Assembly: GCA_016744375.1 (NCBI GenBank)
Contig: JADGEM010000008.1
Coordinates: 1-64,000, forward strand
Length of the DNA: 64,000 bases
Direction: 5' to 3'
Source: Gammaproteobacteria bacterium
GTDB lineage: Bacteria > Pseudomonadota > Gammaproteobacteria > GRL18
Shown here: one piece after another, positions 1-64,000 of the stretch
Layout: each line of letters opens with the position of its first letter
Numbering within the stretch: position 1 is the first letter of the stretch
Notes under the pieces: generated by a model
Told to the model about the DNA's origin: nothing
Database searches by the model: none
The model's input: only the letters and a program-made list of their open reading frames with translations
Made by a program: the position numbers and the translations under genes

Positions 1-63
1 AGAGGCTTCAGCGGTTTTTTTTAGTCAATAGCTGAAGAGAACTGGTTCCGCAGATCCGCCCTA

Positions 64-101
64 AAAAAAGCCCGATACGGTTTGCCGTATCGGGCTTTTT
101 T
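64..101. terminator. Bidirectional intrinsic terminator
   Basis: A perfect 11-bp stem (GCCCGATACGG / CCGTATCGGGC) with a TTTG loop is flanked by an A-run on the left and a T-run on the right, so it can end transcription from either side. The gene it serves on the left lies outside the window. Confidence 0.9.
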
Positions 102-119
102 GTGACTTGCATCACTATG

Positions 120-134
120 TAGGTGTTTACCCTA
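120..134. promoter_or_regulatory. Palindromic operator-like site, copy 1 (TAGG-N7-CCTA)
   Basis: The sequence TAGGTGTTTACCCTA is an imperfect dyad lying 19 bp upstream of the -35 element of the small membrane gene at 228. Its 12-bp core GTTTACCCTAGG (125-136) recurs identically at 5796-5807, and a related dyad lies at 16078-16092. Position and recurrence suggest a regulator site; the regulator is unknown. Confidence 0.35.
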
Positions 135-153
135 GGTTGTAATGAAATTTTAC

Positions 154-182
154 TTGACAGCTATATAAGCAAATAATAATAT
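154..182 (+). promoter_or_regulatory. Sigma-70 type promoter for the gene at 228
   Basis: A perfect -35 TTGACA (154-159) is followed after 17 bp by TAATAT (177-182), a 4/6 match to the -10 consensus. It leaves a short leader of about 40 bases before a GGGGG-rich ribosome site and the ATG at 228. Confidence 0.5.
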
Positions 183-227
183 ACAAACATTGAAATCAAA
201 TCTACTTTAATTTCTGGGGGTAGATGT

Positions 228-467
228 ATGTTTAGTTCAGCTTGCGATGTAATGAAAAAATCAGTAATGCTATCAGCATTTTTTTTAACAATTGGTGCTC
301 TCTTAGAAGTCGCTGCGCAACTTCTAACTCTTAAAAGTATGATTCCGGTCTATTTTGCATACGCCGGTATTTTCTCCATTTTCCTTGGAGTGCTTGGAAT
401 ATTTGTCGTTTTAATTGCAGTTATGATCCCAAGCATAAGCCAACGTTTACAATCCTGTCAGCACTAG
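228..467 (+). CDS. Small two-helix membrane protein, Cys-containing paralog A
   Basis: This 79-residue protein has two hydrophobic helices (about 12-33 and 40-68) and no recognised domain. It shares an N-terminal pattern (Ser, two residues, Cys, two residues, Met/Phe, Lys/Arg, then Val) with two genes on the opposite strand at 762 and 977. It also ends in Cys-Gln-His, matching the Cys-Asp-His end of the 977 product. The start is supported by GGGGG seven bases upstream and by a sigma-70 type promoter. The gene converges on the multiheme cytochrome operon across a shared terminator. The paired Cys and terminal Cys-x-His could bind a metal, heme or partner protein; this is inference only. Confidence 0.7.
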   Translation: MFSSACDVMKKSVMLSAFFLTIGALLEVAAQLLTLKSMIPVYFAYAGIFSIFLGVLGIFVVLIAVMIPSISQRLQSCQH

Positions 468-471
468 TAAA

Positions 472-507
472 AAATTAAGACAGAGTTGTTTTTAACTCTG
501 TCTTATT
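472..507. terminator. Bidirectional terminator between convergent units
   Basis: An 11-bp perfect stem (AAGACAGAGTT / AACTCTGTCTT, 477-504) has a six-base loop. A T-rich tail follows on the plus strand and a longer T-run on the minus strand. It separates the plus-strand gene at 228 from the end of the minus-strand cytochrome operon. Confidence 0.85.
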
Positions 508-518
508 CATTTCCAGTT

Positions 519-731
519 TTATTCCGAAGTTGCTTTTTCTGCTTCTGTTTTAACACCGAACATTTTAAATATTAATGCCGCTGGACAAAAGCCGGTAAAT
601 GAGCTTTGAAATAAATTAAGCCCGACAAAGCCTGTAAACCAGAGCCAGTTCATATTGTGATAAACTGCAAGCAAAACACTCAAGATAATAAAAAAACCTG
701 CCATAGCAGTAATTGATCTTTCTACTGTCAT
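519..731 (-). CDS. DUF2892 (YgaP-type transmembrane) protein
   Basis: This roughly 70-residue inner-membrane protein matches the DUF2892 family: an N-terminal VERSI segment, a hydrophobic helix, an [19 protein letters not shown] segment and a second amphipathic part. The same domain forms the membrane anchor of the rhodanese YgaP, but no rhodanese domain is present here. I chose the start at 731 because AGGAG lies just upstream of that ATG; an in-frame ATG at 752 would add seven residues. It is the last gene of the apparent cytochrome operon, 30 bp after the preceding gene and just before a strong terminator. The conserved Cys in GFCP is present. Its role here is unknown. Confidence 0.8.
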
Positions 732-761
732 ATTAACTCTCCTAATTTCCATCCAAAAAAA

Positions 762-974
762 TTATCTGCTTGTTCGATTTTTCAGATAACTACTTATAAG
801 TATTATCGGCGCCATCAAAAGCAATAATAAACCACCTCCAATAATAGCATGAGGCAGATACCAGATCTCAGGTATTACCCAACTTCCAGCAAGAACCATA
901 CACAGTCCTGCAATAATAAAAACGATTGCCGTATTGACACCATCTTTAAAAGTTTTACAACCTAAAGAAAACAT
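762..974 (-). CDS. Small two-helix membrane protein, Cys-containing paralog B
   Basis: This 70-residue protein has two predicted helices (about 13-32 and 40-62) and begins with an FSLGCKTFKDGV segment that aligns with its neighbour at 977 and with the protein at 228. Unlike those two it lacks the C-terminal Cys-x-His and ends in basic residues. The ATG follows the stop codon of the 977 gene after only two bases (TAAGGATG), so translation is probably coupled. It lies in the minus-strand operon downstream of the NapC-type cytochrome. No known family is recognised; a role tied to the cytochrome module is inferred from position only. Confidence 0.65.
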   Translation of the reverse strand: MFSLGCKTFKDGVNTAIVFIIAGLCMVLAGSWVIPEIWYLPHAIIGGGLLLLLMAPIILISSYLKNRTSR

Positions 975-976
975 CC

Positions 977-1222
977 TTAATGATCACATTTATCCATTCG
1001 TTCTTTAGCTTTTGGTAATACCGATAGTAAAAATGTCGATATTAATATGATTGGTGCAAGCAGCAATAAGATAAAACCCGCAAAGACAACAATGTGATTT
1101 AAATGCCAGAGGTCAGGCATGATATTGGCTCCAGCAAGAACAATTAATACCCCGGTAACAAAAAATATTATTGTGACAATAACACCTTCGCGCATTGTCT
1201 GACAACCTAATGATAATAACAT
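977..1222 (-). CDS. Small two-helix membrane protein, Cys-containing paralog C
   Basis: This 81-residue protein has two strong hydrophobic helices (about 14-33 and 43-68), an N-terminal LSLGCQTMREGV pattern and a C-terminal Cys-Asp-His. It aligns with the products at 762 and 228 over the N-terminal Cys motif and both helices. It starts 34 bp after the NapC-type gene, with a weak GAGAAAG ribosome site. The topology would place both ends on the same side of the membrane, where the N-terminal Cys and terminal Cys-x-His could act together. No family is recognised. The tandem with 762 looks like a local duplication. Confidence 0.7.
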   Translation of the reverse strand: MLLSLGCQTMREGVIVTIIFFVTGVLIVLAGANIMPDLWHLNHIVVFAGFILLLLAPIILISTFLLSVLPKAKERMDKCDH

Positions 1223-1256
1223 AATACTTTCTCAATCATTTTAATAGATGATAAAT

Positions 1257-1889
1257 TTATTGTTCTAATAATTTTTTTGCAGTGCCTTTTTCCAAATCAA
1301 ATTCTTCTTCTATCATGGCATTCCATTTATCCCGTTTAAAGGTTTTTTCATCAGGAATTTTACGATGAACAAGATTATAATGACACTCAATACAGGTTTT
1401 ATCTTTAGCATCTTCCATATGGATTTGTAGAGTATCAGGCCGCTCACCATTAATCGCTTCTTTTACATGGCATTTTTTACATGTGGCTGAATTCCTTTTC
1501 TTAAACCATTTTCGTGCATCAAAGGCGGCTTCCGGCAAATGTAAAGCATTAATAACCGGATCATCATAGTCATGACCAAAGAGCTGCTTGTAGAGATCCT
1601 TACTGCCCATAAAATGATCCCAGGTAGCAGCAAGGACACCTTCTGAAACATGGCAATCGCCACAATCAGCCCTGACACCAGAGCGTGGATTATAGTGTGT
1701 GGAGTTCCGGTAAGGCTCCGCAGCCAGCTCCATGGAGTGACAGGATGTACAAAACTCTTCTGTACTAGTATAGTGATCAAATTCAATTAAAAACAGTATA
1801 AAGCCGACACCCAAAACACCGCCAAAGATAAGTGCAAACAAAACATGCCGGGTAATAAAAGCGGGCAGAAAATGATCAATTTTCATCAT
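1257..1889 (-). CDS. NapC/NrfH/CymA-type tetraheme quinol dehydrogenase
   Basis: This protein has an N-terminal membrane anchor (about residues 14-36) followed by a periplasmic domain with four CxxCH heme sites (Cys47, Cys76, Cys137, Cys166). That is the layout of the NapC/NirT family, which oxidises quinol and passes electrons to periplasmic reductases, or in ammonia oxidisers (cM552, CycB) takes electrons from HAO to quinone. Length (210) is normal. An AAGGA ribosome site lies five bases before the first of two adjacent ATGs. The gene overlaps the octaheme gene by 14 bp, a strong sign of a shared complex. Direction of electron flow cannot be read from the sequence, but the octaheme partner suggests reduction. 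Confidence 0.88.
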   Translation of the reverse strand: MMKIDHFLPAFITRHVLFALIFGGVLGVGFILFLIEFDHYTSTEEFCTSCHSMELAAEPYRNSTHYNPRSGVRADCGDCHVSEGVLAATWDHFMGSKDLYKQLFGHDYDDPVINALHLPEAAFDARKWFKKRNSATCKKCHVKEAINGERPDTLQIHMEDAKDKTCIECHYNLVHRKIPDEKTFKRDKWNAMIEEEFDLEKGTAKKLLEQ

Positions 1890-3318
1890 TGCTTTCCTTG
1901 GTAAAGCCTAATACATTGGTTGCTTCCTGTGTCCTGTTCAACCATTCATGGTATTCAGATTCCAAAATGTGTTCTTTAATAATTTCATCGCCTTTTTTCC
2001 CGGCAAGCTCTTTAACCTGAGGCAAGAATTTTCCGTAGAAATTTGTGGCGACTTCATGCATACCTTCCCACCATGCCATATTTGCACTGCCCATGGCCGC
2101 ACCATGACGTGCACGGGTTCCCTCATTATGCCAAAGTGCCCAGTAAGTGTGTTCAATGGGTTCATCAAAAGCTAAAGGAGTTAATAAATTATTATCGTAT
2201 AAAGCCTGCATTATTGCTTTAGCGGGCTTACCATACTTATCATTATAAAGCTCAACAAAATCATCAAATTGCTGCATTGAATTTTTAGTAAAGCCTTTAC
2301 TATGACATTCCAGACAACTTTTCATCATAGCCTGGCGGCGACGTTTAGGGGAGGCAACCATTTTAACTTTTGCCTCAGTGCCATCCAGCTTTTTGATTGT
2401 TTCACCACGCCTGGGCAATGCTTCTGTGGTTGACAATTCTCTCTTATCTCCATCTTGAAAAATGATCAGATATTGTTTTTCTGAAACAGGTGAATTCAGG
2501 TTCCACGCATCACGCATACCGACGTCATGATTTGATTTCATTTTTCCAGCAGTACCCATGTGACATGTCACACAAGTGGGCGCCGCAGAATAATCTTTTC
2601 CTACAACCCATTGATCACTTTTTAAATTCATCTCATCCCGATGGGCTGCATACAACATTCCATGCTTTGAAGTTTCATAGACGGCTTTATCAGGTGATTC
2701 AATGCCTGTATGACAATGAGTACAGGCGCTGGGTTCTCTTGCCTGGGCTTTTGAAAATTGATGACGACCATGACAGGCAGAGCAAGAGCCCTTTGAACCA
2801 TCCGGGTTAATTCGTCCAATTCCTGTATTTGGCCAGGTTGCAGGATCAAGAGTGCCATCACCACGCATCTTTACTTCAGAACCATGACATTTTGCACAAC
2901 CGGAATTATTCCCGGCCAGACCGCCAAAGTGTTGTGCCAAAAGAGGCATATTGTTTTTTAGAAAAGAGACTGCCTTAACATGCACCGAGCCTTTCTGCTG
3001 TTTATATTCAACTTCATGACAACGACCACAATCTTTAGGTGAAACAATGGTTGCAATAACATGACCTTCGTGTTCTATCGCATCATTATCATCTTCATAG
3101 GCCTGATGACAATCAAGACAATTTACATTGGCTTGTGCATGGGCACTATTTCGCCATTGATGTGTCAAGCCTGATGAAGATTTGCTATGACATTCAACGC
3201 AACTTTTTCCTTCTTCCAAACCCCAGCCTGAGGAATCTAATGTGACCTTTGCCGCCAAAGAAAAATTGGATAAAAACAGAAAAAAGATGCTAATGAAAAA
3301 TAGACGAATGGATATCAT
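1876..3318 (-). CDS. Octaheme cytochrome c, hydroxylamine oxidoreductase (HAO)-like
   Basis: A signal peptide (residues 1-22) precedes eight CxxCH sites (Cys40, 67, 97, 141, 179, 199, 249, 335), the octaheme HAO/OCC layout. After the last heme the segment ending in ARHGAAMGSANMAWWEG resembles the HAO C-terminal region around the tyrosine that cross-links to the catalytic heme in oxidative HAO. From memory that region reads PDYxxWHG, and here Met414 occupies the tyrosine position. Loss of that tyrosine marks the reductive group (epsilon-HAO, nitrite or hydroxylamine to ammonia). Flanking genes are a c554-like pentaheme cytochrome upstream and a NapC-type partner that overlaps. Family is secure; a reductive role is inference. 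Confidence 0.88.
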   Translation of the reverse strand: MISIRLFFISIFFLFLSNFSLAAKVTLDSSGWGLEEGKSCVECHSKSSSGLTHQWRNSAHAQANVNCLDCHQAYEDDNDAIEHEGHVIATIVSPKDCGRCHEVEYKQQKGSVHVKAVSFLKNNMPLLAQHFGGLAGNNSGCAKCHGSEVKMRGDGTLDPATWPNTGIGRINPDGSKGSCSACHGRHQFSKAQAREPSACTHCHTGIESPDKAVYETSKHGMLYAAHRDEMNLKSDQWVVGKDYSAAPTCVTCHMGTAGKMKSNHDVGMRDAWNLNSPVSEKQYLIIFQDGDKRELSTTEALPRRGETIKKLDGTEAKVKMVASPKRRRQAMMKSCLECHSKGFTKNSMQQFDDFVELYNDKYGKPAKAIMQALYDNNLLTPLAFDEPIEHTYWALWHNEGTRARHGAAMGSANMAWWEGMHEVATNFYGKFLPQVKELAGKKGDEIIKEHILESEYHEWLNRTQEATNVLGFTKESNDEN

Positions 3319-3422
3319 ATTATTAATACCTGAAGCAATTAGGATTCATAAGAGAAAATCATGCAGCCCGAAAGAAATCATTTCAGACTGCAAGAGACAG
3401 GGCTCTATTCTCTTTAAAGAGC

Positions 3423-4727
3423 TTAAATAGAGTTTTCTGATGCCGCAATCAGCTTAGGAGCTGTGACATCTGAAGGGATCTTTTTACCGAACTTTTTAAC
3501 CAGACCTGGCCATAAAAGATTGTAGTAAAGTTCCGCACGAACCAGAACAACATCCTTAGCAGGAATGCTATAGTTCATATCTCGGGTTTCAAAAGCCTTT
3601 AAGCGTGTATCATTACCCGTTTTTCTTGCTTTGGGCGGTGCTGTAAGTTTATTATCTGCATCTAATAACTCCAGACGCATATAAGCATCGTTATCACTTT
3701 TCGCCGGGTGTCCCTTTGCATTTTCCCAGACAACCATACCACTCTTATCATAAGCCGTGACTTTCAGATACATATTTCTAAATGGTGCACCTGTAGGCAT
3801 AGTGTGTGGTTGTTTATTTTCCATCGTAACTATTGTCTGAATTTTATCAGCGGATTTTTTACTTTTCATAGAAAAGACCAGTGAACGCTGCAGCATGGGT
3901 TTGCTGTGGCCACCACCAATGCTATGATCAGCAAGACCATTTGATACAGGCATGTGACAAGATAAACAGTCTACCTGAGTCTGACTCTTGGCATATTCAT
4001 CGCCCGTTGCACACAATGGCGCACCATGGGAGTTATTACGCCGATCATGACATCCCATACAGGCGTCTGAAGTCCTTACTTGTTGAGGATTACTTTCCAT
4101 TGGCAATGATGGAATATCTTTGCCATCCATAGTGACTGCCTTGCCCAGGTGTGGATTCGGTTTTTGCTCTTCTTCCCCACCAAAACCAAACTCATCACCG
4201 GCTGAATTTAATGCGGATAGCTGATTATTGGAATTACGTCCCGGCCCCTGAATTTTATCAGCATAGTCATACGACTTGAGTCCCAGGTTTAATTTCCCAT
4301 CAGGTGCGTCAATACCATTGAAGGTTTTGAGAGTATGACAGGCAATACAGTTAACACCTTCAGCATAAGCCGGTTTGGCATCAAGTTTGGTCACCTTGTC
4401 TTTAGCGGCATTAGGGGCATGACATTGCAAACATACCGGGTAATTACCATTTTTCATTTTTACATCATGTTTACCGGGGTCACCAACCACATTTCGATAA
4501 AAGGCACCATGAATCGGATCTTTAAATGCCGTACTATTGGCATGCATTGAACCTTTCCATTGTTTGTAAATTTGTTTATGACAGGTTTGGCATACAGTTG
4601 CTGACACATGATGAATCGAATCATCACTTTTTGTGTTCGCAGAAGCATTATTTGCTAAGAAAAGAAAAGCCATAAGGCCAGTTGAAATACCAGCAAGAAT
4701 TAATGGTATTTTTTGCATAACAGACAT
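3423..4727 (-). CDS. Periplasmic pentaheme cytochrome c (cytochrome c554-like domain)
   Basis: This 434-residue secreted protein has a signal peptide (about 1-30) and five CxxCH sites (Cys46, 99, 127, 223, 254), all in the N-terminal 260 residues. The first site sits in CQTCHKQIYKQWKGSMHA, typical of cytochrome c554 family domains. The remaining 175 residues have no heme site and look like a beta-rich domain. It is the first gene of the cytochrome operon, 104 bp before the octaheme gene. The trio recalls the hao-cycA-cycB arrangement of ammonia oxidisers, with this protein in the electron shuttle position. A substrate-reducing role of its own cannot be excluded. Confidence 0.85.
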   Translation of the reverse strand: MSVMQKIPLILAGISTGLMAFLFLANNASANTKSDDSIHHVSATVCQTCHKQIYKQWKGSMHANSTAFKDPIHGAFYRNVVGDPGKHDVKMKNGNYPVCLQCHAPNAAKDKVTKLDAKPAYAEGVNCIACHTLKTFNGIDAPDGKLNLGLKSYDYADKIQGPGRNSNNQLSALNSAGDEFGFGGEEEQKPNPHLGKAVTMDGKDIPSLPMESNPQQVRTSDACMGCHDRRNNSHGAPLCATGDEYAKSQTQVDCLSCHMPVSNGLADHSIGGGHSKPMLQRSLVFSMKSKKSADKIQTIVTMENKQPHTMPTGAPFRNMYLKVTAYDKSGMVVWENAKGHPAKSDNDAYMRLELLDADNKLTAPPKARKTGNDTRLKAFETRDMNYSIPAKDVVLVRAELYYNLLWPGLVKKFGKKIPSDVTAPKLIAASENSI

Positions 4728-5041
4728 GTTTGTTCCCCACTTTAATCTTATTTATAAAAGAATACAGATATAATCAAAATAAGCTAAATCAGAGAAATTG
4801 TGTGATTAGACTCAAGATTATACATGACACTTGAGTAAATAAATTCCATTTACTTACTACTATGTTCTACCCTCATAAAACAAAGAATGAAAAATATTAA
4901 ATACTCTTCAAGCAGTACTGCAAAATTTTATTATGTTTTTATTTTCGCTAGTTTAATCTGTCTCCATTAATAAATACAGTCCTTTTAAGAAAAAACTGTA
5001 TGCTTCATTTCATCACAATATAATGAATATCTTATTAAGAT
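4728..5041. other. AT-rich non-coding region upstream of the cytochrome operon
   Basis: This stretch of about 314 bases holds no convincing ORF. It contains the FNR-like dyad described at 4802, a possible minus-strand -10 around 4769-4774, and otherwise only AT-rich sequence. It is the likely promoter region of the operon starting at 4727 and the 3' flank of the gene ending at 5042. Confidence 0.5.
4802..4815. promoter_or_regulatory. FNR/DNR-like box upstream of the multiheme operon
   Basis: GTGATTAGACTCAA matches the FNR/DNR consensus TTGAT-N4-ATCAA at 8 of 10 positions. It lies about 75 bp upstream of the pentaheme start codon. With the -10-like sequence near 4769-4774 it would be centred some 46 bp before the transcript start, close to but not at the classical -41.5. 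It fits control by oxygen or nitric oxide, but the match is imperfect. Confidence 0.35.
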
Positions 5042-5500
5042 TCAGTTATTTCCAGAATTCATAATGCAATCTTTTAAATCATTTGCAGTCTGTCCGGCAT
5101 TCAGGCATTGTTTTATTGCTTCAGCTTCAATTAAAAATAATTTTAGCTGTGCCGTCAGTTGCTCTGGCGAAATATTTTTTTCCTGAATTTTATCTAAAAT
5201 ACGCTGTTCTATTTGCAGATTTCTTTCCTTTTGCAACGAAGCGTCAGCGGACAATTCTCCTTCGTTAATATGAAGAGTCGTTTCCTCAAAGCAGGTTTCA
5301 GTTGTTTTTTTATGTTCCAGACAATTCAGTAGCCCTGTCAAATAAACAATGCTTTGTTCAAATGCCGGCATGATTTGTTGTTTTAATTCATTAATGTCTG
5401 TTTTTCTGATTTTAATATTAAAATCAGCCGCATGAAGTGGGGGGAAAAGTAGTAGCAATAGAGTAATTATTAAAAGAAGTGGTGAAAAATTTTGGCGCAT
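5042..5500 (-). CDS. Secreted protein of unknown function with four Cys
   Basis: This 152-residue protein has a clear signal peptide (hydrophobic core about 7-20, cleavage after HAA). The mature part is mostly helical and charged and contains four Cys (about residues 60, 70, 133 and 145) that could form two disulfides, consistent with a periplasmic location. No domain is recognised. It lies on the same strand as and upstream of the cytochrome operon, but 314 bp away, and downstream of a possible 31-residue membrane peptide gene at 5624. Function unknown. Confidence 0.65.
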   Translation of the reverse strand: MRQNFSPLLLIITLLLLLFPPLHAADFNIKIRKTDINELKQQIMPAFEQSIVYLTGLLNCLEHKKTTETCFEETTLHINEGELSADASLQKERNLQIEQRILDKIQEKNISPEQLTAQLKLFLIEAEAIKQCLNAGQTANDLKDCIMNSGNN

Positions 5501-5623
5501 AGTCTAAAAAGCCTGTTTTACAAAACGTAATAGATCAATTTATTAAGGCCATAACCTTCAGCAAGCAGTGACTTTAACAGGATTATTTGGGTTAAAGTCA
5601 TATTTTTACAAATAATGAGATAT

Positions 5624-5719
5624 TTATAAAGTATAGATCGAGTATGCACCAAAAAGAACAGTAGAAATTGTAAGAACTAAAATTCCAAACTCAAATAACT
5701 TTATAAGCGAATTAGTCAT
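5624..5719 (-). CDS. Possible 31-residue single-helix membrane peptide
   Basis: A short reading frame (MTNSLIKLFEFG... ending SIYTL) encodes 31 residues with one hydrophobic helix (about 9-28) after a charged N-terminus. An AAGGG ribosome site lies five bases before the ATG. It sits alone between the secreted protein gene at 5042 and the DUF4126 gene. Upstream are the palindrome at 5791 and an FNR-like box at 5854. Small single-helix proteins of this kind are often subunits of respiratory enzymes, but no known family matches. Coding status is plausible, not proven. Confidence 0.45.
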   Translation of the reverse strand: MTNSLIKLFEFGILVLTISTVLFGAYSIYTL

Positions 5720-5790
5720 ATTTTCCCTTTTTATCGTTGTACTTATCAAGTTAAATCCATTTAGAAAGACTAATACAACAATGAATTTAG

Positions 5791-5806
5791 CTAGGGTTTA
5801 CCCTAG
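5791..5806. promoter_or_regulatory. Perfect 16-bp palindrome, copy 2 of the TAGG/CCTA element
   Basis: CTAGGGTTTACCCTAG is a perfect dyad. Twelve bases of it and its right flank (GTTTACCCTAGG, 5796-5807) are identical to 125-136. It lies 71 bp upstream of the small ORF at 5719, minus strand. Such a site is likely bound by a dimeric regulator. Confidence 0.45.
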
Positions 5807-5853
5807 GACTATAGCCAAAAAGTAAAGAAAATAAAACTTTTATTTCATTTTTA

Positions 5854-5867
5854 TTGACACAGATCAA
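5854..5867. promoter_or_regulatory. FNR/DNR-like box
   Basis: TTGACACAGATCAA matches TTGAT-N4-ATCAA at 9 of 10 positions. It lies 134 bp upstream of the ATG at 5719 and 47 bp upstream of the palindrome at 5791. It is the best FNR-type match I saw in the window. Confidence 0.45.
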
Positions 5868-5873
5868 GAAGAA

Positions 5874-6590
5874 CTAATCCTTTTTCTTGTATTTCATTTT
5901 TAATGCAGAGCCATTAATTGTATTTTTTTCACCCATTGATGAATAAATAGTTTGCTTATCATTACCATTTTCAGCATCACTCTCACCTGAAAAAAAGCGG
6001 CCTATTGCCCTGAAAACAGTCTGAATCCCTCTCCATAATTTAGGCAACAGCCAAATGGCAAGAATAATGAATAAGATCAGGAAAATAACAAACAAAACAG
6101 GATGGTTTAAAGCAGTCCATAAACCTGCAATCACAGCAATATCTTCAGTAATTGAGGCTGTCCAATTAGATACTGGTTCTGGTGAGGTATTAATTAAAAC
6201 TCGTGAACCTGATTTTAATGAATGGCTCGTTAAGGCCATTCCTCCTCCCACAATGCCTGCGGCAATACCAGCAGCAGAAGAGACATCACCAACGGCACCA
6301 GCCGCAAGAATAGCACCTGCCGGAACCCTGACAAAAGTATGGATTGCATCCCAGCCAGTATCAACCCCAGGAACTTTATCGGCAAAAAATTCAACACAAT
6401 ACATTAATCCTGCAGCCCCAATCACCATAGGATCCGACAATATCTGTAAATCAGGCGGTAAATCAACATTACCGGTTGCACCCATAATTCCAAGCATAAG
6501 AATGGCAGCATAAAGGTTTATACCACTTGCCCATGCAACCCCCATACTCATTGCTATAACCGCAACCAGTTGATTATATTCTTCCATCAA
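5874..6590 (-). CDS. DUF4126 family membrane protein
   Basis: This 238-residue protein is recognised as DUF4126 by its N-terminal ASGINLYAAILMLGIMG segment, the acidic FFADKVPGVDTGWDAIHTFVRVPAGA segment split around residues 67-93, and a Gly/Ala-rich helix pair. It has several predicted membrane helices, including a strong one at about 163-185, and a soluble C-terminal tail of some 45 residues. The family has no assigned function. It is transcribed away from the sensor kinase at 6794, so the 203-bp gap between them holds two divergent promoters. Confidence 0.8.
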   Translation of the reverse strand: MMEEYNQLVAVIAMSMGVAWASGINLYAAILMLGIMGATGNVDLPPDLQILSDPMVIGAAGLMYCVEFFADKVPGVDTGWDAIHTFVRVPAGAILAAGAVGDVSSAAGIAAGIVGGGMALTSHSLKSGSRVLINTSPEPVSNWTASITEDIAVIAGLWTALNHPVLFVIFLILFIILAIWLLPKLWRGIQTVFRAIGRFFSGESDAENGNDKQTIYSSMGEKNTINGSALKMKYKKKD

Positions 6591-6686
6591 GGATTCCTTT
6601 TATCGGTTTCATTAACTGATATATGGTTATTTATCGATAAGAAGTCAAGGCGGAGCATTCAACCAGGGTAAATCATCCTTACTTCC

Positions 6687-6706
6687 AGGATTTAATAGTA
6701 AATCCT
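6687..6706. promoter_or_regulatory. Inverted repeat in the divergent promoter region
   Basis: AGGATTTA-ATAG-TAAATCCT is a perfect 8-bp inverted repeat with a 4-base spacer, 88 bp upstream of the hybrid kinase gene and 97 bp from the DUF4126 start. It looks like an operator for a dimeric regulator. Confidence 0.35.
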
Positions 6707-6793
6707 ACACACATGGCATCAATAAAAGAGTAAACTTAGAGAGGATACTATTACTTAATTCACTGACAAAAATAATAGACTTCAATAATTAAA

Positions 6794-9700
6794 ATGAAAA
6801 ATACGTTCCAACTTGTCTTTACCCTATTTTTACTGGTGATTGCCCCAATTTCCACTGCGGCTACTGAAAAAGTCTCTCTACAGCTAAAATGGAAACACCA
6901 GTTCCAATTTGCCGGTTATTATATGGCAATTGAAAAAGGATTTTATAAGAATGCAGGTATTGAAGTTGAGATAAAAGAGCCCTATTCTGGTCAGGATATT
7001 ATTAAAGAAGTTTTACAGGGTCAATCAACTTATGCCGTTGGCGGACCAGGTTCACTCATTGACATATCTGAAAACAAAAAAATTATTTACCTGGCCGCAA
7101 TATACCAATCTTCACCACTGATATTGCTTGCTGCCCAACGCTCAAATATAAAAAATATAAAGGACATTAAAAATCTCAGAGTCATGTTGACGGGTGATAA
7201 AAAGATTGATGCAGTGCTCTTGGCCATGATGCTTTCTCAGGGCATCAATTATAATGACATCCAGATACAAAAACACAGTTATAACGTACGGGATCTCATC
7301 AACATCGATACCGACTTAATGGCTTCCTATATTTCAAATGAGCCATATGCTTTAAATGAACAGGGGCTTGACAGTATTGTATTTCATCCTAAAGATTATG
7401 GTTTTGATTTTTATAATGATATTTTACTGACCAGTCAGCAGGAGTTGAAAAATCATCCTGAACGTGTCAAGAAATTTAGACAAGCCTCATTGCAGGGTTG
7501 GGAATATGCATTTGAGCATATTGATGAAACCGTTGACATTATTCTAAGAAAATACAATACACAAAATAAATCCCGTAAAGCTTTCCTGTATGAAGCAAAT
7601 GAGTTAAAGAAGCTGGCTTTTTACCGGACCCGGACCCTGGGTAACATTGATGAAAATACTCTGGAGCGAATGTTTGAAACCTATCGGATTCTGGGTTTAG
7701 CTCGCGGCTACATAAATTTTGAAGATATCATCTATTCGGATAAAAAAATGCCACTCATGTTGTCCGAACAGGAAAGTCATTATTTGCAGGCCAAAGGTCA
7801 AATTACTCTCTGTACAGATCCCGACTGGCTGCCATTTTCTATACTTGAAGATAATCACTATAAAGGTATTAGTGCAGACATTTATCAATTATTGAAAGCT
7901 AAACTACCCGTTCCAGTTAAGCTCCTTCCAACCACATCCTGGAAGCAGACACTTGAATTTTCAAAACAAAGAAAGTGTGACATTATTGATCTGGCTATAC
8001 AAACCAGAGATAGAGATCAATATCTGAATTTTACTCAGCCTTTTTTAAAAGTTCCTCTGGTAATTGCCACGCGACATGAGGTTCCATTTATTGCAGATTT
8101 CAAATCATTGCAGTCTCAGAAAATAGGTATTGTTGCTGGCTATGCTTTTGTCGAAATTCTCAGAGAATCATACCCCAACATCAATATCATCGAAGTCAAG
8201 ACTTTAAAAGATGGGCTGCAAAAAGTAAAAGATGGAGAACTTTTTGGTTATATAGGAACGCTTGCTGGTATTGCACATGTCTTAAAAAAAGAGTTTACCG
8301 GAGAACTTAAAATTACAGGCAAATTTATGGAGACCTGGAATATGGGCTCAGCAGTCAGGAGTGATGAAAAACAACTGTTGATCATATTAAATAAAATAAT
8401 AGCCAGTATCGACAGCCAAAAAATTAAAAACATTATCAATAAATGGATAACCATCAAATACGAAAAACAAATTGATTACACTTTGATCTGGCAAATATTA
8501 CTATTTGTATTATTTATTGTCATGTTCTTAATCTATCGTGAGCGAGCACTAAAAAAATACAACCGAATATTAGAAGAGCAAAAAGAACTTTATAACCTGG
8601 TTTTTGAAAACTCATCTCATGCCGTACTTCTGCTGGATACAAAAACCAATAAATTTATAAAATGCAACAACCAGGCAGTTAAGATGCTCAAAGCCTCTTC
8701 AAAAGAAAGTGTTGTTGATTTACTTCCTGAAGAACTATCACCAACAAAGCAGCCTGATGGCCAATACAGTAGTCAAAAATCATTTGATATGATTGCCCTG
8801 GCAATAAGAAATCATTCTCATACTTTTGAGTGGAGACATATTAAAAACTCAGGTGAAAAGTTTTGGGTCGAGGTCACTTTAACCTATATTCGCCTTAATC
8901 ATAGGGAAGTCATTCATGTTCTTTGGAAAAACATTGATGATCAAAAAGAAATTGAGAGAAACTTAATTGAGTCAAAAGAAAAAGCCATCGCTGCAACTCA
9001 GGCAAAGTCTGAATTTTTGGCCAATATGAGCCATGAGATTCGAACACCTATGAATGGTATTATTGGCATGACACATCTGGCACTTGAAACAAATTCCAGT
9101 ATCAAACAGAAAAGATTTCTGCAAACGATTGATCAGTCGGCAAAATCACTACTTGGAATTATTAACGATATTCTTGACTTTTCGAAAGTGGAAGCAGGCA
9201 AGCTTGATATTGAAAAGGTCAACTTTGACCTGATGAAACTTATAGATGACGTTATCAGACAAATTAATTTTAAATCAAAGAATAAAAATATTGGGATTAA
9301 TGTCAATGTTATTTCAGAGATTCACTCATCCTTTTATGGTGATGATTTACGTATATCACAAATTTTAACAAACTTACTTGATAACGCAATCAAATTTACC
9401 TTTGCTGGAGAAATCACCTTATCAATTTGGAAACTTAAAAATAACTTTCTAAAATTTGAAGTGAAAGATACTGGTGTAGGCCTTAGCCGCAAACAACAGG
9501 CAAAGCTTTTTCAGTCATTTTCACAGGCTGACGGGAGCACAACTCGAAAACATGGCGGCACGGGTCTGGGTCTTTATATTTCTAAAAGTCTGGTTGAGTT
9601 GATGAATGGTAAAATATGGGTTCAGAGTGAACTGGGAAAAGGCAGTCGATTTACCTTTGAAATTGAGCTCCCCGAAACCTCCGACAGCAACAATTTACTG

Positions 9701-10525
9701 ACAACACAAGATCATTACTTCGTTAGTAAATTACAAACTGATTCTAATAGAGACAGAGAACAGAGAAAAGCATTAAAAAACCAGATCAACAGACTGACTG
9801 GAAGAATTCTTTTAACTGAAGATAATCTGGTTAATCAGGAAATAATCACCAACTTGTTAGAAGAAAGCCATATTCTTATTGATATTGCTGATAATGGCCT
9901 TGAAGCAACAAAATTATTTAATGAGAACCAGTACAAACTCATCATTATGGATATTCAAATGCCGATTATGGATGGTTACGAAGCCACAAAAATAATCAGA
10001 CAATCCGATGCTAATATACCAATTATTGCCCTGACAGCCAATGCAAGGCATGAGGACATGGAAAAAACGCTGCAGTCAGGAATGAATGAACACCTGAACA
10101 AACCCATTGAAATTGATAGACTCTATCAGATATTATTAAAATACCTCCCACAGCGACAGGTTTCAGGGCCACTGAGCACGACTGATACACAGGAGACCTC
10201 TAACACCTCAGATATCCCTCAATTTAATCACATCAATACCGAGCTTGGGTTATCCTATTTTTCTGAAAATACTAAAATATACCTTAAAATATTAAAGAAA
10301 TTTGCCGATGGCTATAGAGATTTAAACATTGAAAATTTAGATTCAGAGCAATTAAAAAGATACGCTCATACTATAAGAGGACTGAGTTTAAATATAGGGG
10401 CAAATGAACTCAATGAGATAACAGTCAAGCTGGATGAAAAACAAAATAAAGAATTAATCCACGAGTTTGCCAGAGCTCTTTCTCAAGTAACGTCTGAAAT
10501 TGACAAAAAACTCGACTTTGATTAG
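6794..10525 (+). CDS. Hybrid sensor histidine kinase with NMT1-type and SBP_bac_3 periplasmic domains
   Basis: Domains in this 1243-residue protein run: signal peptide (1-22); NMT1/THI5-like solute-binding domain (about 27-250) with the typical QLKWKHQFQFAGYYMA start; a second, family-3 binding domain (about 330-555); a membrane helix (about 567-585); PAS (about 600-725); histidine kinase with phospho-acceptor His747 in SHEIRTP and an ATPase domain with DTGVGL and GGTGLGL; receiver domain with Asp1053 in MDIQMP; and a C-terminal HPT domain with His1192 in AHTIRG. All phosphorelay residues are present. No separate response regulator is adjacent. It lies 64 bp before dctP, so it probably senses small solutes linked to the TRAP system. 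No clear ribosome site precedes the ATG. Confidence 0.92.
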   Translation: MKNTFQLVFTLFLLVIAPISTAATEKVSLQLKWKHQFQFAGYYMAIEKGFYKNAGIEVEIKEPYSGQDIIKEVLQGQSTYAVGGPGSLIDISENKKIIYLAAIYQSSPLILLAAQRSNIKNIKDIKNLRVMLTGDKKIDAVLLAMMLSQGINYNDIQIQKHSYNVRDLINIDTDLMASYISNEPYALNEQGLDSIVFHPKDYGFDFYNDILLTSQQELKNHPERVKKFRQASLQGWEYAFEHIDETVDIILRKYNTQNKSRKAFLYEANELKKLAFYRTRTLGNIDENTLERMFETYRILGLARGYINFEDIIYSDKKMPLMLSEQESHYLQAKGQITLCTDPDWLPFSILEDNHYKGISADIYQLLKAKLPVPVKLLPTTSWKQTLEFSKQRKCDIIDLAIQTRDRDQYLNFTQPFLKVPLVIATRHEVPFIADFKSLQSQKIGIVAGYAFVEILRESYPNINIIEVKTLKDGLQKVKDGELFGYIGTLAGIAHVLKKEFTGELKITGKFMETWNMGSAVRSDEKQLLIILNKIIASIDSQKIKNIINKWITIKYEKQIDYTLIWQILLFVLFIVMFLIYRERALKKYNRILEEQKELYNLVFENSSHAVLLLDTKTNKFIKCNNQAVKMLKASSKESVVDLLPEELSPTKQPDGQYSSQKSFDMIALAIRNHSHTFEWRHIKNSGEKFWVEVTLTYIRLNHREVIHVLWKNIDDQKEIERNLIESKEKAIAATQAKSEFLANMSHEIRTPMNGIIGMTHLALETNSSIKQKRFLQTIDQSAKSLLGIINDILDFSKVEAGKLDIEKVNFDLMKLIDDVIRQINFKSKNKNIGINVNVISEIHSSFYGDDLRISQILTNLLDNAIKFTFAGEITLSIWKLKNNFLKFEVKDTGVGLSRKQQAKLFQSFSQADGSTTRKHGGTGLGLYISKSLVELMNGKIWVQSELGKGSRFTFEIELPETSDSNNLLTTQDHYFVSKLQTDSNRDREQRKALKNQINRLTGRILLTEDNLVNQEIITNLLEESHILIDIADNGLEATKLFNENQYKLIIMDIQMPIMDGYEATKIIRQSDANIPIIALTANARHEDMEKTLQSGMNEHLNKPIEIDRLYQILLKYLPQRQVSGPLSTTDTQETSNTSDIPQFNHINTELGLSYFSENTKIYLKILKKFADGYRDLNIENLDSEQLKRYAHTIRGLSLNIGANELNEITVKLDEKQNKELIHEFARALSQVTSEIDKKLDFD

Positions 10526-10589
10526 AGGCTGTCCTAGACTGTACTATGAATCACAGCTACTTAAAATAAATTAGATTAGGAGTCTCATT

Positions 10590-11576
10590 ATGCCTTTGAT
10601 TAGAATTTTTGCTGCGTTAGTCATTTGTTCACTTGCTTTTTCACAATCATTGATGGCCAAAGAGATTGTCATCAAGTTTTCTCACGTTACAACTGAAAAG
10701 ACCCCAAAAGGCAAAGCAGCTAAATACTTACAGGAATTAGTTGCACAAAGACTTAAAGGTAAAGTCAGAATAGATGTGTATCCTAACTCCCAACTTTATA
10801 ATGATAAAGAAGTATTAAAAGCACTCCTCCTAAATGATGTACAAATGGCAGCACCTTCTTTATCTAAATTTGGTAAATTTACAAAAAAATGGGGCTTATT
10901 TGATTTACCCTTCCTGTTTAAAGATGACAATGCAGTTGCCTGCTTTACCAACGGGCCAAAAGGCCAGGCTCTACTGAATGCCGCCAATAATAAAGGACTT
11001 CAGGGGCTGGGTTACTGGCTTAACGGCATGAAACAGCTTTCAGCCAATAAACCACTTATCGTTCCAGATGATGCAAAAGGTGAAAAATTTCGTATTATGA
11101 GTTCCGATGTGCTTGAGGCACAATTTAAGGCTGTCAATGCGAACCCACAGAAGATGTCATTTTCTGAAGTATACAATGCCCTTTCCACGGGTGTTATTGA
11201 TGGTCAGGAGAATACCTGGTCAAATATCCGTACCAAGAAATTCTTTGAAGTACAAAGTGACTTTACCGAATCCAATCATGGCGTATTAGAATATATTCTT
11301 GTCACCAGTACAGAATTTTGGAATAGCCTTCCTAAGGACATTCAAACTGAACTGGCCGCCATTATTAAAGAAGCCACTCTAAAAGAGACTCAATGGGCTC
11401 TGGAAGCGGCACAGGCAGACAAAGAATTTATTATTGCCTCGGGCCGAACTAAGATTCATACTTTAACCAATGATCAGGCTGCATTATGGGCAACCGCTAT
11501 GAAACCTGTCTGGAAACAATTTGAGGGCAACGTCGGCAAAGACAATATTGACGCTGTCATTCAATGCGGCCAATAA
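10590..11576 (+). CDS. dctP: TRAP transporter solute-binding protein, DctP family
   Basis: This 328-residue periplasmic protein has a signal peptide (1-23) and the DctP fold markers: IKFSHVTTEKTPKG near the start, a KFRIMSSDVLEAQFKA segment carrying the carboxylate-binding Arg, and SFSEVYNALSTGVIDGQENTW. These fit C4-dicarboxylate binders such as DctP of Pseudomonas and Rhodobacter. A TAGGAG ribosome site lies eight bases before the ATG. The dctQ and dctM genes follow directly, giving a full three-part transporter. Substrate is most likely succinate, fumarate or malate; this is family knowledge, not shown here. Confidence 0.93.
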   Translation: MPLIRIFAALVICSLAFSQSLMAKEIVIKFSHVTTEKTPKGKAAKYLQELVAQRLKGKVRIDVYPNSQLYNDKEVLKALLLNDVQMAAPSLSKFGKFTKKWGLFDLPFLFKDDNAVACFTNGPKGQALLNAANNKGLQGLGYWLNGMKQLSANKPLIVPDDAKGEKFRIMSSDVLEAQFKAVNANPQKMSFSEVYNALSTGVIDGQENTWSNIRTKKFFEVQSDFTESNHGVLEYILVTSTEFWNSLPKDIQTELAAIIKEATLKETQWALEAAQADKEFIIASGRTKIHTLTNDQAALWATAMKPVWKQFEGNVGKDNIDAVIQCGQ

Positions 11577-11597
11577 GCTGCAGTCTGTTATATTATT

Positions 11598-12155
11598 ATG
11601 AGTAAATATATTGACTATATTGAGGAAGGCTTTATTGCCTTCCTCCTTACTGCGATGACCCTTGTGACCTTTTCACAAGTTGTGGCAAGATACATGTTTA
11701 ACTCCGGTGCGGTCTGGGCTCTGGAATTAACAACCTATCTTTTTGCCTGGCTGGTTATGTTTGGCGCCGCTTTTTGCGTTAAAAAAGGGGTTCATATTGG
11801 TATTGATGCCTTTGTAAACATTTTTTCTTCTCATATTCGAAAATACCTGACACTTCTGGCCATCTCTTTTTGTCTGCTTTATTGTGCTATCCTGTTCAAA
11901 GGAAGCTGGGATTATATTGCCAAGCTTAAAATGATTGGCATTGAAGCTGAAGATTTACCCATTGAAGAATGGAAAATTAAAATCATTCTCCCCATCGGTT
12001 TCGCTCTCATCTTTTTTCGTCTTATTGAAGTCGCATGGAAAGTCTACAAAGGTGAAGTTGAGAGCATGCATTTTGTCAATGAAACCAAAGAACTGATTGA
12101 TGAAATTGAACAGACATCCAGTTCTGATACTTCCAGCTCGAATAAAGGTGTCTGA
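11598..12155 (+). CDS. dctQ: TRAP transporter small permease, DctQ
   Basis: This 185-residue membrane protein has four predicted helices and the DctQ pattern, including FSQVVARYMFNSGAVWALELTTY split over residues 25-47 and a KKGVHIGIDAF segment. Its C-terminus is a charged, Ser-rich tail. It starts 21 bp after dctP and abuts dctM (stop and next start adjacent), so the three genes form one operon. It pairs with DctM in the inner membrane for sodium-driven solute uptake. Confidence 0.92.
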   Translation: MSKYIDYIEEGFIAFLLTAMTLVTFSQVVARYMFNSGAVWALELTTYLFAWLVMFGAAFCVKKGVHIGIDAFVNIFSSHIRKYLTLLAISFCLLYCAILFKGSWDYIAKLKMIGIEAEDLPIEEWKIKIILPIGFALIFFRLIEVAWKVYKGEVESMHFVNETKELIDEIEQTSSSDTSSSNKGV

Positions 12156-13454
12156 ATGACAGCAGCAGCCCTCTTTGTTATGCTTTTTTTCTTCATGCTC
12201 ATAGGTGTCCCTGTCAGCTTTTCTCTGGGACTTGCCAGTACACTTGCTGTACTGTTTTTTTCTGACAGTTCGATGGCGTCTTTAGCCGGTAAAATATTTA
12301 CCTCTATGGAGCATTACACGCTCATGGCTATCCCCTTTTTTATTCTCGCCTCTGCTTTTTTAACCACAGGCGGTGCAGCACGAAGACTGGTTAATTTTGC
12401 CGTTGATAGTGTCGGCTGGATCCGAGGCGGGCTGGCGATGGCCTCTGTTCTGGCCTGTATGATGTTTGCTGCGGTTTCAGGTTCATCTCCTGCAACTGTT
12501 GTTGCTATTGGTTCTATTGTTATTGCCGGTATGGTGCGTGAAGGTTACTCCCAATCCTTTTCAGCTGGTGTGATCAGCACTGCAGGTACCATGGGAATAT
12601 TGATCCCTCCTTCTATTGTTATGGTGGTTTATGCTGCAGCCACCGATGTTTCCGTCGGACGCATGTTTCTGGCAGGTGTTTTTCCAGGAATACTCATAGG
12701 CACGTTAATGATGATTACCATTTATTTTGTTGCCCGCAAGAAAAACTTTCCAAATGTCCCTTTTAAAGGCTTCAAACAACTCATGTCCTCAGCTCTCAGC
12801 GCTGCTGGTGGCTTATTTCTGATCGTTATTATTATGGGCGGCATTTATGGTGGTATATTTACACCCACTGAAGCTGCCGCTGTAGCAGCAGTGTATGCCT
12901 TCATTATTGCTGTATTTGCTTATCGTGATATTAAATTTTCTCACATTCCCAGGGTCTTAATTGATGCGGGGAAGACCAGTGTTATGCTCATGTTTATTAT
13001 AGCAAATGCTTTATTATTTGCTTTTGTTCTTACCTCGGAGCGGATACCACATGAAATTGCAGAGCTCATTATCTCCATTGGCTTACCAACTTGGGGATTT
13101 TTACTCATTGTTAATATCATGCTTCTAATCGCTGGTAATTTCATGGAACCTTCCGGCATCTTATTAATCATGGCCCCGATTCTTTTCCCTATTGCCATTC
13201 AGCTGGGTATTGATCCTATCCATTTAGGAGTTATTATGGTGGTGAACATGGAGATTGGTATGATCACTCCTCCGGTGGGACTCAATCTTTTTGTCACATC
13301 CGGTATTACCGGAATGAGTATGATTGAAGTCATAAAAGCAACTTATCCCTGGTTATTACTCATGCTGAGCTTCCTGATGATCATCACATATGTGCCCGAA
13401 GTCTCACTTTACCTGCCTACTTTGCTCATGGGACCTGAAACCGTTAATATGTAG
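12156..13454 (+). CDS. dctM: TRAP transporter large permease, DctM
   Basis: This 432-residue protein has about a dozen hydrophobic segments and strong DctM signatures: PVSFSLGLAS near the N-terminus, AVSGSSPATVVAIGSIV around 107-123, GTMGILIPPSIVMVVYA around 143-159, TPTEAAAVAAVYA around 236, and MITPPVGLNLFV near the C-terminus. Length is typical. It is the transport channel of the TRAP system and uses the ion gradient. The start codon follows the dctQ stop without a gap. No terminator is obvious in the 134 bp before the next gene. Confidence 0.94.
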   Translation: MTAAALFVMLFFFMLIGVPVSFSLGLASTLAVLFFSDSSMASLAGKIFTSMEHYTLMAIPFFILASAFLTTGGAARRLVNFAVDSVGWIRGGLAMASVLACMMFAAVSGSSPATVVAIGSIVIAGMVREGYSQSFSAGVISTAGTMGILIPPSIVMVVYAAATDVSVGRMFLAGVFPGILIGTLMMITIYFVARKKNFPNVPFKGFKQLMSSALSAAGGLFLIVIIMGGIYGGIFTPTEAAAVAAVYAFIIAVFAYRDIKFSHIPRVLIDAGKTSVMLMFIIANALLFAFVLTSERIPHEIAELIISIGLPTWGFLLIVNIMLLIAGNFMEPSGILLIMAPILFPIAIQLGIDPIHLGVIMVVNMEIGMITPPVGLNLFVTSGITGMSMIEVIKATYPWLLLMLSFLMIITYVPEVSLYLPTLLMGPETVNM

Positions 13455-13588
13455 TGGTACACTATTAGTTAGACTAAGGTTTACCGCCATACAGGGAAAT
13501 CCTTGGTTATCAATGCAAAATTCAGGGCTGAGGCAAAGATTTTGATAACTCACGCGATTGATAATAATACAATTCAAAATAACTGATT

Positions 13589-15625
13589 ATGAGAAAAAAT
13601 ACTCTTTTTTTCATTTTTCTCAGTATAGCAATCGCTCTAATAGATGGTTTATTTGTGACTGCCAACCACTATTTTACCCGTGAGACCTTTGAGACAACGT
13701 TACAGGAAGAAAGTCGCAATGATTATGCGATATATAAAACAGTCCTTGAATCAACCTATAATGGTCTCTCTATACAAGCCACTCTTTTCGCCAGCAATAT
13801 TCAGATCCAGAACCTCTTCCTCCAGGGGAAAAAAGCACTCGAGCAGGAAGGTGGCGGTTCTGGTGGAGAAAAAACGGCTGAAATAAGAAATAAACTGTAC
13901 CAACTGGTTGCAAACCCCTGGCAAAAGGCCACTGAAAAGTTTGATGTTCGCCAACTTCAATTTCACCTGGGTCCAGGCTCTCTCAGCTTTTTAAGGGTTC
14001 ATAAACCAGAAAAGTTTGGTGATCGAATGGATGATTTACGCTTTATTATTGTTGATACCAATAAAGAGCGAGTGGCTCGAAGCGGTTTTGAAACCGGTCG
14101 GATTTATTCAGGATTAAGAAGTGTTGTCCCCGTTTTTGCATGGGACAAGGTGTTAAATAAAAAAGTATATGTTGGCGCACTTGAAGTAGGCACATCTTAT
14201 AAAAAACTGCTGGAAACAATTGATCACAATATTGATATAGAGCTCAGTGTGCTCCTTAATAACCGTCACATCAAAAAAACAGTTTGGGACGAATTCATTA
14301 CCGGAAATTACAACAATAATACCATTAATGATTGTGATTGCATCCTTGAAGCAAGCTCACGTTCAAATCAGGGAGCATTTCTGGACTATGTTGCAAAAAA
14401 TATAAATTCCGCAAGCCAATCTCGTCAGGCAGATAGCCAGGCTCACATCATTCAATACAATAATCATTTCTACTCTTATACATTCCACCCTTTCAGAGAT
14501 TATATTGGCACTAAGACACCTTCAAGAAAGGATATCGGTGCAATTTTTATTGCCCGTAATATTGATAAACAAATGTTAGTTTACAAAGAAGAACAATGGC
14601 TTAACATTCTTTATGGCATTCTTGCCTTTATTATTATTGAACTCCTGCTGGTACTGACTTTTTTAAAAGTAACCAAACACTTAACCGCTCAGGTTAAAAT
14701 CCAGACGAAAGAATTGTCTGAACAAAAACGTATAATTGAGCTGGATAAAATTAAATACAAAAACCTGGCGGAGACCATCAATGAAAGTTACTTCTTTTAT
14801 ACCCGTGATAGACACAATCATTTATCTCATGTCAGCTCATCCATTACTCAGGTTTTAGGGTTTTCAAGGGAAGAGTTTCTAGTTGATCCGGTACAATATC
14901 TTCCCAAAAATGCACATGCAGATTTTGTACTAAAAAAAGCACATCAAACCTTTCTTGAAGAAAGCCAGAATCACTTTGAAGTTGAAATTTATAATAAGTC
15001 AGACCGAATACAATATTTATTAGTGACAGAAACGCCAAAACTGGATGCAAATAACCAGGTTAGTTTAATTGAGGGTGTGGCTCAAGATATTACCAAAATT
15101 CGCCAGGATAAAATGCTCTTACAACTACGCTGTCGAATCTTACAGCTGATCTCAGATAAACACGCTCAAAAAGATATCATAACAGCGCTTGCAGAAGGTG
15201 TTGAAGGCATTATTCAAGATGTCAATTGTGCAATTATGTTGTTTAATAAGCAAGCAAACACATTAGAGCTGGGTGCTGCTCCAAATCTGCCCGATGAATT
15301 TAAACAAAAAATCGACCATCAGGATATTAGCTCAGAAAACAATGCCTGCTCTATAGCCGCGAATACTAGCAAACGAAAAATTATTTCTGATATTCAATCA
15401 CCTGATGCCCACATTTTTAAGTCTATTTTTAATAATTCACCTTATAAAGCCTGTTGTTCTGAACCGGCTCTCTCCTCTGAAGCTAAAATTCTGGCTACTG
15501 TTGACTTCTATTATACTAAGCCAACCATTCCGAACAAATCTGATCTTATTATTTTAACCACTGTGATTAATCTGGTCTCAATGATGTTTGAACCTGGGAA
15601 CACTCTCCATGTAAGTGATGACTGA
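13589..15625 (+). CDS. dCache-PAS-GAF sensor protein without a recognisable output domain
   Basis: This 678-residue protein has an N-terminal helix (about 5-27), a large periplasmic dCache-type domain (about 35-340) with LQFHLGPGSLSFLRVHKPEKF split at 120-139 and a GFETGRIYSGLRSVVPV segment, a second helix (about 343-362), a short coiled coil, PAS (about 395-510) and GAF (about 520-670). It ends straight after the GAF domain. No kinase, GGDEF, EAL or methyl-accepting domain is present, and the frame closes normally. It lies downstream of dctPQM on the same strand, so it may signal to the hybrid kinase at 6794 or another protein. A Gly-rich stretch (EGGGSGGE) sits in the periplasmic part. Confidence 0.8.
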   Translation: MRKNTLFFIFLSIAIALIDGLFVTANHYFTRETFETTLQEESRNDYAIYKTVLESTYNGLSIQATLFASNIQIQNLFLQGKKALEQEGGGSGGEKTAEIRNKLYQLVANPWQKATEKFDVRQLQFHLGPGSLSFLRVHKPEKFGDRMDDLRFIIVDTNKERVARSGFETGRIYSGLRSVVPVFAWDKVLNKKVYVGALEVGTSYKKLLETIDHNIDIELSVLLNNRHIKKTVWDEFITGNYNNNTINDCDCILEASSRSNQGAFLDYVAKNINSASQSRQADSQAHIIQYNNHFYSYTFHPFRDYIGTKTPSRKDIGAIFIARNIDKQMLVYKEEQWLNILYGILAFIIIELLLVLTFLKVTKHLTAQVKIQTKELSEQKRIIELDKIKYKNLAETINESYFFYTRDRHNHLSHVSSSITQVLGFSREEFLVDPVQYLPKNAHADFVLKKAHQTFLEESQNHFEVEIYNKSDRIQYLLVTETPKLDANNQVSLIEGVAQDITKIRQDKMLLQLRCRILQLISDKHAQKDIITALAEGVEGIIQDVNCAIMLFNKQANTLELGAAPNLPDEFKQKIDHQDISSENNACSIAANTSKRKIISDIQSPDAHIFKSIFNNSPYKACCSEPALSSEAKILATVDFYYTKPTIPNKSDLIILTTVINLVSMMFEPGNTLHVSDD

Positions 15626-15731
15626 TACTATGAAACGCTAAATTCTTACACACTTTATTCCCCTCACCTACAGTATAAATTCAAAAACTCGGCTAGAATT
15701 AAAAGATAAAGCCGACGAGGAGTTTTTAGTC

Positions 15732-15911
15732 ATGGAACCACAAAAACAACTTGAATCTGAAATTTCTGAATTACAGCAATTAATCAATACAGGTCAGCAG
15801 CAAGGTGTTCCCAATCATTTATTAAAAATGTATCAAAGTTTAATCAAATCAAAAAAAGCAAAGCTGAAGCAGCTAATTGCTTTTTCAAATCAAGCAGATA
15901 AATACAAATAA
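15732..15911 (+). CDS. Small 59-residue coiled-coil-like protein
   Basis: A short frame starting MEPQKQLESEISELQQL encodes a hydrophilic helical protein of 59 residues ending in NQADKYK. A GAGGAG ribosome site lies about nine bases before the ATG, and the Leu/Ile spacing in the first half suggests a coiled coil. It stands alone, 106 bp after the sensor gene. Family not recognised. Codon use resembles its neighbours, which supports a real gene. Confidence 0.6.
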   Translation: MEPQKQLESEISELQQLINTGQQQGVPNHLLKMYQSLIKSKKAKLKQLIAFSNQADKYK

Positions 15912-16076
15912 GCTCACCAGCACAGGTTTAAAAGAGGCACATGTTGACATAAATTGAAGCCAAGATTTAGTTGGTTTTAAAATTGGGCAATTGAAAGCGG
16001 TTGTTGGCTTGTCAATGACGACAACTTATAATTGATAGTTATTGTTCTGCACTTTTATTAATACCAGAGTAAAGCG

Positions 16077-16092
16077 CTAGGGTTTATACCTA
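16077..16092. promoter_or_regulatory. Palindrome-like site, copy 3 of the TAGG/CCTA element
   Basis: CTAGGGTTTATACCTA shares its first ten bases with the perfect palindrome at 5791 and keeps the inverted TAGG...CCTA ends with a 7-base spacer. It lies about 60 bp upstream of the start at 16154. Confidence 0.3.
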
Positions 16093-16153
16093 TCGAAATC
16101 TAAGTAAATTTATATTAGAATATGCTTATTTACAGATAAAGGTAGGAATGATT

Positions 16154-16555
16154 ATGATTATTGATACTGGCAAGGCAAACATTAGCCTACTCAATGAAAC
16201 AGATAATATTATCGTGGTTGATATTTATGCCAATGGTGAATTAAGCATGGATGATGTAAATAACATTCATGAGGCTATTAGTCATTTTGATGTAACGATT
16301 CCAGTCAATACTATCTGCGTGAAATCAGGTAAAAACTATCTTTCTGATGAAGCCTTTGAATATTCTATCAATCATAGCTGCCTTCACAATCAAGTCATTT
16401 ATGTTATCAAACATATGCATGACATTCACTTTCCTAGTCATGCACAGGAAACTTACTTCAAAGAGCATTTAGTAGACTACTGCACATCCATTGATGAAGC
16501 CTACTACCTGCTAAGAAACGAGACAAAACAGAAGTTCAAGCATTGTCCTTCTTAA
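16154..16555 (+). CDS. Uncharacterised protein, possibly STAS/SpoIIAA-like
   Basis: This protein of about 133 residues has alternating beta and helical segments (an IIVVDIYANGELSMDDVNNI stretch near residue 20, then a helix, then a second hydrophobic strand) that recall small STAS or SpoIIAA-like proteins. No signature is firm. I prefer the ATG at 16154 to the one at 16148 because the TAGGA ribosome site sits eight bases before it. It stands alone, with the palindromic element about 60 bp upstream. His and Cys are fairly frequent in the C-terminal half. Function unknown. Confidence 0.6.
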   Translation: MIIDTGKANISLLNETDNIIVVDIYANGELSMDDVNNIHEAISHFDVTIPVNTICVKSGKNYLSDEAFEYSINHSCLHNQVIYVIKHMHDIHFPSHAQETYFKEHLVDYCTSIDEAYYLLRNETKQKFKHCPS

Positions 16556-16843
16556 TTAAATTATCCCCTCATCCTTACTTGTAAGAACCTCACCACAATC
16601 ATTTCATTCCCAAACCAGACTTTTCTTTTATCTCGTATCGTTTTATGTGTGGAATAATGGTTTCAATGGAATAGCCTGAGAACCTGGATATTAATTTTGC
16701 GGTCGTATGCACCTTGTTTAATTAGTACAAAGACTTAGATTGAAAGGTAAAAACAGGCAGTGCTACACCAAAACACGGCTTATTGATTCTGTGTAGCTTT
16801 CACTTTTAATCAGCTTGTAAGCTTCTGATTCTAAGTAAGAAAA

Positions 16844-16931
16844 TGGCGAAGAGGGGGGGATTCGAACCCCCGAAACCTTACGGTTTACACACTTTCCAGG
16901 CGTGCGCCTTCGACCACTCGGCCACCTCTCC
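16844..16931 (-). tRNA. tRNA-Ser (anticodon GGA)
   Basis: On the minus strand an 88-base cloverleaf begins GGAGAGGTGGCCGAGTGG and ends with an encoded CCA. The acceptor stem pairs GGAGAGG with CCTCTTC (one G-U). The anticodon loop CTGGAAA places GGA at plus positions 16895-16897. A long variable arm (GTGTGTAAACCGTAAGGTTTC region) and a standard T arm with GTTCGAATC are typical of serine tRNAs. Confidence 0.96.
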
Positions 16932-16978
16932 AAGGTCGGGAAGAATAAACTACCTGAAGTAATAAATCAAGTTATTTA

Positions 16979-18883
16979 TTATCCAGCATTTTTTTCTTCT
17001 AACTCATCCCAGCGCTCATAGACGGACTCCAACTGATTATTTATTGCTTCCAGTTCTGATAGCTTTCTGGCCACGATAGCCTGATCCAGCTGATAGAATT
17101 CAGGTTGGGCGATTTCAGTTTGAAGTTCAGCCTGTTCTTCTTCAAATTTTTCAATTTTTGCAGGTAGATTATCCAGTTCCCGCTGTTCTTTGGAACTCAA
17201 TTTTACACTACTTTTTATTTTGGCTGTTGTATTAGCGGCAGCTTTGACTTCTGCTCTTTGAGCTGGTTTTTTATCAGGTAACTCAGAAGCAACAGGCTTA
17301 CGCTGTCTAAGCCAGTCATCATAGCCACCAACATACTCATTAATGCCATTGGCTTCAAAAACCAGCGAGCTGGTAATAACGTTGTTTAAAAACGCACGAT
17401 CATGACTGACAATAATCAGAGTTCCCTTGTATTCCATCAATAGTGCTTCTAATAATTCGAGAGTTTCACTATCTAAATCATTAGTTGGCTCATCCAATAC
17501 AAGCAGATTGGCTGGTTTAGTAAATAATTTTGCCAGTAATAAACGATTTCGCTCACCACCAGATAGTGCCTTAACAGCCACTTTTGCACGCTCAGATGAA
17601 AACAGAAAATCACTCAGATAACTAAAAACATGACGATCACGACCATTGATATTAACAAATTCTCGTCCCTGTCCAATATTTTCAACAATCGACTTCCCTT
17701 CATCCAGTTGATTTCGCAATTGATCAAAATAAGCAATTTCAAGTTTTGTTCCTAATTTAACATGACCTGACTGCGGGTTTAATTCACCCAGCAGCAAGTT
17801 AAGCAAGGTTGTTTTACCGACACCATTAGGACCAATAATTCCAAGGCGATCACCTCGCATAATGAATGTTGAAAAATTTTTAACAATCGGTTTGTTTTCA
17901 TACTCATAGGAAATTTTTTCAACTTCAACAACCAGTTTCCCTGAATTTTTCTTGTCATCCAGCTCCAGTTTAGCTTTCCCCTGTACTTCTCTGCGCTGAC
18001 TGCGCTCATCACGCATCGCTTTTAAAGCACGTACTCTCCCTTCATTTCGAGTACGCCGTGCTTTAATACCCTGTCGAATCCAGACTTCTTCCTGCGCCAG
18101 CTTTTTATCAAATAATTCATTGGCTTTTTCTTCAGCATGAAGCATTTCATCTTTTCGACGCAGATAAGTTTGATAATCGCCTGGAAAAGAAACTAACTGA
18201 CCTCGGTCCAGCTCAAGGATACGAGTGGCAACATTTTGCAAAAACACCCTATCGTGAGTAATAAACAGGACACATTTATTATAAGATTTTAGAAAATTTT
18301 CCAGCCAGAGGATTGATTCAATATCCAGATGGTTAGTCGGCTCATCAAGCATCAGAATATCGGGTTCGATCACCAGAGCTTTAGCTAACATGATACGTCG
18401 TTTTAAGCCGCCAGACATGTTCTCAATTTGATCATCACCGGATAATTGCAAACGAGTTATTGTCTCTTCAACTTTTTGCACCAGAGACCAGCCATCAACT
18501 GATTCCAGTTCATGCTGGATATGTTCCATTTTTTTTAGTGCTTTTTCATCACCATCAGCCACATCATGCAGGACATGATTATAATCCTGCAGGAGTTTTG
18601 CAGTTTCACCCAATCCTGAAGCCACAATGTCAAACACACTGCCTTTTGCTTCATGAGGTACTTCTTGCGACAGATAAGAAACAATCAGACCATCTTTTTT
18701 ACGAAGATCCCCCTCATCAGCCTGCATTTCACCCTGGATCAAACGCATTAAAGTTGTTTTACCGGTACCATTTCGCCCAATCAAACAAACCCGCTCTCCT
18801 GCTTCCAGGGAAAAATCAGCTTTATCCAGAAGAACATGGGTACCAAAGGCCAAAGACAAACCATCAATAGAAAAAATCGACAT
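16979..18883 (-). CDS. uup: ABC-F ATPase Uup
   Basis: This 634-residue soluble protein has two ABC ATPase domains with Walker A motifs GRNGTGKTT (about 36-44) and GPNGVGKTT (about 353-361). Their signatures are MSGGLKRR and LSGGERNR, and both halves end in LDEPTN, with the ABC-F linker between them. A C-terminal coiled-coil domain (about 560-634) is the Uup-type DNA or ribosome-binding tail. Length equals that of E. coli Uup (635). Members act on the ribosome or on branched DNA and limit transposon excision. The gene stands alone after the tRNA. Confidence 0.93.
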   Translation of the reverse strand: MSIFSIDGLSLAFGTHVLLDKADFSLEAGERVCLIGRNGTGKTTLMRLIQGEMQADEGDLRKKDGLIVSYLSQEVPHEAKGSVFDIVASGLGETAKLLQDYNHVLHDVADGDEKALKKMEHIQHELESVDGWSLVQKVEETITRLQLSGDDQIENMSGGLKRRIMLAKALVIEPDILMLDEPTNHLDIESILWLENFLKSYNKCVLFITHDRVFLQNVATRILELDRGQLVSFPGDYQTYLRRKDEMLHAEEKANELFDKKLAQEEVWIRQGIKARRTRNEGRVRALKAMRDERSQRREVQGKAKLELDDKKNSGKLVVEVEKISYEYENKPIVKNFSTFIMRGDRLGIIGPNGVGKTTLLNLLLGELNPQSGHVKLGTKLEIAYFDQLRNQLDEGKSIVENIGQGREFVNINGRDRHVFSYLSDFLFSSERAKVAVKALSGGERNRLLLAKLFTKPANLLVLDEPTNDLDSETLELLEALLMEYKGTLIIVSHDRAFLNNVITSSLVFEANGINEYVGGYDDWLRQRKPVASELPDKKPAQRAEVKAAANTTAKIKSSVKLSSKEQRELDNLPAKIEKFEEEQAELQTEIAQPEFYQLDQAIVARKLSELEAINNQLESVYERWDELEEKNAG

Positions 18884-18963
18884 AACACACTCGCTTCAGG
18901 TAAAAAATATCTGTAAAAATTGTGCTCAGAATATAGTAAAACGAAGATTTATGGAAGAGTGAT

Positions 18964-21315
18964 TTATCCAGATGTGCTTTTTAAAAAGTCTTTCAGTTGA
19001 GCAGCACTCATTGGCTGATAGTATATATAGCCCTGAGCCAGTTCACATGCAGTTTGTTCAACCAATACCTTCTGCGACTGACTTTCTATCCCCATAGCCA
19101 CAGTTTTAATGTTTAACGCCTGTGCCATTGCGATAATGGCATTGAGGTAGGACGCCTCATGGCCATTGGACACGGCTTTACTAATAAATTTTCTGGAGAT
19201 TTTTATCCGGTCAATGGGTGAATTTTTTAGATAACGCATAGACGAATATCCCTCACCAAACTGATCCAGGGCAAGGCTGATACCATTTTCGTGTAGTAAG
19301 GACAAGGTCTGTGTCGTCTGCTCACTGGTTTTTAGTAAAACAGGTTCGGTTAACTCAATACCCAGATAACAGGCTATGGAGAAGTGCTGTTTAATGAACT
19401 CTTTTAACTTTGATAAAAAAATAATATCACTAAAACCCCGTTCTGAAAAATTGGCGAAGATACGGACAGGCTGTTTCCCGGAATGACTCCAGTCATTCAA
19501 GTGTTCCTGAATTTTGTCTAAAACCCAAAGATCGATTTCATTAATAAAACGACTCTGTTCAGCAACCGGAATAAAATCATGTGGAGAAATGTGGCCCAGC
19601 TTTTTATTATCCCATCTTAGAAGCGCTTCACAGGCAACAATGTCACCACTAGATAGTTCTATTTGAGGCTGATAAAGCAGAGTAAACTCATTGTTTACCA
19701 ATGCAGATTTAAGCTCACCTGATAATTCAATTTGTTGATTAACTTTATGGTTAATCTCTTCATTAAAGAAATGGAACTGGTTGCGACCTTTTTCTTTTGC
19801 TTTATACATCGCCATATCAGCAAATTTCAATAAACTACCAGCACTATCACCACTATCTGGATAGAGACTGACCCCCATACTACAGGTGATGTAAGTACTT
19901 TGTCCTTTCAGCTCAAAGGGACGTTCAAAAGCTGATTTTAGTTTTTCAACAAAAGGGGCAACTGGTTTTTCATTATCCAGATACGGCAGGGCAACAACAA
20001 ATTCATCACCACCAAAGCGGCTGATAAGGTCGTATTTTCTCAGAGCACGGCTCAATCGTTCAGCAACCTTTACCAGCAAGACATCACCAATTTCATGGCC
20101 AAAGGTGTCATTAATATACTTAAAATTATCCAGATCCATAAAAATAACAGCAATACCTTTATTAAAACGTCTGGCTTCATTCAGAGTCTGTTCAAAACGT
20201 TCCAGAAACAGATTTCGATTGGGCAAATGAGTAAGTTGATCAAAGTTGGCCAGGTGCTCCAGTTTTGCTTCATTTTCTTTAAGCAATACTTCAGCTTGCT
20301 TTTGTTGAGTAATATCTCTACTAATACCAATCAGTCCTAAAACTTCATTATTTTCATCCAGAACCGGTGACTTTGTTGTTTCAAGCAACACTTTTTCGCC
20401 ACCAGGGTATTCAATCCATTCTTCATTAGAACGCTTTGTTTTTGAGAGCAACATCTTTTGATCTTGCTCCCTGAAGGCTTCAGCTGTTTCAGAATCAAAT
20501 AAATCAAAATCAGTCTTACCAATAATTTGTGCTTCTTTTTTTCCGAAAAATTTTTCAAAAGAGGTGTTCACCCCAATATAAACACCCTGTAAATCTTTAT
20601 AAAAAATTAGAAAAGGTATTGAGTTAATCAAATTATCCAGAAATATCCGCTCTTGTTGAAGCGCCACCGACGCTGTATTATTTATAGAAATATTATCTTT
20701 AAATTCAATGAGCTGAGATACATTTGACGAAACAACCTGAAGAGTTAACAAGTTGTCGTTACTGAAGCAACCTTCTCTGTCAGAGGTAACCATTAAACAA
20801 CCAATAGGCCCTGATGACAAAATATGACTTAATGGCAAAACAATAACTGACTGAATGGCATTCATATTAAACAATTCTTGCCATGGTTCAAAAGCCGTAA
20901 TATTTCCGGGTGAAGCTTCTTTATGAATAAAATTTAAAGTAAAGAACTGGTTTTCTAAAATACTACGACCAGCAATGCCCAGTGACTGCAATGAATGATT
21001 CAGGATAAATGATGGTAAAGAATCGTTGAGTAAAGCGGTTGATGGCTGCTTGTTAAATGGCTCTTTGTGGAAACCTGCTGATGGCTCTCTGTGAAAATCC
21101 GCTGAAGGCTCTTTACACTGGCTTGTTTGTGCAAATCGTACGGTTTTAAAGTGAGTTTGATCATTTGATAAGAGACCGATCCAGGCGCTGTTAAACAGGT
21201 GGGAATCGGTGATTATTTGGCAACAGCTCACCATTAGCTGTTCAGTCGAAGCCTTTTGCAACATCAACTGACCAATTTTCAGCGATAAGTCCAATAACAA
21301 CTGCGATTCAGGCAT
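18964..21315 (-). CDS. GAF-PAS-GGDEF-EAL protein with a degenerate EAL site
   Basis: Domains in 783 residues: an N-terminal GAF-like region (about 10-205), PAS (about 230-345), GGDEF (about 355-520) with an intact FGGDEF motif and an I-site RKYD five residues before it, and EAL (about 535-780). The EAL part keeps EALLRW, but the usual DDFGTG reads DQFGEG and the catalytic AEGVE reads AMGIE. It is therefore probably a cyclase, with an EAL domain that only binds c-di-GMP or is inert. The N-terminal domain carries a short in-frame tandem repeat (see 21059). It has no membrane helix. It stands alone, transcribed away from the lipoprotein gene at 21490. Confidence 0.9.
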   Translation of the reverse strand: MPESQLLLDLSLKIGQLMLQKASTEQLMVSCCQIITDSHLFNSAWIGLLSNDQTHFKTVRFAQTSQCKEPSADFHREPSAGFHKEPFNKQPSTALLNDSLPSFILNHSLQSLGIAGRSILENQFFTLNFIHKEASPGNITAFEPWQELFNMNAIQSVIVLPLSHILSSGPIGCLMVTSDREGCFSNDNLLTLQVVSSNVSQLIEFKDNISINNTASVALQQERIFLDNLINSIPFLIFYKDLQGVYIGVNTSFEKFFGKKEAQIIGKTDFDLFDSETAEAFREQDQKMLLSKTKRSNEEWIEYPGGEKVLLETTKSPVLDENNEVLGLIGISRDITQQKQAEVLLKENEAKLEHLANFDQLTHLPNRNLFLERFEQTLNEARRFNKGIAVIFMDLDNFKYINDTFGHEIGDVLLVKVAERLSRALRKYDLISRFGGDEFVVALPYLDNEKPVAPFVEKLKSAFERPFELKGQSTYITCSMGVSLYPDSGDSAGSLLKFADMAMYKAKEKGRNQFHFFNEEINHKVNQQIELSGELKSALVNNEFTLLYQPQIELSSGDIVACEALLRWDNKKLGHISPHDFIPVAEQSRFINEIDLWVLDKIQEHLNDWSHSGKQPVRIFANFSERGFSDIIFLSKLKEFIKQHFSIACYLGIELTEPVLLKTSEQTTQTLSLLHENGISLALDQFGEGYSSMRYLKNSPIDRIKISRKFISKAVSNGHEASYLNAIIAMAQALNIKTVAMGIESQSQKVLVEQTACELAQGYIYYQPMSAAQLKDFLKSTSG
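21059..21113. repeat. 24-bp in-frame tandem repeat in the GAF region
   Basis: Two adjacent 24-bp units (21059-21082 and 21083-21106), each starting GGCTCT, and the start of a third encode repeated octets of the form KEPSAGFH in the protein on the minus strand. Being a multiple of three, copy-number change would keep the frame. Confidence 0.7.
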
Positions 21316-21489
21316 ATCGGTATTATCCGTCTTCCCCCCGGATTATATCGGATCTCTTTGTTATAGAGTTATTTTTTTAGAGCAGTAAACTTAAGCCCTT
21401 AATTAAAGTATACCCCTTAATCTTTTTTTTTCTATGATCTAAAACAAATTCAGCAATAAGGTCTATACTGAAATTTTATAGGAAATGGC

Positions 21490-22089
21490 TTGCGGATTAT
21501 GAAAAAACAACTTAAAAACAACATCATGCTATCAAGCCTGTGTGCATTCCTCATCATGCTCATATCCTGCAGCACTTCAACCCAGCAAAGGGGAACGGTA
21601 TACAATCCAGATACCAAGGAAGTAGAACATCACAACTATGGGCCTTTTTATCAATTAAAAGCTGAAATAATACCTCAAAACCTAAAATTTACACTACTGA
21701 CTCAGTTGCAGAATAAAACATTTCCAGGCGCCTATACCATTAAAGAGTACACAAGGCGCCTATTGCCCAATGACTACATGGCAAAGAGTAATACCAGCAT
21801 CTATCTTAATAATATAAGTGATATGACTATCCATTTAGAATTAATAAGCATCAGCCTTGAGAACAAACAACTCCCTCTTTCAAAAAGGAGTTTAAAAATT
21901 CCTGCTCATGAAACAATAACGATTCCCCTTGGAGAAACCACAATTGATTTAAGGCTCACAACACTCAACGCTCGAATTGAGTACATGAGCAGCGGCCCTG
22001 GACTTAAGAGTGAACATAAGGAAAAGGAGTTTGATCTGCTTAGAGATATAATCATTAAAAAGGATAAAGACGTCGACAAAAAAGAATAA
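21490..22089 (+). CDS. Predicted lipoprotein of unknown function
   Basis: This 199-residue protein has a signal peptide ending in a lipobox LISC (Cys27), followed by a beta-rich region and a Lys/Asp-rich tail. No domain is recognised. Two starts are possible. TTG at 21490 has AGGA six bases upstream; ATG at 21499 gives a more usual signal peptide but no well-placed ribosome site. I used TTG. It ends 11 bp before the convergent glycosyltransferase gene, with no clear hairpin between them. Outer-membrane attachment is likely, since the residue after Cys is Ser. Confidence 0.65.
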   Translation: MRIMKKQLKNNIMLSSLCAFLIMLISCSTSTQQRGTVYNPDTKEVEHHNYGPFYQLKAEIIPQNLKFTLLTQLQNKTFPGAYTIKEYTRRLLPNDYMAKSNTSIYLNNISDMTIHLELISISLENKQLPLSKRSLKIPAHETITIPLGETTIDLRLTTLNARIEYMSSGPGLKSEHKEKEFDLLRDIIIKKDKDVDKKE

Positions 22090-22100
22090 CCCAAGTTCAG

Positions 22101-22754
22101 CTATACAATAAAATCTTTAAAATCATTATGTAACAAAAGGTATTTCAAATCACTCTTAACATCTATATCATTCTTTTCCGGCAGTTCATACCAACTAAAA
22201 TCCAGCCTGGATAAAATATTTCTTGATTGCTGCATCACCCTATTGGTTCCCCAGTCAATGTCCATAAAAATAGCCTGAGTCACATTTTTTGCTCCGACCA
22301 GAACATAGCCGCCATCTGTGGCTGGGGAAAAAACCATATCATGTTCATCCAGTGCTTTTATCGCCAGTTCAAGATCATTTTTTGTCAGAAAAGGGCAGTC
22401 TGTACCAATTAAAATTACTTTTGAGTATCGAGTAAGAGCCTGAACCAGTGCAAAGTACATTCTCTCACCTAAGTCCCGGCCATTCTGGACAGAGAGTTCA
22501 AAGTGCCTGGCGGCTGGCATCAGGTCAAAATATGAAGTGTTGCTCTCAGGCGTGATACAAAGATTAACAGGAGATAAATGACTATCAATGACATTGCTTA
22601 TTGTGAAGTCTAAAAGACGCTTGTAGAGCTCTGTAGCACCCTCTGCCCCAAGTGCTGGTATTAAGCGCGTCTTTACCAAGCCCTGAACAGGCTCCCGGGC
22701 AAAGACAATGATAAGAGTTTCAGGAAAAGATCGGTTAATGGAAGTCATAGCCAT
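22101..22754 (-). CDS. TIGR04282-type glycosyltransferase (DUF2064)
   Basis: This 217-residue GT-A fold protein is typical of the TIGR04282/DUF2064 group: an N-terminal IIVFAREPVQGLVKTRLIP segment binds the nucleotide sugar, LIGTDCPFL gives the metal-binding Asp, and FSPATDGGYVLVG follows. Members are found with the radical SAM protein ArsS in arsenosugar-type clusters. Here the TIGR04283 partner lies 5 bp upstream and arsS 61 bp further on, all on the minus strand. It probably transfers or activates a sugar in that pathway; the exact acceptor is not known. Confidence 0.85.
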   Translation of the reverse strand: MAMTSINRSFPETLIIVFAREPVQGLVKTRLIPALGAEGATELYKRLLDFTISNVIDSHLSPVNLCITPESNTSYFDLMPAARHFELSVQNGRDLGERMYFALVQALTRYSKVILIGTDCPFLTKNDLELAIKALDEHDMVFSPATDGGYVLVGAKNVTQAIFMDIDWGTNRVMQQSRNILSRLDFSWYELPEKNDIDVKSDLKYLLLHNDFKDFIV

Positions 22755-22759
22755 GATTA

Positions 22760-23458
22760 TCAGTGGTAGTATTTTTTTACCAGAACTTCAGGCTTTACAC
22801 CAAAAAAGTACTGTAATCTCATGCCCCACATAAAAAAAACAGTTTTAATGATGCCATTTTTTTCCCACCGACTGGATGAAGTAATCACTGTCGATTTTAA
22901 ACAAACAGGCCGAGAGGATTGACCAAGACGTTTACTAAATTCTATATCTTCCATTAAATCAATCTCAGGCATACCTCCCACCTCATTGTAGATAGATTTA
23001 GCAACAAAAATGGCCTGATCACCTGTAGCAATACCTGTCAAGCAAGAACGCCAATTCATCATTTTTTCTATCACTCGAAACAACCAATGCTTTCCGGATA
23101 GGCGAACATTAAATCGGCCCCATAATGGAGTAGCAGGTTGATTTGATAAAAAAGCTTTAAGAATAATCTGATCAGCATTGTGCGGCAAAGAAGTATCAGC
23201 ATGCAGGAACAGATAAATTTGCCCTGTTGCCATTTTAGCACCTAATATCTGTTGTCTTGCCCTACCCTTATCTGAAGACATCATTCGGTCAACATAGGGA
23301 CGAGCAAGCTCACAGGTGGCATCCTGGCTTTTACCATCCACCAGGACAATTTCATGTCCCTGTTCTCGTAAGGGCTGAAGTTGACTGAGGAACATCTGAA
23401 TATTTTGTGCTTCATTTAATACAGGAACAATAATAGAAATTTTCTGCCACACAATCAT
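22760..23458 (-). CDS. TIGR04283-type family 2 glycosyltransferase
   Basis: This 232-residue protein has the GT2 start SIIVPVLNEAQNI (about 9-21), VDGKSQDAT, the LFLHADTSLP metal site (about 83-92), then ATGDQAIFV and MEDIEFSKRLG. This combination marks the TIGR04283 group, annotated with arsenosugar biosynthesis. There is no membrane anchor apart from a weak hydrophobic stretch near the C-terminus. It is sandwiched between the TIGR04282 gene (5 bp) and arsS (61 bp). Confidence 0.87.
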   Translation of the reverse strand: MIVWQKISIIVPVLNEAQNIQMFLSQLQPLREQGHEIVLVDGKSQDATCELARPYVDRMMSSDKGRARQQILGAKMATGQIYLFLHADTSLPHNADQIILKAFLSNQPATPLWGRFNVRLSGKHWLFRVIEKMMNWRSCLTGIATGDQAIFVAKSIYNEVGGMPEIDLMEDIEFSKRLGQSSRPVCLKSTVITSSSRWEKNGIIKTVFFMWGMRLQYFFGVKPEVLVKKYYH

Positions 23459-23519
23459 TCCCTGCTATAAAACAACTATCTCTAATTATACCTGGCTCTG
23501 ATTTATACCGGGCTCTACT

Positions 23520-24479
23520 TTATACCAAAGCCCCGCCGCAACTGCTTCCCTGCCCAGCAGTACAAGCATAACAATGTCCGGCAACAACAATTTCACGCTT
23601 ATCAAGCTCATCCAGGCGAACATCAGAAATATGCAGTTTCTTGCCATTGAGGCCAAGCGGCAGTTCCAGCATCTGATTAAAATCACAATCATAAATATAG
23701 CCCTGCCAGTCAATGCTGAGTTGATAGCGACACATAACTGCTTCCAGATTATCAGCCTGATAGGCGCTTTGAAGCAACGCCATATAGGGTTCAAATTCAT
23801 TTTTTGAAATTAGCATGCTGCCAAAACGCTTGACTGGTACATTAGTGATAGTAAATAGCTGATTAAAGCTAATGCCAAATTTTTCCATAAGAAAAATTTT
23901 ATAATCTTTTTCCAGTTGAACCTGCTCGGGTGATAACGTAGCCCCCTGTGGATTATAAACAAGATTCAAAATCAAACCACTGTCTTCTTTGCCATAGCCC
24001 AATTGATTTAAACTTTTTAAAGCCTTGATACTACTTTCAAAAACGCCACTACCTCTTTGTTTATTAACATTTTCTTCAAGGTAGCAAGGCATTGATGCAA
24101 CAATTTCCAGTTTGTTTTCAGCCAATTTCTCTGCCAGATGCTCATAACCGGATTCATTTAGTATGGTGAGGTTACAACGATCAATAACTTTAACCCCCAT
24201 ATGATGCAACGCTTCAATCAATTCAATAAACTCAGGGTGCATCTCTGGAGCACCACCAGTAAGATCCACAATTTTAATCTGATTGTTTTTTATAAAATCA
24301 AGAGTCTGCATTAAGACTTCATGGGACATTTCTTCACTGCGATTAGGCCCTGCATTTACATGACAATGCAGACATTGCTGATTGCAGCGATACCCCAGAT
24401 TGATTTGCAGTAGGTTAATTGTTTTTCGATTGATCGCTGGAAATGAAATTTTATCGAGAAGTGGAAGCGTATCTAGCAT
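23520..24479 (-). CDS. arsS: Radical SAM protein ArsS (arsenosugar-type), Cys form
   Basis: This 319-residue protein has the radical SAM cluster motif CNQQCLHC (about 32-39), a TGGAPEMHP segment, and a C-terminal domain ending in HCYACTAGQGSSCGG. In many relatives the Cys before the last GG is selenocysteine (UGA); here an ordinary Cys codon stands there. ArsS forms the 5'-deoxyadenosyl-arsenic link in arsenosugar synthesis, normally after methylation by ArsM, which is not in this window. No ribosome site is visible. Instead four 11-bp repeats end five bases before the ATG. Confidence 0.88.
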   Translation of the reverse strand: MLDTLPLLDKISFPAINRKTINLLQINLGYRCNQQCLHCHVNAGPNRSEEMSHEVLMQTLDFIKNNQIKIVDLTGGAPEMHPEFIELIEALHHMGVKVIDRCNLTILNESGYEHLAEKLAENKLEIVASMPCYLEENVNKQRGSGVFESSIKALKSLNQLGYGKEDSGLILNLVYNPQGATLSPEQVQLEKDYKIFLMEKFGISFNQLFTITNVPVKRFGSMLISKNEFEPYMALLQSAYQADNLEAVMCRYQLSIDWQGYIYDCDFNQMLELPLGLNGKKLHISDVRLDELDKREIVVAGHCYACTAGQGSSCGGALV

Positions 24480-24483
24480 ATTT

Positions 24484-24527
24484 TTTGAGAATTATTTGAG
24501 AGCTGTTTGAGAACTGTTTGAGAACTA
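24484..24527. repeat. Four 11-bp tandem repeats in the arsS leader
   Basis: Units TTTGAGAATTA, TTTGAGAGCTG, TTTGAGAACTG and TTTGAGAACTA lie end to end, one per helical turn, immediately before the arsS start codon. They replace the place where a ribosome site would be expected. Confidence 0.85.
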
Positions 24528-24581
24528 AGAGAGGAATACTCATTCATTATTGAAAAGTCTGGATAACCAAAACCTGAATCA

Positions 24582-24884
24582 TTACGGCAAGGTAACAAGT
24601 TGATCAAAATTGGCACTTTCAAGAATTTGTATCACTTCGTCATTCGCATTAACAATTTTAATGCGGTTTTTGTTGCGTTCAACAAATTCCCATAGTGCAA
24701 TGATCATCCCCAAAGCAGATGAATCCAGATAGTCTGAATCTTTAAGATCTAATACATATTCCTGAACCTGATCAATATCGGTGTATGCTCTTCGAAATTC
24801 AGAAGCCAGTGGAAACTGGAACTTTCCAATTATCTTAATGGTCAACGCAGTTCCATTATCAGATAGGTTGGTAAGAATCGACAT
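24582..24884 (-). CDS. STAS-domain protein (anti-sigma factor antagonist type)
   Basis: This 100-residue single STAS domain has the strand-helix pattern of SpoIIAA/RsbV proteins and the phosphorylation segment DYLDSSALGMIIALWE (Ser55/Ser56). No anti-sigma kinase or phosphatase gene is nearby. It is the first gene upstream of arsS on the same strand, but about 100 bp and the repeat array separate them. In gammaproteobacteria such proteins often work in partner-switching that controls motility or biofilm. A weak GGAG lies 11 bases before the ATG. Confidence 0.85.
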   Translation of the reverse strand: MSILTNLSDNGTALTIKIIGKFQFPLASEFRRAYTDIDQVQEYVLDLKDSDYLDSSALGMIIALWEFVERNKNRIKIVNANDEVIQILESANFDQLVTLP

Positions 24885-26112
24885 CAGTATAAGCTCTCCA
24901 GAAATCTTAAGTATTTATGTAACAATTGCGTATTTATACAATATTGTCTTGCAGTTGTACCTGCATTTACGCTTACTATAGAACTAAATACAAAAAAAAT
25001 CATTAAATACAAAATAAAATTGGTGAATTAAGTATTTTTTTGTATTACAAAAACATTTCAGAAATTGATATGCCGGTGAAGGAAAACTAATTTATAAAAA
25101 ACAGGTCTTTTATTTGATTATTTAAGCTTAGACCAGTTAATAATACAATTAAGTAAAACACACATTTTTTATCCACAAAAGCTGTGGATAAGTCTGTGTA
25201 TAAATTGTTAATATCTTTCTCGAAACAGCATTAACATTGGTAGCAACATAAACTGCTCACTTTTTAACCATCCATCATAAGCGTTATATTTCAATAGGTT
25301 ACATAACATTATTATAATCAACATAATATAATCTACTTAATCTATTGGATTTTTATTAAGCAAGATGTATTAGTTTAAAAAACTAAATGAATATTTGAAT
25401 ATTATAAAAAAATAGAAAATAAAAATAGAAATAAATCTGTTTATTATAAAAACATAAAAACCACTTCCAATTTGGACTTATGTAAGGATGAAAATATTAT
25501 TTTTGGAATAAGATTAACAGTCATCCTACTTCCTCAGCGAATTAAAAATACAGGTAGTGACAACTAAAAATATGTCCTGCAGCATGCTAGCTGTCATAAA
25601 TCACTTTAATGTCATTGATATCACTTATACTTAAACGCTTGAATCAAAAACTCTGAATATTTTGTAGAAAAATGCATTGTATAGTCTTTCAAAAACGCTT
25701 CATTAAATTCTGGATAATTGATGGTCATGCAATATGCACATTATCAGCCACACATTCAAATATAGAGTTTTTGAATAGCAACCAGTCCCGTATTATCCTC
25801 TATTGTTTGTTCGCTCCAGCCAGCCTCAAGAAGAACACAGTCCTAAAGTATACAGTTGCATAATATGGTATAGTTTTAGTGACAAGACCAGATATTGTGG
25901 GCACTTCATATGAGCCGATTTATAAAAATGAAAATAACACCTGAATGTAAACAATGCCATAAACCAGTATCGCTCTTATGGTTTTTATTTTCAAACGAGA
26001 ACAAAAAATAACAAATCATCCAACTTGACCCGTAAAAGTGCCGTTTCGCTTTGCAACACCCTGCTTTTGCGATCAAATTAACTCAAGCATAATGTGAAAA
26101 AAGGAGTTTTCT
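24885..26112. other. 1.2-kb AT-rich region without convincing genes
   Basis: This is the largest gap between genes in the window. It is very AT-rich, above all at 24970-25050 and 25260-25480, and contains the DnaA-box cluster at 25169-25203. A 63-residue frame at 25672 and a 33-residue frame at 25910 (with a CKQCH motif and abrupt end) have poor ribosome sites and no family resemblance. The right end supplies the promoter and the AAGGAG ribosome site of the gene at 26113. Confidence 0.6.
25169..25203. other. Cluster of three consensus DnaA boxes (possible replication origin element)
   Basis: TTATCCACA (25169-25177), its inverse TGTGGATAA (25183-25191) and TGTGTATAA (25195-25203, inverse of TTATACACA) are all perfect 9-mers of the DnaA consensus TTAT(A/C)CACA. 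An AT-rich block of over 200 bp follows, which could serve as an unwinding element. The usual oriC neighbours (dnaA, dnaN, gidA) are not present, so this may be oriC in a rearranged setting, a DnaA-titration site or a regulatory cluster. Confidence 0.6.
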
Positions 26113-26526
26113 ATGTTCGAACAAATTCTAATTATTATTGGAGCATCAATTTTTGGCATTTTAGGTTTTATTCATTTGATTTATACATTTTATACGAATA
26201 AATTTAATGCTCGAAAATCAAGTGTTACCGAGGCAATGAAAACAACGAGCCCTGTTTTAACAAAAGAAACAACAATGTGGGATGCCTGGATTGGATTTAA
26301 TGCAAGCCATAGTTTAGGGGCTATTCTAGTAGCAGCTTTTTATATCCCATTGGTTATTTTAGACATGGCGGTAATAATTGAATTTAAATGGTTTTCAATT
26401 TTACTTGTTCTTATAGGTTTTTCATATTTGGCGTTAGCAAAAAAATATTGGTTTAAAATACCATTTGTGGGTGTATTTATAGCAACATGTTGTTTTACAG
26501 TCGCAGCAGTACTTATAAACACATAA
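26113..26526 (+). CDS. LIC_13387-like small membrane protein
   Basis: This 137-residue protein has four predicted helices (about 5-27, 68-88, 92-108, 115-136). It carries the segment ending in SPVLTKETTMWDAWIGFNASHSLG (about 46-69), which I recognise from the LIC_13387 family of uncharacterised membrane proteins. A perfect AAGGAG ribosome site lies before the ATG. It stands alone at the edge of the large AT-rich region and is convergent with the gene at 26648. Function unknown. Confidence 0.75.
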   Translation: MFEQILIIIGASIFGILGFIHLIYTFYTNKFNARKSSVTEAMKTTSPVLTKETTMWDAWIGFNASHSLGAILVAAFYIPLVILDMAVIIEFKWFSILLVLIGFSYLALAKKYWFKIPFVGVFIATCCFTVAAVLINT

Positions 26527-26647
26527 AAACATATTAGAGACTGCAAGCAGGATAACTTCACTCAAGCGGACATTAAGCCAAATCAAGCAATTCAAAAAAA
26601 CATGATGTCGTTCAAGTTTATGCAGTCTTGAATTCAAAGCGTTACAA

Positions 26648-27646
26648 TTACTTATTAACCTCGAACCCTGGAACCAGTTTACAGATACCTGATGACGCAA
26701 TGGGCGAAAATATCCATTGCCTGACTTTATACCAATAAGTCCCGAAGAAAATAATAAAAATGCCAACACCCATAAAAATAAACAAAGTCAGATTATCAAC
26801 CTGCATAAATTGCTGATAAGCAAACTTAAAGACAGCATATAATGCATAGGCAAAGCTTGAAACCAGAATTGCCCTTCTATCAACAAACAAAGCAATAAAA
26901 AAGAACAGGGTAAAAAGTAAAAGAATATAAAGACTATTCGTTTGCAAACCACCATGGTTGGACAACAACAGGCTCACCATTACCCCATGTACAATCAAAG
27001 GAGCAGCCAGCAAATGCAGCCAGAAGCCATTATCACTCAAGCTAGTCACACGCTGTGTGTCACGCGAGTCATACCACATGGCAGCAATAAAAACCATCAC
27101 TCCCAGAATAACAAAAACATAAGGATGCTCCACAATATTGATACCGGATATCTCAATAGAGAGATAGATAAACCCCACGGCAACCGGGTATAAGCTAAAC
27201 GGCATTTTATAGCGAACATAGAAAAACAAGCTGCTGATGCTCATTAACAATACATCTAATGAGGCATAAGAAGTTGAACTGGCATCCACCACAATATTAA
27301 CAAAATAGAGGATGGATAATAGTATCGTGATGCCGGGCAAAACCAGACGTTTATGGCCCACCAGCCACTCTGCGATCAATACAAACCCCACAATAGCAAA
27401 CATCTGATGCATGGTGTTTTCTGCCAGCATATTACTGGTAAAAGCAAGCAGCAACACACCCAGGGCAATAAATATATCTCCGAAGCTACGAATAAACTTC
27501 AGCTGTTCACCCGTATTCTCACGCTGTATTGTTGTTGACTGTTGTGATTCAAGCTGCTCTGATTTAAGAAAGTCAAGCAATGACACCACTTGTTCTTTAG
27601 AGATAATGCCCTGCTCAGCTGCTTTTGTAAGTAACTTCCTGTCCAT
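26648..27646 (-). CDS. Polytopic membrane protein, DUF2157/DUF4401-like
   Basis: This 332-residue protein starts with a short soluble helix pair (KLLTKAAEQGIISKEQVVSLL, split at residues 4-24) typical of DUF2157-type proteins, followed by about ten hydrophobic helices between residues 55 and 315. The assignment rests on architecture and the N-terminal pattern, not on a strong signature. It is preceded at 16 bp by the small gene at 27663, on the same strand. No function is known. Confidence 0.6.
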   Translation of the reverse strand: MDRKLLTKAAEQGIISKEQVVSLLDFLKSEQLESQQSTTIQRENTGEQLKFIRSFGDIFIALGVLLLAFTSNMLAENTMHQMFAIVGFVLIAEWLVGHKRLVLPGITILLSILYFVNIVVDASSTSYASLDVLLMSISSLFFYVRYKMPFSLYPVAVGFIYLSIEISGINIVEHPYVFVILGVMVFIAAMWYDSRDTQRVTSLSDNGFWLHLLAAPLIVHGVMVSLLLSNHGGLQTNSLYILLLFTLFFFIALFVDRRAILVSSFAYALYAVFKFAYQQFMQVDNLTLFIFMGVGIFIIFFGTYWYKVRQWIFSPIASSGICKLVPGFEVNK

Positions 27647-27662
27647 AAACTTTCCTTATAAT

Positions 27663-27962
27663 TTACTCACTACCCTGCTCTCCATCTTTGGCAACAGCCA
27701 TAGCAGTGGCACATTCAACAATTGTTTTTGCCGCCAGTTCATTAAATTCATCACTCAGTGATTCATTTTCTAATTCATTCACAAAACCTGAAAAAGCCTG
27801 GGCATTTTTATCTTCATCAACTTTATGTTTGATTTTTAAGTGGGCGAGAGAAGTCCCCAGCAGTTTGATGCAAGTCGCTAATTGTTCTTTGCTGGCCTGA
27901 TGAAGCGTGTCGTCAAGCAAAACATTGAGTCGGGAAATATCCTCAAGAGATAATTTTTTCAT
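27663..27962 (-). CDS. Small hypothetical cytoplasmic protein
   Basis: This 99-residue, acidic, mostly helical protein has no signal or membrane segment and no recognised domain. Its two Cys (about residues 46 and 83) are not in a metal motif. It lies between yejK (62 bp upstream) and the membrane protein gene (16 bp downstream), all on the minus strand, so co-transcription is likely. Coding use resembles the neighbours. Confidence 0.6.
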   Translation of the reverse strand: MKKLSLEDISRLNVLLDDTLHQASKEQLATCIKLLGTSLAHLKIKHKVDEDKNAQAFSGFVNELENESLSDEFNELAAKTIVECATAMAVAKDGEQGSE

Positions 27963-28024
27963 AGTCCATGCCTTTAGATAAATAGTTCATGCTTTTAAAT
28001 AATTTGAACCGTGATGGGTATAAT

Positions 28025-29068
28025 TTAGCGGCTCAACAATTGTGATTTGAGCGATGCGGGCAAATCCGATAAGGTCAGTGTTTCTTTTTCTGCATCATAA
28101 ATAACTGTATCGCCCAGGGCTTCTTCATTAATCGTGATGCTCACCTGCTGATTGCGCCCACTGATTTTATTGAAGCGACGTATGACTGTTTTATTGGGGG
28201 ATATTTCATTATCCAGTTCGTATTGTTCACTTTTGATGTAGTTCATAAAATCATCAACAGCACTATCTGCGACATAGCCTGAAAAATCTTTTATCACAAC
28301 GTTTTGCCCTTTTTCAGCCTGTTCCAGACAATATTCAGCCGATTTTTGTTTGAACTGTGATTTTTGTTCATCATCCTGAATTTTATCTTCACAATATTGA
28401 CTGACAGCAGTCAAAAGCTCATTGGTTTCATGCTTAGAGTTAATGGTTTCATCACTGCCGATAAAGTGACGAAAATAATCGGAAAGTTTGTTACTTTCCT
28501 TACCTCGAATCATCGAAATATATCGCTCAGATTGGGGTTCATCCTGCCAAAGACTTAAATCAATTCGAGCGGCAAGATGCAGTTTACTGATATCAAGATA
28601 GTTAATATTGTTAATCCCAAGATCACTGTCAATAGCCACCCCAGAAACATTATTCAGCATCACAATCATCATAAAATCACTGCCGAACAGTTTATAATTA
28701 ACAAAAACCATATACCCGCCAGTCGCTTTACTGGCCTGATCAATGTAGTGTTTCAGGAGATTCATCGATTGATGAGTGTATTCAACAAAATTGATTTGTT
28801 CCTCAAGGTAACTGCTCAATAATTCCTTGCTGCCGGGCATATCGATATTATTGACACTTTCATCTGACTCAGACGACGGATGCTTCTGCTGCTCAACAAA
28901 GCGTCCGAAAACTTTGCTGGGCTTACTATTATAAGCCTTATTCAGCTCTTCAAGAAAAAGCACCTGAGTGGCTGACTCAGCAAGGCTTTCCTGACTTAAT
29001 ATAAGATTTGACGGCCCGGAATCGGCCTGTTTTTCAATTAAATGGACAACAATATCCCTTATGATCAT
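28025..29068 (-). CDS. yejK: Nucleoid-associated protein YejK (NdpA)
   Basis: This 347-residue protein is close to E. coli YejK (335). The N-terminus IIRDIVVHLI, the GGYMVFVNYKL segment (about 117-127), the LHLAARIDLSLW segment and the C-terminal NISG-type region with SGRNQQVSI fit the NdpA family. It binds bent or single-stranded DNA in the nucleoid. A linker around residues 60-80 is Ser/Glu-rich and not usual. It is transcribed alone or with the two small genes downstream. Confidence 0.88.
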   Translation of the reverse strand: MIIRDIVVHLIEKQADSGPSNLILSQESLAESATQVLFLEELNKAYNSKPSKVFGRFVEQQKHPSSESDESVNNIDMPGSKELLSSYLEEQINFVEYTHQSMNLLKHYIDQASKATGGYMVFVNYKLFGSDFMMIVMLNNVSGVAIDSDLGINNINYLDISKLHLAARIDLSLWQDEPQSERYISMIRGKESNKLSDYFRHFIGSDETINSKHETNELLTAVSQYCEDKIQDDEQKSQFKQKSAEYCLEQAEKGQNVVIKDFSGYVADSAVDDFMNYIKSEQYELDNEISPNKTVIRRFNKISGRNQQVSITINEEALGDTVIYDAEKETLTLSDLPASLKSQLLSR

Positions 29069-29148
29069 AGGACTATACTACTCTGCAATTATGAACGTAT
29101 TTTGAGCTGACTATCATACTGTATTTCAAGTTAATTATCAGCGGCACT

Positions 29149-30477
29149 TTAAGCAAAATATTTTTGTAAGATTAAAAACAGGTACCAGGCATCCTTATTA
29201 CCGCTCAATTCCCTGATGGAATGCATAGCGAAAGTTGGTACGCCGACATCCAGTGTTTTAACACCAATTTCAGTAGCGGCTATGGGGCCAATGGTGCTAC
29301 CGCAACCCATATCAGTGCGCACAACAAAATTCTGCGCAGGCACTTGAGCAGTCTCGGCTAAGACTTTAAAGACTGCCCCTGTTTCACAATTTGAAGCATA
29401 ACGCTGATTGGCATTGACTTTAATCACCGGGCCTTTATTAATAATCGGTCCATGATTGGCATCATGTTTGTCTGCAAAATTAGGATGGACTGCATGAGCA
29501 TTATCAGCGGATATCATCATTGACTGATCAATCACTCGAGTCAATGTTTCAGCAGAACCAGTCATACGTTCCAGAACTGATTTTAAAAAAGTCCCCTGAG
29601 CACCCGTTGTTGAAGCGCTTCCCACTTCTTCATGATCACTACAGACTAACAGACTGGTGCTCTCATTATCAGCCCTCATCAGAGCCTGCGTACCAACAAA
29701 ACAACTCAGCAGGTTATCAAGGCGACTGCTGGCAATAAAATCTTCATTTAAACCAACATAGGAAGCATTTTGAGTATCATAAAAACTGAGTTCAAAATCC
29801 AGAATTTGATTGATACTGAGCTCATTATGCTGCTTATGCAGCTGTTCCATTAAAATGTCTTTTAGTACACTTGAGTTTGATGTCCCGGCTTCACTTTCTG
29901 TATCGGAATCATTATTAGAAGCATCATCTATGACCATTAGTACAGGCGGTATATCCGTCTGAGGATTAATATGACGTTTTTTATTGGCTTCCCGATCAAG
30001 ATGAATAGCCAGACTGGGAATGCTGGCAATGGGCTTTTTAAAATCAACCAGGCAGGTTTTAATCTTATTGCTATCATCCTGATAGACTATTTTTCCAGCC
30101 AGAGACAAGTCTCGATCAAACCAGGGGTTTAATAAAACACCCCCATAGACTTCAACGCCTAGTTTCAAATAAGATTGAGATATAATTTCAGCGTTAGGCT
30201 TTACTTTTAAACAGGGACTGTCCGTATGCGCACCCAGCATACGAATTCCTGTATTCAGGATAGCCTCTTTGCCATACACAAAAGCAATAATGGAAGAACC
30301 ATTACGAGTCACATAATAACGTTCACCCGCCTGTAAGGTCCAGGCATCAGACTCTGATAAAGCGGTAAAACCATAAGACTCCAGAAAAGCAATCTGATTC
30401 TGTACCGCATGAAAAGGAGTAGGTGAGGCATCAAGAAAACGGAATAAATCAGAATTAAAATTACTCATATCAGGCAT
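29149..30477 (-). CDS. apeB: M18 family aminopeptidase
   Basis: This 442-residue protein shows the M18 pattern: the FLDASPTPFHAV start, GAHTDSPCLKVKP (about 80-92, metal His and Asp), GGVLLNPWFDRDLSLAG, SSRLDNLLSCF, CSDHEEVGS (catalytic Glu) and a C-terminal MHSIRE with the last metal His. Two zinc ions are used to remove N-terminal residues, with a preference for acidic or hydrophobic ones depending on the member. A run rich in Asp/Ser/Asn (about 190-205) is an added loop. Six bp separate it from the lipoprotein gene downstream of its start. Confidence 0.92.
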   Translation of the reverse strand: MPDMSNFNSDLFRFLDASPTPFHAVQNQIAFLESYGFTALSESDAWTLQAGERYYVTRNGSSIIAFVYGKEAILNTGIRMLGAHTDSPCLKVKPNAEIISQSYLKLGVEVYGGVLLNPWFDRDLSLAGKIVYQDDSNKIKTCLVDFKKPIASIPSLAIHLDREANKKRHINPQTDIPPVLMVIDDASNNDSDTESEAGTSNSSVLKDILMEQLHKQHNELSINQILDFELSFYDTQNASYVGLNEDFIASSRLDNLLSCFVGTQALMRADNESTSLLVCSDHEEVGSASTTGAQGTFLKSVLERMTGSAETLTRVIDQSMMISADNAHAVHPNFADKHDANHGPIINKGPVIKVNANQRYASNCETGAVFKVLAETAQVPAQNFVVRTDMGCGSTIGPIAATEIGVKTLDVGVPTFAMHSIRELSGNKDAWYLFLILQKYFA

Positions 30478-30483
30478 AAATGA

Positions 30484-30957
30484 TTACTCTGCATGGACAT
30501 TATAGTATGAGGAGGCACGCTCCAAGGGCACAACATATTTTCGGCTGGGTAAAAGTGCCATTGCTTCTGCCTGCTCGACTTCAGTAAAAACAGCTTCCCC
30601 CCCTAACACCTGATAGTTAACATCCACCCTGACATAATAAACCTTACCAGCCTGAACATTCATTGAAATCGAACTGCCCTCTTGCTCATATTGAGCAGAG
30701 ATACCATAGGTATGTTCACCAGCCTCTGTAAATAGATAAAAGTAACTGTCTTGAGCCATAGCACCAACAAGCTGATCACCTTCAGAAACATTAAAACGAT
30801 AGGTTGATCCAATAAACCCGGAAGTACGATAAAAATAAATCAAAGCCTGATCCGGTTTTGCTTCCGGAAACACCGCTTTATGAGAATAATCAACTGATGC
30901 ACAGGCGCTTATAAAGACAATCAGTGAACTGATAATAATGACACTCAATTTTTTCAT
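30484..30957 (-). CDS. DUF2846-type lipoprotein
   Basis: This 157-residue protein has a lipobox ISAC (Cys19) after a hydrophobic signal. The mature part has the DUF2846 features: an ALIYFYR segment (about 43-49), FTEAGEHTYGI, and AGKVYYVRV (about 103-111), a beta-sandwich. The family is uncharacterised. Ala follows Cys, so outer-membrane sorting is expected. It lies between pyrD (17 bp) and apeB (6 bp) on the same strand and probably shares their transcript. Confidence 0.82.
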   Translation of the reverse strand: MKKLSVIIISSLIVFISACASVDYSHKAVFPEAKPDQALIYFYRTSGFIGSTYRFNVSEGDQLVGAMAQDSYFYLFTEAGEHTYGISAQYEQEGSSISMNVQAGKVYYVRVDVNYQVLGGEAVFTEVEQAEAMALLPSRKYVVPLERASSYYNVHAE

Positions 30958-30974
30958 AGGGACTCCATATTCCT

Positions 30975-31994
30975 TTATTTAAGTGCCTGAGCACAGTCTT
31001 TAATAAGTTGCTGGCCCTGATAAATAAAACCAGTATAAATCTGAACCAGATCAGCACCTGCTGCAATTTTATCTTCTGCATCCTGAGCTGAAAAAATACC
31101 ACCTGCCGCAATAATTGGAATCTGGCCATTTAAGTGTTCCGCCAGAGTACGGACCACGTGAGTTGACTGCTCAAAAACAGGCACACCACTGAGCCCACCC
31201 TGCTCTTCTGCATGCTCTAAGCCCTGTACAGCGGTGCGAGATACCGTTGTATTGGTTGCGATAACGGCATCAATTTCTTTTACCAATAAAAGTTCTGCAA
31301 TTAATTTAATATCATTATCTTCCATATCCGGAGCAATTTTAACCGCCAGAGGCACATATTTATTCGTATCCTCAGCTAAAACTTTCTGCTCAGTTTTTAA
31401 AACTTGCAAGAGATGTTTTAATTCATCACCAAACTGCAAAGTTCTCAACCCCGGTGTATTCGGTGAGGAAATATTAATGGTCACATAATCGGCCAGAGAG
31501 TAGACACACTGTAGACATTTTTTATAATCATCCGCAGCTGATTCAACCGGCGTATCAAAGTTCTTACCAATATTAATACCGATAATCGTTTCACTATTGG
31601 CTTTTTTCACCTGTTCAACCAGGTGTGCTACGCCTTTATTATTAAAACCCATGCGATTAACGATCGCCTGAGCTTCGGGAATTCGAAACAGTCGGGGTTG
31701 CGGGTTACCGGGCTGAGGTTTGGGTGTGACCGTGCCGATTTCAATAAAACCAAAACCAACAGCGGATAAACCATCAATATAATCACCATTTTTATCCAGT
31801 CCTGCCGCCAACCCTACTGAGTTAGGAAAGGTCAGCCCCATAACTGATTTGGGTGCAGCAACCGGAACTCCGAAAACAAGGCGGGATAATTTCAGAGAGT
31901 AAAGTAATTTTAATGCCTTTAAACCCAGCATATGAGCTTTTTCAGCATCAAGACTAAAGAAAAAACGACGGATCAATGGATAGATAAATGACAT
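30975..31994 (-). CDS. pyrD: Dihydroorotate dehydrogenase (quinone), class 2
   Basis: This 339-residue protein has the class 2 N-terminal helix that docks to the membrane (about 1-35), GLTFPNSVGLAAGLDKNG split at 53-70, IGTVTPKPQPGNPQPRLFR, INISSPNTPGLR (about 173-184, catalytic Ser) and GGIFSAQDA with the FMN phosphate site. Length fits E. coli PyrD (336). It passes electrons from dihydroorotate to quinone in pyrimidine synthesis. It starts 11 bp after the small membrane gene at 32006. Confidence 0.96.
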   Translation of the reverse strand: MSFIYPLIRRFFFSLDAEKAHMLGLKALKLLYSLKLSRLVFGVPVAAPKSVMGLTFPNSVGLAAGLDKNGDYIDGLSAVGFGFIEIGTVTPKPQPGNPQPRLFRIPEAQAIVNRMGFNNKGVAHLVEQVKKANSETIIGINIGKNFDTPVESAADDYKKCLQCVYSLADYVTINISSPNTPGLRTLQFGDELKHLLQVLKTEQKVLAEDTNKYVPLAVKIAPDMEDNDIKLIAELLLVKEIDAVIATNTTVSRTAVQGLEHAEEQGGLSGVPVFEQSTHVVRTLAEHLNGQIPIIAAGGIFSAQDAEDKIAAGADLVQIYTGFIYQGQQLIKDCAQALK

Positions 31995-32005
31995 GGGCCG
32001 ACTCG

Positions 32006-32293
32006 TTATGAAAATAAAAACAGATAAATACCTGATAGAGCACCAGATATCGCAACCAGAATATTCATTATTTGTATTCTTTTAGTCAAACTGGTTTTTT
32101 CCTGTTTCATATAGGTGAGAGCACCAAAAGCCGCAACAACCATAACTATTTCACAAAAGAAAACAGCAATGACAATCGAGATCTTATCACCACCACCCCA
32201 TTGCTGAGTATAAGCAAGATAGGCAAGAACAGCTCCCAGAAAGGCAACGAAAAAGGGGAAAATTGATGCATAAAACCAAATTTTTTGCTTCAT
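32006..32293 (-). CDS. Small three-helix membrane protein
   Basis: This 95-residue protein has three hydrophobic helices (about 6-28, 37-61, 74-94) joined by short charged loops, and no known domain. It lies directly upstream of pyrD on the same strand with an 11-bp gap, so the two are probably co-transcribed. No ligand motif is visible. Function unknown. Confidence 0.6.
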   Translation of the reverse strand: MKQKIWFYASIFPFFVAFLGAVLAYLAYTQQWGGGDKISIVIAVFFCEIVMVVAAFGALTYMKQEKTSLTKRIQIMNILVAISGALSGIYLFLFS

Positions 32294-32364
32294 ATAGAGT
32301 CACTCTCGTAATTTAAAGGCTCTATAGTATATCAAAAAAACTGGCAACAATTGTGTTTTTAGCT

Positions 32365-33105
32365 CTAGGAAAATCGTAGCTCGGCTTTTTGGCGTTGTTG
32401 AATACGTTGTAGAGACGACAGGTAATTGTCCAGTTGATGCTGATAGATAGGCTGCATATTTTTTATCAGACCGCCAATATAAGTTCTTCGCCCCGGATAA
32501 GGCTCGAAATTAATGTAGCGAACCTCAATATTACAATTAAAGGCCATAAAATCCATATCAATGTGACATTCCACAAGCGCATTGTCATCTTCCAACGGTT
32601 CCGGCCAATAACCATCCAGAGTGAATAATGCACCATTTTTAGATAAATTGCTCACCTGCCCGGTATAAACAGACTGACTTATTTTAACCTCAGAAACTGA
32701 GTCCACATTAATCCTGAAATCCTTCCGGCGTTGCCCTTTTTTAAGCCTTTTTGGGATCATTACTTCATATAAAATATCACCATCGTCCAATATGATATTG
32801 TTTACCTTCGATTGAAAAGAAAAAACCTCATGATCACTATTTACTTGAGTCATAATCGTCACTGGATCATTTCGTTCAAGAATTAAACGCCCGTCAGGTG
32901 ATATCTCAGCAATAATTAGACTATTGCGTTTTTTATCCATAGTAACCGCCGTTGAACTAATTTTTCTCCCTGAGACTGATTCAATAACAAGCGAGCTATC
33001 CTGCTTCAACTGGTAAATAAATTCATCTCTGAGCAATTTTTCCAGTACTTCTTTAGACCGTTCCTTATGGAAAACATCAGTATTGAGAAAATCAAAAAAA
33101 GCCAT
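32365..33105 (-). CDS. YcgR-like PilZ-domain c-di-GMP effector
   Basis: This protein of about 246 residues has an N-terminal YcgR-type beta domain (about 30-120) and a C-terminal PilZ domain (about 125-235). The c-di-GMP site is present as the RRKDFR stretch (RxxxR) and SNLSKNG, where Asn stands for the usual Asp in DxSxxG. Such proteins slow the flagellar motor or alter its direction when c-di-GMP is high. I use the ATG at 33105; a TTG start at 33114 would add three residues. It lies between uncharacterised genes. Confidence 0.82.
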   Translation of the reverse strand: MAFFDFLNTDVFHKERSKEVLEKLLRDEFIYQLKQDSSLVIESVSGRKISSTAVTMDKKRNSLIIAEISPDGRLILERNDPVTIMTQVNSDHEVFSFQSKVNNIILDDGDILYEVMIPKRLKKGQRRKDFRINVDSVSEVKISQSVYTGQVSNLSKNGALFTLDGYWPEPLEDDNALVECHIDMDFMAFNCNIEVRYINFEPYPGRRTYIGGLIKNMQPIYQHQLDNYLSSLQRIQQRQKAELRFS

Positions 33106-33143
33106 ACATTTCAATCCATCTGTGGCAATTATTTGCCGTTAAA

Positions 33144-33662
33144 TTATACAGAACCCCAGTCTCTCTTGCGTTGAACTGCAACAGAATTAGTACCACCGTA
33201 ATTTGAGTTATCTTCAAGAGCCTGCAGAAAAAAAGGATTCGAGTCGACGGTGTTATTTTTTAATGATTTGACGAAATCATTATCAGGACTAAAATGAGCT
33301 TTCGCCAATGACTCTTCAGTCATATCGATAAGATGTTCACTCATATCATGATGGGTTTCATGTCGCACGGCAGAATTGGCTATTGAAGTCACAATGCCGG
33401 CCACACCCCCCATCAAGCCACCAAATAAAAGCCCACCCACTAACCTGGAGCCCTCCGATGCATCATCATGTGTTTGTTCACGATAGTACTTCGAAATAAC
33501 TGGCATATGATGCATCGGGTTAAACATGTCAACCAGATCACCAAAGGTAAAACCATCATTACCCCAAAAAGCCTCTTCTTTCTGTTGATTATTCTGAGCG
33601 CCTCCCGTATTAGCGGGCGTAGACGTAATATTTGAAACCGGCTGTAAAGTTTGTAATGCCAT
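33144..33662 (-). CDS. Conserved-looking protein with a Gly-rich hydrophobic segment
   Basis: This 172-residue protein has a disordered Gln/Asn/Thr-rich N-terminus, a TFGDLVDMFNPMHHMPVIS segment (about 39-57), a Gly-rich hydrophobic stretch (GGLLFGGLMGGVAGIVTSIA, about 77-96) and a polar tail. Similar proteins with an NPxxHxPV motif before a glycine-rich helix occur in many proteobacteria without assigned function. The Gly-rich stretch could span or insert into a membrane. It is followed by the YcgR-like gene on the same strand. Confidence 0.65.
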   Translation of the reverse strand: MALQTLQPVSNITSTPANTGGAQNNQQKEEAFWGNDGFTFGDLVDMFNPMHHMPVISKYYREQTHDDASEGSRLVGGLLFGGLMGGVAGIVTSIANSAVRHETHHDMSEHLIDMTEESLAKAHFSPDNDFVKSLKNNTVDSNPFFLQALEDNSNYGGTNSVAVQRKRDWGSV

Positions 33663-33725
33663 AAAAATTCACCTATAACACTTGCTGTGAGTAACTCTTA
33701 TATTAAAACATGCAATCATCGAGCC

Positions 33726-33764
33726 AAAAAAAAGCACCTTTTCAATGAAGAAAAGGTGCTTTTT
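33726..33764. terminator. Terminator downstream of rpoS
   Basis: A 13-bp stem (AAAGCACCTTTTC / GAAAAGGTGCTTT) with a six-base loop is flanked by A- and T-runs. It lies about 75 bp after the rpoS stop and before the gene at 33662, so it ends the surE-to-rpoS transcript. Confidence 0.88.
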
Positions 33765-33839
33765 CACTGGGAGCATAGGCATCTTGCCCTTGTTAGCCCA
33801 GAATAGTTAGCATGGGTGAGCCCTATGCTCTCTCAGAAA

Positions 33840-34946
33840 TTAGCGATTAAGCAAGGACTCTCCTGTAAAACCGTCATTTTCAAGAATTTCTCTCAAGCGC
33901 TTAAGTGCTTCAAGCTGGATCTGTCTGACTCTTTCCCGGGTCACACCGATTTCATTGCCGACTTCTTCCAGAGTCGCGGTATCATAGCCATGCAGGCCAA
34001 AGCGTCGATCAACCACTTCACGCTGCTTATCATTCAACTGCATCATCCATTTATCCAGACTATCCCTCATATTTTCGTCTTGTAAAAAGGCAAAGGGTTC
34101 CTGATTATCTGTATCAGGAATGGCATCTAATAAAGGACGATCCGCATCCGGTCCCATAGGAACATCAATTGAAGAAATCCGCTCATTTAAGCGGAACATC
34201 TTTTGTACATCCTTAACAGGGCGATCCAGCAAATCAGCAATCTCTTCCGGGCTGGGTTCATGATCAAGCGCCTGAGTGAGTTCTCTTGCTGCTCTGAGAT
34301 AGATATTAATTTCTTTAACAACATGAATTGGTAAGCGAATGGTACGAGTCTGATTCATCAAACCGCGTTCTATGGTCTGACGGATCCACCAGGTGGCATA
34401 GGTTGAGAAGCGAAAACCCCGCTCAGGATCAAATTTTTCAACAGCACGAATTAAACCCAGATTGCCTTCTTCAATTAGGTCTAATAATGGCAGACCCCGA
34501 TTAAGATAGCGGCGGGAAATTTTCACAACCAGACGGAGATTACACTCAATCATCCGCTTGCGGCCCTCTTCAATGCCTTTCTGAGCCATTCTGGAATATT
34601 TAACTTCTTGCTCTGCCGTTAACAGCGTGGCAAAACCAATTTCATTTAAATAGAGGCGTGTTGCATCCATATCCCCTCTAGATGCATCTCTACGTGATGC
34701 AACTTTGGGCTTGGAGGTTTTTTTAGAAGCAGAAACTTTAGTTGTTGCTTTTTTCTTTCTCACTGCTTTCGTTTTTTTAGTTGATTTTGATACGGCTCGT
34801 TTTACTTTAGGTTTAGGTTTTGTTTTTTTAACTTCAGCAAGACAGACATCATGTTCGTCATCATTGCTTTCCGAAGTAAACGCATCCATGACCGAATTTG
34901 AGTGCACTGCATTCATGCACTGCTCTTTAGATTCCATAGATTCCAT
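33840..34946 (-). CDS. rpoS: RNA polymerase sigma factor RpoS
   Basis: This 368-residue sigma-70 family protein has regions 1.2-2 ([11 protein letters not shown], then [19 protein letters not shown]), the 2.3-2.4 stretch with [15 protein letters not shown], region 3 and region 4 with [19 protein letters not shown]. The order rpoS after nlpD, pcm and surE confirms RpoS rather than RpoD. It is longer than E. coli RpoS (330). Residues about 40-82 form a Lys/Ala/Thr-rich stretch with several KK pairs, unlike the usual acidic N-terminus. The first ATG has GGGGTGA upstream. It governs stationary-phase and stress genes. Confidence 0.96.
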
Positions 34947-35030
34947 TAAATCACCCCTTTATTAATGGTTTGGGTACTATAAAAAGTGCCCCTGGAAGAA
35001 ATATCAATTCAAAGCTTTTCAATAATAAAA

Positions 35031-35909
35031 CTAGCGCGGCAGATAAGTCATCGGATTAACTGGTTTACCATTTTTTCGAATTTCAAAATGCAGTTTATAC
35101 CGATCCGTTCCTGAACGCCCTAAACGGGCAATACTTTGCCCTTTTCTTACAACCTGTCCTTCATTAACCAGCAAAGTCTGATTATGTGCATAAGCACTTA
35201 AAAATGTATCATTATGTTTAATAATGATTAATCGTCCATAACCTACAAGCCCCTGACCACTATAAACTACCTTTCCAGCCTCAGCAGATTTAATCAGGCT
35301 TCCCTTGGCGGCACTTATATCAATGCCTTTTTTGCCACTTCCCGGTGAATACCTCTGGATAACTTTTCCTTTTACGGGCCAGCTCCAGCGGAGTCGATTA
35401 CTTCCTGTAAACGTTTTAGTTTTAGCAGAAGATGTCTTAGCACTCTTAACTTGAGTTCTCTTAGCTTGAGTGCTCTTTACTTGAGTACTCTTTGCCTTGC
35501 CCTGACCCCTACTATACTTTTTGCGGCCCTTATTACCAGAAACTTTAGTCTTTTTTGCATTATTTTTTGAAGAATACGGCAATAAACGTAAGTTATTCCC
35601 CACATAAATGCGATAAGGTGCCTTTATTTTGTTTCTATAAGCAAGATTTTTATAATCCTGACCATATTTCCAGGCAATAGAATAAAGAGTATCCCCTGTC
35701 TTTACCCTATAAAATGTCGGGGTTTTACCGACATGTCTTTTTTTTACACTCTGACCAGCTTTATATGAAGTCGAGTTCCGGTGTTCAACCGGTGCATAAG
35801 TCGTTGAGCAACCCGTGATAAAAAATAAAGCTAAAAAGAGTCCATTCAATGCAGAAGAAACATAAAAAGTGCTTCTGCTTTGTTTTTTTAAAAATAGCCC
35901 AATTTTCAT
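35031..35909 (-). CDS. nlpD: Murein hydrolase activator NlpD
   Basis: This lipoprotein of about 292 residues has a signal ending in FITGC, a LysM domain (about 66-112, YRVKTGDTLYSIAWKYG) and a C-terminal LytM/M23 domain. The LytM metal residues are partly lost: KGIDI stands for HxxxD and KLHFEI for HxH. This fits NlpD, which activates amidase AmiC rather than cutting murein. Between the domains lies a basic linker with imperfect TQVKS/TQAKR repeats. I chose the ATG at 35909, since the longer frame overlaps the upstream gene and puts a poor leader before the signal. It precedes rpoS. Confidence 0.92.
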   Translation of the reverse strand: MKIGLFLKKQSRSTFYVSSALNGLFLALFFITGCSTTYAPVEHRNSTSYKAGQSVKKRHVGKTPTFYRVKTGDTLYSIAWKYGQDYKNLAYRNKIKAPYRIYVGNNLRLLPYSSKNNAKKTKVSGNKGRKKYSRGQGKAKSTQVKSTQAKRTQVKSAKTSSAKTKTFTGSNRLRWSWPVKGKVIQRYSPGSGKKGIDISAAKGSLIKSAEAGKVVYSGQGLVGYGRLIIIKHNDTFLSAYAHNQTLLVNEGQVVRKGQSIARLGRSGTDRYKLHFEIRKNGKPVNPMTYLPR

Positions 35910-35916
35910 AGTACAC

Positions 35917-36498
35917 TTATAATTTATAAATAATATAAGCAATTACCCCACAAAATACAACAAACCAGCCAATAAAATCAATATATTGTTTTAATTTAAG
36001 TTCCATTTCTTTCCCTCCCCACTTCATTAAAGAAGCAACAATAAAAAAACGTGCCCCCCGACCAATGGCTGAAGCAATGATAAAAGGGATAAACAACATA
36101 CCGATTGCGCCAGCAGTAATAGTAAAGACTTTATAAGGTATTGGTGAAAAACCAGCAATAAAAATTGCCCAGAATCCCCACTCGGAAAACCACTCCTGAG
36201 TCACAACATAATGATGTTCCCAACGTCCGCCATTGCTTACAAGTGGTTGAATTAAATCGAAAAACCACAAACCTATTGCATAACCTAAGATGCCGCCAGC
36301 CACTGAAAACAATGTTGTAATCAAGGCAAAACGAAAGGCCTTGTCAGTTTTTGCAAGCGACATGGGTGCCAGCATAACATCTGGCGGAATAGGAAAAAAA
36401 GATGACTCAGCAAAACTCAGTCCTGCCAGATAGCGTTCCGCATGTGGGTGGCGGGACCAGTTCATTACCTTGTCATATAATTTTGAAAATAATTTCAT
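35917..36498 (-). CDS. yqaA: YqaA family membrane protein (DedA/VTT-type)
   Basis: This 193-residue protein has about four to five hydrophobic helices and the YqaA/DedA signs: SFAESSFFPIPPDVMLAP (about 28-45), GAIGMLFIPF and the SAIGRGARFF motif (about 143-152). DedA-like proteins take part in lipid carrier transport and membrane upkeep. The gene lies between pcm (38 bp) and nlpD (7 bp), where yqaA is found in several gammaproteobacteria. Its product is unlikely to share a direct task with Pcm. Confidence 0.85.
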   Translation of the reverse strand: MKLFSKLYDKVMNWSRHPHAERYLAGLSFAESSFFPIPPDVMLAPMSLAKTDKAFRFALITTLFSVAGGILGYAIGLWFFDLIQPLVSNGGRWEHHYVVTQEWFSEWGFWAIFIAGFSPIPYKVFTITAGAIGMLFIPFIIASAIGRGARFFIVASLMKWGGKEMELKLKQYIDFIGWFVVFCGVIAYIIYKL

Positions 36499-36536
36499 TT
36501 TTAAATTAAAAAACCTCTTATAAAAACATAATTCTA

Positions 36537-37196
36537 CTAGGAACGTCCCTTGAGAAGAGGGACAAAACTTACTTTTTCCAGCATTTTTTTGTGAAATTTG
36601 TCTCCGACTCGCTGAAAAAGAAACAATTCCTGCTCACCTTTAATCCCCATAGGAATGATCAATTTGCCACCATCAACCAACTGCTCCAATAGTGAAGTGG
36701 GCAAAGTTTCTGGAGCAGCAGTGACAATTATTGCATCAAAAGGGGCTTTTTCAGGCCAACCCCAGCCACCATCACTATAACGGGTCAAAATGTTATTTAA
36801 CTTAAGCTGACGAAATTTATCTTTGGCATTATCCAGCAAGGGCTTAATGCGCTCAACGCTAAAAACACTGAATACTAATTTTGATAAAATAGCGGTCTGA
36901 TAACCCGACCCGGTTCCCACTTCAAGAACCCGTTTAACATTACCACCTTCCAGAAGAAGCTCTGTCATGCGAGCAACCATATAAGGCTGAGATATAGTCT
37001 GGCCATGACCAATAGGAAGAGAGATATTTTCATACGCTCGAGTTGCCAGAGCTTCATCCATAAACAAATGCCTGGGCATGGATGCCATCACATTCAAAAC
37101 AGCCTCATTTTTTATATTATTCTCTTTGAGAATATTAATCAGCCTGTCCCTTGATCTTTGAGATGTCATCCCTACTCCCGTTATGGAGAGACTCAT
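36537..37196 (-). CDS. pcm: Protein-L-isoaspartate O-methyltransferase
   Basis: This protein of about 219 residues has the SAM-binding motif VLEVGTGSGYQTAIL (about 86-100), PIGHGQTISQPYMVARM (substrate loop) and VTAAPETLP. It methylates isoaspartyl residues in damaged proteins to start repair. The TTG at 37202 and ATG at 37196 are both possible; an AAGG lies just upstream. An ATG further in (MTSQRSRDR) matches the E. coli start. It lies 85 bp after surE on the same strand, in the classical stress-survival cluster. Confidence 0.95.
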   Translation of the reverse strand: MSLSITGVGMTSQRSRDRLINILKENNIKNEAVLNVMASMPRHLFMDEALATRAYENISLPIGHGQTISQPYMVARMTELLLEGGNVKRVLEVGTGSGYQTAILSKLVFSVFSVERIKPLLDNAKDKFRQLKLNNILTRYSDGGWGWPEKAPFDAIIVTAAPETLPTSLLEQLVDGGKLIIPMGIKGEQELFLFQRVGDKFHKKMLEKVSFVPLLKGRS

Positions 37197-37281
37197 AAAC
37201 AATTTACCTTTTTTATTATTATCATTTAAGTATTCATATCCGACAACCAGGAGCCTTACCTTATAGTTCTTTGCACTATTT

Positions 37282-38031
37282 CTAGAGTTCTTTTAACCAT
37301 TGAGCAAGTTGACCCTGCAACTCATAATTTGTTAAATCAATTTTGATCGGTGTCACTGACGCCTGGTTATGATTCAATGCATAAAAATCAGTTCCAGGTC
37401 CTGCATCGGCTTCATCGCCAACAGGCCCTAACCAATAAACCTTTCTATTTCTAGGGTCAATGGCTTCCACTGCCGGTTCAGCTTTATGTCTTTTTCCAAG
37501 ACGGGTCACCTGAACCGATTCAAGATCATCCAGAGCCACATCTGGAACATTGATATTCAGTATCGTATCCACTGCCAGAGGTTCTGTTTGAAGTTTTTGA
37601 ATAATTTTAACAACCAGACTCGCAGCGGTTGAAAAATATTGGCCTTCAAAACTGCCTAAAGAAACCGCAATCGCCGGCAAACCCAGAAAACGTCCTTCCG
37701 TCGCTGCAGCCACCGTCCCGGAATAGAGAATATCATCCCCCATGTTAGGACCACGATTGATACCGGAAACAATAATATCAGGCGGATCATTTTTCAATAG
37801 CGCCGTTATCGCAATATGAACACAATCCGTTGGCGTCCCATTAATGGCAATAAAACCATTATCTGCAGTTTCCGGATAAAGAGGACGGTCAAGAGTCAAT
37901 GAATTACTCGCACCACTGCGATCATTTTGTGGTGCAACAACCGTTACACGGGCAATTTTCTTCAGATGTTCAACCAGACAAATCAAACCCTCTGCCCGAT
38001 AACCATCATCATTACTAACAAGAATGTGCAT
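37282..38031 (-). CDS. surE: 5'/3'-nucleotidase SurE
   Basis: This 249-residue protein starts with ILVSNDDGY, the SurE metal site (Asp8, Asp9), and contains APQNDRSGASNSLT (about 34-47), NGTPTDCVHIA and VSGINRGPNMGDDILYSGTVAAA split at 88-110. It is a metal-dependent nucleoside monophosphate phosphatase of stationary phase. Length is normal (E. coli 253). It is the first gene of the surE-pcm-yqaA-nlpD-rpoS series and is divergent from the Smr gene. Confidence 0.96.
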   Translation of the reverse strand: MHILVSNDDGYRAEGLICLVEHLKKIARVTVVAPQNDRSGASNSLTLDRPLYPETADNGFIAINGTPTDCVHIAITALLKNDPPDIIVSGINRGPNMGDDILYSGTVAAATEGRFLGLPAIAVSLGSFEGQYFSTAASLVVKIIQKLQTEPLAVDTILNINVPDVALDDLESVQVTRLGKRHKAEPAVEAIDPRNRKVYWLGPVGDEADAGPGTDFYALNHNQASVTPIKIDLTNYELQGQLAQWLKEL

Positions 38032-38161
38032 TTAACTTCTTTTATAATTGTTTGTTTTACTGGAGCCACATGAGATAATACTTAAAATTATACTATTTTC
38101 ATATATTTGCAGACATTTATTTGTCTATTTTACCGATATAATGCACCACTGTGATCAAAAG

Positions 38162-38701
38162 ATGAGCAAAAAACAGACAGATGAGGATTTTTCGACCTTT
38201 CAGGATGCCATAAAAGGTGTAAAACCACTGAAAAATGATCGCATTGATCTCTATGCTCATCCTAAAAACACACGCCCTTTTAGAGATAACAATCGATATA
38301 ATGATGAAGCCCAACAAACCCCACTGTCGGATGAACGGGAATCACCTGATGTTTCTGGAGAGGAATTTCTCTTCTTTGCCCGCACGGGCATGCAGTTTAA
38401 AACACAAAAACAACTACGCCAGGGTAAAATCATTATTGATGATCACCTTGACCTTCATGGATACACCATAGCAGAAGCAAGAGAAACACTACTGGAATTC
38501 ATTCAATTTGCACAAAAACAGCAAATCCGCTGTATTCGACTGGTCCACGGCAAAGGCTATCGGAATTCCAGCAATAAACCGGTTTTAAAAAACAAAGTAA
38601 ACAGCTGGCTGAGACAACACCCGGACGTACTTGCCTTCTCATCCGCCCAGCCAAAAGACGGTGGCACCGGAGCCATGTATATCATTATTAAAAGCCACTA
38701 A
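38162..38701 (+). CDS. Smr-domain protein (SmrA/SmrB-like)
   Basis: This protein of about 179 residues has an N-terminal disordered part and a C-terminal Smr domain (about 95-178) with LDLHGYTIAEA, RLVHGKGY and GGTGAMYI, the usual motifs of this nicking or RNA-cleaving domain. The MSKKQTDEDFSTFQDAIKG start aligns with SmrB, which cuts mRNA between collided ribosomes. I prefer ATG 38162 to the longer frame from 38048, whose extra part is promoter-like. It is divergent from surE and ends overlapping the convergent thioredoxin gene by four bases. Confidence 0.88.
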   Translation: MSKKQTDEDFSTFQDAIKGVKPLKNDRIDLYAHPKNTRPFRDNNRYNDEAQQTPLSDERESPDVSGEEFLFFARTGMQFKTQKQLRQGKIIIDDHLDLHGYTIAEARETLLEFIQFAQKQQIRCIRLVHGKGYRNSSNKPVLKNKVNSWLRQHPDVLAFSSAQPKDGGTGAMYIIIKSH

Positions 38702-39753
38702 TCCCAAAGCTCAACCTCAACACCCTCTTCCCTCATTTTATCCGCACGACGCTGCACAAAACGCTGAAATTCAGGCTCAGTTAAATAGGCCTGAGTCAAA
38801 ATATAATCAAACACAGCCTGAATATGAAAGTTTTTCAGATAAGCTTCTGAACGAAAAACAGGACCAACCTCAGAGCTTTCGCCGGGCTCATAAAATAAAA
38901 TAGAAGGGGTATAATGAATGTTTAAGTGTTTAGCCAGTTTTTTCTGGCTCATCAGCTCACCACCTGGTGCAACAACTTTTTCAGCAGAATTAATATCAAC
39001 CTGAGCAATAGTAAATTGCTTAAGCTGTTTATAAACCGGTAAACGTCTGAATAAGTCCCCATGTAATTCATTACATTCTAAACAATCCCCCTGTTCAAAC
39101 AGTATCATCACCGGCTTTTTACTGTTCTGAATCAATGCTGATAAATCTTCGGCCTTGCTAATAAATTTTTCTTTTGGTTTATTCATTAAGACAATGGCTG
39201 GTGTCTCATTCTGTAAAGTCTCTGTCTGTGATACTTTACCCGATTGTGATAAAACTCGATCAAGTGCTGCTGAGAATTTTTCAGGGGCATAATAACCATT
39301 CATGCGAAATTGAGACTGGCCTTTATGATCAAGAAAAATCAGAGTTGGAGTAAACATCACCTTCATCCGCCGTGCGAATTCTTTTTCAGAAACTTCCTCA
39401 CCATCAAATAAAGTCACTGCCTTGTCACCCCACATGTTAATTTCAATGAGATCAAAATTTTGACTCATCGTCTCAACAATAGCGGGACGAGAAAAATTAT
39501 CATCCAATAATTTCTTACAATAAGGGCAACCATCCTGATGAAAATAAAGGATGATCTGCCGATTCTTATCATTTGCATCATTCAGATCATCCTGCAACTC
39601 CAGAAATGATCCCTTAAACCAGTTGGGTTTTTCATAAAAACCAGGATTCACCATCCCCTCACCAAGCTGCCCTTCAGTTGAAGCCTGGCTGACCAAGCTG
39701 AGTAAACTAAAGCTCAGCAAACTGAAAAAACAAATAAATAGTTTTTTTATCAT
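38698..39753 (-). CDS. Periplasmic protein with two thioredoxin-like domains (SoxW-like)
   Basis: This protein of about 351 residues has a signal peptide and two thioredoxin-fold halves. The first (about 45-175) carries DGCPYCKK, the redox CxxC, with the cis-Pro in FTPTLIFLDHKG. The second (about 200-340) carries DCLECNEL and YTPSILFYEP. CPYC is the sort seen in SoxW and related sulfur-oxidation thioredoxins. I start at the ATG of MIKKLF; an ATG seven codons earlier would extend the signal. No sox genes lie nearby. It may act on periplasmic disulfides or thiols of c-type cytochromes; this is inference. Confidence 0.8.
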   Translation of the reverse strand: MIKKLFICFFSLLSFSLLSLVSQASTEGQLGEGMVNPGFYEKPNWFKGSFLELQDDLNDANDKNRQIILYFHQDGCPYCKKLLDDNFSRPAIVETMSQNFDLIEINMWGDKAVTLFDGEEVSEKEFARRMKVMFTPTLIFLDHKGQSQFRMNGYYAPEKFSAALDRVLSQSGKVSQTETLQNETPAIVLMNKPKEKFISKAEDLSALIQNSKKPVMILFEQGDCLECNELHGDLFRRLPVYKQLKQFTIAQVDINSAEKVVAPGGELMSQKKLAKHLNIHYTPSILFYEPGESSEVGPVFRSEAYLKNFHIQAVFDYILTQAYLTEPEFQRFVQRRADKMREEGVEVELWD

Positions 39754-40021
39754 AAATAACCCTGTTGTTGACACAATTGCTTAGTATAAATCATCACAAA
39801 ACTACGTCCTTTACCCCACACTCGCAGTACTACATTATAAATAGGTCGAAACCCACCATTTTTCAATCACAACAACAGGCAATAAGCTGCCTCCCACCAG
39901 TGTCAAAAATCAGTCACCAGCAAATCCAGCTTAAAAAACACAATAACTAGTTGTATTTATTGAACTTTTATTTTTATTAAAACTTGGCACAGTATAAGCA
40001 TGTACTCTAACAAGTAATTAA

Positions 40022-40963
40022 ATGATTAGCGTGGTGAAAAAAATGGTAATTCCAACTTTATCTATTGTAAAAGGTTCATATTCAGTTGATACGGATGCTC
40101 AAAACAAGCAAGTAAACAAAACAATTGATAGCCTCAATGCTGACAAACAGGCATTACTTGAGTTGTCAAACAAACTGCATTCAACCCTGGATCTCAATAC
40201 CTTAATTACCCTCTTCAAACTGGATGTAAGCCCTATTTTAAACCTGGATGATGTTTATTATCAGGCATCTGATCACAATGAAGCATTTGATGTAAAAGGC
40301 CGCCACATGGTCTCTTATCAACTCGTTCTTCAGAAAAAAGATCTGGGTGAAATTGCTTTAATCAGACGTACTCGCTTCAGTAATAAAGAACAAAAATTTA
40401 TTGAAAAGATACTGGTTGCTCTGCTTTCACCACTGAACAATGCCCTGGATTATCAACAGGCAATGAGTCTTGCTCTACATGATCCACTCACAGGCATATT
40501 CAACCGTTTTGCAATGGACAGCATGGTTTCCAGAGAAATTGAATTATCACATAGAAACAACACACCTCTATCCATGATTGCCCTGGATGTTGATTATTTC
40601 AAAAAAGTCAATGACACCTACGGTCACGCCTTTGGTGATTGTGTTCTTAAACATCTGACAAAATGCGTCAAAGAATGCACCCGGACCAGTGATGCCATGT
40701 TTCGCTATGGCGGCGAAGAGTTTAATCTCTTATTAAATAACACCGAATTATCCGGTGCTCAGGAACTTGCTGAGCGCATCCGCAAGCACATCGAAGAAAC
40801 CCCTTGTACCTGTGATGATCAGAACATTAATATCACCGTCAGCCTGGGTATCAGTATTCTCAATGACAATGATACCCAAGCCAGCTTCTTTAAACGTGCT
40901 GATGACGCACTCTATCAGGCTAAAGAAACCGGACGTAATAAGGTGATCTATCAGGATAGTTAA
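40022..40963 (+). CDS. Diguanylate cyclase
   Basis: This 313-residue cytoplasmic protein has an N-terminal helical/GAF-like part (about 30-150) and a GGDEF domain (about 155-310). The active site reads RYGGEEF, and the I-site RTSD lies five residues before it, so the enzyme is probably active and under product inhibition. The HDPLTGIFNRFAM start of the domain is typical. It makes c-di-GMP from two GTP. It stands alone; a start at the third Met-containing position (MVIPTL) is also possible, and no clear ribosome site was seen. Confidence 0.9.
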   Translation: MISVVKKMVIPTLSIVKGSYSVDTDAQNKQVNKTIDSLNADKQALLELSNKLHSTLDLNTLITLFKLDVSPILNLDDVYYQASDHNEAFDVKGRHMVSYQLVLQKKDLGEIALIRRTRFSNKEQKFIEKILVALLSPLNNALDYQQAMSLALHDPLTGIFNRFAMDSMVSREIELSHRNNTPLSMIALDVDYFKKVNDTYGHAFGDCVLKHLTKCVKECTRTSDAMFRYGGEEFNLLLNNTELSGAQELAERIRKHIEETPCTCDDQNINITVSLGISILNDNDTQASFFKRADDALYQAKETGRNKVIYQDS

Positions 40964-41064
40964 AGGTTTAGAATTATCTCTGGTTCACAGTTTATTTTTC
41001 ATAAGTTTGCTATAATTCAATTAGAAACAAGCGAAAAAAAATCAAAAATTGACCGAGAATCATA

Positions 41065-41511
41065 ATGAACCAGAAAAATCTGGAAAAACTCATCTCAACC
41101 GGCTATAGACTGATTGCCCTGGAAACCGACTCACCGGAACAGACAATCAATGACTTTCGTCCTCTGGTCAGAGAAGGTAAAGCCATTTACCAATGGGAAA
41201 ATAACACCGGTCTGAGCCGCCTCGAAGCCTCACACATCAATATACCAAACACAAAAACCCCTGAAATGGTTATAAACCATATTAAACAGAGCAAACTCTA
41301 CGGAATCTATTTACTGGTTGGATTCAACAATGACATAGCCAAACATGGAATACTTCAGGTGCTCAAGCAAATTGCTGATGACAAAAAAGGCAATAAAACC
41401 ATCATCTTCATCGATAATTACTTTAATTACCCCCACAAACTCATGAACAAACTCCTGATCACACAAGAACCAGAAGTTAGAGCACGTACTTCAATGGAAC
41501 AAATCGCCTAA
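41065..41511 (+). CDS. Orphan domain resembling the N-terminus of Ycf46-type AAA ATPases
   Basis: This 148-residue protein has the pattern LEKLISTGYRLIALETDSPE (split at 6-25), then an IYQWENNTGLSRLE segment, then TPEMVINHIKQSKLYGIYLL. That order recalls the N-terminal, non-ATPase domain of Ycf46-type AAA proteins, which senses or recruits partners. The Walker A/B and later AAA parts are missing and no ATPase gene follows. It lies 100 bp after the diguanylate cyclase and 200 bp before the toxin-antitoxin pair. Identity of the domain is tentative. Confidence 0.5.
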   Translation: MNQKNLEKLISTGYRLIALETDSPEQTINDFRPLVREGKAIYQWENNTGLSRLEASHINIPNTKTPEMVINHIKQSKLYGIYLLVGFNNDIAKHGILQVLKQIADDKKGNKTIIFIDNYFNYPHKLMNKLLITQEPEVRARTSMEQIA

Positions 41512-41659
41512 AAAAGCCATATAACCATAAAAACACCAAGGGATTTAACCCGCTTATCCATGCCGCTCACTGACAACAGGCCTATTCTTCTTATATCCAG
41601 CAAGCCAATCAGATGTTTCAGAAAAATCATCCATAACTACACTTATATCTACATCTATA

Positions 41660-41697
41660 TATAGACATATTTTCATATTATGTACTAGTATAGACAT
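41660..41697. promoter_or_regulatory. Paired direct repeats upstream of the antitoxin gene
   Basis: TATAGACAT occurs at 41660-41668 and again at 41689-41697, 29 bp apart and 15 bp before the antitoxin start codon. Antitoxins of this class usually bind their own promoter, so these may be its operators. Confidence 0.35.
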
Positions 41698-41712
41698 TAG
41701 AGGGTAGTAAAT

Positions 41713-42114
41713 ATGATAAAACAAGATACAAATTGCTTAGATGAGTGCAAAGATAAAAAGCAAGTTGCTTTAAAAGCAGCACTCAACATCCTAAATAAAT
41801 GGGAATGCAGTGAGCAAGAGAAAACCTCTATATTGGGGGTAAGTCGGGCAACACTCCATAAGTACCAAAGCAATCCATTTTCAGCCAGGGTATCACCTGA
41901 TTTATTGGAACGGATTAGTTACCTGCTTAATATCCATTCATCACTAAGAATACTGTTTGAAAATAAAGAAAATGTTTACGGGTTTGTTCGTATGCCCAAT
42001 TCAAATTATTTCTTTAATGGCATGGCTCCTATGGATATTATGAGCAAAGGAACGGTTGCAAACCTTTATGAGGTCAACAATCAAATTAACACTTTGAGAG
42101 GCGGTCAATGGTAA
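41713..42114 (+). CDS. Xre/MbcA/ParS-type antitoxin
   Basis: This 133-residue protein has an N-terminal helix-turn-helix (about 30-58, with GVSRATLHKYQ) and a C-terminal toxin-binding DUF2384-type domain (about 65-130, ISYLLNIHSSLRILF, then NGMAPMDIMSKG). It is the usual partner of RES-domain toxins. It overlaps the toxin gene by seven bases (ATGGTAA), as expected for a coupled pair. It likely represses its own promoter, where paired repeats are seen. Confidence 0.9.
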   Translation: MIKQDTNCLDECKDKKQVALKAALNILNKWECSEQEKTSILGVSRATLHKYQSNPFSARVSPDLLERISYLLNIHSSLRILFENKENVYGFVRMPNSNYFFNGMAPMDIMSKGTVANLYEVNNQINTLRGGQW

Positions 42115-42794
42115 CAGAAAAGTTTGATAAGAAAGTCTGTTACCGATTAATTAATAGTAAGTTCCCCCCCATCAATCTATTTGATGATGTTGCTGAACAA
42201 GGTGAGTTTGAAGCACTATATGACGTGCAGAAAATGACTAACCCCAGAATACAAAATGAAGTGGGAAACTTGAATCTATTGCCACCCAATGAAATTCCCT
42301 ACAATATAACCGGGTGCAACTGGGCAATAGCCCCCTTTACCCATATCAGACCAGAGGGCTCACGTTTTTCTAATGGCACGTATGGTATTTATTATGCCGC
42401 TAAAGATATAGACACTGCCATTAAAGAAACTGTTTATCATCAGGAAAAATACTTAAAAAAAGTCAGTGGTTTTAAATACGATAGACTTGTAATGCTCACC
42501 TTATGCACTACTTTTTCAGCAGAGCTGGTCAATATAGCTGATCCACTAATTGATGATCAAGACTGGTATGCCCTTGATAATTACAGATCATCACAACAAC
42601 TGGGGGCAAGCGTAAAGAAAGATGGGTTAGCCGGTATTTTTTATGGATCCGTAAGAAATAAATATTCACACTGTTACGCCTTGTTTACACCAAAGTGTAT
42701 TGATGAGATTGTTCAAGGCAGCCATTACGAATACATCTGGGACGGCTCATGTATTAGTACTGTATCCGAAATAAGTTGTATTCATAAGCCATAG
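42108..42794 (+). CDS. RES-domain toxin
   Basis: This 228-residue protein has the RES triad: Arg86 in EGSRFSNGTYGIYYAA, Glu107 in AIKETVYH, and a Ser in GIFYGSVRNK nearer the C-terminus. RES toxins resemble ADP-ribosyl transferases and deplete NAD+. The antitoxin gene overlaps upstream. A somewhat long N-terminus (about 70 residues before the core) is within the family's range. The unit lies between housekeeping genes and is probably acquired. Confidence 0.9.
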   Translation: MVTEKFDKKVCYRLINSKFPPINLFDDVAEQGEFEALYDVQKMTNPRIQNEVGNLNLLPPNEIPYNITGCNWAIAPFTHIRPEGSRFSNGTYGIYYAAKDIDTAIKETVYHQEKYLKKVSGFKYDRLVMLTLCTTFSAELVNIADPLIDDQDWYALDNYRSSQQLGASVKKDGLAGIFYGSVRNKYSHCYALFTPKCIDEIVQGSHYEYIWDGSCISTVSEISCIHKP

Positions 42795-42877
42795 TTGGGG
42801 GATACTACAGCATCTGTACAGGCAGTCTTTTGATGGGAAGATTGTTCTTTATTTGGGTGAATAATTAACACCGTTGA

Positions 42878-42896
42878 CATGGGCGAGAGGCCCATG
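42878..42896. repeat. REP-like hairpin between the toxin gene and rluB
   Basis: CATGGGC-GAGAG-GCCCATG is a perfect 7-bp hairpin. Its right arm and flank (GCCCATGCTCCCAGG) recur in similar form at 33767-33780 (inverted) and 49540-49552. It lies in the convergent gap and could end both transcripts, though no T-run follows. Confidence 0.55.
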
Positions 42897-42908
42897 CTCC
42901 CAGGATTT

Positions 42909-43925
42909 CTAACGGCGTCGGGGTTTTGCTTTCTTTTGCTTTTGGGATTTTCTTCTGTTATCTGGCATTACCAGGCGTTTTTTATTTTTACCGCGTTGTG
43001 CTTTCAGGGGGTTAACGATGCGGCCGCGGTGATCGACTTCTGGTTTGTTGATGTGTAAGCCGACGCTTTCATAGAGTTCCTTCATTTGCTTTTCGTCGAG
43101 TTCTTCCCAGCGGCCTGGTTTTTGTCCACGTGGCAGTTGAATGATGCCATAGCGGACACGCTGCAAGCGGCTGACAGTGACCCCTAGCGACTCCCACATA
43201 CGACGTACTTCACGGTTACGACCTTCTTTTAAGGTCACATGATACCAGTGGTTTGCACCCTGACCGCCCTGATAACTAACTTTGTCAAAATGTGCGATAC
43301 CATCGTCCAGAGTGACTCCCTCTTTCAGTTGCTTGACATCATCATCAGTCACTTCACCGAGAACACGGACCGCATATTCACGCACCACTTCACTGGATGG
43401 ATGCATGAGTAAATTAGCCAATTCACCATCATTGGTTAATAAAATAAGTCCTGAGGTATTAATATCCAGACGTCCGACCGATATCCAGCGGCCAATTTTA
43501 AGGCTGGGGAGATCATCAAAAATGGTTTTTGAGTGATCCGGATCATGGCGACTGCAGATCTCACCTGGTGGTTTGTTATAAATGAGGACTCTTTGTCTGG
43601 GTTTTTCCCAGGCAATGAATAACTCTTTGTCATCCAGGAAGATACGCTCAGACCCAATCACTCTATCACCTAACTGGGCTGTCTGTTTATCAATTTTAAT
43701 GCGCCCCTGGGCGATTAAACGCTCTGTTTCACGCCTTGAAGCGTGACCAGATCGGGCAATGACCTTCTGAAGTTTCTCACCTTCAGGTCCCAACTCATGC
43801 ACTTCCCGTTGAGATTCTTCAAGTGCTTCCTGTTCAATAAACTCTTCTTTAGAAGGGAGATCTTCATCTTTTTTGAAGATTCTATCGGATTTGGGCGAGC
43901 GGTAATAATTTTTCATAATGTGCAT
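42909..43925 (-). CDS. rluB: 23S rRNA pseudouridine synthase RluB
   Basis: This 338-residue protein has an N-terminal S4 RNA-binding domain (about 50-95, KLQKVIARSGHASRRETERL split) and a RsuA-type catalytic domain with VGRLDINTSGLILLTND, the Asp of which is catalytic. Length, context (after scpB) and the basic C-terminal tail (KSQKQKKAKPRRR) fit RluB, which modifies U2605 of 23S rRNA. An N-terminal acidic extension of about 45 residues precedes the S4 domain. It is 56 bp after scpB on the same strand. Confidence 0.93.
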   Translation of the reverse strand: MHIMKNYYRSPKSDRIFKKDEDLPSKEEFIEQEALEESQREVHELGPEGEKLQKVIARSGHASRRETERLIAQGRIKIDKQTAQLGDRVIGSERIFLDDKELFIAWEKPRQRVLIYNKPPGEICSRHDPDHSKTIFDDLPSLKIGRWISVGRLDINTSGLILLTNDGELANLLMHPSSEVVREYAVRVLGEVTDDDVKQLKEGVTLDDGIAHFDKVSYQGGQGANHWYHVTLKEGRNREVRRMWESLGVTVSRLQRVRYGIIQLPRGQKPGRWEELDEKQMKELYESVGLHINKPEVDHRGRIVNPLKAQRGKNKKRLVMPDNRRKSQKQKKAKPRRR

Positions 43926-43981
43926 TCAACTTCAAGGCGTATTTGATATAGCTTATATTGTACCACTTTTCCAAGGAACAC

Positions 43982-44950
43982 TTATTCCTGTTCTTTACTT
44001 TTTTTATCAATCTCATCGAGATTTTGGTAAGTTTCTTTCAAGGCATTTAATTCTGCATCAATATCAACGCTTTCATTTTGATCGCTATCAAATGGTACAG
44101 TGATTCCCGGCTCAGTATTTTCACCAGAGATTGTTGCTCCCTCTGATTCATTTACTTCGGCAACCATCTGATTATCTAAGCTTTGTGTCTCAGTATCGCC
44201 CTCCTCTTGATCACCTATCTTTTGATCATCCTTCTCTTGATCACCCATCTTTTGATCACCAAAGTCCAGTTCAGCATTAATAACATCCAGATCACGGATT
44301 TCAGACAGCGGGGGCAATTCATCCAGTTTTTTCAGGCCAAAGTAATCCAGGAAGGTTTTTGTCGTGGCATACATTGCCGGCTTGCCCGGCACGTCCCGAT
44401 GGCCAATGATCCGTACCCATTCTCTTTCCACCAGAGTTCTCATTATCTGGCTGCTGACACTGACACCACGAATTTCTTCAATTTCACCCCGGGTGATGGG
44501 CTGACGGTATGCAACCAGAGCCAGAGTTTCCAGGAGTGCTCGGGAATATTTTTGTGGGCGTTCCTCCCATAATCGAGAAACCCAGGGGGCAACAGACTGT
44601 GCAACCTGAAAACGAAAACCACTGCTGACCTCAATCAGTTCAACCCCTCTGGATTGATCAGTGGATGGATAGTCCAGCATGATTTGCTCAATTGCCTGTC
44701 TGATCTGGTTTTTATCAACCGCTTCTTTTTCTGAAAAGAGTGAGGCTAATTTATCCAGAGAAATTGCCTTTGAGGCGGCTAAAATCGTTGCCTCAACAAT
44801 GTTTTTTATCACTTTGGGCGTCAAGGCATGAATCGATAATTGCTCGGCTTCAGCCTCTTTGAGTTGTTTCAAAGAGGCAACAATATCAGAGTCTTCACTT
44901 TCTAAAGCTTGTGTTTCTGTGTTGTCTGTATTTTTTGAGTCGTCGGACAT
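43982..44950 (-). CDS. scpB: Segregation and condensation protein ScpB
   Basis: This 322-residue protein has the ScpB winged-helix core (about 45-210): IVEATILAASKAISLDKLASLF split at 51-72, then SRALLETLALVAYRQPITRGEIEEIRGV split at 136-163. It binds ScpA and SMC in chromosome condensation. It is much longer than a minimal ScpB (about 190): the C-terminus carries an acidic Gln/Asp-rich tail with tandem GDQKMGDQEK-type repeats. It starts 33 bp after scpA. Confidence 0.95.
   Translation of the reverse strand: MSDDSKNTDNTETQALESEDSDIVASLKQLKEAEAEQLSIHALTPKVIKNIVEATILAASKAISLDKLASLFSEKEAVDKNQIRQAIEQIMLDYPSTDQSRGVELIEVSSGFRFQVAQSVAPWVSRLWEERPQKYSRALLETLALVAYRQPITRGEIEEIRGVSVSSQIMRTLVEREWVRIIGHRDVPGKPAMYATTKTFLDYFGLKKLDELPPLSEIRDLDVINAELDFGDQKMGDQEKDDQKIGDQEEGDTETQSLDNQMVAEVNESEGATISGENTEPGITVPFDSDQNESVDIDAELNALKETYQNLDEIDKKSKEQE
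44201..44260. repeat. Two 30-bp tandem repeats in scpB
   Basis: Two adjacent 30-bp units (44201-44230 and 44231-44260), three bases apart from identity, each hold two TTGATCA-type half units. They encode the acidic GDQ/DDQ repeat of the ScpB tail and keep the frame. Confidence 0.85.
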
Positions 44951-44983
44951 TGATCACCCGGTTGTGTTAATTAATTTGAAGGT

Positions 44984-45883
44984 CTATGTATCAAAGGAAC
45001 TGTCATTTATCGCAATTTCAGCAGCTTCAGCACCGTCATTCTCCAGTGCACTGCCGGATAAAGGCTTAACATGGATTACCCCATAGGTTTCATTCTGGAC
45101 AATCTCCAGCAATCTTTGCTTGCTCAGTTCCAGAATAGCCAGAAAGGTAACAACAACGCCGCTACGACCTTCTTCATATGAAAATAATGCGGTAAAACGA
45201 GTAAAGCCCTGGTTGCCGACTTTTTCAAGGACCATACTCATTCTTTCTCTGACTGACAGTGTTTCCCGTTCAATATTATGGTGGGTAAACATTGAAGCTC
45301 TCTGCATGACATCTTTTAAGGCCAGCATCAGTTCTTTCATACTGACATCCGGCTGATGAGCCGGAGAGCTGTAGTCGATGTCGGTGGAAACAGAAAAAAC
45401 ATCCCGTCCCATGCGCGGCAGTTCATCGATATCCATTGCGGCCTTTTTAAAACGCTCATATTCCTGTAATCGGCGGATCAGTTCTGCTCGGGGATCCTCT
45501 TCATCTTCTTCCAGGAATTCAACGCGGGGCAATAACATCCGGGATTTGATTTCTGCCAGCATTGCAGCCATCACCAGGTATTCAGCTGCCAGCTCAAATT
45601 GAAAATCCTGCATCAATTCGACATATTTGACGTATTGTTCAGTGATCTCAGCAATGGGAATATCCAGAATATCCAGATTCTGACGTTTAATAAGATAGAG
45701 TAATAAATCCAGGGGTCCTTCAAAAGCCTCAAGGAATACTTCCAGAGCTTCGGGTGGAATGTATAGGTCTTTAGGCAGTTCAGTGACTGGCGCGCCCTGC
45801 ACATAAGCAAAGGGCATCTCTTCCTGCTGAGGTGCTGCATTGCCTTTTGAATTGTCTTTTGAATTCAGTTGGGGCTCAGTCAT
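44984..45883 (-). CDS. scpA: Segregation and condensation protein ScpA
   Basis: This 299-residue protein has the ScpA (kleisin) start FEGPLDLLLYLIKRQNLDI (about 53-71), IAEITEQYVKYVELM, and the region EYLVMAAMLAEIKSRMLLPR (about 101-120). The C-terminal winged helix (about 215-280) binds the SMC head. An N-terminal extension of about 45 residues carries a Gln/Pro/Glu-rich leader. It lies 8 bp after trpS, and scpB follows; the three share a transcript. Confidence 0.95.
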   Translation of the reverse strand: MTEPQLNSKDNSKGNAAPQQEEMPFAYVQGAPVTELPKDLYIPPEALEVFLEAFEGPLDLLLYLIKRQNLDILDIPIAEITEQYVKYVELMQDFQFELAAEYLVMAAMLAEIKSRMLLPRVEFLEEDEEDPRAELIRRLQEYERFKKAAMDIDELPRMGRDVFSVSTDIDYSSPAHQPDVSMKELMLALKDVMQRASMFTHHNIERETLSVRERMSMVLEKVGNQGFTRFTALFSYEEGRSGVVVTFLAILELSKQRLLEIVQNETYGVIHVKPLSGSALENDGAEAAEIAINDSSFDT

Positions 45884-45891
45884 TAACAGTC

Positions 45892-47106
45892 CTATCGATA
45901 CTGCAGGCCAATAGCCTGACGTACTTCATCCAATGTATCGCTGGCCAAATCAGCTGCAAATTCACGCCCTTCTGAAACAATGGTACGTACTAATGCACGA
46001 TTTTCACTGAATTCCTTTGCTCTTTCCTGAATAGGTTGCAATTCAGCCTGTACTGCATCAATAATAGGTTGTTTACACGCCAGACAACCAATACCTGCAG
46101 TTTTACATCCTTCCTGTACCCACTCTTTGACATCATCACTTGAATAGACTTCATGTAATTGCCATACCGGACATTTATCTGGATCACCGGGATCGGTCAG
46201 ACGAACCCGATTAGTATCTGTGGGCATTTTGCGCAATTTCTCATCAATCGTGTCCATATCATCACGTAATGAAATGGTATTGCCATAGGATTTTGACATT
46301 TTTTGACCATCCAGCCCCGGCATTTTGGATGCTGGTGTCAATAATGCCTGTGGCTCAGGCAGAATAATCTTGCCTGCGCCCTCAAGATAGCCAAACAAAC
46401 GTTCTCTATCGCCAATGGTAATATTTTGCTGGCCTCCCAATAGGGCTTTAGCCGTGAGCAAGGCTTCATGATCACCCTGTTCCTGGAACCGATTGCGCAA
46501 TTGTTTGTACAATTTGGCCTGTTTCTTACCCATTTTTTTTATCGAGGCTTCGGCTTTTTCTTCAAAGCCGGGTTCACGGCCATAAATGTGGTTAAAACGT
46601 CTTGCTACTTCACGGGTCAGCTCAACGTGAGCCACCTGATCTTCACCGACAGGAACCAGTCCGGCCCGATAGATAAGGATGTCTGCACTTTGTAATAACG
46701 GATAGCCTAAGAAACCATAAGTGGATAAGTCTTTTTCTTTGAGCTTTAACTGTTGATCTTTGAACGAAGGCACACGTTCAAGCCAGCCTAATGGCGTGAT
46801 CATTGAAAGCAGCAGGTGCAGTTCGGCATGCTGTGGTACCTGCGACTGAATAAAGATTTTTGCTGAGCCGGGATTAACCCCAGCCGCCAACCAGTCAATG
46901 ACCATTTCCCAGGTGCTTTCTTCTATGTTTTCTGTTTCTGCATAGTGAGTGGTTAAGGCATGCCAATCCGCCGCAAAAAACAGGCAGTCATATTCATGCT
47001 GCAGTTTGATCCAATTTTTCAAAACCCCATGATAATGCCCAAGATGAAGCTGACCTGTTGGTCTCATGCCTGACAAAACGCGCTGCTGGTGAATCGGTAC
47101 GACCAA
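45892..47106 (-). CDS. trpS: Tryptophan-tRNA ligase
   Basis: This 404-residue class I synthetase has GMRPTGQLHLGHYHGVLKNW (HIGH motif HLGH, about 14-33), LLQSADILIYRAGLVPVGEDQ split at 136-156, and KMSKSYGNTI (about 246-255). It is longer than E. coli TrpS (334) because of an insert about 160-225 (with KKMGKKQAKLYKQL) found in one TrpS group of gammaproteobacteria. A C-terminal CLACK segment is present. Its place before scpA is common. Confidence 0.95.
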   Translation of the reverse strand: MVVPIHQQRVLSGMRPTGQLHLGHYHGVLKNWIKLQHEYDCLFFAADWHALTTHYAETENIEESTWEMVIDWLAAGVNPGSAKIFIQSQVPQHAELHLLLSMITPLGWLERVPSFKDQQLKLKEKDLSTYGFLGYPLLQSADILIYRAGLVPVGEDQVAHVELTREVARRFNHIYGREPGFEEKAEASIKKMGKKQAKLYKQLRNRFQEQGDHEALLTAKALLGGQQNITIGDRERLFGYLEGAGKIILPEPQALLTPASKMPGLDGQKMSKSYGNTISLRDDMDTIDEKLRKMPTDTNRVRLTDPGDPDKCPVWQLHEVYSSDDVKEWVQEGCKTAGIGCLACKQPIIDAVQAELQPIQERAKEFSENRALVRTIVSEGREFAADLASDTLDEVRQAIGLQYR

Positions 47107-47173
47107 AATTGACTCCGTAGATAGTTAAGTAAAAATACTAATTAGTGTGTCTATCCGTTTATTTGACTTTATA

Positions 47174-47863
47174 TTACTGGATAGCGCCTAACAAACGATA
47201 AAAAACCTCTGCTTCAAGCCCTGACAGGGCTGACAAAATAATTAAAACCAGGCTGATCACGGGAAAAATAATATAGGACAATAAGCCTGAAACCATTAAG
47301 CCGATAATAATAAAAAATCCATAAGGTTCTATTTTATTATACTGCTGTGATGCCCTCGGGGATAACATGCCTGAAAGTATCCGGCTGCCGTCCAGAGGTG
47401 GTATGGGCAGCAGATTAAGCACGCCTAAAATCACATTAATCGTAATACCCGCGACCGGCATTAATAAGAAAAACAAACTGATTGCTGAGCGGCTATCCAG
47501 CAGTAATACGCTGATATGTAAAAAAATAGCCCAGATAATTGCCATAATAAAATTACTGGCCGGCCCTGCCATGGCAACCCACATCATGTCTTTCTTTGGG
47601 TTGCTTAAATTTCTGGCATCAATAGGCACTGGCTTGGCCCAGCCAAAAGCAAAGCCAGTAAAAGTGATCATCAAAACGGGCACCAGAATGGTGCCGATGG
47701 GATCAATATGTTTTAAGGGATTAAAGGTTAATCGACCCAATAATCTGGCGGTGGGATCCCCTTTTCTATCAGCCATCCAGGCATGTGCCGCCTCGTGCAA
47801 AGAAACAGCCAAAAGTACTGGCAAGACCCAGATGGTAATTTTTTGTATTGTTGATGCGTCCAT
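47174..47863 (-). CDS. M50-type membrane metalloprotease (site-2 protease family)
   Basis: This 229-residue membrane protein has the zinc motif HEAAHAWMADRKGD (about 23-36) in the first helix, FGWAKPVPID (about 73-82) and the second metal site LLPIPPLDGSRIL (about 169-181). About six hydrophobic segments are seen. The short form without a PDZ domain is the YwhC-like group, often next to trpS. Its substrate is unknown; such proteases cut membrane-anchored regulators or remnants. Confidence 0.9.
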   Translation of the reverse strand: MDASTIQKITIWVLPVLLAVSLHEAAHAWMADRKGDPTARLLGRLTFNPLKHIDPIGTILVPVLMITFTGFAFGWAKPVPIDARNLSNPKKDMMWVAMAGPASNFIMAIIWAIFLHISVLLLDSRSAISLFFLLMPVAGITINVILGVLNLLPIPPLDGSRILSGMLSPRASQQYNKIEPYGFFIIIGLMVSGLLSYIIFPVISLVLIILSALSGLEAEVFYRLLGAIQ

Positions 47864-47907
47864 CGAAGAATTATATCATAGTTAGTTAAGTGGTCTATTC
47901 AAACAGT

Positions 47908-48528
47908 CTATTCAAACGGAATGGTATCACCCAGTCCCTTACGAACAACCACCGGCACATCATCTTCAAAATCAATAACGGTGGTAGGTTCAAAGCCGCA
48001 GAATCCGCCATCAATAATCAAATCCAGTTGATGCTCTAATATCTGTCGAATTTCATAAGGATCGGTCATGGGCATGTCTTCACCAGGCAGAATCAGTGTC
48101 GAGCTCATCAGCGGTTCATTCAGTTCTTCAAGCAATGCCTGAGCAATGACATTATCCGGGATACGAAGACCAATTGTTTTACGTTTGGGATGCATCAGTC
48201 GCTTGGGCAGTTCACGCGTTGCTTTAAGGATAAAAGTATAAGCACCCGGTGTATGAGCTTTAAGCAGGCGGTAGTGTGAATTATCCGTCTGAGCATATTT
48301 ACTGATTTCAGACAGGTCACGACACACCAGGGTAAAGTTATGGGCTTTATCAAGCTGTCTTATGCTGCGAATCTTATCCATCGATTGCTTATCACCAAGA
48401 TGACAGCCAATGGCATATCCGGAATCCGTTGGATAGACAATAATACCCCCCTGACGAATAATATCAGCCGCCTGTCGCACTAGCCTGTGCTGCGGATTTT
48501 CATCATGTATTTGAAAAAACTGGCTCAT
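47908..48528 (-). CDS. yciO: YciO/YrdC/Sua5 family protein (threonylcarbamoyl-AMP synthase type)
   Basis: This 206-residue protein has the YrdC fold markers IIVYPTDSGYAIGCHLGDKQSM (split at 29-50), then HAFT-type NFTLVCRDL, and PGAYTFILKAT with RKTIGLRIPDN. The order between rnm and the M50 gene identifies it as YciO rather than TsaC. It lacks the extra Sua5 C-terminal domain. YciO binds similar ligands, but its role in tRNA t6A is less clear than TsaC's. It lies 45 bp after the M50-gene start. Confidence 0.9.
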   Translation of the reverse strand: MSQFFQIHDENPQHRLVRQAADIIRQGGIIVYPTDSGYAIGCHLGDKQSMDKIRSIRQLDKAHNFTLVCRDLSEISKYAQTDNSHYRLLKAHTPGAYTFILKATRELPKRLMHPKRKTIGLRIPDNVIAQALLEELNEPLMSSTLILPGEDMPMTDPYEIRQILEHQLDLIIDGGFCGFEPTTVIDFEDDVPVVVRKGLGDTIPFE

Positions 48529-48567
48529 TTATTTGATCCTGATAACTACATATACAAATTACAAAAA

Positions 48568-49395
48568 CTATAAAAACAAGTCCCAGACGGGTTTACATTT
48601 TGGTGGCAATTCAGCCAGCCGCCCCAATTTAATCCAGGGAAAATCAGGGTCATGAAAATCGGACCCTACTGATGCATATAAGTCAAAATCAGCGGCATGG
48701 CAGGCCATGGTTTTCATTTCATTGACATCATGACTGCCGGAAACCACTTCCATTGCCTGGCCACCGGCACTGACAAAATCCTTGATTAATTTTCGCAGTT
48801 TGGTTCGGGTTAACTTATAGCGTGCAGGATGTGCGATCACGGCAACACCTCCCGCTCCGGTAATCCAGCTGACCGCATCATCCAGAGTGGCCCAGTCACC
48901 CGTCACATGACCGGGTTTATTGGCCACCAAATAATGTTTAAACACATTGCGGACATTCTTAGCATAACCGGCATCCACCAGGAAGTTGGCAAAATGCATT
49001 CTGCCCAGCATTTTACCTCCTGAGAAACTCTGGGCACCTTCATAGGCCCCTTCAATGCCTGATTTTTCCAGCTTTGAAGCAATTTCTCTGGCCCGGGTTT
49101 GACGAAAAGCCTGAAGAGTCTGAATACCGCTTTTTAATGGGGCATAGTCCGGGTCAAAATTTAAGCCCACGATATGCACGGTTCTTTTATTCCAGGTGAC
49201 TGATAATTCAATGCCGTTAATAAACCGAATGCCTGCATCTATCGCACTCTGACGGGCTTCATCCAATCCATCAGTACCATCGTGATCGGTCAGAGCAAGC
49301 ACTTCAACACCAGCCTGTACAGCGCGGTTAACCAGTTCAGCCGGGGCCAGACGCCCGTCTGATGCGGTTGAGTGTGTATGAAGATCGATTTGCAT
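48568..49395 (-). CDS. rnm: PHP-domain phosphoesterase RNase AM (YciV/TrpH)
   Basis: This 275-residue protein begins IDLHTHSTASDGRLAP, the PHP metal motif, then TDHDGTDGL, NGIELSVTW, VIAHPARY and GSDFHDPDF, the four PHP motifs. It is the family of 3',5'-nucleotide and 5'-RNA end processing enzymes (E. coli RNase AM, 293 residues). It is the first gene of the rnm-yciO-M50-trpS-scpA-scpB-rluB run on the minus strand and is divergent from yciB, about 296 bp away. Confidence 0.92.
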   Translation of the reverse strand: MQIDLHTHSTASDGRLAPAELVNRAVQAGVEVLALTDHDGTDGLDEARQSAIDAGIRFINGIELSVTWNKRTVHIVGLNFDPDYAPLKSGIQTLQAFRQTRAREIASKLEKSGIEGAYEGAQSFSGGKMLGRMHFANFLVDAGYAKNVRNVFKHYLVANKPGHVTGDWATLDDAVSWITGAGGVAVIAHPARYKLTRTKLRKLIKDFVSAGGQAMEVVSGSHDVNEMKTMACHAADFDLYASVGSDFHDPDFPWIKLGRLAELPPKCKPVWDLFL

Positions 49396-49691
49396 TTTAA
49401 GTGACTACCCGTCTATTGTTGCAGGAGATATTGATGCAGAAGATGAAAAACCATTAATTTTAACCTATTTATAGCAGTAATATTATCTTTTTATTGAATT
49501 TTTTTATAATTATTGGGTCCTATGTAAGACTCTGTCTCTGCCCATGCTCCCGGTATGACACAATCAATAAGATCATTCCTTTTTATCCATGGTGATAAAA
49601 AGTTGTTCTTATAAGATTAAAATGTCAGAATATCAGGCGTTCCAGAGTCCGTCTAAAACTTATTAACAGGAATTTTGCACACTTAATTACC

Positions 49692-50282
49692 ATGCTGAAA
49701 TTTATCTACGACTTTTTACCTATCATTATTTTTTTCGGAACATACAAACTCACCGACAACGACATTTATGCCGCCACTACTGCAGCTATTGTTGCCACAT
49801 TAATCCATTCTGCCATCCAGTGGCTGATGCATAAGAAACTGGAAAACCAGCACATTATTAATCTGGTTGTCATTCTCTTTTTTGGTGGTCTGACTTTGCT
49901 GTTTCAAGATGACACATTTATTAAGTGGAAAGTCACGGTCATCAACTGGATTTTTGGACTGGCGCTATTAGGCAGCCAATTCTTTGGTAAAAAAAATATT
50001 ATTCAGCGACAGCTTGACGAAGCCATCAAACTACCTGACCCCATCTGGTTCCGACTGAATATGATGTGGGTTTCCTTTTTTATGTTTTGCGGTCTGCTTA
50101 ATATCTATGTGGCTTTCTTTTATGGCGCCAATCTCACTGAAGAAGTGCGTCAGGCAATATGGGTCGATTTTAAAATGTACGGGATGCTGGGTCTGACCTT
50201 TGTTTTTATGATTTTTCAAATATTTTATTTACAGCGCCATATACTCGAAGAAGAAACTGTCGAAGATGAGGAAACGACTTAA
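49692..50282 (+). CDS. yciB: Inner membrane protein YciB (septation protein A family)
   Basis: This 196-residue protein has five to six hydrophobic helices and the YciB pattern: [17 protein letters not shown] at the start (about 4-20), [19 protein letters not shown] (about 55-73) with [14 protein letters not shown], and [15 protein letters not shown] (about 130-144). It belongs to intracellular septation protein A (IspZ) and links cell envelope and elongation machinery. The ATG of the next gene, yciI, overlaps its stop (TTAATG). Confidence 0.93.
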
Positions 50283-50581
50283 TGATTTATACCATTATTG
50301 CCACCGATATTGAAAACACTTTAGATAAACGTCTTGCAGCACGTCCAGACCATCTGGCCCGTTTAGAAACACTCAAGAATGAAGGTCGGCTTATTTTAGC
50401 AGGACCTCATCCTGCTATTGACAGCAATGATCCTGGTGAAGCAGGGTTTACCGGCTCACTGGTGGTTGCTGAATTTGAGACATTAGGGGATGCTCAGGAT
50501 TGGGCTGATAATGATCCCTATATTGCTGCAGGTGTTTACGGCAATGTTATTGTTAAACCATTTAAAAAAGTACTTCCTTAA
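50282..50581 (+). CDS. yciI: YciI-family protein
   Basis: This 99-residue ferredoxin-like-fold protein has the YciI features: DTLDK-type start with [17 protein letters not shown] split at 22-38 (conserved His-Asp pair for catalysis), AGPHPAID, and an [12 protein letters not shown] segment near the C-terminus. The function of the family is unsettled. It overlaps the yciB stop by one base and is 38 bp before ppiC. Confidence 0.93.
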
Positions 50582-50619
50582 GGTACTTTCAACCTAAATC
50601 TAATCTATCAGGAAAAATA

Positions 50620-51441
50620 TTGATGAAATTTATATCTGCACTCTTATTCTCCAGCTTATTTTTAAGCTCTACAGCTTTAATCGCAGAAGATTCACCCACA
50701 AAAGACTCAAGCCAGGAAGACAGAGTCATAGCCACAGTCAATGGCCAGGATATTGCTGAAAGCCAGCTTAAAATCGTCGCCATACAGAACAAAATTGACT
50801 ATGAAAAAATTAACCAGCCTCAGAAAAAACAATTGACCAAAGCATTAGTCAGTCGCCAGTTGTTATTAGAAGAAGCTGCAAAAGATAAGTTTGATCAGAC
50901 ACCGGAAATCGCAGCAACATTGAAAGCTTTAACTGATAGTTATATTGCTTCAACCTATCTGATCACCATTGCTCAGGAGATTAAGGTTGATGAAAAAAAT
51001 ATAAAAGCCTATTATGAGAAAAATATCATTGCCAAAACCCCAGAGGAATACAAAGCCCGCCACATTCTGGTCAAAACCGAGGATGAAGCTAAAGCTTTAA
51101 TTCAAGATATTCAAGGTGGTGCTGATTTTGCCAAACTGGCAAAAGAAAAATCAACCGATGTTGGTTCTGGCTCAAAAGGTGGTGATCTGGGCTGGTTTTC
51201 AGAGCAGGATATGGTTGCACCACTTTATACTATGGTTACCAGCTTAAAAAAAGGCGAACTTGGGAAAACAGCAGTGCAGTCTCAATTTGGCTGGCACGTC
51301 ATCATTCTGGATGATACCCGCTCGGTTAAACCACCCGAGTATAAAACAGTTAAAGATGAGATCAAAAAAGTGCTCATCAAAGAAGCACTCAACCAATATA
51401 TTGAAGACTTAAAAAGCAAAGCCAGTATTGAAATAAAATAA
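50620..51441 (+). CDS. Periplasmic peptidyl-prolyl isomerase (parvulin type)
   Basis: This 273-residue protein has a signal peptide (about 1-22), a chaperone-like N-terminal helical region (35-135) and one parvulin domain (about 140-240) with ARHILVKTEDEA, GGDLGWF and SQFGWHVIILDD. It is a PrsA/SurA-like foldase assisting exported proteins. The first two residues are Met-Met; the SD AGGAAAA lies upstream. It is the third gene in the yciB-yciI-ppiC set and precedes a short terminator. Confidence 0.92.
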   Translation: MMKFISALLFSSLFLSSTALIAEDSPTKDSSQEDRVIATVNGQDIAESQLKIVAIQNKIDYEKINQPQKKQLTKALVSRQLLLEEAAKDKFDQTPEIAATLKALTDSYIASTYLITIAQEIKVDEKNIKAYYEKNIIAKTPEEYKARHILVKTEDEAKALIQDIQGGADFAKLAKEKSTDVGSGSKGGDLGWFSEQDMVAPLYTMVTSLKKGELGKTAVQSQFGWHVIILDDTRSVKPPEYKTVKDEIKKVLIKEALNQYIEDLKSKASIEIK

Positions 51442-51448
51442 ACCAAAC

Positions 51449-51472
51449 TTCCCCCTTTGAAAAAGGGGGGAA
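51449..51472. terminator. Convergent terminator after the isomerase gene
   Basis: A stem TTCCCCCTTT / AAAGGGGGGAA with a short A-rich loop sits in the 33-bp gap between the two convergent genes. One G-C pair is added on one side, so it can form from either strand. Confidence 0.65.
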
Positions 51473-51474
51473 TA

Positions 51475-52737
51475 TTACAAAGAAGAAAAGCCTTTTTGTA
51501 ATACACCACGGTGATAAAATTTCATAATATCAATATCATAATCAACGGCTCTGACAGTTCGTGCAATGGTATAGGTTTCACCACCAATGTCTTTTTCTCT
51601 TAAAGCCAGGTCGATTAATTTTTCTGTTCTGGGCTGTTTATCATAACCCAGCAGTAAAATAATCTTTGGACGCAATTTCTCATCCTGGTTCACTTCCACC
51701 ACAATTGCAATTTCATTATTGGTGAGTTCGACAATACTGCCGGGAGGGTAAACACTCAAGCACTCAATAAATTTCAGAACCAGTGCATAATCCAGATGTT
51801 TGCCACTCATTTTTGTCATAATATCAATGGCTTCCAGGTGACTGCAGCCCTTTCGGTAAACTCGATCACTGGTGAGTGCATCATACATATCGGTAATCGC
51901 CACGATTCGGGTAGCCCGGGTTAATTTATCCTGGCCAATTCCTCGGGGATAGCCTTTTCCGTCCACTCGCTCATGATGAGAGTAGGCAACATTGATCACT
52001 GACAGCGGCACCCGCCCTTTTGATTTTTTCAGAATCTTCAAACCAAGAACGGTATGATATTTCATGATCTTGATTTCTTTACCGGCTAATTTACCGGGTT
52101 TATTCAGAACTTTATCAGGTATCAGCATTTTCCCCATGTCATGCAGCATGCCGCAAAGCCCGAGTTCTTTAAGATCATTTTCAGCAAGACCGATATGACG
52201 CCCGAGTGCAACGGATAACACACAGACATTCATACTATGCTGTGAGGTATATTCATCCTTTTTTTTCAACTGGGTTAACCACATGAGCGCATCAGGAGTT
52301 TTGATCACACTACGAACAACCTGATCAACGGCCTTTTTGGCTTCATCTATGTCCAGATTTTCATTGATTCCAATATTTTTTAAAAAACCCCGAATCAGAT
52401 TTGAAGTCCTGGTAAAAATTGTATCTGACGAGGTAATCTCTTTAAAAAATGAACTGGTTTTTTTCGGGGGGGGCGGATAAACAATGTTTTTACGTTTGTC
52501 TTCCTGTAAAAAATCAATTTCTTTTTCAATGATGCGAGTGGTATCAACATAGACGTATTGACAGACGTCCTGAACCTGAGAAATATGCTTATCGGTGGTC
52601 AGAAAAAAACCCTGGAATAAAAAAGGTGACTCCAGCCATGGACGGTCCAGTTCGGTGACATACTGACCCAGTACCAGTTTTTCAACGGGTACTTTCAATT
52701 TAATTAGCTGGTTATCAAGTATTATTTTTTTCATCAA
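51475..52737 (-). CDS. HD-GYP domain protein (c-di-GMP phosphodiesterase type)
   Basis: This 420-residue protein has an N-terminal DUF3391-type region (about 10-150) and an HD-GYP domain (about 165-350) with intact LHDMGKMLIPD, then HHERVDGKGYPRG. These are the metal and substrate residues, so it likely turns c-di-GMP into GMP. The first two residues are Met-Met. It has no membrane helix. It lies downstream of lolD on the same strand but about 75 bp away, and is convergent with the isomerase gene. Confidence 0.92.
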   Translation of the reverse strand: MMKKIILDNQLIKLKVPVEKLVLGQYVTELDRPWLESPFLFQGFFLTTDKHISQVQDVCQYVYVDTTRIIEKEIDFLQEDKRKNIVYPPPPKKTSSFFKEITSSDTIFTRTSNLIRGFLKNIGINENLDIDEAKKAVDQVVRSVIKTPDALMWLTQLKKKDEYTSQHSMNVCVLSVALGRHIGLAENDLKELGLCGMLHDMGKMLIPDKVLNKPGKLAGKEIKIMKYHTVLGLKILKKSKGRVPLSVINVAYSHHERVDGKGYPRGIGQDKLTRATRIVAITDMYDALTSDRVYRKGCSHLEAIDIMTKMSGKHLDYALVLKFIECLSVYPPGSIVELTNNEIAIVVEVNQDEKLRPKIILLLGYDKQPRTEKLIDLALREKDIGGETYTIARTVRAVDYDIDIMKFYHRGVLQKGFSSL

Positions 52738-52813
52738 TCGGCTTTATGCAATTATTCACAACCGCTGCTTACAACAGCCATGTAATACAAGTATAAACGA
52801 CATGTATGTAATA

Positions 52814-53506
52814 TCAAATTTGGGATAGCTTACCATCAGACAGCAGCAGCGTTTTGTCCATACGCGAGGCCAGGCTCTCATCATGAGTCACCAGAACCAG
52901 GCTGGTATGCATTTCTTCATTTAATTTTATCAATAAATCATACACCTGCTTTGCAGTGGTATTATCCAGGTTACCTGTTGGTTCATCGGCAAGCAAACAG
53001 TGTGGATTGGTGACCAGAGCCCGGGCAATTGCTGCGCGTTGCCGCTCGCCTCCGGACAGCTCTCCGGGTTTGTGTTTCAGGCGATGACTGAGACCCACTT
53101 GTTGTAAAATATCTGCGGCCTGCTCTTTTGCCTGAGCAGTACTGTCCCCACGGATAAGCAAGGGCATCGCCACATTTTCTAATGCCGAAAACTCATGCAA
53201 TAAATGATGGAACTGATAGACAAAGCCTAATGTTTTATTTCGCAAAATACCAAGTTTTTTGGCATTTAATTGACTCACATCATGTCCATCAAGCAGCAAT
53301 CTGCCGGATTTAATCTTATCAAGACCACCCATCATATACAGCAATGTGCTTTTACCTGAACCTGAAGCACCGACAATGGCCAGGCGCTGTCCCGTTTTAA
53401 TTTGCAGATTCAGTCCCTGGAAAATATCAACCCGCCCGGTGCCATCATCAAAATACTGATCAATATTCTTGCAGTCAATGATCACATCATTTTTAGGCTT
53501 ATTCAT
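52814..53506 (-). CDS. lolD: Lipoprotein-releasing system ATP-binding protein LolD
   Basis: This 230-residue ABC ATPase has Walker A GASGSGKST (about 41-49), the Q-loop QFHHLLHEFSALENVAMPLLIRG split (typical of LolD), the signature LSGGERQRAAIARAL (about 144-158) and Walker B LLADEPTGNLD. It powers transfer of lipoproteins from the inner membrane to LolA. It overlaps the permease gene by eight bases, giving one operon. Confidence 0.95.
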   Translation of the reverse strand: MNKPKNDVIIDCKNIDQYFDDGTGRVDIFQGLNLQIKTGQRLAIVGASGSGKSTLLYMMGGLDKIKSGRLLLDGHDVSQLNAKKLGILRNKTLGFVYQFHHLLHEFSALENVAMPLLIRGDSTAQAKEQAADILQQVGLSHRLKHKPGELSGGERQRAAIARALVTNPHCLLADEPTGNLDNTTAKQVYDLLIKLNEEMHTSLVLVTHDESLASRMDKTLLLSDGKLSQI

Positions 53507-54746
53507 AGCGCAGTGCCTCCGCAGGCTGTACCCGCGATGCTCGCCAGGCCGGATAGATAGTCGCTAAGACCGTCAGGCAAAATGAAATGCTGCCAGTAAT
53601 AAAAACATCTGACCATTTCATTTCTGAAGGCAGATCACTGATGAGATAGATTTCCGGTGCCAGGAATTTCATCCCCAGAAGGCTTTCCAGAGCAGGCACA
53701 ATGGTCTGTATGTTTTGTGCCGTCACTATTCCCGTCATAATGCCAAGCAGAGTTCCAACCAGACCAATCACCATCCCCTGTGAAATAAAAATGCGCATGA
53801 TCATCCCGGGGCTGGCACCCAGAGTCCTCAAAATAGCAATATCAGCCTGCTTATCATTGACGACAATAACCAGAGTTGAAACGATATTAAACGCTGCCAC
53901 CGCAATGATCAGAGACAGAATAATCAGCATCATGGTTTTTTCTATATTGATGGCACGAAAAAGATTTGCATGGTGTTGAGTCCAGTCAATCACTCGGTGA
54001 TAGCCGGGAATTTTCCCTTCTATCTGCCGACTGATACGTGGTGCATTGTACAAATCATCCAGCTTAAGCCGAAGCCCTGTGACCAGACCTTTCATTTTAA
54101 ATAAAGTCTGGGCATCACGGATGTGTATCAGTGCCATATTTGCATCATACTGGTTATGTCCCATTTCAAAAATGCCCACCACCGTAAAACGTTTCAGTCT
54201 CGGCATAATACCAGCAGGTGTAACATTTGCTGAAGGCGTCACCATGGTAATTTTGGAACCGACAACAGCACCAATGGAACGTGCCAGATAGCGCCCCAGA
54301 ATAATACCAAACTTTGTTTTATTAAGTGCGTCGTAACTCCCCTGATACATATGTTCTGACACTTCAGAGACTTTTTTCTCTTCTTCAGGCTCAATGCCGC
54401 GAACCAGTGCACCATGAACATTGGCTGAATTGGTTAACATCGCTTCTTTACGAATATAGGGTGCAGTGCCCTCGACATGGGGCTGCTGTTCAACCAGCTC
54501 ACCGACTGACTGCCAGTCCTGTAGTTTGCCGCTCATACCACTGATGGTTGCGTGGGAAGCCATTCCCAGAATGCGTTCTCTGATTTCTGACTGGAAGCCA
54601 TTCATCACGGACAGCACTGTTATCAGTGCCCAGACCCCAATAGCGATTCCGGTAAAAGAACTCAGAGTGATAAAGGAGATAAATTGATTTCGGCGTTTGG
54701 CACGTGTGTAGCGAAACCCAAGGAAGAGTGAGAGAGGTTTAAACAT
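53499..54746 (-). CDS. Lipoprotein-releasing system permease LolC/LolE
   Basis: This 415-residue protein has one N-terminal helix (about 25-47, with FITLSSFTGIAIGVWALITVL split), a large periplasmic MacB-type domain and three C-terminal helices (about 270-400). It ends in the typical RASRVQPAEALRYE. Only one permease gene adjoins lolD, so the complex may be a homodimer of the LolF type, or the second permease lies elsewhere. Overlap with lolD shows coupling. Confidence 0.93.
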   Translation of the reverse strand: MFKPLSLFLGFRYTRAKRRNQFISFITLSSFTGIAIGVWALITVLSVMNGFQSEIRERILGMASHATISGMSGKLQDWQSVGELVEQQPHVEGTAPYIRKEAMLTNSANVHGALVRGIEPEEEKKVSEVSEHMYQGSYDALNKTKFGIILGRYLARSIGAVVGSKITMVTPSANVTPAGIMPRLKRFTVVGIFEMGHNQYDANMALIHIRDAQTLFKMKGLVTGLRLKLDDLYNAPRISRQIEGKIPGYHRVIDWTQHHANLFRAINIEKTMMLIILSLIIAVAAFNIVSTLVIVVNDKQADIAILRTLGASPGMIMRIFISQGMVIGLVGTLLGIMTGIVTAQNIQTIVPALESLLGMKFLAPEIYLISDLPSEMKWSDVFITGSISFCLTVLATIYPAWRASRVQPAEALRYE

Positions 54747-54832
54747 CAGGTTATTATTATATTTTCCAGTTAATAATGAGTGCCCGTAATCTTACTACAA
54801 AGTTTATTAAAATACACAAATAAACCGGCTTC

Positions 54833-55591
54833 TTAGTGTGCAACAGACAGAGGTCTGACCAGTGAAATTTCCTCTGGTGCCTGATCACCTGAAAATTGAA
54901 CCCCATAGGCCAGTGCTTCTACACCATTTTGTCGAGCCTGTTTGAGTGTTTCTGCATATAAGGGGTCGATCTCACTTGCCGCCCTGACCTGCTGGATATC
55001 TTCACGTTGAACGCAATAGAGAATAATCCCCCTATGTCCCTGCTGAACCATTAACTCAAGTTCCCGCAGGTGTTTGGTTCCCCGAGCAGTTACTGCATCC
55101 GGAAAAGCAGCCACACCCGGTTCAAAGCTCGCCGTCACATTTTTTACTTCGATGTAACATTTTTGGCCATTTTTCTGGGTCACCAGAAGATCGATTCGGC
55201 TTTTTTCTGAACCATAGGGTACTTCTGTTTCAATACTTTGAACATTATCTAATTCGGCAATGACACCCTTTTCAATTGCTTCTTTAACCAGCTTATTAGC
55301 CAGCATGGTATTAATACCAATTAAGCTCCCCTTTTCAGAGCTGGCATCCTGTACCGTCGATAACTCCCAGCTGTAAAGATATTTACGCTTAGGGTTATGG
55401 CTATTACTGATCCATATTGTGCTGTCTGGAACTGCACAGCCAGTCATTGAACCCGTGTTTGCTGTATGTATGGTGATAAATTGAGACCATACTCCTGCAA
55501 TTTCAACGGCTGAGTCCAATTCAATATCGGCAAGAAAACGTTTATAGCGTTTGATCAAACGCGCTTTTATCAGTGGTTCACTGTATTTCAT
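54833..55591 (-). CDS. sfsA: SfsA family nuclease
   Basis: This protein of about 252 residues has the SfsA features: RYKRFLADIE, HTANTGSMTG, RIDLLV with YIEVKNVT (PD-(D/E)xK type site), and FPDAVTARGTKHLREL (about 164-179). It is a little longer than E. coli SfsA (234), with a C-terminal tail. SfsA cleaves nucleic acid and was linked to maltose gene control. I start at the ATG 55591; a TTG at 55600 is also in frame. It directly follows the aminotransferase gene. Confidence 0.92.
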   Translation of the reverse strand: MKYSEPLIKARLIKRYKRFLADIELDSAVEIAGVWSQFITIHTANTGSMTGCAVPDSTIWISNSHNPKRKYLYSWELSTVQDASSEKGSLIGINTMLANKLVKEAIEKGVIAELDNVQSIETEVPYGSEKSRIDLLVTQKNGQKCYIEVKNVTASFEPGVAAFPDAVTARGTKHLRELELMVQQGHRGIILYCVQREDIQQVRAASEIDPLYAETLKQARQNGVEALAYGVQFSGDQAPEEISLVRPLSVAH

Positions 55592-55600
55592 AGGATACAA

Positions 55601-56788
55601 TCACAACAGGAAATTTTGCAAACGCTGCACTGCCTGCTGCAGGTATTTAATGTCTCTGGTGTAGGCAAAACGGATATAGCGTTCTGGGTGATTTTGGCCA
55701 AAATCAATGCCGGGAGTTACTGCCACACCTGTTGTTTCCAGTAATTCATGAGCCAGGACCATACTGTCATTGGTAAAAGTACTGCAGTCACAATACAGAT
55801 AAAAGGCACCCTGCGGTTTAATCGGTATCTTAAACCCTAATGCTGATAATTGCGGATACAGATAATCCCTCCGCTGTTTAAAAATTTGTCGTCTTTGCTC
55901 CAGTATCTCAGTTGTTTCTGGCAGAAAAGCAACCATTGCCGCTTCTTGTGCAGTGGTCGGAGCCGCTAAAAACAAGTTCTGCGCCAGGTGATCGCAGGCC
56001 TGTACCAGTTGTTCAGGCACGATACACCAGCCCAGACGCCAACCGGTCATTTGAAAGTATTTTGAAAAGCTATTGACGATGATGACATGATCATCCGTTG
56101 AGTCTGCTAAAGCACCCAGAGCACAGGAAGGTTCCAAATCATACACCAGACTCTGATAGATTTCATCGACGATCAGATACGCCTGCTTATCTTTAAGCAA
56201 ACGGATGATTTTTTTCATTTCATCTTCTGGGACGATGGTACCTGTTGGATTTGCTGGTGATGCAATCAGGACAATCTTAGTATTGTGCTGCCAGTTCTGC
56301 TCGATCAGTTCTGCGGTTAACTGGTAGCCGGTCGACTCATCCACTTCAACTGCCTGAATATCACCCTCAACAAAACGCACAAAATTCTGATTACAGGGAT
56401 AACCCGGATCAGCCAGCATGACCGAATCACCCGAGCCAATTAAAGCACCAATTATCAGTAATAGTGCTCCGGAAGCCCCTGGAGTAACCACGACTCTTGA
56501 AGCCGGCACATCCAGATCGTAGCGAGTCTGATAAAAATCTGCGATTGCCTGTCGCAGAGACATCAGTCCAAGACTGGGAGTGTAATGAATGTTGCCTCGT
56601 TTTAATGCCTCAATGCCGGCATCGATAATAGGCTGAGGGGTATTAAAATCCGGCTCCCCCACTTCCAGGTGGATAATATCCCTGCCCTGCTGCTCAAGCG
56701 CTTTGGCTTTGCCCAATAAAGACATGACATGAAATGGTTGAATCGTTTCCATGCGCTTTGCTAAGGGTATTATTTTATCTGCTGGCAT
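55601..56788 (-). CDS. Class I/II pyridoxal-phosphate aminotransferase
   Basis: This 395-residue enzyme has VGEPDFNTPQPI (about 42-53), GASGALLLIIGALI (cofactor phosphate site), ASPANPTGTIVPEDEM (about 183-198) and NSFSKYFQMTGWRLGW with the cofactor Lys (about 244). It fits aspartate/alanine-type transaminases of the AlaA/YbdL/patA-like groups; the exact amino acid is not clear. Such genes next to sfsA are common in pseudomonads and relatives. It lies 71 bp after the HAD gene. Confidence 0.9.
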   Translation of the reverse strand: MPADKIIPLAKRMETIQPFHVMSLLGKAKALEQQGRDIIHLEVGEPDFNTPQPIIDAGIEALKRGNIHYTPSLGLMSLRQAIADFYQTRYDLDVPASRVVVTPGASGALLLIIGALIGSGDSVMLADPGYPCNQNFVRFVEGDIQAVEVDESTGYQLTAELIEQNWQHNTKIVLIASPANPTGTIVPEDEMKKIIRLLKDKQAYLIVDEIYQSLVYDLEPSCALGALADSTDDHVIIVNSFSKYFQMTGWRLGWCIVPEQLVQACDHLAQNLFLAAPTTAQEAAMVAFLPETTEILEQRRQIFKQRRDYLYPQLSALGFKIPIKPQGAFYLYCDCSTFTNDSMVLAHELLETTGVAVTPGIDFGQNHPERYIRFAYTRDIKYLQQAVQRLQNFLL

Positions 56789-56859
56789 AGTTACAAAAAT
56801 CGTTTTTTAAAATCAGTGTTAGGGCACTCAAAAATGGGCAAGCTGCCTATGACAGACAT

Positions 56860-57633
56860 TTAGGCCTGAAGTATTTTTTGGGCACTTTGTAAATTAAAAT
56901 ATGGCTCATCGCATTGCCCCTGCAATACCTCCATCGGTTGATCCGGCTCACCAAAATCACTCAACACTAATGCTGCCCCGGTAAAGTCATGATCACTGGT
57001 ATAATCATTAATTGTCACCACTGTTTTTAAACCCGCGCCATTAGATGATAACAAACCATTGTAAGAATCCTCGAACACCAGACATTGTTCGGCTTTGAGA
57101 TTCATTTTCTCAATCGCATAAAGATAGATATCAGGAGCAGGCTTTTTGGCCGGAACGATATCACCTGCAGCAATGACTTCAAACCAGTCAATTGATTCGG
57201 CACCCAGAGTGTTAGTCAACAGAGCCGAAACATTTGCCGGCGTGGTTGTGGTTGCAATCGCCATGCGCACACCGGCATCACGAGCTTCCTGTAAAAGTCG
57301 AACCACCCCCACACGTAAGGGCACCGCACCATTCTCCATAAGTTGAACGTAAAACCTTGTTTTAGAGGCATGCAGCTCAGCAACAAACGCATCAAAGTCT
57401 TTAGGCTCAGTAAAAGCTTCTCCATGCTCATCCTGATAGAAATCATTTAAATAATAACGAATGCGTTCTTTACCTCCGGTAACAGCCAGTAATTGACCAT
57501 AAAGCGCCACACTCCAGTCCCAGTCCAGACCTGCTTCTTTGAAAGCCAGATTAAATGCAACCAGGTGCCCATCTCGCTCTGTTTCTGACAGGGTGCCATC
57601 TACATCAAAAATTAACGCTTCTAATTGACTCAT
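56860..57633 (-). CDS. HAD-IA phosphatase, CbbY-like
   Basis: This 257-residue protein starts LIFDVDGTLSETERDGH, the HAD nucleophile Asp and acid/base Asp, followed by the CbbY-like cap with VAFNLAFKEAGLDWDW and TGGKERIRYY. Later motifs IATTTTP (motif II), KKPAPDIYLYAI (motif III Lys) and FEDSYNGLLSS (motif IV) are intact. CbbY proteins remove xylulose-1,5-bisphosphate, a Rubisco inhibitor, so a link to carbon fixation is possible; a general sugar-phosphate phosphatase is the alternative. Confidence 0.87.
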   Translation of the reverse strand: MSQLEALIFDVDGTLSETERDGHLVAFNLAFKEAGLDWDWSVALYGQLLAVTGGKERIRYYLNDFYQDEHGEAFTEPKDFDAFVAELHASKTRFYVQLMENGAVPLRVGVVRLLQEARDAGVRMAIATTTTPANVSALLTNTLGAESIDWFEVIAAGDIVPAKKPAPDIYLYAIEKMNLKAEQCLVFEDSYNGLLSSNGAGLKTVVTINDYTSDHDFTGAALVLSDFGEPDQPMEVLQGQCDEPYFNLQSAQKILQA

Positions 57634-57964
57634 AAAAATATCCTAGATTTATTCAGGTTTAAATATTTAAAATAATTTATCACAAAATTTGTGTTTTTTC
57701 TCTGCCGGGAGGATGCGCACCTCACCAAGATAACCCTATTAAAAGTGAATTCAGTAATGAACAGTATATGGATATTCGCCGAGAAGAACTCAAGCGATTT
57801 TATAAAATTTTACAGATTCATTGTAAATAATCCTGTTTTAGGCTTAAAATGATAGGATTGAGTAAAAAAACATACTTAATATTTGCCATTGAGCACGTAT
57901 TTTGGTATATATTCACATCTTTTTAACTTTCTACTTTTTAAGAAGTAGGCTGGAGTCCCAATCA
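57634..57964. other. Intergenic region upstream of dksA
   Basis: About 330 bp between the divergent HAD gene and dksA. A stretch at about 57685-57829 reads as an open frame ending in RFYKILQIHCK before a TAA, but no proper start with ribosome site exists, so it may be a gene remnant. The rest is AT-rich with likely dksA promoter sequences near 57900. No strong hairpin was seen. Confidence 0.5.
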
Positions 57965-58402
57965 ATGCCAACACAAAAAAGCACAAAATCAGATAGTGCT
58001 ATTGACACCTTTGAACCTTATAAGGAAAAGAAAGGTGAAGAGTATATGAACGAAAACCAGCAAGCACACTTTAGAGCCATATTGCTTGCCTGGAAGAAAG
58101 AACTAATGGAAGAAGTCGATAAGACTGTGACGCATATGAAAGATGATGCCACAAACTTTCCCGATCCCAGTGATCGCGCTTCTCAAGAAGAAGAGTTCGC
58201 ACTGGAACTAAGAACTCGCGACCGTGAACGCAAACTTATTAAGAAAATTGATGAGTCAATGAAGGATATGGAAGAGCAGGAATACGGCTATTGTGAAACC
58301 TGTGGTGTCAATATAGGTATTCGCCGCCTTGAAGCTCGCCCAACCGCCACCCAGTGCATTGACTGTAAAGAATTGGACGAACAAAAAGAAAAAAGAGGTT
58401 AA
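57965..58402 (+). CDS. dksA: RNA polymerase-binding transcription factor DksA
   Basis: This 145-residue protein has the coiled-coil with the tip DPSDRASQEEEFALELR (the two key Asp are present) and the zinc finger CETC...CIDC near the C-terminus. It binds RNA polymerase through the secondary channel and, with ppGpp, turns down rRNA promoters. I use the ATG of MPTQKSTKSD; the earlier frame start at 57902 adds a hydrophobic leader unlike DksA. The N-terminal ~35 residues before MNENQQ are a longer lead than in E. coli DksA only in composition, not length. Confidence 0.95.
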   Translation: MPTQKSTKSDSAIDTFEPYKEKKGEEYMNENQQAHFRAILLAWKKELMEEVDKTVTHMKDDATNFPDPSDRASQEEEFALELRTRDRERKLIKKIDESMKDMEEQEYGYCETCGVNIGIRRLEARPTATQCIDCKELDEQKEKRG

Positions 58403-58409
58403 TACCACT

Positions 58410-58436
58410 TCATCCCCATGCCCAGCATGGGGATGA
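58410..58436. terminator. Hairpin after dksA
   Basis: A perfect 12-bp stem (TCATCCCCATGC / GCATGGGGATGA) with a three-base loop lies between the convergent dksA and DUF3579 genes. A clear T-run is lacking, but the strength and place suggest a bidirectional stop or a REP-like element. Confidence 0.6.
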
Positions 58437-58452
58437 GCACTTCTTTCCCTAA

Positions 58453-58782
58453 TCAGGCAAGCACTCTCCTAGCACGTCTATCGACATCAACACCCTGTGT
58501 TGCCTGTCTTCGATCTTCCTGGACCTTTAATTTATTCTCAACAGCAAAAGCCATTAGATATTCATAAGATTCTGGGGATTTTGTTTCCAGGTCTCGATCA
58601 ACAATTAAACAGTTGATGCCATTTATAATACAAGGATGGGCACTTTTACAATACTGTAAGCGTTGATCTTCACCAAAACTGGCTAATGTTGTCGCTAATC
58701 GTTCACACCAGTCACTGGGCCTGAACTTATTGCCATCTTCTTTAATACCTTCTATTATTATCCGTTCAGAACTTGCTGACAT
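58453..58782 (-). CDS. DUF3579 family protein
   Basis: This 109-residue protein matches the DUF3579 pattern: IIIEGIKEDGNKFRPSDWCERLATTLASF split at 8-36, then EDQRLQYCKSAHP and NCLIVDRDL. The family has no assigned role. It ends just after the dksA hairpin and is divergent from gluQ. Cysteines at about 26, 45 and 51 are not clearly in a metal motif. The RR-rich C-terminus (VDRRARRVLA) is polar. Confidence 0.82.
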   Translation of the reverse strand: MSASSERIIIEGIKEDGNKFRPSDWCERLATTLASFGEDQRLQYCKSAHPCIINGINCLIVDRDLETKSPESYEYLMAFAVENKLKVQEDRRQATQGVDVDRRARRVLA

Positions 58783-58875
58783 TAACGATTCTCCCCAGCT
58801 GTATAAAAATAACTAAACTATTCGTTAGAGTCCAGTTGTTAGAGCCCAAGACTCTATTTAAATTAACTATAGACA

Positions 58876-59808
58876 GTGACATTGAAAAAAACCAATTTTG
58901 GCAAAATAAAATACCGGGGGCGATTTGCACCTTCTCCATCAGGGGAGCTTCACTTTGGTTCACTGCTGGCAGCAATGGCCAGTTATGCGGATGCCCGGCA
59001 CTTTAACGGGCAATGGCTATTGCGCATTGATGACATTGATCAGGCACGTGTCGTGGCAGATTCTGACCAACACATTTTATCCACTCTAGAGCAATGCGGC
59101 TTTGAATGGGATGAAAGCGTCAGCTACCAGAGTCAAAATCTGAAACACTATAAAATGGCACTTAAAGAGCTGCATCAATTAACCGTGACCTACTTATGCT
59201 CATGCTCACGTAAACAAATACAGGCCGCATTGGAAAACAGCCATATTAAGAATGGCATCTACCCCGGTACATGCCGTCATAAAACCAGCCAAGCCGATCA
59301 TCAGCAAAATCGAGACCATGCAATACGCCTTAAAGTATCCGCTGATGAAGTTTGTTTTGTGGATTTGATTCAGGGCGAATACAGTCAAAATCTGCAGCAG
59401 GATATTGGTGATTTTATTATTTATCGTAAAGATCAGGTCTTTTCCTACCAGCTCAGTGTGGTCATTGATGATTTTCAAAGTCAGATCACCCATATTGTAC
59501 GCGGCTACGATCTCTTGGATTCAACACCCAGACAAATATATTTACAGCAACTTCTGGGCTATCCTGTAGCTCAATATGCCCATATTCCTCTGGCAGTCAC
59601 CGAAGAAAATCTGAAGCTCAGCAAACTCAGCCAAGCCAAAAAAGTGGATTGCAATCTGGAAACACTGGTGCAGGCTGCCCGCTTTCTTGGACAAAATACT
59701 CTGGATACTAAAGATTTTGATAATAAAAGTGACTTTTGGCAATATCTTGTCACTAATTGGGATATAAATAAGGTGCCAAGGATGGAAAAACAGATGATTA
59801 TGGTTTAA
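58876..59808 (+). CDS. gluQ: Glutamyl-Q tRNA(Asp) synthetase
   Basis: This 310-residue protein resembles the catalytic half of glutamyl-tRNA synthetase: GRFAPSPSGELHFGSLLAA (HIGH motif as HFGS, about 15-33), a zinc site with CSCSR and later GTC, and the KMSKS counterpart LKLSKL. It attaches glutamate to the queuosine of tRNA-Asp. It lacks the anticodon domain, as GluQ does. The start is GTG at 58876; a TTG at 58882 is also possible. The link with dksA is typical, here interrupted by DUF3579. Confidence 0.93.
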   Translation: MTLKKTNFGKIKYRGRFAPSPSGELHFGSLLAAMASYADARHFNGQWLLRIDDIDQARVVADSDQHILSTLEQCGFEWDESVSYQSQNLKHYKMALKELHQLTVTYLCSCSRKQIQAALENSHIKNGIYPGTCRHKTSQADHQQNRDHAIRLKVSADEVCFVDLIQGEYSQNLQQDIGDFIIYRKDQVFSYQLSVVIDDFQSQITHIVRGYDLLDSTPRQIYLQQLLGYPVAQYAHIPLAVTEENLKLSKLSQAKKVDCNLETLVQAARFLGQNTLDTKDFDNKSDFWQYLVTNWDINKVPRMEKQMIMV

Positions 59809-59892
59809 CCTAGCTTTTAAATAATTTCATATAAATAAATTCATATAAATAATACATAGAATATTATTCAAGTCGCTATTTTGGAGCTTTTT

Positions 59893-60357
59893 TTGAACAA
59901 TCCGGTGAGCGAAGCAACCTCTCAACCAGAACACCCTTTTATGGAAAAATATCAGGGACGATTAGTCGGAGTTTTACGCTGGGAACATCTCGATGATCTA
60001 TGGCAGACCCTTCAGTCTGGAAGCACCCATGACTGGTTTATCTATCATATTGGTGAGCCACCGCCCGCCACGCCATGCAAGCCGGAAAAATTAAACCTGT
60101 TTATCGATGAAATTGATAAGTTATTAAAGCATGATCACGAACACGACTATTGCGGTATTGTTTATGCCGATAACAAAGAGACTCCTGCATTTATAAAAAT
60201 ATACGACCCTAATAATCTGGGGCATGTTTGTGGCTCCAACGGTGCACCTCCGCCACTTCCCGGTTGGATATTAAGTAAAATTCAACCCATTGATCTGGAA
60301 GTAGCCATTGCACCACCCGGCAATAGAAGACGCTGGTGGCAAAAAATTTTTAATTAG
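59893..60357 (+). CDS. Conserved hypothetical protein, start TTG
   Basis: This protein of about 155 residues has no known domain. It contains HDWFIYHIGEPPP (about 45-57), HDYCGIVYADNKETPAFIKIYDP (split, about 85-107) and a GSNGAPPPLPGW loop. A GGAG six bases upstream supports the TTG at 59893 over the TTG at 59881. It sits 39 bp before acs on the same strand and may be co-transcribed. It looks soluble and beta-rich. Function unknown. Confidence 0.65.
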   Translation: MNNPVSEATSQPEHPFMEKYQGRLVGVLRWEHLDDLWQTLQSGSTHDWFIYHIGEPPPATPCKPEKLNLFIDEIDKLLKHDHEHDYCGIVYADNKETPAFIKIYDPNNLGHVCGSNGAPPPLPGWILSKIQPIDLEVAIAPPGNRRRWWQKIFN

Positions 60358-60396
60358 CCCGTTTTATTTTATTCACCTTTTGAAGGAAAGCGCATT

Positions 60397-62349
60397 ATGT
60401 CAGATGACAAGATATATCCTATCCCACAAGCAGTTGCAGACAAGGCTTATATTACTGAAGAGAAATATAATACTATGTACCAGCAATCCATTGATGATCC
60501 TGATACATTCTGGGGTTCCATTGCAAAAGATTTTCTCAGCTTTTCTAAAGACTGGGATAAAGTCAGCGACTGTTCCTACGGGGATAAGTCTGATACTAAT
60601 GTCAGTATAAAATGGTTCACAGGTGCTAAATTAAACGTGACCTATAACTGCATTGATCGTCACCTTGCAGAACGGGCTGACCAGACTGCAATCATCTGGG
60701 AAGGTGATGACCCCGAGGTTTCTAAAAACATTACTTATCAGCAGCTCTCTGATGAAGTCAATCGTTTTGCCAATGTCCTTAAAGCACGTGGTGTCAAAAA
60801 AGGTGACAGGGTTTGCATTTATATGCCAATGATACCGGAAGCTGCCTATTCTATGCTGGCCTGTGCCCGCATCGGTGCCATTCACTCGGTGGTCTTTGGT
60901 GGTTTCTCACCAGAGGCCGTTAAAGATCGAATTCTGGATTCTGATTGCCAGATTGTTATTACTGCCAATGAAGGCCGACGCGGCGGAAAGACGGTTTCAC
61001 TCAAGAAAAATGTCGACCAGGCTGTGGCAAAATGTCCGAATGTCCACACTGTGCTTGTGATACAAAATACCGAGGGTGAAGTCGCCTGGAATGATAAACA
61101 TGATGTCTGGTATCATGAAATTGCAACAACAGTCGATGCCTTCTGCGAGCCAGAAGAAATGGATGCAGAAGATCCCTTATTCATTCTTTATACCTCAGGC
61201 TCTACCGGAAAACCCAAGGGTGTCCTGCACACCACTGCCGGTTACCTGCTGTATGCTGCTGTCACTCATAAATACACCTTTGATTATAAAGATGGCGATA
61301 TCTACTGGTGTACAGCGGATGTCGGCTGGATTACCGGCCACAGTTATATTGTCTATGGCCCACTGGCCAATGGCGCAATCACACTCATGTTTGAAGGCAT
61401 TCCAAGTTACCCGGATGCCTCTCGTTTCTGGCAGGTAGTTGACAAGCACAAGGTGAATACCTTTTACACTGCACCAACCGCTATCAGAGCATTGATGAGT
61501 GAAGGTGATGAGCCTGTTAAAAAGACCGATAGAAGCAGCCTGCATCTATTGGGTTCTGTGGGTGAGCCCATTAACCCTGAAGCCTGGGAATGGTATTACA
61601 ATGTCGTCGGAGAAGGCAACTGCCCCATCGTTGATACCTGGTGGCAAACAGAAACAGGCGGCTTTATGATCACACCGCTTCCAGGTGCTACCGCACTGAA
61701 GCCGGGCTCTGCATCACGCCCATTTTTTGGTGTTAAACCCAACCTTATGGATCCAGACGGTAATATTATGTCTGGTGAAGCATCCGGCTCACTGGTTATC
61801 AGTGCCAGCTGGCCGGGCCAGATGCGCACTATTTATGGTGATCACCAGCGTTTTATTGAAACTTATTTCAGAACTTATCCCGGTCACTATTTTACCAGTG
61901 ACGGCTGTCGCCGAGATGCTGATGGTTATTACTGGATCACCGGTCGTGTTGATGATGTCCTGAATGTCTCCGGCCATCGCCTGGGTACTGCTGAAATTGA
62001 AAGTGCACTGGTACTGCATCATGATGTTGCTGAAGCGGCAATTGTCGGTTACCCTCATGACATCAAGGGACAGGGGATTTATGCCTACATCACACTGGTG
62101 AAAGGTGTTGAAGCCACTGATGAACTAAAAGTTGAGCTGGTCAAACAGGTTCGGAAAGAAATTGGTCCGATTGCAACACTGGATTTCATTCAATGGGCTC
62201 CCGGTCTGCCAAAAACCCGTTCAGGCAAAATTATGCGTCGTATTTTACGCAAAATTGCCACCAACGAACTGGATAGCATGGGTGACACCAGCACTCTGGC
62301 CGATCCTGGTGTGGTTGATCAACTGGTCGAAAACCGCGAAAATAAATAA
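60397..62349 (+). CDS. acs: Acetyl-CoA synthetase (AMP-forming)
   Basis: This 650-residue adenylating enzyme has [19 protein letters not shown] (about 266-284), [16 protein letters not shown] (about 414-429), the [24 protein letters not shown] stretch split around 523-546, and [11 protein letters not shown] with the Lys that is regulated by acetylation. Length equals E. coli Acs (652). It makes acetyl-CoA from acetate, CoA and ATP. An AAGGAAAG ribosome site precedes the ATG. The gene at 59893 precedes it and an 18-bp inverted repeat follows. Confidence 0.97.
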
Positions 62350-62356
62350 AAGCCTA

Positions 62357-62412
62357 TCAGTAGTCAATTGTCTGTGGTCGAAAACACAAGGCATCAGACA
62401 ATTGACTACTGA
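62357..62412. repeat. 18-bp perfect inverted repeat after acs
   Basis: TCAGTAGTCAATTGTCTG at 62357-62374 and its exact complement at 62395-62412 enclose a 20-base loop eight bases after the acs stop. The stem is too AT-rich and lacks a T-run for a simple intrinsic terminator, so it may be a mobile-element trace or a 3' stabiliser. Confidence 0.7.
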
Positions 62413-62471
62413 CGATCAATTTCCTTCTTCTGGTCTGAGAATTGCATATTAAATGATCAATCTGTCAATTT

Positions 62472-62825
62472 ATGAGCAATTTTTTCATGGAAAACATCAA
62501 CGATTATTCTTCTGTCAAGCTGGATATTCTAGTCGCTGAAGCAATTGGACTTGATGTTTTTTACCCGGAAAACCACAACAAACTCAGCTATTTCCCCCGA
62601 ACAGGACTCCCCCCGAGAGAATGGGCACCTACTCGGTTCTGGTCACAGGGCGGGCCTTTGATAGAGAAATATAAAATGGATTTAAACTGGGGTTGGGAAG
62701 AAATGAGCGAATGGACCGCCTCAATTGAGCCCAATATCAATGTTCAGGGTGCCACCGTCCTTGAAGCCGCCATGCGAGCACTCGTCTGTTCAAAACTCCC
62801 AGGCTATATTCACGCTCCAAAATAA
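62472..62825 (+). CDS. NinX-like (DUF2591) protein of phage origin
   Basis: This 117-residue protein has the DUF2591/NinX pattern: VKLDILVAEAIGL at the start, FSQGGPLIEKY-type segment (FWSQGGPLIEKYKM, about 56-69), and VLEAAMRALVCSKLPGY near the C-terminus. NinX proteins are encoded by lambdoid phages and are found singly in bacterial chromosomes, function unknown. No other phage gene is seen here. It stands alone, after the inverted repeat at 62357, and shows no fault in its frame. Confidence 0.8.
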   Translation: MSNFFMENINDYSSVKLDILVAEAIGLDVFYPENHNKLSYFPRTGLPPREWAPTRFWSQGGPLIEKYKMDLNWGWEEMSEWTASIEPNINVQGATVLEAAMRALVCSKLPGYIHAPK

Positions 62826-62926
62826 AAGTGTTTCCAGTAAAAAACGGCTTTTCTCCTAAAGTTTATATCACTTCAGACGCTAAATTAATTAACTGAAATT
62901 TAATTATTATTTATTAGGAATTTAAA

Positions 62927-63106
62927 ATGGATATTTCCGGCGTTCAAACCACCGCAATTGCAAGCAGTATCAGCCAGAATGATACAGCAGGTATTGCTGT
63001 ACTGAAAAAGGCGATGGATATTCAGAAGCAGTCTGCACTGCAGCTGATTGAGTCAATACCCGCACCACAGGGCAATACTGGTCAAAATATTAACGTCAAG
63101 GCCTAG
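62927..63106 (+). CDS. YjfB-like putative motility protein
   Basis: This 59-residue protein matches the YjfB family (PF14070): MDISGVQTTAIASSIS at the start, VLKKAMDIQKQSALQLIESI in the middle, then a polar tail. An AGGA lies eight bases before the ATG. The family is associated with flagellar genes in other bacteria but is small and little studied. It stands between the NinX gene and the SulP gene (convergent). Confidence 0.85.
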   Translation: MDISGVQTTAIASSISQNDTAGIAVLKKAMDIQKQSALQLIESIPAPQGNTGQNINVKA

Positions 63107-63124
63107 GCTTCTGAGACCTCAACA

Positions 63125-64000
63125 CTAGCCCAACTGATCATCTGCAATATGGTAGGTTGGGTCTTCAATGACATTCACTTCGCACAAACCACCCGCTTTC
63201 TTTAATAGCTTTTTACACTCAGGGCTGACATGTCTCAGGTGCAGGCGTTTATGGACACTTAAATAGCGTTCTGCCAAAGTATCAATGGCCTCAATAGCAG
63301 AGTGGTCCGACACTCGTGAGTACTTGAACTCCACTACGACATCGTCGGGATCATTTTTTGGGTCAAACAGATCCTGGAAATTATGAACGGAACCAAAAAA
63401 CAGAGGGCCGTGTAATTCATACACTTTTGACTCTTCAATATCACGAGTAATCACTACCGTAATATGCTTCGCGTGGTTCCAGGCAAAAACCAGAGCCGCG
63501 ATGATAACTCCGATAAAGACAGCAATTGCCAGATTATCAGTAATAACAGTGATAGCTGAAACAGAGATCAGGATAAAAGCATCTGACTTTGGAATTTTTC
63601 CTAAAATACGAAAGCTTGACCATTCAAAGGTACCGATCACCACCATAAACATCACGCCAACCAAAGCTGCCAGAGGAATTTGCGAAATCAATTCAGAGGC
63701 AAACATAATAAAGCTTAATAAGAATAAAGCTGCTGCAATGCCTGATACACGTCCACGGCCACCAGAATTCACATTAATCATCGACTGACCAATCATGGCA
63801 CATCCCCCCATACTGCCAAACATACCACTGGTAATATTAGCAACACCCTGACCAACGCACTCTTTATTGCCACGTCCGCGAGTTTCCGTCATTTCATCGA
63901 TCACCGACAAAGTCAGTAAAGATTCAGTTAAACCAATTGCAGCAAAGGCCAGAGAATAAGGCAGGATAATGATAAAGGTATCAAAGATCTCAGCCATAGA
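63125..64000 (-). CDS. SulP family anion transporter, C-terminal part (runs off the right edge)
   Basis: About 291 residues are visible: SulP membrane core helices with TESLLTLSVIDEMTETRGRGN (split at 24-44), GGCAMIGQSMINVNSGGRGR and ISQIPLAALVGVMFMVVIGTFEW (split), then a cytoplasmic STAS domain (about 185-285) with ELHGPLFFGSVHNF. The reading frame stays open to position 64000, so the N-terminal half lies beyond the window. SulP proteins carry sulfate, bicarbonate or other anions with proton or sodium; the substrate is not decided here. Confidence 0.93.
   Translation of the reverse strand, partial: SMAEIFDTFIIILPYSLAFAAIGLTESLLTLSVIDEMTETRGRGNKECVGQGVANITSGMFGSMGGCAMIGQSMINVNSGGRGRVSGIAAALFLLSFIMFASELISQIPLAALVGVMFMVVIGTFEWSSFRILGKIPKSDAFILISVSAITVITDNLAIAVFIGVIIAALVFAWNHAKHITVVITRDIEESKVYELHGPLFFGSVHNFQDLFDPKNDPDDVVVEFKYSRVSDHSAIEAIDTLAERYLSVHKRLHLRHVSPECKKLLKKAGGLCEVNVIEDPTYHIADDQLG

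Follow-up and report, generated by a model that had tools for sequence, protein, structure and literature searches.

A candidate NapC-linked reductase module built on an octaheme cytochrome and a pentaheme cytochrome c552 in a gammaproteobacterium

In ammonia oxidisers, the octaheme hydroxylamine oxidoreductase (HAO) acts with cytochrome c554 (CycA) and the NapC-family cytochrome cM552, and in an AMO-bearing genome the genes stand in the order hao - haoB-like - cycA - cycB. Other octaheme cytochromes lack the Tyr crosslink of HAO, which is held to favour reduction. These include IhOCC from the archaeon Ignicoccus hospitalis (PDB 4QO5), which has neither the crosslink Tyr nor the distal His and reportedly reduces nitrite and hydroxylamine, and a reducing HAO-like protein of Kuenenia (6H5L). 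In Campylobacterota, epsilon-Hao is paired with a NapC-type quinone partner (HaoA + NapC/CycB, the reverse-HURM), and replacement of Tyr by Trp with a preceding conserved Met is its reported signature (PMC8940962). For octaheme reductases of the tetrathionate reductase (OTR, TIGR04315) type, reduction of nitrite and tetrathionate has been reported, and also of nitrite and hydroxylamine. A role in sulfur metabolism has been suggested for the low-potential pentaheme cytochrome c552 of Thermochromatium tepidum (LPC, 5ZE8), which has nanowire-type and ExtKL proteins among the relatives of its family.

The window analysed here is a stretch of 64,000 nucleotides from a marine gammaproteobacterium (contig JADGEM010000008.1, positions 1 to 64,000). 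Three adjoining multiheme genes lie on its minus strand (Table 1), and their reading frames hold 5 + 8 + 4 = 17 CxxCH motifs, the number given in the initial annotation of this DNA. The 14-bp overlap which it placed between the last two genes was likewise recovered (1876-1889), counted from the first ATG of the NapC gene; it shortens to 11 bp if that gene starts at the second ATG (MKIDHF), the start position in homologues. The trio is not a chance association, since its members have full-length database matches and all relatives whose octaheme/NapC junction is intact keep the same order with the overlap. The description of the genes as one minus-strand unit holds for strand, order and overlap, but a strong hairpin parts the pentaheme from the octaheme gene. 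This stem-loop is a probable attenuator or partial terminator, and hairpins 3' of the c552 gene are present in three other genomes (G006, G007 and G012) too. Past NapC the unit probably extends through small membrane-protein genes, the first of which encodes an 81-residue protein that matched no Pfam family, and ends at the hairpin at 505-476.

Table 1. Features of the multiheme locus, in positions of the window.
Feature	Position	Strand	Details or basis
Terminator-like hairpin	476..505	-	sequence fold
YgaP-like small membrane protein	519..752	-	PF11127
70-aa membrane protein, resembles the 81-aa one (tandem copy)	762..974	-	sequence likeness
81-aa two-helix membrane protein, N-terminal Cys, C-terminal C-x-H	977..1222	-	follows napC in relatives with intact flanks
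NapC/NirT-family tetraheme quinol dehydrogenase, N-terminal membrane anchor	1257..1889	-	210 aa, 4 CxxCH, start 1889 or 1886
Octaheme cytochrome c, IhOCC-like crosslink-free branch	1876..3318	-	480 aa, PF13447, 8 CxxCH
Codons of W416-W417, at HAO crosslink Tyr467 position	2068..2073	-	alignment of 48 proteins
Codons of E207-S208, aligned to N. europaea HAO Asp267-His268	2695..2700	-	alignment of 48 proteins
Stem-loop, 12 pairs, T-rich tail, between c552 and octaheme gene	3362..3392	-	fold z -3.95
Pentaheme cytochrome c552, secreted, heme domain + C-terminal Ig-like domain	3423..4727	-	434 aa, 5 CxxCH

Judged by its sequence, the pentaheme protein is a member of the T. tepidum low-potential c552, or small pentaheme cytochrome, family. 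It matches 5ZE8 over its full length (residues 18-433, E 9.7e-159), shares with it five hemes and the Ig-like domain, which was assigned by homology to 5ZE8 only, and is conserved across 15 homologues. The c554-like label given to it earlier was not sustained, as the likeness ends at the generic PF13435 domain. Cytochrome c554 is a tetraheme protein of about 211-240 aa with homology expected along the whole length, whereas the pentaheme has 434 residues, matches the c554 structure 1BVB with an E value of only 0.29, reaches 27 bits on the NCBIfam CycA profile (cut-off 400) and aligns with the CycA of G329, an AMO-bearing genome, along 126 residues at an identity of only 23%.

The octaheme cytochrome, the predicted catalytic subunit, carries its CxxCH motifs at residues 40, 67, 97, 141, 179, 199, 249 and 335. 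In a tree of 48 proteins it falls in a clade of its own (support 100/100), well apart from the clade formed by the HAOs of AMO-bearing genomes (also 100/100), and placement among oxidative HAOs was thus not found. IhOCC lies on its side of the tree (86/63), but on a very long branch, and the tree was drawn without named epsilon-Hao proteins. By sequence and by fold alike IhOCC is the nearest solved relative, followed by fold by the reducing Kuenenia protein 6H5L, a kinship that favours a reductive reading; identity to IhOCC is about 24% in the fold alignment. An NrfA-like assignment was rejected, as PF02335 gave the octaheme protein 17.9 bits against a cut-off of 24.1.

Two residue marks set the clade apart. 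At the position of Tyr467, which is Tyr in all eight HAO rows, the 12 clade members have Trp or a gap; in the window protein, Met409 stands 7-8 residues ahead of W416/W417, as in the epsilon-Hao signature, and eight of the 12 are shorter by one residue in this region. His268 is replaced by Ser in 12/12 members, while the sister clades keep Asp-His, so that the chemistry may have changed within the clade. The Asp267-His268 pair reads E-S in the window protein and in G012 and D-S in the other ten, so the pocket acid is retained throughout. At these two positions IhOCC has Asp, where the window protein has Glu, and Val, where it has Ser. Seven non-motif His are invariant against eight hemes, and by this count one heme is left with no spare His ligand, probably that of the fourth CxxCH. 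Both the Trp with its preceding Met and the match of exactly seven spare His to eight hemes speak for reduction at an open heme. A rival proposal is that the octaheme and pentaheme cytochromes only conduct electrons through the periplasm to a different reductase, for example the separate OTR/b561 encoded elsewhere in the genome, with no catalysis of their own. The loss of the catalytic His from the clade, the kinship of the c552 family with nanowire-type and ExtKL proteins and the presence of that OTR/b561 would suit such a relay, but the seven conserved spare His leave one heme open and the acid of the pocket is kept, and we regard it as unlikely.

The host genome (94.7% complete) provides further context. 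No amoA was found in it with a query that was positive in 10 of 369 genomes of the class, in agreement with the initial annotation's view of a host without ammonia oxidation genes, and no PF02335 (NrfA) protein scored above cut-off. On the tree, the residues, the partner protein and the absent AMO, the hao-cycA-cycB reading of the locus was rejected. The supposed mirroring of the HAO, c554 and cM552 order also failed, since c552 comes first here and no haoB was found in the unit; what the two sets have in common is the octaheme superfamily and the NapC family, whereas they differ in octaheme clade, Tyr467, His268, haoB, pentaheme, order and AMO. It is very improbable that the octaheme works in the manner of nitrifiers (forward HURM), oxidising hydroxylamine and delivering the electrons to quinone by way of c552 and NapC. 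Membership of the same superfamily (PF13447) and a NapC-type quinone partner like cM552 would fit this direction, but the protein stands outside the HAO clade, has neither Tyr467 nor His268, lacks an adjoining haoB and a host AMO, and is accompanied by a pentaheme unrelated to c554 beyond PF13435.

We favour, with a probability of about one half, the reading of the trio as a NapC-fed periplasmic reductase module whose likeliest substrates are nitrite, hydroxylamine or NO. What survives of the initial annotation's proposal is a multiheme route from quinol into the periplasm that ends in a probable reductase, in a host lacking ammonia oxidation genes; the parallel with HAO/c554/cM552 does not survive. 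Gene content, families, conserved order and overlap, the clade, the missing Tyr and distal His and the heme with no spare His are observations, whereas the path, its direction and the substrate are what we infer as follows. NapC, anchored in the inner membrane, would take electrons from quinol and hand them to the octaheme cytochrome, either directly or via the soluble c552. Seven bis-His hemes of the octaheme would serve as a wire and the one open heme as the active site, which, in a protein with no Tyr crosslink, would work in the reducing direction, as is assumed for crosslink-free HAO-like proteins such as IhOCC and epsilon-Hao. By reducing nitrite, hydroxylamine or NO, the module may then serve as an accessory electron sink or in detoxification. 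The NapC protein scores 133 bits on PF03264 (cut-off 24.1) and falls short of the equivalog thresholds that NCBIfam sets for NapC, TorC and NrfH, and so belongs to a separate NapC/NirT subfamily. The reductive reading draws further on the NapC overlap in intact relatives and on the occurrence of a NapC-octaheme pair on plasmids of two sulfate reducers, in one of which it has norR, NO reductase and hemerythrin genes as neighbours.

The trio resembles epsilon-Hao in its NapC-type partner, in the missing crosslink and in the Trp with preceding Met, but adds the pentaheme c552 and, in relatives, OTR and b561, and its host was found to have no Hcp and no close NapA or NarG, the NapA part of that search having had no positive control. 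A nitrite reductase of the NirS type is present, together with genes for heme d1. The octaheme was therefore rejected as the host's sole nitrite reductase, and full reverse-HURM nitrate ammonification (Nap + HaoA/CycB + Hcp) was rejected as well, the route from nitrate to ammonium being incomplete.

In relatives, a fuller cluster runs c552 - octaheme tetrathionate reductase - cytochrome b561 - octaheme - NapC - 81-residue membrane protein. OTR and b561 lie inside it in most relatives, which, given the reductions reported for OTR-type enzymes, again suits a reductive function. Both are missing from the window locus, and an OTR homologue (51%) with its own b561 stands on another contig of the genome. 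The window trio thus looks like what is left of a larger cluster conserved in relatives, the loss of OTR/b561 being argued from relatives only; local alignments of the 104-bp gap to the gaps of G012, searched for a scar of the lost genes, were not significant. A rhodoquinone link was rejected as a general feature: rquA follows directly behind OTR/b561 in one genome only (G016), elsewhere, including the window genome, it lies in a DsrO/DsrP-like operon, and some trio-bearing genomes have none.

Gene neighbourhoods point to sulfur metabolism at least as much as to nitrite or hydroxylamine. The octaheme and c552, with OTR and b561 in relatives, might instead reduce or interconvert tetrathionate, sulfite, polysulfide or sulfur, or work with sulfide oxidation, the change of His268 to Ser marking a change of substrate. 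This is a real possibility, if one we hold less probable than not. Operons of the sister octaheme clade also encode a TPR protein and FccAB (flavocytochrome c sulfide dehydrogenase), the cluster partner is a tetrathionate-reductase-family octaheme with b561, and a b561/octaheme pair conserved in purple sulfur bacteria is reported to go up on sulfide in A. vinosum; the suggested role of T. tepidum c552 fits as well. The genes fccB-fccA and the two that follow (Alvin_1092-1095) are also reported to rise together on pyrite. Alvin_1095 is presumably the octaheme, going by gene order only. However, IhOCC and its relatives are known for the reduction of N-oxides, the plasmid homologue sits among NO reductase genes and OTR-type enzymes reduce nitrite too, and we know of no sulfur substrate so far demonstrated for this octaheme branch. 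For the reductive reading on nitrogen compounds, the contrary observations are the change of His268 to Ser, the NirS of the host and its lack of Hcp and of close NapA or NarG, the sister clade with fccAB and the long branch of IhOCC.

More tentatively, and with some doubt, the six-gene cluster may encode a periplasmic respiratory system not described before, with a single pentaheme carrier serving two different octaheme reductases. These would draw on low-potential quinol (rhodoquinol in some hosts), and their substrate would differ from that classically assigned to HAO-family enzymes.

For the T. tepidum c552 family, whose structure is known and whose role is unassigned, the conserved cluster gives a genetic setting, connecting it with a NapC quinol dehydrogenase and a pair of octaheme reductases. 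In metagenomes, octaheme cytochromes often receive the label hydroxylamine oxidoreductase and enter the counts of nitrification genes; the clade described here shows that such counts can err, and its Trp and Ser marks tell it apart. It also raises a testable question: whether nitrogen compounds or sulfur compounds are what these enzymes reduce in sulfur-type bacteria.

Three multiheme cytochrome genes and a group of small membrane-protein genes make up the unit at the start of the window (table). ORF and motif reading bears out the layout given in the initial annotation, with three multiheme genes, 17 CxxCH motifs in total and a 14-bp overlap between the octaheme and tetraheme genes when the first ATG is taken (11 bp from the second ATG, where homologues start). 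The pentaheme product is probably made in excess of the unit's other products, as suggested by the hairpin between the pentaheme and octaheme genes, matched in position by hairpins of differing sequence in three relatives (G006, G007 and G012).

Features of the multiheme unit at the start of the window
Feature	Position	Strand	Details
Pentaheme gene	3423-4727	minus	434 aa, five CxxCH; ORF reading
Hairpin	3392-3362		12 pairs, T-rich tail, z -3.95; between pentaheme and octaheme genes
Octaheme gene	1876-3318	minus	480 aa, eight CxxCH; ORF reading
Tetraheme gene	1257-1889	minus	210 aa, four CxxCH; ORF reading
Small membrane-protein genes	977-1222, 762-974, 519-752		probably extend the unit beyond the limits first drawn
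Terminator-like hairpin	505-476		after the small membrane-protein genes

The octaheme protein carries PF13447, and its nearest solved structure by sequence (E 8.6e-37) and by profile (1.1e-69) is IhOCC, the octaheme cytochrome of Ignicoccus hospitalis (PDB 4QO5). IhOCC also ranks first in Foldseek for the AlphaFold model (mean pLDDT 76.9; E 5.4e-18, TM 0.66), followed by the Kuenenia reducing HAO-like complex and true HAOs. An IQ-TREE phylogeny of 48 octaheme sequences groups the window protein with 11 relatives in one clade (support 100/100); far from it lies a second clade, also at 100/100, of eight HAOs, three of which come from genomes bearing ammonia monooxygenase (AMO). Residues 18-433 of the pentaheme protein match PDB 5ZE8, the cytochrome c552 of Thermochromatium tepidum, with E 9.7e-159, against E 0.29 for cytochrome c554 (1BVB), and identity to the CycA of one AMO-bearing genome is 23% across 126 residues. 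The proposed hao-cycA-cycB module is thus ruled against, with the octaheme protein outside the HAO clade and the pentaheme protein a c552 rather than c554/CycA, while a quinol-to-periplasm electron path ending in a probable reductase is supported. The tetraheme protein belongs to the NapC/NirT family (133 bits, cut-off 24.1), scoring under all NCBIfam equivalog cut-offs for NapC, TorC and NrfH.

Active-site residues were numbered on the HAO of an AMO-bearing genome, where Tyr467 makes the P460 crosslink; members of the window clade have Trp or a gap at this position. At Asp267-His268, 10 clade members have Asp-Ser and the window and G012 proteins Glu-Ser, with Asp-His retained by the sister clades and Asp-Val in IhOCC; loss of His268 is compatible with an altered substrate. 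The epsilon-Hao signature of Campylobacterota, a Trp with a Met eight residues earlier (PMC8940962), has M409 and W416-W417 as its counterpart in the window protein. Exactly seven non-motif His (60, 83, 113, 186, 219, 264, 397) are invariant among 29 homologues for the eight motifs, a count that would be matched by bis-His ligation of seven hemes, with one left open.

The best-supported prediction for the unit is a quinol-fed periplasmic reductase, in which NapC would take up quinol electrons, c552 would carry or buffer them and the octaheme protein would spend them at its open heme; a pure electron relay seems unlikely. The reducing direction is suggested by the absent crosslink (PMC3701875, PMC8940962) and the nature of the nearest relatives, and hydroxylamine oxidation is very improbable. 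In the window genome (94.7% complete, a reserve carried by every absence), AMO was not found with a query positive in 10 of 369 class genomes, in agreement with the host described as lacking ammonia oxidation genes. The suggested nrfA search likewise gave no match over the cut-off, no Hcp was found, and no close NapA or NarG was returned by a composite query, this part of which had no positive control. NirS and heme-d1 genes are present; on contig C20 (L231:9110-13798) the gene behind them encodes a protein of 915 aa, with six CxxCH and an N-terminus resembling NapC.

For the octaheme substrate, the leading guess is nitrite, hydroxylamine or NO, at a probability of roughly one half, because IhOCC reduces nitrite and hydroxylamine and because, on a Desulfosarcina plasmid, a 37%-identical octaheme gene and its napC adjoin norR, NO reductase and hemerythrin genes. 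NapC-octaheme pairs occur on plasmids of the sulfate reducers Desulfosarcina ovata (NZ_AP021877, L162) and Desulfobaculum bizertense (NZ_CP090010, L163), of which the one with the norR, NO reductase and hemerythrin genes is mobilizable. Sulfur compounds are a less probable but plausible substrate, favoured in part by the sister clade (support 94/92), several of whose octaheme genes accompany genes for a TPR protein and for flavocytochrome c sulfide dehydrogenase; at L202, L205 and L207 the octaheme genes share operons with TPR and FccA/FccB genes. The same reading draws on the tetrathionate-reductase-family octaheme (OTR) that is a cluster partner in relatives, and on the reportedly sulfide-induced b561/octaheme pair of Allochromatium vinosum, conserved in purple sulfur bacteria (PMC6374484). 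The next clade outward holds the window genome's own octaheme paralogue (contig C104), encoded beside a 695-aa multiheme-cytochrome b fusion (L004:4856-8468) in an order kept in many relatives.

Among the 24 genomes (four genera) of the window genome's order, 10 have an octaheme gene of the window clade, and all 10 have c552 (a fragment in G013), the two lying at most 2.5 kb apart on the same strand wherever both are on one contig. Across 369 class genomes, one set of five gives both the octaheme matches that exceed 60% identity along most of the protein and the c552 matches stronger than E 1e-120. In most relatives (G009, G010, G011, G012, G015 and G170) two further genes lie between c552 and the octaheme gene, one for an OTR (TIGR04315, 633 bits, cut-off 375) and the other for cytochrome b561. 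G170 belongs to another family than the window genome and G353 to a third; the G353 arrangement sets octaheme-NapC back to back with c552-OTR-b561. In G016, NapC is followed by the OTR/b561 pair and, directly behind it, the rhodoquinone gene rquA (L080:6526-9469). The pair is absent from this locus in the window genome, G006 and G007, and contig C115 of the window genome encodes a 51% OTR homologue with its own b561. On its contig C102 (L157:4107-10245), as in several relatives, rquA shares an operon with tetraheme cytochrome, DsrO-like, DsrP-like and SQR-like flavoprotein genes.

Relatives with intact flanks retain the octaheme/NapC overlap and, behind napC, an 81-aa membrane gene. Two-helix membrane proteins of 70-81 aa are encoded by the first two small genes of the table, at 228-467 and at L076, L078, L079, L080, L082 and L083; two conserved kinds flank the unit's end, and those scanned match no Pfam family. 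In most of them, Cys at the N-terminus and C-x-H at the C-terminus could act as metal or heme ligands.

The T. tepidum c552 has no clear role, although sulfur metabolism has been suggested in work on cable bacteria, and it is related to ExtKL and archaeal nanowire proteins (PMC11976967). C239 of the window c552 lies outside the heme motifs and is invariant across 15 homologues, and the related selenoprotein MccSep has Sec at the site of Ala314. Further homologues adjoin tetraheme cytochrome, iron-sulfur and NrfD-like genes at L153, L154 and L156, with a molybdopterin-type gene at L153, and the c552 family therefore serves more than one system. No description of the c552-OTR-b561-octaheme-NapC cluster was found in the open-licence papers searched. 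The window unit is predicted to work like the NapC-plus-octaheme reductases, the reversed hydroxylamine:quinone module (reverse-HURM) and IhOCC, but differs from them in its pentaheme partner, larger ancestral cluster and changed active site.
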